Assembly (NCBI GenBank): GCA_003132905.1
Contig: PKZC01000155.1
Location: 1-6,080, forward strand
DNA: 6,080 nucleotides
Source of the DNA: Bryobacterales bacterium
GTDB taxonomy: Bacteria > Acidobacteriota > Terriglobia > Bryobacterales > Bryobacteraceae
Direction: 5' to 3'
Notes under the pieces: generated by a model
The model's input: only the letters and a program-made list of their open reading frames with translations
The model's database searches: none
Told to the model about the DNA's origin: nothing
Shown: in pieces, positions 1-6,080 of the stretch
Position numbering within the stretch: position 1 is the stretch's first letter
Layout: the number at the start of each line of letters is the position of its first letter
Program-made: the position numbers and the translations under genes

Positions 1-12
1 CTAACGCAATTT

Positions 13-28
13 GCGCTGCATTCAGCGC
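13..28. repeat. Short perfect inverted repeat downstream of the exonuclease gene
   Basis: A 6-bp perfect stem (GCGCTG / CAGCGC) with a 4-base loop lies about 40 bases past the stop codon of the exonuclease gene, read on the minus strand. It could be part of a transcription terminator for the capH-capP-exonuclease operon. No U-tract follows it in the minus direction, so a Rho-independent terminator is not well supported. Positions 1 to 66 hold no other feature I can support. Confidence 0.3.
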
Positions 29-66
29 CAAGCATTTCTGGACTGGGACACCGCACTTTTAGATAT

Positions 67-1467
67 TTAAGCCGAGACAGAAGCCTGGCGAGCGAGCAGA
101 CGATTACGATACGTGCGCAGCGAACCTTGGTGCTCTGCTGCCAGCTCGCCGACCATCACATCAAGTTCGGTCAATGCTTTCGGTATGGTCATCCAGGGAG
201 TTTCGCTCTCCCAATCGCCTCGAATGCGCCGGGCAATGTCGGCATCGATTGCAGCACGGTCTGTCTCGCTAAGTAGGTCGGGTCGCTCGAAATAAATGAG
301 CCTCCGCGCCAGCCGTCTGAACCGCCGGTCCGAAAATTGACTGGCTATTCCTGGCCGCTCCTCCCACGGGGAGAGATGAAAACGCCGGCTCAGTTCGATG
401 TCTTCCGAGGAGGGCCAACCCTTACCGTAGATCTGCAGCTCGACATGTTCGGACGGCTCGAAAATCCGCTCGGCGGCTACTGCCGCCGCAGTCAATCGCG
501 CAGTGAAGTCCGAATCGGACTGAATGCTCATGGCGGCCCGGACCAGATCCGACTCCTCCCGATGACCAAGGTGCTCCAGATCGAGCTCCCACAAAGGACA
601 TAGCAGCGGTGACGCGTTTGCCTTCACTCTCCTGACCGGAGACGAATACCCTTTTACGCGCTCGGCAAGATCGTCGGCGGCGAGGCGGCGCAGATCCTCG
701 ATGTCCGCTATCAGATCGAGGCAATAGTGAACGTTCGCATCGCTAGGACTGATGCCGATGCGCGTCAGCGGACGGACGCACCGCGTTCCCCCGAAGTTGT
801 CGAAATAGCCGAATGCAGGCTCCTCCCGCACGAATTCGACCACCGCGGCCTTTGACGCGAATCTGAGGAAGTTGGACCAAAGCTCCGGCGCATCCTGTCG
901 CACCTTCCGGCACAGCCGCAACGTCACATCGACGTCGGCCATCGCATTATGCGCCCGTCGCGCGGCGAAGCCGTTTGCTGCTGCCAGTTCGGCCAGCCGA
1001 AATATCGGCTTTCCGTCGTCATCTGTTGGTACGGAAAGTACGCCAGGTCGAAGCACCGCCACCGCGCGCATCAGATTTAAGACGTCGGCACGAGCGTTGT
1101 TGTTCGTATTTGTCAGAAAGGTCGGATGGAGGCACTGGTAGAACGCCTGCCGGAGAAACTCCTCGTCGAACCTGATCGAGTTGAAACCGAGAAACACCGC
1201 CGGCGACCACGCGGTCAGCGCCTTGTGGATCTCGCAGACCATCTCGTAGTGGGAGGGGCGAGAACCGTCGGTGATCTCCTCGATGGAAACACCAGTCAGG
1301 TGGAGCGCGTTCGGCGAAGGCACCACGTTGGAAAGCAATCTCGACCGTAGTTCGATCCGTTCGAGCTCATAGAGATTCTCGTCCGCTAGAACGGCGCCGA
1401 AATGGAGAATCTGATCGAACCGCTTGTTGAGGCCGGTTGTTTCGACGTCATAGATAACGAAACTCAA
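67..1467 (-). CDS. sbcB-like: Exonuclease I (SbcB) family 3'-5' single-strand DNA exonuclease
   Basis: 466 residues, close to the roughly 475 of E. coli exonuclease I. The N-terminal DEDDh (DnaQ-type) nuclease domain is intact: D7 and E9 in DVETTG, D101 in GFNSIRFDEE, and H173 and D178 in HNAMADVD. These are the expected metal-binding and catalytic residues. A stretch at about 140-178 (LRP, DDDGKPIFRLAEL, AANG, AHNAMADV) is diagnostic of ExoI rather than DnaQ or RNase T. The C-terminal part keeps the ExoI-specific region, including CLDL near 249 and QIYG near 345. The family degrades single-stranded DNA 3' to 5' in the cytoplasm, in repair and recombination. The start is TTG; an AGGTG Shine-Dalgarno lies 5 bases upstream, no other in-frame start precedes the motif, and the DEDD motif begins at residue 7. 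It is the last gene of the operon, 17 bases after the metallopeptidase. As an accessory copy beside CBASS its role is unknown. Confidence 0.93.
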   Translation of the reverse strand: MSFVIYDVETTGLNKRFDQILHFGAVLADENLYELERIELRSRLLSNVVPSPNALHLTGVSIEEITDGSRPSHYEMVCEIHKALTAWSPAVFLGFNSIRFDEEFLRQAFYQCLHPTFLTNTNNNARADVLNLMRAVAVLRPGVLSVPTDDDGKPIFRLAELAAANGFAARRAHNAMADVDVTLRLCRKVRQDAPELWSNFLRFASKAAVVEFVREEPAFGYFDNFGGTRCVRPLTRIGISPSDANVHYCLDLIADIEDLRRLAADDLAERVKGYSSPVRRVKANASPLLCPLWELDLEHLGHREESDLVRAAMSIQSDSDFTARLTAAAVAAERIFEPSEHVELQIYGKGWPSSEDIELSRRFHLSPWEERPGIASQFSDRRFRRLARRLIYFERPDLLSETDRAAIDADIARRIRGDWESETPWMTIPKALTELDVMVGELAAEHQGSLRTYRNRLLARQASVSA

Positions 1468-1472
1468 CGGGA

Positions 1473-1477
1473 CACCT
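1473..1477 (-). promoter_or_regulatory. Ribosome binding site fixing the TTG start of the exonuclease gene
   Basis: On the minus strand the sequence AGGTG sits 5 bases before the TTG at 1467-1465, inside the short gap after the metallopeptidase stop. No ATG or GTG lies in frame between that stop and the DEDD motif, so this site supports the rare TTG as the true start. Confidence 0.65.
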
Positions 1478-1484
1478 GCGGAAT

Positions 1485-2000
1485 CTAATCGGCTTCGCTC
1501 TGAAGACGAAGTTGTAGAGCCATTAGGCTCACACGGAATTTCTTGGCCAATCCAGCCAGCAGATTCTCGTCCTCGAAATCGAAATTCTTTCCCTCTATGA
1601 ACGCGGAAAGCAGCTCTCGCGGCATTAGCAATTCGGCCGCGAACGCGTTCGCTTCAATCTCATTCGAATCTGTACCGGTCGCCGAAACCAGATCTCGCCG
1701 GAGCGAACCTTTATCAACGTGCACAGCCATCGCCAGCTGCTCACTATGAAGATGTATGTGGGCCAATTCATGCGCCAAGGTGAAACGCTGTCGGTTCGGG
1801 TGATGAAGGGAGTTGATGCCAATCATCGATTTCCCATCCTTGACGAATGCCATTCCTGACAGCTCGTCGTCAAAGGGGGCATATTCGACCTTCACCCCGA
1901 GCGATCTTGCGATCCGCTCGATCGGCACAGGCGGCGCACGGACGCCGAACTCGTTGAGAAGCTTGCGGGCTTTCGCCCTCGCGTGCGCGACGTCATGCAT
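1485..2000 (-). CDS. capP: ImmA/IrrE-family zinc metallopeptidase, probable CBASS regulator CapP
   Basis: 171 residues, typical of compact ImmA/IrrE (COG2856) peptidases. The zinc motif HELAH is at 77-81 (H77, E78, H81). The family's second motif, EANAFAAELLMP, spans 116-127, and its first glutamate is the likely third zinc ligand. A short helical N-terminus (about 1-20) precedes the fold, as is usual. These enzymes cleave XRE-family repressors. In CBASS loci the pair is called CapP (protease) and CapH (repressor), and CapP is reported to be stimulated by single-stranded DNA. The gene starts 2 bases after the stop of the XRE gene; a weak AGCAGG lies about 12 bases upstream of ATG, so translational coupling is likely. 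Oddity: the protein has no cysteine, whereas a zinc-binding cysteine switch has been described for a CapP. A phage ImmA is the alternative reading, but no phage genes are present. Confidence 0.85.
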   Translation of the reverse strand: MHDVAHARAKARKLLNEFGVRAPPVPIERIARSLGVKVEYAPFDDELSGMAFVKDGKSMIGINSLHHPNRQRFTLAHELAHIHLHSEQLAMAVHVDKGSLRRDLVSATGTDSNEIEANAFAAELLMPRELLSAFIEGKNFDFEDENLLAGLAKKFRVSLMALQLRLQSEAD

Positions 2001-2002
2001 GT

Positions 2003-2326
2003 CTAGTGTTTGCCTGCTCTTCGAACGAAATATTCGAGTTGTGCCTTCTGCCGCTCGGTGACTGCGCTGCCGCCCGCGAAATTCACTGGCTCTGGAGAGT
2101 TCTCGAACGTCTTCGGAAGAAGGTCCAAGATCGAGTTCAACTGCAGCGCTGCGACGAGCTTATAGACGTGATGCAGCAATACCTTCTGCCGACCGGTCTC
2201 CAAGTTCGCTAAAGAGGCCCGAGTAAGCCCTATCAGCTTCGCGACTTCGGCTTGGGTGAGTTTCAGCTGCTTCCGCTGCTTGGCGGCACGCGAACCCAAC
2301 AGCCTGTAAATCTCCATGTCGGTCAT
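2003..2326 (-). CDS. capH: XRE-family helix-turn-helix repressor, probable CBASS regulator CapH
   Basis: 107 residues from the ATG at 2326. An XRE helix-turn-helix fills about residues 10-62: the run TQAEVAKLIGL at 24-34 is the first part and TRASLANLETG at 35-45 is the recognition helix and following turn. The C-terminal 40 residues are charged and less ordered-looking, where a CapP-type protease could cut and where a dimerisation segment would lie. It opens the operon and is divergent from the CBASS genes, the arrangement expected of a repressor of both. Start choice: the same frame stays open to an ATG at 2395, but the added 23 residues are hydrophobic, unlike an XRE N-terminus, and would place both inverted repeats inside the gene. 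I therefore prefer 2326, with 2317 also possible. None of these starts has a convincing Shine-Dalgarno. Confidence 0.82.
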   Translation of the reverse strand: MTDMEIYRLLGSRAAKQRKQLKLTQAEVAKLIGLTRASLANLETGRQKVLLHHVYKLVAALQLNSILDLLPKTFENSPEPVNFAGGSAVTERQKAQLEYFVRRAGKH

Positions 2327-2355
2327 CGCCGGCAGAAGAATCGCAATCGCTGAAT

Positions 2356-2367
2356 CTGTCAATACAG
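2356..2367. promoter_or_regulatory. Inverted repeat CTGT-N4-ACAG, possible CapH operator
   Basis: A perfect 4-bp palindrome with a CAAT spacer, the compact dyad form that small XRE repressors often bind. It lies 30 bases upstream of the preferred capH start. It overlaps TGTATT (minus strand, 2366-2361), the best -10-like element I found for leftward transcription, so binding here would give autorepression. The arms are short and could occur by chance. Confidence 0.4.
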
Positions 2368-2391
2368 CAAACAATCTTGTGCTTAACACAA
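2361..2391 (-). promoter_or_regulatory. Weak candidate promoter for capH-capP-exonuclease
   Basis: Read on the minus strand, TTGTGT (2391-2386) and TGTATT (2366-2361) are separated by 19 bases. Each matches four of six consensus positions, and the spacing is longer than ideal. Initiation just beyond would give a leader of roughly 30 bases to the ATG at 2326. This is the best pair I can see rather than a clear promoter. Confidence 0.25.
2377..2391. promoter_or_regulatory. Inverted repeat TTGTG-N5-CACAA, possible CapH operator
   Basis: A perfect 5-bp dyad with a CTTAA spacer. It covers the -35 element of the best rightward promoter candidate and the -35-like element of the leftward one, the position expected of a repressor site shared by both units. 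Its arms differ from those of the dyad at 2356-2367, so the two may not bind the same protein. Confidence 0.45.
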
Positions 2392-2411
2392 TCATTACGA
2401 AAATTTAATGT
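2383..2411 (+). promoter_or_regulatory. Candidate sigma70-type promoter for the CBASS operon
   Basis: TTAACA (2383-2388, five of six consensus positions) is followed after exactly 17 bases by TAATGT (2406-2411), which keeps the first T, second A and last T of the -10 consensus. It points toward the CBASS genes and its -35 lies in the dyad at 2377-2391. It would give a leader of about 95 bases before the small frame at 2515 and about 240 before cdnC. Confidence 0.4.
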
Positions 2412-2514
2412 AACCGAATGTCGACTCCTGGGTCCGGAACGGGCAGCCTGATGACACTCGCGAATCCTCGCGGGCGCCGGTGCTAAGCCTGGGCAGAAAA
2501 AGGTCGACGAAACA

Positions 2515-2664
2515 ATGAATTACTACGATCCGCTGCTCCAAGCCCGTCAGTCCCAGGTGGAGATCCTCGAAACCGTTTCTGGATCCAGGAGGCCAACGCC
2601 AAGCATCGGTATCAGGGCGTCGGGCATCTTCTGGTCGAATTGCGATCAGGAACTTGGGGTATGA
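2515..2664 (+). CDS. Small open reading frame overlapping the cdnC start, function unknown
   Basis: A 49-residue frame runs from ATG at 2515 to TGA at 2662-2664. An AAGG with a run of A before it lies 11 bases upstream. Its stop overlaps the cdnC start as ATGA, the arrangement used for translational coupling elsewhere in this operon. The protein begins MNYYDPLLQARQ and has no recognisable domain. Its first half (to about residue 21) looks protein-like, but its second half (SGSRRPTPSIGIRASG) looks less so. The cdnC frame through the same DNA reads more like protein (for example HLLVELRSGTWG just before the cdnC start). So this may be a coupling leader, a frameshifted remnant of an older gene, or chance. 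I do not recognise a family. Confidence 0.3.
   Translation: MNYYDPLLQARQSQVEILETVSGSRRPTPSIGIRASGIFWSNCDQELGV
2648..2652 (+). promoter_or_regulatory. Ribosome binding site supporting the cdnC start at 2661
   Basis: AGGAA lies 8 bases before ATG 2661. It decides against the in-frame TTG at 2640, which would add seven residues absent from the relatives I know and has no comparable site. Confidence 0.6.
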
Positions 2665-3626
2665 GCCGATTGCACGTTGATCACGCCGACATCGCCCGCT
2701 TCGCTGCTGAGCGGGTGAATCTGCCCAAGGACAAGGCCGACGAATACCGGGGGCAAGTCCGCCGGCTGCGGGACCGGCTGGAGACTTATATCTCCGAGCA
2801 TCCCGACTTCACCCTTAAGAAGATGATGCTCTCCGGAAGCCTCGCGAAGGGCACCGCGCTGCGCTCGCTGAATGACATCGACGTTGCCTGCTACATTAGC
2901 GGCGCCGATGCGCCGAAAGATGTGAAGGCGCTTCTCGAATATCTTGCCGAACGGCTGCGCAAGGCCTTCCCTAATTTCAGCCCCGATCAGGTTAAGCCGC
3001 AGACCTATAGCGTCACGGTCTCATTCAAGGGTTCCGGGCTGGATGTGGACGTGGTTCCTATCCTCTACGAAGGCGACAAGGATTGGTACGGCAATGTCGT
3101 GAGCCAAGAAGACGGCTCTCTCTTGAAGACCAACATCCCGTTCCATCTCGAGTTTATCCGCAAGCGCAAGACGGCGCAGGAGACGCACTTTACCCAGGTG
3201 GCGCGGGTCGTGAAATTCTGGACGCGCAAAGTGAAGAACGAGCAGGAGGGCTTCCGGTTCAAGTCGTTCATGGTCGAGCTCGTTCTCGCGCACATCGCCG
3301 ACGCCGGCGCTGACCTCTCCGATTATCCAGAGGCCTTGCAGCATTTCTTCACCTACATAGCCAAAAGCAATTTTCGCGAGCGCATCGTATTCAGCGATTA
3401 TTACAAGCCCTCGACCGTGGGCTCGATCACGGAGTTGGTCCAGATCATCGATCCGGTCAACGCTGCCAACAACGTGAGCCGGCTCTACACCGAGAAGCAG
3501 GCGAACGCGATTGTCGATGCCGCGCTTGATGCGGGCGATGCCATTGATGCAGCGCTGGCTGCGCCAACCAAGGGCGAGACGGTGCGATATTGGCAGCGGG
3601 TTTTTGGTTCCTCATTTCAGGTGTGA
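2661..3626 (+). CDS. cdnC: CD-NTase (cGAS/DncV-like nucleotidyltransferase), CdnC type
   Basis: 321 residues. The nucleotidyltransferase signature is complete: GSLAKGT at 59-65, the metal-binding pair D72 and D74 (NDIDV), and a third acidic site at D128/D130 (LDVDVV). A helical nucleotide-binding core follows, with FRFKSFMVELVLA at 199-210 and QIIDPVNAANNVSRLY at 261-276. The protein ends FGSSFQV. Much of this, including the YSVTVSF and QIIDP segments, matches my recollection of E. coli MS115-1 CdnC, which makes cyclic tri-AMP when bound by closed HORMA. The same product is inferred here, and the NucC effector downstream fits it. It acts in the cytoplasm as the alarm enzyme. It is the first core gene of the operon, with the HORMA gene 8 bases downstream. 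The start at ATG 2661 has a Shine-Dalgarno and fits the N-terminus MSRLHVDHADIARFA. Confidence 0.95.
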   Translation: MSRLHVDHADIARFAAERVNLPKDKADEYRGQVRRLRDRLETYISEHPDFTLKKMMLSGSLAKGTALRSLNDIDVACYISGADAPKDVKALLEYLAERLRKAFPNFSPDQVKPQTYSVTVSFKGSGLDVDVVPILYEGDKDWYGNVVSQEDGSLLKTNIPFHLEFIRKRKTAQETHFTQVARVVKFWTRKVKNEQEGFRFKSFMVELVLAHIADAGADLSDYPEALQHFFTYIAKSNFRERIVFSDYYKPSTVGSITELVQIIDPVNAANNVSRLYTEKQANAIVDAALDAGDAIDAALAAPTKGETVRYWQRVFGSSFQV

Positions 3627-3634
3627 TAACGAGC

Positions 3635-4150
3635 ATGAGCAGCAGCTACACTATTTCCGAAGCGACAACGTTCACCGTCACGCACGCGAGGCACATGGCC
3701 GCGAAAGTCGCGACGGACCTCAAGCGCATGCAGCGGCTTTACGGCTCGCCCAGCGATCTTGAAATCGCCAGCTACGAGACCGAGGTCGTCGAGTTGCTGA
3801 AGGCAGGCTACCTTGGCAAGGTCACCTACGGCTTTTGGCGCGACGGCTCGTGGATCGAGCCGACCTTGCGCTATACCGCCCAGGACCTCGCGGGCATCGC
3901 CGCGAACAACGACGATCCCGGTCGCGTGCGGGGCGGCGCTGACATCAGCAACTCGACGTTCCATTCCTATCTCACCTACAGCGCCAAATGGGACCAACTG
4001 ACGGCCGATGATCGGACGTCATTCAAGCGGACCTTGCCGTATTTCCGCAGCGGCGCATCTGAGCCTGGCGTAAACGGCTACTTCAGCCCTGACCTGGTCT
4101 ATTCGGCGGGCGGTCAGGCTCTCAACCGTGACAGCGTACGGAGCTGGTGA
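3635..4150 (+). CDS. cap7: Bacterial HORMA-domain CBASS activator (Cap7)
   Basis: 171 residues, the usual size of single-domain bacterial HORMA proteins. Recognisable family segments are THARHMAAKVATDLKRMQ at 16-33, the central strand region KVTYGF and LRYTA at about 62-82, and the C-terminal safety-belt region with NGYF at 147-150 and VYSAGGQALNRDSVRSW at 155-171. HORMA proteins switch between open and closed states by wrapping the C-terminal belt around a short closure peptide. In type III CBASS the closed, peptide-bound form binds and activates the CD-NTase, so this is the likely infection sensor; the peptide it senses is not identifiable here. The start is ATG 3635, 8 bases after the cdnC stop, with AGGTG about 11 bases upstream. 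A longer frame from 3590 would overlap cdnC and add a non-family N-terminus. Its stop overlaps the next start as TGATG. Confidence 0.93.
   Translation: MSSSYTISEATTFTVTHARHMAAKVATDLKRMQRLYGSPSDLEIASYETEVVELLKAGYLGKVTYGFWRDGSWIEPTLRYTAQDLAGIAANNDDPGRVRGGADISNSTFHSYLTYSAKWDQLTADDRTSFKRTLPYFRSGASEPGVNGYFSPDLVYSAGGQALNRDSVRSW
4140..4143 (+). promoter_or_regulatory. Ribosome binding site for the TRIP13-like gene
   Basis: GGAG lies 6 bases before ATG 4150, inside the end of the HORMA gene. Spacing favours this ATG over the in-frame GTG immediately before it at 4147. Confidence 0.6.
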
Positions 4151-5088
4151 TGAGCGCTACGACCAAACTCGACGATCTCTTCGAGCGGCGCATCGTCCTT
4201 CCGGACTTCGCCGCCCGCGACCGCCTTGCGGCGCTCGTCGGTCTCGATGACCAGAAAGCGCGGCTCACCAAGATTTTGGCGCTGCTGGTCAACCCCGCGG
4301 GCCTTGAGACGTGGGCTCACAAGCATCACCCGAAAATGAATGGCTTGCTAAAAACGATCCTACGGCGCCCGCCACTGGTCGTGCTCGCGGGCGATGTTGG
4401 CTCGGGAAAGACGGAACTTGCAGAAACCATTGGCGACGCGGTGGCACGTCAAGAAGGGATCGATATCACGCTCTTCCCCTTGAGCCTCTCCACGCGCGGA
4501 CAAGGCCGCGTTGGCGAGATGACTCAGCTCCTCTCGGCTGCATTCGACCATACACTCGCCGAGGCCACGAAGCTGAAAGCGGCTTCCGGCAAATCACGCG
4601 GCGGCATCATTCTACTGGTCGACGAAGCCGACGCGCTCGCGCAATCACGCGAAAACGTGCAGATGCACCACGAGGACCGAGCAGGGGTCAATGCCTTTAT
4701 CCGCGGGATCAACCGCATCGGCAACAGCGCGTTGCCTGCGGCCGTGATCATGTGCACCAACCGCCTTGGGGCGCTTGATCCGGCTGTACGCCGCCGCGCC
4801 GCCGACATTCTGGTCTTCCAAAGACCGGACGATGCACAGCGGCGTGCTTTGCTCAGCGGCCCGCTTACCGAACTCGGATTCTCGCCCGCGCAGATCGAAC
4901 AGATCGTCACCGCGACCGGCCCCCGAAGCCAGCCCGGATACGGCTTCACCTTCTCCGACCTCGCGCAGCGGCTACTGCCGGGTATTGTGCTCGACGCTTA
5001 TCCGGCGAAGGCGGTTATGCCCGCGCGCGCGATCGAGATCGCGAAGAGCCTCGTGCCCACGCCGCCCTTTGAGGAAAAATCCGTATGA
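4150..5088 (+). CDS. cap6: TRIP13/Pch2-like AAA+ ATPase, CBASS regulator (Cap6)
   Basis: 312 residues from ATG 4150 (313 if the adjacent GTG is used). The AAA+ core is complete: Walker A GDVGSGKTE at 81-89 (K87), Walker B IILLVDEAD at 153-161 (D158, E159), sensor-1 MCTNR at 201-205, an arginine-finger region PAVRRRA at 211-217, and a C-terminal lid with GYGFTFSDLAQRLLPG at 263-278. A short N-terminal substrate-recognition segment precedes it. Hexamers of this family unfold the HORMA N-terminus to release the bound peptide and reopen the protein. In CBASS this switches the CD-NTase off and sets the activation threshold. The gene starts on the HORMA stop (TGATG) and its own stop overlaps the NucC start (ATGA), so HORMA, remodeller and effector are translationally linked. 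Pch2-like identity rests mainly on context plus the motif set. Confidence 0.93.
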   Translation: MSATTKLDDLFERRIVLPDFAARDRLAALVGLDDQKARLTKILALLVNPAGLETWAHKHHPKMNGLLKTILRRPPLVVLAGDVGSGKTELAETIGDAVARQEGIDITLFPLSLSTRGQGRVGEMTQLLSAAFDHTLAEATKLKAASGKSRGGIILLVDEADALAQSRENVQMHHEDRAGVNAFIRGINRIGNSALPAAVIMCTNRLGALDPAVRRRAADILVFQRPDDAQRRALLSGPLTELGFSPAQIEQIVTATGPRSQPGYGFTFSDLAQRLLPGIVLDAYPAKAVMPARAIEIAKSLVPTPPFEEKSV

Positions 5089-5810
5089 GCTCGTGGTCGC
5101 TATCCCAACTGCTTTCGGGGCTGCACGACGACATCCAGCAGAAACTGGAAATTTCGCGCAAGTCCTTCGGCCATCCCGGCACCAAGGGTGACGCGAGCGA
5201 GTCCGTCTGGCTCGAAATGCTGCAAGCCTACCTCCCGCAGCGTTACCAAGCAGCGACGGCCCACGTCGTCGATAGCCATGGCAATTTCAGTGACCAGATC
5301 GACGTCGTTGTGTTCGACCGCCAATACTCGCCGTTTATTTTCAGGTACCAGGGCCAGACCATTGTCCCCGCCGAAAGCGTGTACGCCGCGCTCGAAGCTA
5401 AGCAGTCGATCAACGCCGCGCAGGTGCAGTACGCGCAGGACAAGGTCGCCACAGTTCGCCGCCTTCACCGCACGAGCTTGCCGATCCCACATGCGGGCGG
5501 CGTCTATCCGGCAAAGGCCTTGATCCCCATCCTCGGCGGCGTGCTGACCTTCGAGAGTGACTGGAATCCTCCGCTTGGCCCGCCCTTGGAGAAGTCGTTG
5601 AATAATGGCAATGCGGACGGGCGGCTCGACATCGGCTGCATCGCGGCCCATGGGCATTTCACATACGACGGGGCTGCCAAGCGTTACGTCTTCACGTCCG
5701 AGGGACGGCCGGCGACCGCGTTCCTGTTCAACTTGATTTCGACGCTACAGTTTAGCGGCACCGTTCCAATGATCGACATCCAGGCCTATGCGCGGTGGTT
5801 GGCTCAGTAA
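5085..5810 (+). CDS. nucC: CBASS effector nuclease NucC, cyclic tri-AMP-activated DNA endonuclease
   Basis: 241 residues, the same length as E. coli MS115-1 NucC as I recall it, and alignable without gaps by eye. The restriction-endonuclease-like active site is intact: D73 (QIDVVVFDR), E104 and K106 (ALEAK). Residues reported to line the cyclic tri-adenylate pocket are also at the same positions: R53, Y81 and T226. Family segments include KSFGHPGTKGDASE at 26-39, RRLHRTSLPIPHAGG at 125-139 and FSGTVPMID at 223-231. NucC is a trimer that binds cyclic tri-AMP, pairs into a hexamer and cuts double-stranded DNA, destroying the host chromosome before phage release. It is the last gene of the operon; a GAGGA at 5071-5075 lies 9 bases before its ATG, which overlaps the ATPase stop. 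Some relatives serve type III CRISPR loci, but no CRISPR genes or arrays are here. Confidence 0.97.
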   Translation: MSSWSLSQLLSGLHDDIQQKLEISRKSFGHPGTKGDASESVWLEMLQAYLPQRYQAATAHVVDSHGNFSDQIDVVVFDRQYSPFIFRYQGQTIVPAESVYAALEAKQSINAAQVQYAQDKVATVRRLHRTSLPIPHAGGVYPAKALIPILGGVLTFESDWNPPLGPPLEKSLNNGNADGRLDIGCIAAHGHFTYDGAAKRYVFTSEGRPATAFLFNLISTLQFSGTVPMIDIQAYARWLAQ

Positions 5811-6063
5811 GTCGATCCCAGGGCTCTCCCTCATGGTGATTGCCTTCAAGAGCGTCGCGTGGCGCATCAAAGCTGGCAGATGAGCTGTGTCACATCCCCT
5901 GAAGAAGAAAAACAATCACTCCGTTCCTCGAAGCTAGCTGCCGCGGTTTTGCTATGGAATGCCGACCTGCGGCGCCTGGTCCATACCCACGACAGCTGCT
6001 AGCTATGTGCTAGCTAGGCATCGGGGACACCGGGCGCATAGATGGCTAAACTATTGAAATAAT
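5811..6063. other. Non-coding flank between nucC and the tRNA gene
   Basis: I see no supported gene in this 253-base stretch. All frames break into very short pieces; the longest tidy one (5954-6013, 19 codons) has no family resemblance. A small hairpin AGGG-N4-CCCT at 5820-5831, just after the nucC stop, could assist termination but lacks a U-tract. The right part contains the GCTAGCT repeats listed separately. It may include the island attachment region, since it ends on a tRNA 3' end. Confidence 0.55.
5933..6017. repeat. Cluster of GCTAGCT repeats with a 7-bp inverted repeat
   Basis: GCTAGCT occurs three times: 5933-5939, 5998-6004 and 6009-6015. The last two extend to GCTAGCTA and start 11 bases apart, about one helical turn. 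The same two copies form a perfect dyad, CTAGCTA (5999-6005), TGTGC spacer, TAGCTAG (6011-6017). It could be a protein-binding site such as integrase or excisionase arm sites near the tRNA, or a weak hairpin. The function is unknown. Confidence 0.45.
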
Positions 6064-6080
6064 TGGAGCGGGCGAAGGGA
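6064..6080 (-). tRNA. tRNA-Gly, 3' end only, cut by the window edge
   Basis: Read on the minus strand the last 17 bases give TCCCTT, then CGCCCGC, then T, then CCA. That fits the 3' side of the T-stem, the 7-base acceptor strand, the discriminator base and an encoded CCA tail. An acceptor stem GCGGGCG/CGCCCGC with T as discriminator and a CCCTT T-stem strand is typical of alphaproteobacterial glycine tRNAs as I know them. The anticodon and most of the gene lie outside the window, so the amino acid is inferred. The 3' end points into the window, the usual side for integration of islands and prophages. Confidence 0.6.

What the first reader, a model, noticed from the sequence alone, without database searches (positions are those of the whole stretch)
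67..2326. Exonuclease I homologue as third gene of a CapH-CapP regulatory operon
Seen: an intact SbcB-type exonuclease gene follows the XRE and ImmA-like genes with gaps of 2 and 17 bases. Established: CapP is reported to be stimulated by single-stranded DNA to cleave the CBASS repressor CapH, and exonuclease I specifically digests single-stranded DNA from 3' ends. Inference: the exonuclease could remove the very signal that activates CapP, acting as a reset or threshold device, so that ordinary repair does not switch on a suicidal effector. The opposite is possible: it may process phage or NucC-cut DNA to sustain the signal, or be an anti-phage nuclease itself. I know of no description of such a three-gene arm.
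Basis: partly seen in the sequence, partly recalled or inferred. Interest (0 to 1): 0.75.

Follow-up and report, generated by a model that had tools for sequence, protein, structure and literature searches.

The report
Exonuclease I within a defence-controlling regulator
A three-gene control unit (a repressor, a protease that probably cuts it, and a DNA-chewing enzyme) sits back to back with many different bacterial anti-virus systems; the DNA-chewing enzyme travels with the control genes and most likely keeps the alarm from firing on ordinary DNA damage.

Summary
Observation confirmed. On the minus strand an XRE repressor (2326-2003), a CapP/IrrE-type zinc protease (2000-1485) and an intact Exonuclease I homologue (1467-67) form one unit (gaps 2 and 17 bases), divergent from a CBASS operon (CdnC, HORMA, TRIP13, NucC). 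It recurs: in 75 of 86 loci the protease lies directly upstream of the exonuclease, 72 with the repressor too. Of 67 distinct loci with a full-length protease, 61 face CBASS, Bub, Bil, Thoeris-like or other E1-type genes; system type changes at least 16 times on the exonuclease tree while exonuclease and protease stay together. The exonuclease is sporadic (14 of 146 genomes), so not housekeeping SbcB, and it is not Cap18. One short subfamily has the exonuclease beside it in 17 of 18 places (17 of 35 over all short forms found), long CapP in 0 of 24. An exonuclease regulating CapH+CapP was already proposed in print, for Cap18. Best mechanism: it trims the single-stranded DNA signal, as brake and reset (about 0.5). 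Rival: it is the missing DNA sensor (about 0.2). New variant of a known kind.

The parts
67..1467 (-). Exonuclease I (SbcB-family) homologue, third gene of the regulatory arm, 466 aa, TTG start, catalytic DEDDh residues intact
1485..2000 (-). short CapP-like zinc metalloprotease (ImmA/IrrE, Peptidase_M78), 171 aa, HExxH and downstream Glu conserved, no cysteine, no C-terminal region of canonical CapP
2003..2326 (-). CapH-like XRE repressor (open frame runs up to 2395; ATG at 2326 matches relatives)
2327..2660 (.). shared intergenic region of the divergent units, presumed to carry both promoters (no sigma-70 consensus found in it)
2377..2391 (.). candidate operator: inverted repeat TTGTG-N5-CACAA, of a kind seen before other arms
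   Evidence: motif chosen from the same set
2661..3626 (+). CBASS oligonucleotide cyclase (CdnC type)
   Evidence: (scanned from 2640)
3635..4150 (+). HORMA protein (Cap7)
   Evidence: scanned from 3590; start placed by eye
4147..5088 (+). TRIP13-type AAA ATPase (Cap6)
5085..5810 (+). NucC effector endonuclease (DUF6602)

Best explanation
The minus-strand genes are a portable, self-contained controller of whatever immune operon lies across the divergent promoter. The XRE protein represses both units (inferred). A DNA-damage or phage signal, probably single-stranded DNA, makes the short CapP protease cut the repressor (inferred from CapP and IrrE). The Exonuclease I homologue, presumably made from the same transcript, digests 3' ends of single-stranded DNA; it raises the threshold for activation and ends the signal after derepression has raised its own level. 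This is a negative-feedback brake, in the role TREX1 has for cGAS (recalled) and host ExoI has for the DRT9 system. Shown here: gene content, predicted folds, intact active sites, linkage, divergent orientation, sporadic occurrence, repeated change of neighbouring defence system. Inferred: co-transcription, repression, cleavage, signal identity, and the direction of the exonuclease's effect.
For: The trio stays together while the defence type changes: at least 16 changes among six types on the exonuclease tree (a quick tree), exonuclease-protease distance correlation 0.86, 0 of 2000 permutations as high. So the exonuclease serves the regulator, not one effector. Catalytic residues invariant in 80 of 80 distinct exonucleases and the full ExoI fold argue that digestion matters. 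Some short CapP-CapH pairs lack the exonuclease beside the same kinds of system, as expected of a modulator rather than an essential part. Precedent: host ExoI keeps the poly-dA signal of DRT9 low, and no transformants of a strain without sbcB were obtained with wild-type DRT9 (PMC12483538 passages); Cap18 has been proposed to regulate activation by removing ssDNA or ssRNA (PMC10419184 passages).
Against: I found no expression, cleavage or digestion data for any member. A catalytically dead Cap18 had no effect on phage protection in E. coli upec-117 (PMC9122588 passage; the passage reports protection, not induction, and Cap18 is another family). The long-CapP arms do without such an enzyme (0 of 24), so a brake is not generally needed. 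The absence of CapP's C-terminal region in the exonuclease-linked forms is not explained by a pure brake. The trio does not move freely: defence types are clustered on the tree (26 changes over eight labels against a shuffled mean of 51.6, 0 of 200 as low).
Confidence: 0.5

Rival explanations
1. The exonuclease is the DNA-sensing subunit. Canonical CapP has a C-terminal region and a conserved cysteine that this short CapP lacks; the ExoI homologue binds single-stranded DNA and hands the signal to the protease, so the two together replace a one-chain sensor-protease.
Against: Short CapH-CapP pairs without exonuclease exist: 18 of the 35 places, several beside Bil or E1 genes, one of them (G084) inside the high-scoring subfamily. 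PprI binds ssDNA near its HTH (PMC10904395 passages), a part that the short form seems to keep. Invariant catalytic residues are not needed for mere binding.
Confidence: 0.2
2. The exonuclease makes or sustains the signal, or clears 3' ends of damaged or phage DNA so that other factors expose more single-stranded DNA; it promotes induction.
For: Active site conserved; NucC, encoded opposite the window's trio, cuts DNA (recalled), which would give substrate.
Against: ExoI degrades single strands (recalled); the trio also faces systems in which no DNA-cutting effector was recognised in the scans made, such as the Thoeris-like and Bub loci.
Confidence: 0.12
3. The exonuclease is an anti-phage nuclease or DNA-repair enzyme that is merely switched on together with the immune operon.
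For: Relatives exist outside trios (11 of 86 loci; 28 of 32 matched places in the class sample have no short CapP matched next to them). PADLOC's nearest model is an RT-associated SbcB.
Against: It follows the regulator, not the effectors, and lies directly behind the protease gene in 75 of 86 loci.
Confidence: 0.13

Closest known systems
CapH + CapP (DNA-damage controller of CBASS; Lau et al. 2022, not held, known here through PMC13373217 and PMC10904395 passages)
   Different: protease 171 aa instead of 268-300 in four canonical arms, no C-terminal region, no conserved cysteine; repressor only distantly alike; a third gene, ExoI
Cap18, CBASS-associated 3'-5' exonuclease (PDB 7T2S)
   Same: 3'-5' exonuclease of the DEDDh kind (recalled), linked to CBASS and to CapW or CapH+CapP; proposed to remove the ssDNA or ssRNA signal (PMC10419184 passage)
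   Different: 187 aa in 7T2S; in upec-117 listed after the HORMA and TRIP13 genes (PMC9122588 passage); the ExoI profile matches it at E 0.13 only, against 1.3e-57 for ExoI
Exonuclease I / SbcB
   Same: full fold and catalytic residues
   Different: 23-24% identical to solved ExoI in structure alignment; accessory, sporadic, bound to defence controllers; below NCBIfam's SbcB equivalog cut-off (182 of 260 bits)
CapK + CapS (PMC13373217)
   Same: portable ssDNA-activated controller upstream of Bub, CBASS and others
   Different: kinase and STAS repressor; the word 'exonuclease' does not occur in the main text
Host ExoI with the DRT9 system (PMC12483538)
   Same: ExoI keeps a single-stranded DNA product below a toxic level
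   Different: host gene, not part of the controller

Membership tests
CapH-CapP controller | XRE repressor gene next to an IrrE/M78 zinc protease with HExxH | tested here: met
   H77, E78, H81, E114 in 67 of 67 distinct proteases
CapH-CapP controller | divergent or adjacent to an immune operon | tested here: met
   window; 61 of 67 distinct loci with a full-length protease assigned (only the opposite strand within about 10 kb upstream was searched)
CapH-CapP controller | C-terminal region and conserved cysteine of canonical CapP | tested here: not met
   aligned to 7t5t 6-182 only; Cys column Leu/Ile in 67 of 67. That the cysteine acts as a switch is recalled
CapH-CapP controller | ssDNA-stimulated cleavage of the repressor | not testable with these tools
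   needs purified proteins
Exonuclease I (SbcB) | full ExoI fold with N-terminal DEDDh domain and C-terminal domains | tested here: met
Exonuclease I (SbcB) | NCBIfam equivalog cut-off for exodeoxyribonuclease I | tested here: not met
   181.8 bits, cut-off 260; so a homologue, not shown to be the SbcB orthologue
Exonuclease I (SbcB) | 3'-5' digestion of single-stranded DNA | not testable with these tools
   active-site residues present in 80 of 80
Cap18 | sequence kinship with 7T2S | tested here: not met
   E 0.13, 14 bits, weaker than several oligoribonucleases; kinship in the exonuclease domain at the fold level is not excluded
CBASS with CdnC, HORMA, TRIP13, NucC (plus-strand operon) | all four genes, intact and in order | tested here: met

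The most novel reading that the evidence does not exclude
A nuclease acting as the sensor of a transcription switch: the ExoI homologue is the single-stranded-DNA receptor that stands in for the C-terminal region lacking from short CapP, and its digestion of the bound end sets a built-in timer. The trio is then a mobile DNA-damage checkpoint that plugs into CBASS, Bub, Bil and Thoeris-like systems alike.
Probability: 0.2. Interest if true: 0.85.

Novelty: new variant of a known kind. Interest (0 to 1): 0.62.

Why it matters
Suicidal immune systems need a threshold that separates infection from ordinary repair. A controller that carries its own signal-degrading enzyme would be a direct, testable answer, and a bacterial parallel to TREX1 restraining cGAS (recalled), in front of true cGAS-like enzymes. 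Because the same trio is found beside at least five kinds of system, one reporter assay would bear on all of them, and the trio marks unassigned neighbours (for example the L063/L069/L077 genes) as defence candidates.

Tried and rejected
Housekeeping SbcB: rejected. Any ExoI-like gene at E 1e-20 occurs in 14 of 146 genomes of the genus sampled. Of 24 fetched loci whose genomes I asked for, 23 were held; 20 of these 23 genomes have a single match at E 1e-5, one has two, one has an intact and a split copy, and one (gammaproteobacterial by its title) has a second, distant one. Three of the 23 hold exonucleases outside trios.

Cap18 under another name: rejected by sequence. Exonuclease as part of CBASS proper: rejected; relatives face Bub, Bil, Thoeris-like and other systems.

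Third gene of a canonical arm being an exonuclease too: I opened 5 of 114 plasmid records with a NucC match (L128-L132): four have long capP, one (L131) a single XRE protein. In L130 the gene after capP is of unknown family; in L128 a nearby RNase_T-type gene lies on the other strand beyond other genes, with a best alignment to the window's enzyme of 26 residues.

Viral contigs: no relative, in a scan that reaches close kin only; phage records: one, a 2.2-kb record, at 30% identity. Near-identity search of plasmids: no match. Sigma-70 promoter scan of 2250-2750: none. R140 of the window's exonuclease (E. coli R148, an SSB contact, recalled) is not conserved, so nothing was drawn from it.

Limits of the counts. 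The 80 genome loci are the best of 249 relatives, so lean to close kin; 80 of the 86 exonucleases are distinct. Genes were called by longest ORF in scripts. Of the 67 distinct loci with a full-length protease 66 have a recognised repressor (not L074). Defence labels rest on curated scans of chosen representatives and phmmer similarity to them, on the opposite strand only; L030 and L041 rest on single scans, L045 on gene sizes, L065 on one E1 gene, 'Thoeris' on the TIR/ThsB gene alone. The exonuclease tree is a quick one with long branches and open forks. The genome search scores only its first-look candidates, so misses are possible. The 220-bit cut between short-CapP groups was set after seeing scores: above it 14 of 15 (genus) and 4 of 4 (class), below it 0 of 11 and 0 of 6 (one place is in both samples). 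Of the 15, six look like copies of one, two linked exonucleases are broken (G054 truncated, G008 C11 split), one place has none (G084). Long-CapP absence means no exonuclease match on the same contig. The operator motif was picked from the regions in which it was counted (23 of 66 against 2.4 in base shuffles; CAAAC/GTTTG 28 of 66 against 2.6), so the excess is inflated.

Print: the listings and the passages that I read show no three-gene arm; Liang 2022 and Lau 2022 are not held, so absence from print is not shown.

Full report

It recurs. Seven of 42 plasmid records matched at 38-49% identity over at least 85% of the query. I opened five; the other two look like near-copies from R. leguminosarum by identity and were not opened. 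All five show XRE, ImmA/IrrE protease, exonuclease in that order, divergent from a multiubiquitin/ThiF (Bub) operon (L001, L002), a Bil-type operon (L003, L004, by later comparison) or a cyclase-SLATT CBASS (L005). A genome scan returned 249 relatives, of which the best 80 were kept. With window and plasmids that is 86 loci: 75 have the protease directly upstream on the same strand, 72 of these the repressor too. The other 11 do not: five lie behind recombinase- or integrase-like genes (judged by eye), two near contig ends, four behind unrelated reading frames.

What it faces. Curated scans of representatives and similarity to them place the trio opposite CBASS of several architectures, Bub, Bil, an E2-ThiF-JAB/patatin operon, Thoeris-like ThsB and other E1-type genes. 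Of 67 distinct loci with a full-length protease, 20 face CBASS, 16 Bub, 12 Bil, 5 E2-ThiF-JAB/patatin, 4 other E1, 4 Thoeris-like; 6 are unassigned (L042, L055, L063, L069, L074, L077). On the exonuclease tree the six types need at least 16 changes, whereas exonuclease and protease distances correlate at 0.86 (0 of 2000 permutations as high; 0.65 between loci of different or unassigned types). Two results temper this: types are clearly clustered on the tree (0 of 200 shuffles as low), and the nearest neighbour by exonuclease is also the nearest by protease in 36 of 66 loci only. The trio changes partners repeatedly, not freely, and the unit that travels is the controller including the exonuclease.

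Not housekeeping. In the genus of G002 (Bradyrhizobium by the title of L009) 14 of 146 genomes have any match. In a class sample 31 of 385 do (32 places), and 4 of these places have the short CapP next to them; the remaining relatives, many in small genomes, are a wider family whose role is open.

Known or new. Passages of PMC13373217 describe CapW/BrxR, CapH+CapP and CapK+CapS as DNA-damage controllers of diverse immune operons; the word exonuclease does not occur in its main text. Passages of PMC10419184 report that Cap18 occurs with CapW or CapH+CapP and may regulate activation by removing ssDNA or ssRNA. So the idea is in print for another enzyme. The ExoI profile does not recognise Cap18 beyond chance (E 0.13). 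I class this as a new variant of a known kind: a three-gene, ExoI-bearing, short-CapP controller.

How it works. The most economical reading is a brake with feedback: exonuclease made from the repressor's own unit trims single-stranded DNA, sets the threshold and resets the switch. PMC12483538 passages give a working precedent, in which host ExoI keeps the DRT9 product below toxic level. The main rival, that ExoI is the sensor standing in for CapP's missing region, explains the complementarity better but is weakened by the exonuclease-less short pairs. Which is right can be settled with one reporter strain set.

Noticed in passing
L063, L069, L077 (upstream of the trio, about 7300-9040): A conserved set of small genes (about 117, 109, 108 and 163 aa; one DUF3892, one weakly phosphatase-like in L063) faces the trio in three sphingomonad loci; no PADLOC match for the 163-aa protein. 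Possible undescribed defence operon.
   Followed up: partly
L029, L032, L047 (just upstream of the exonuclease): ExoI relatives without capH/capP follow a conserved small protein of 65-67 aa with repeated DxxGR/GW-like motifs and lie near recombinase-like genes: another mobile setting for this enzyme.
   Followed up: partly
window 2515-2660: Short reading frame before the cyclase (MNYYDPLLQARQ...) that may continue in another frame; could be a gene remnant or a leader.
   Followed up: no
window 67-1467: PADLOC's best model for the exonuclease is RTasSbcB (398 bits), by its name a gene linked to defence reverse transcriptases; whether those loci also carry the XRE-protease pair was not checked.
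   Followed up: no
L131 2427-3488: A NucC-type CBASS whose divergent regulator is annotated as one XRE-family protein of about 353 aa, followed by a weakly PIN-like gene, instead of capH-capP.
   Followed up: no
L055 6855-8936: The trio of a Candidatus Entotheonella genome faces an ATPase with two AAA stretches and IetA-like matches.
   Followed up: partly
L143 (G054) and L100/L101 (G008): Broken exonuclease genes (truncated, or split into two pieces) still lie beside a short CapP whose frame is open.
   Followed up: partly
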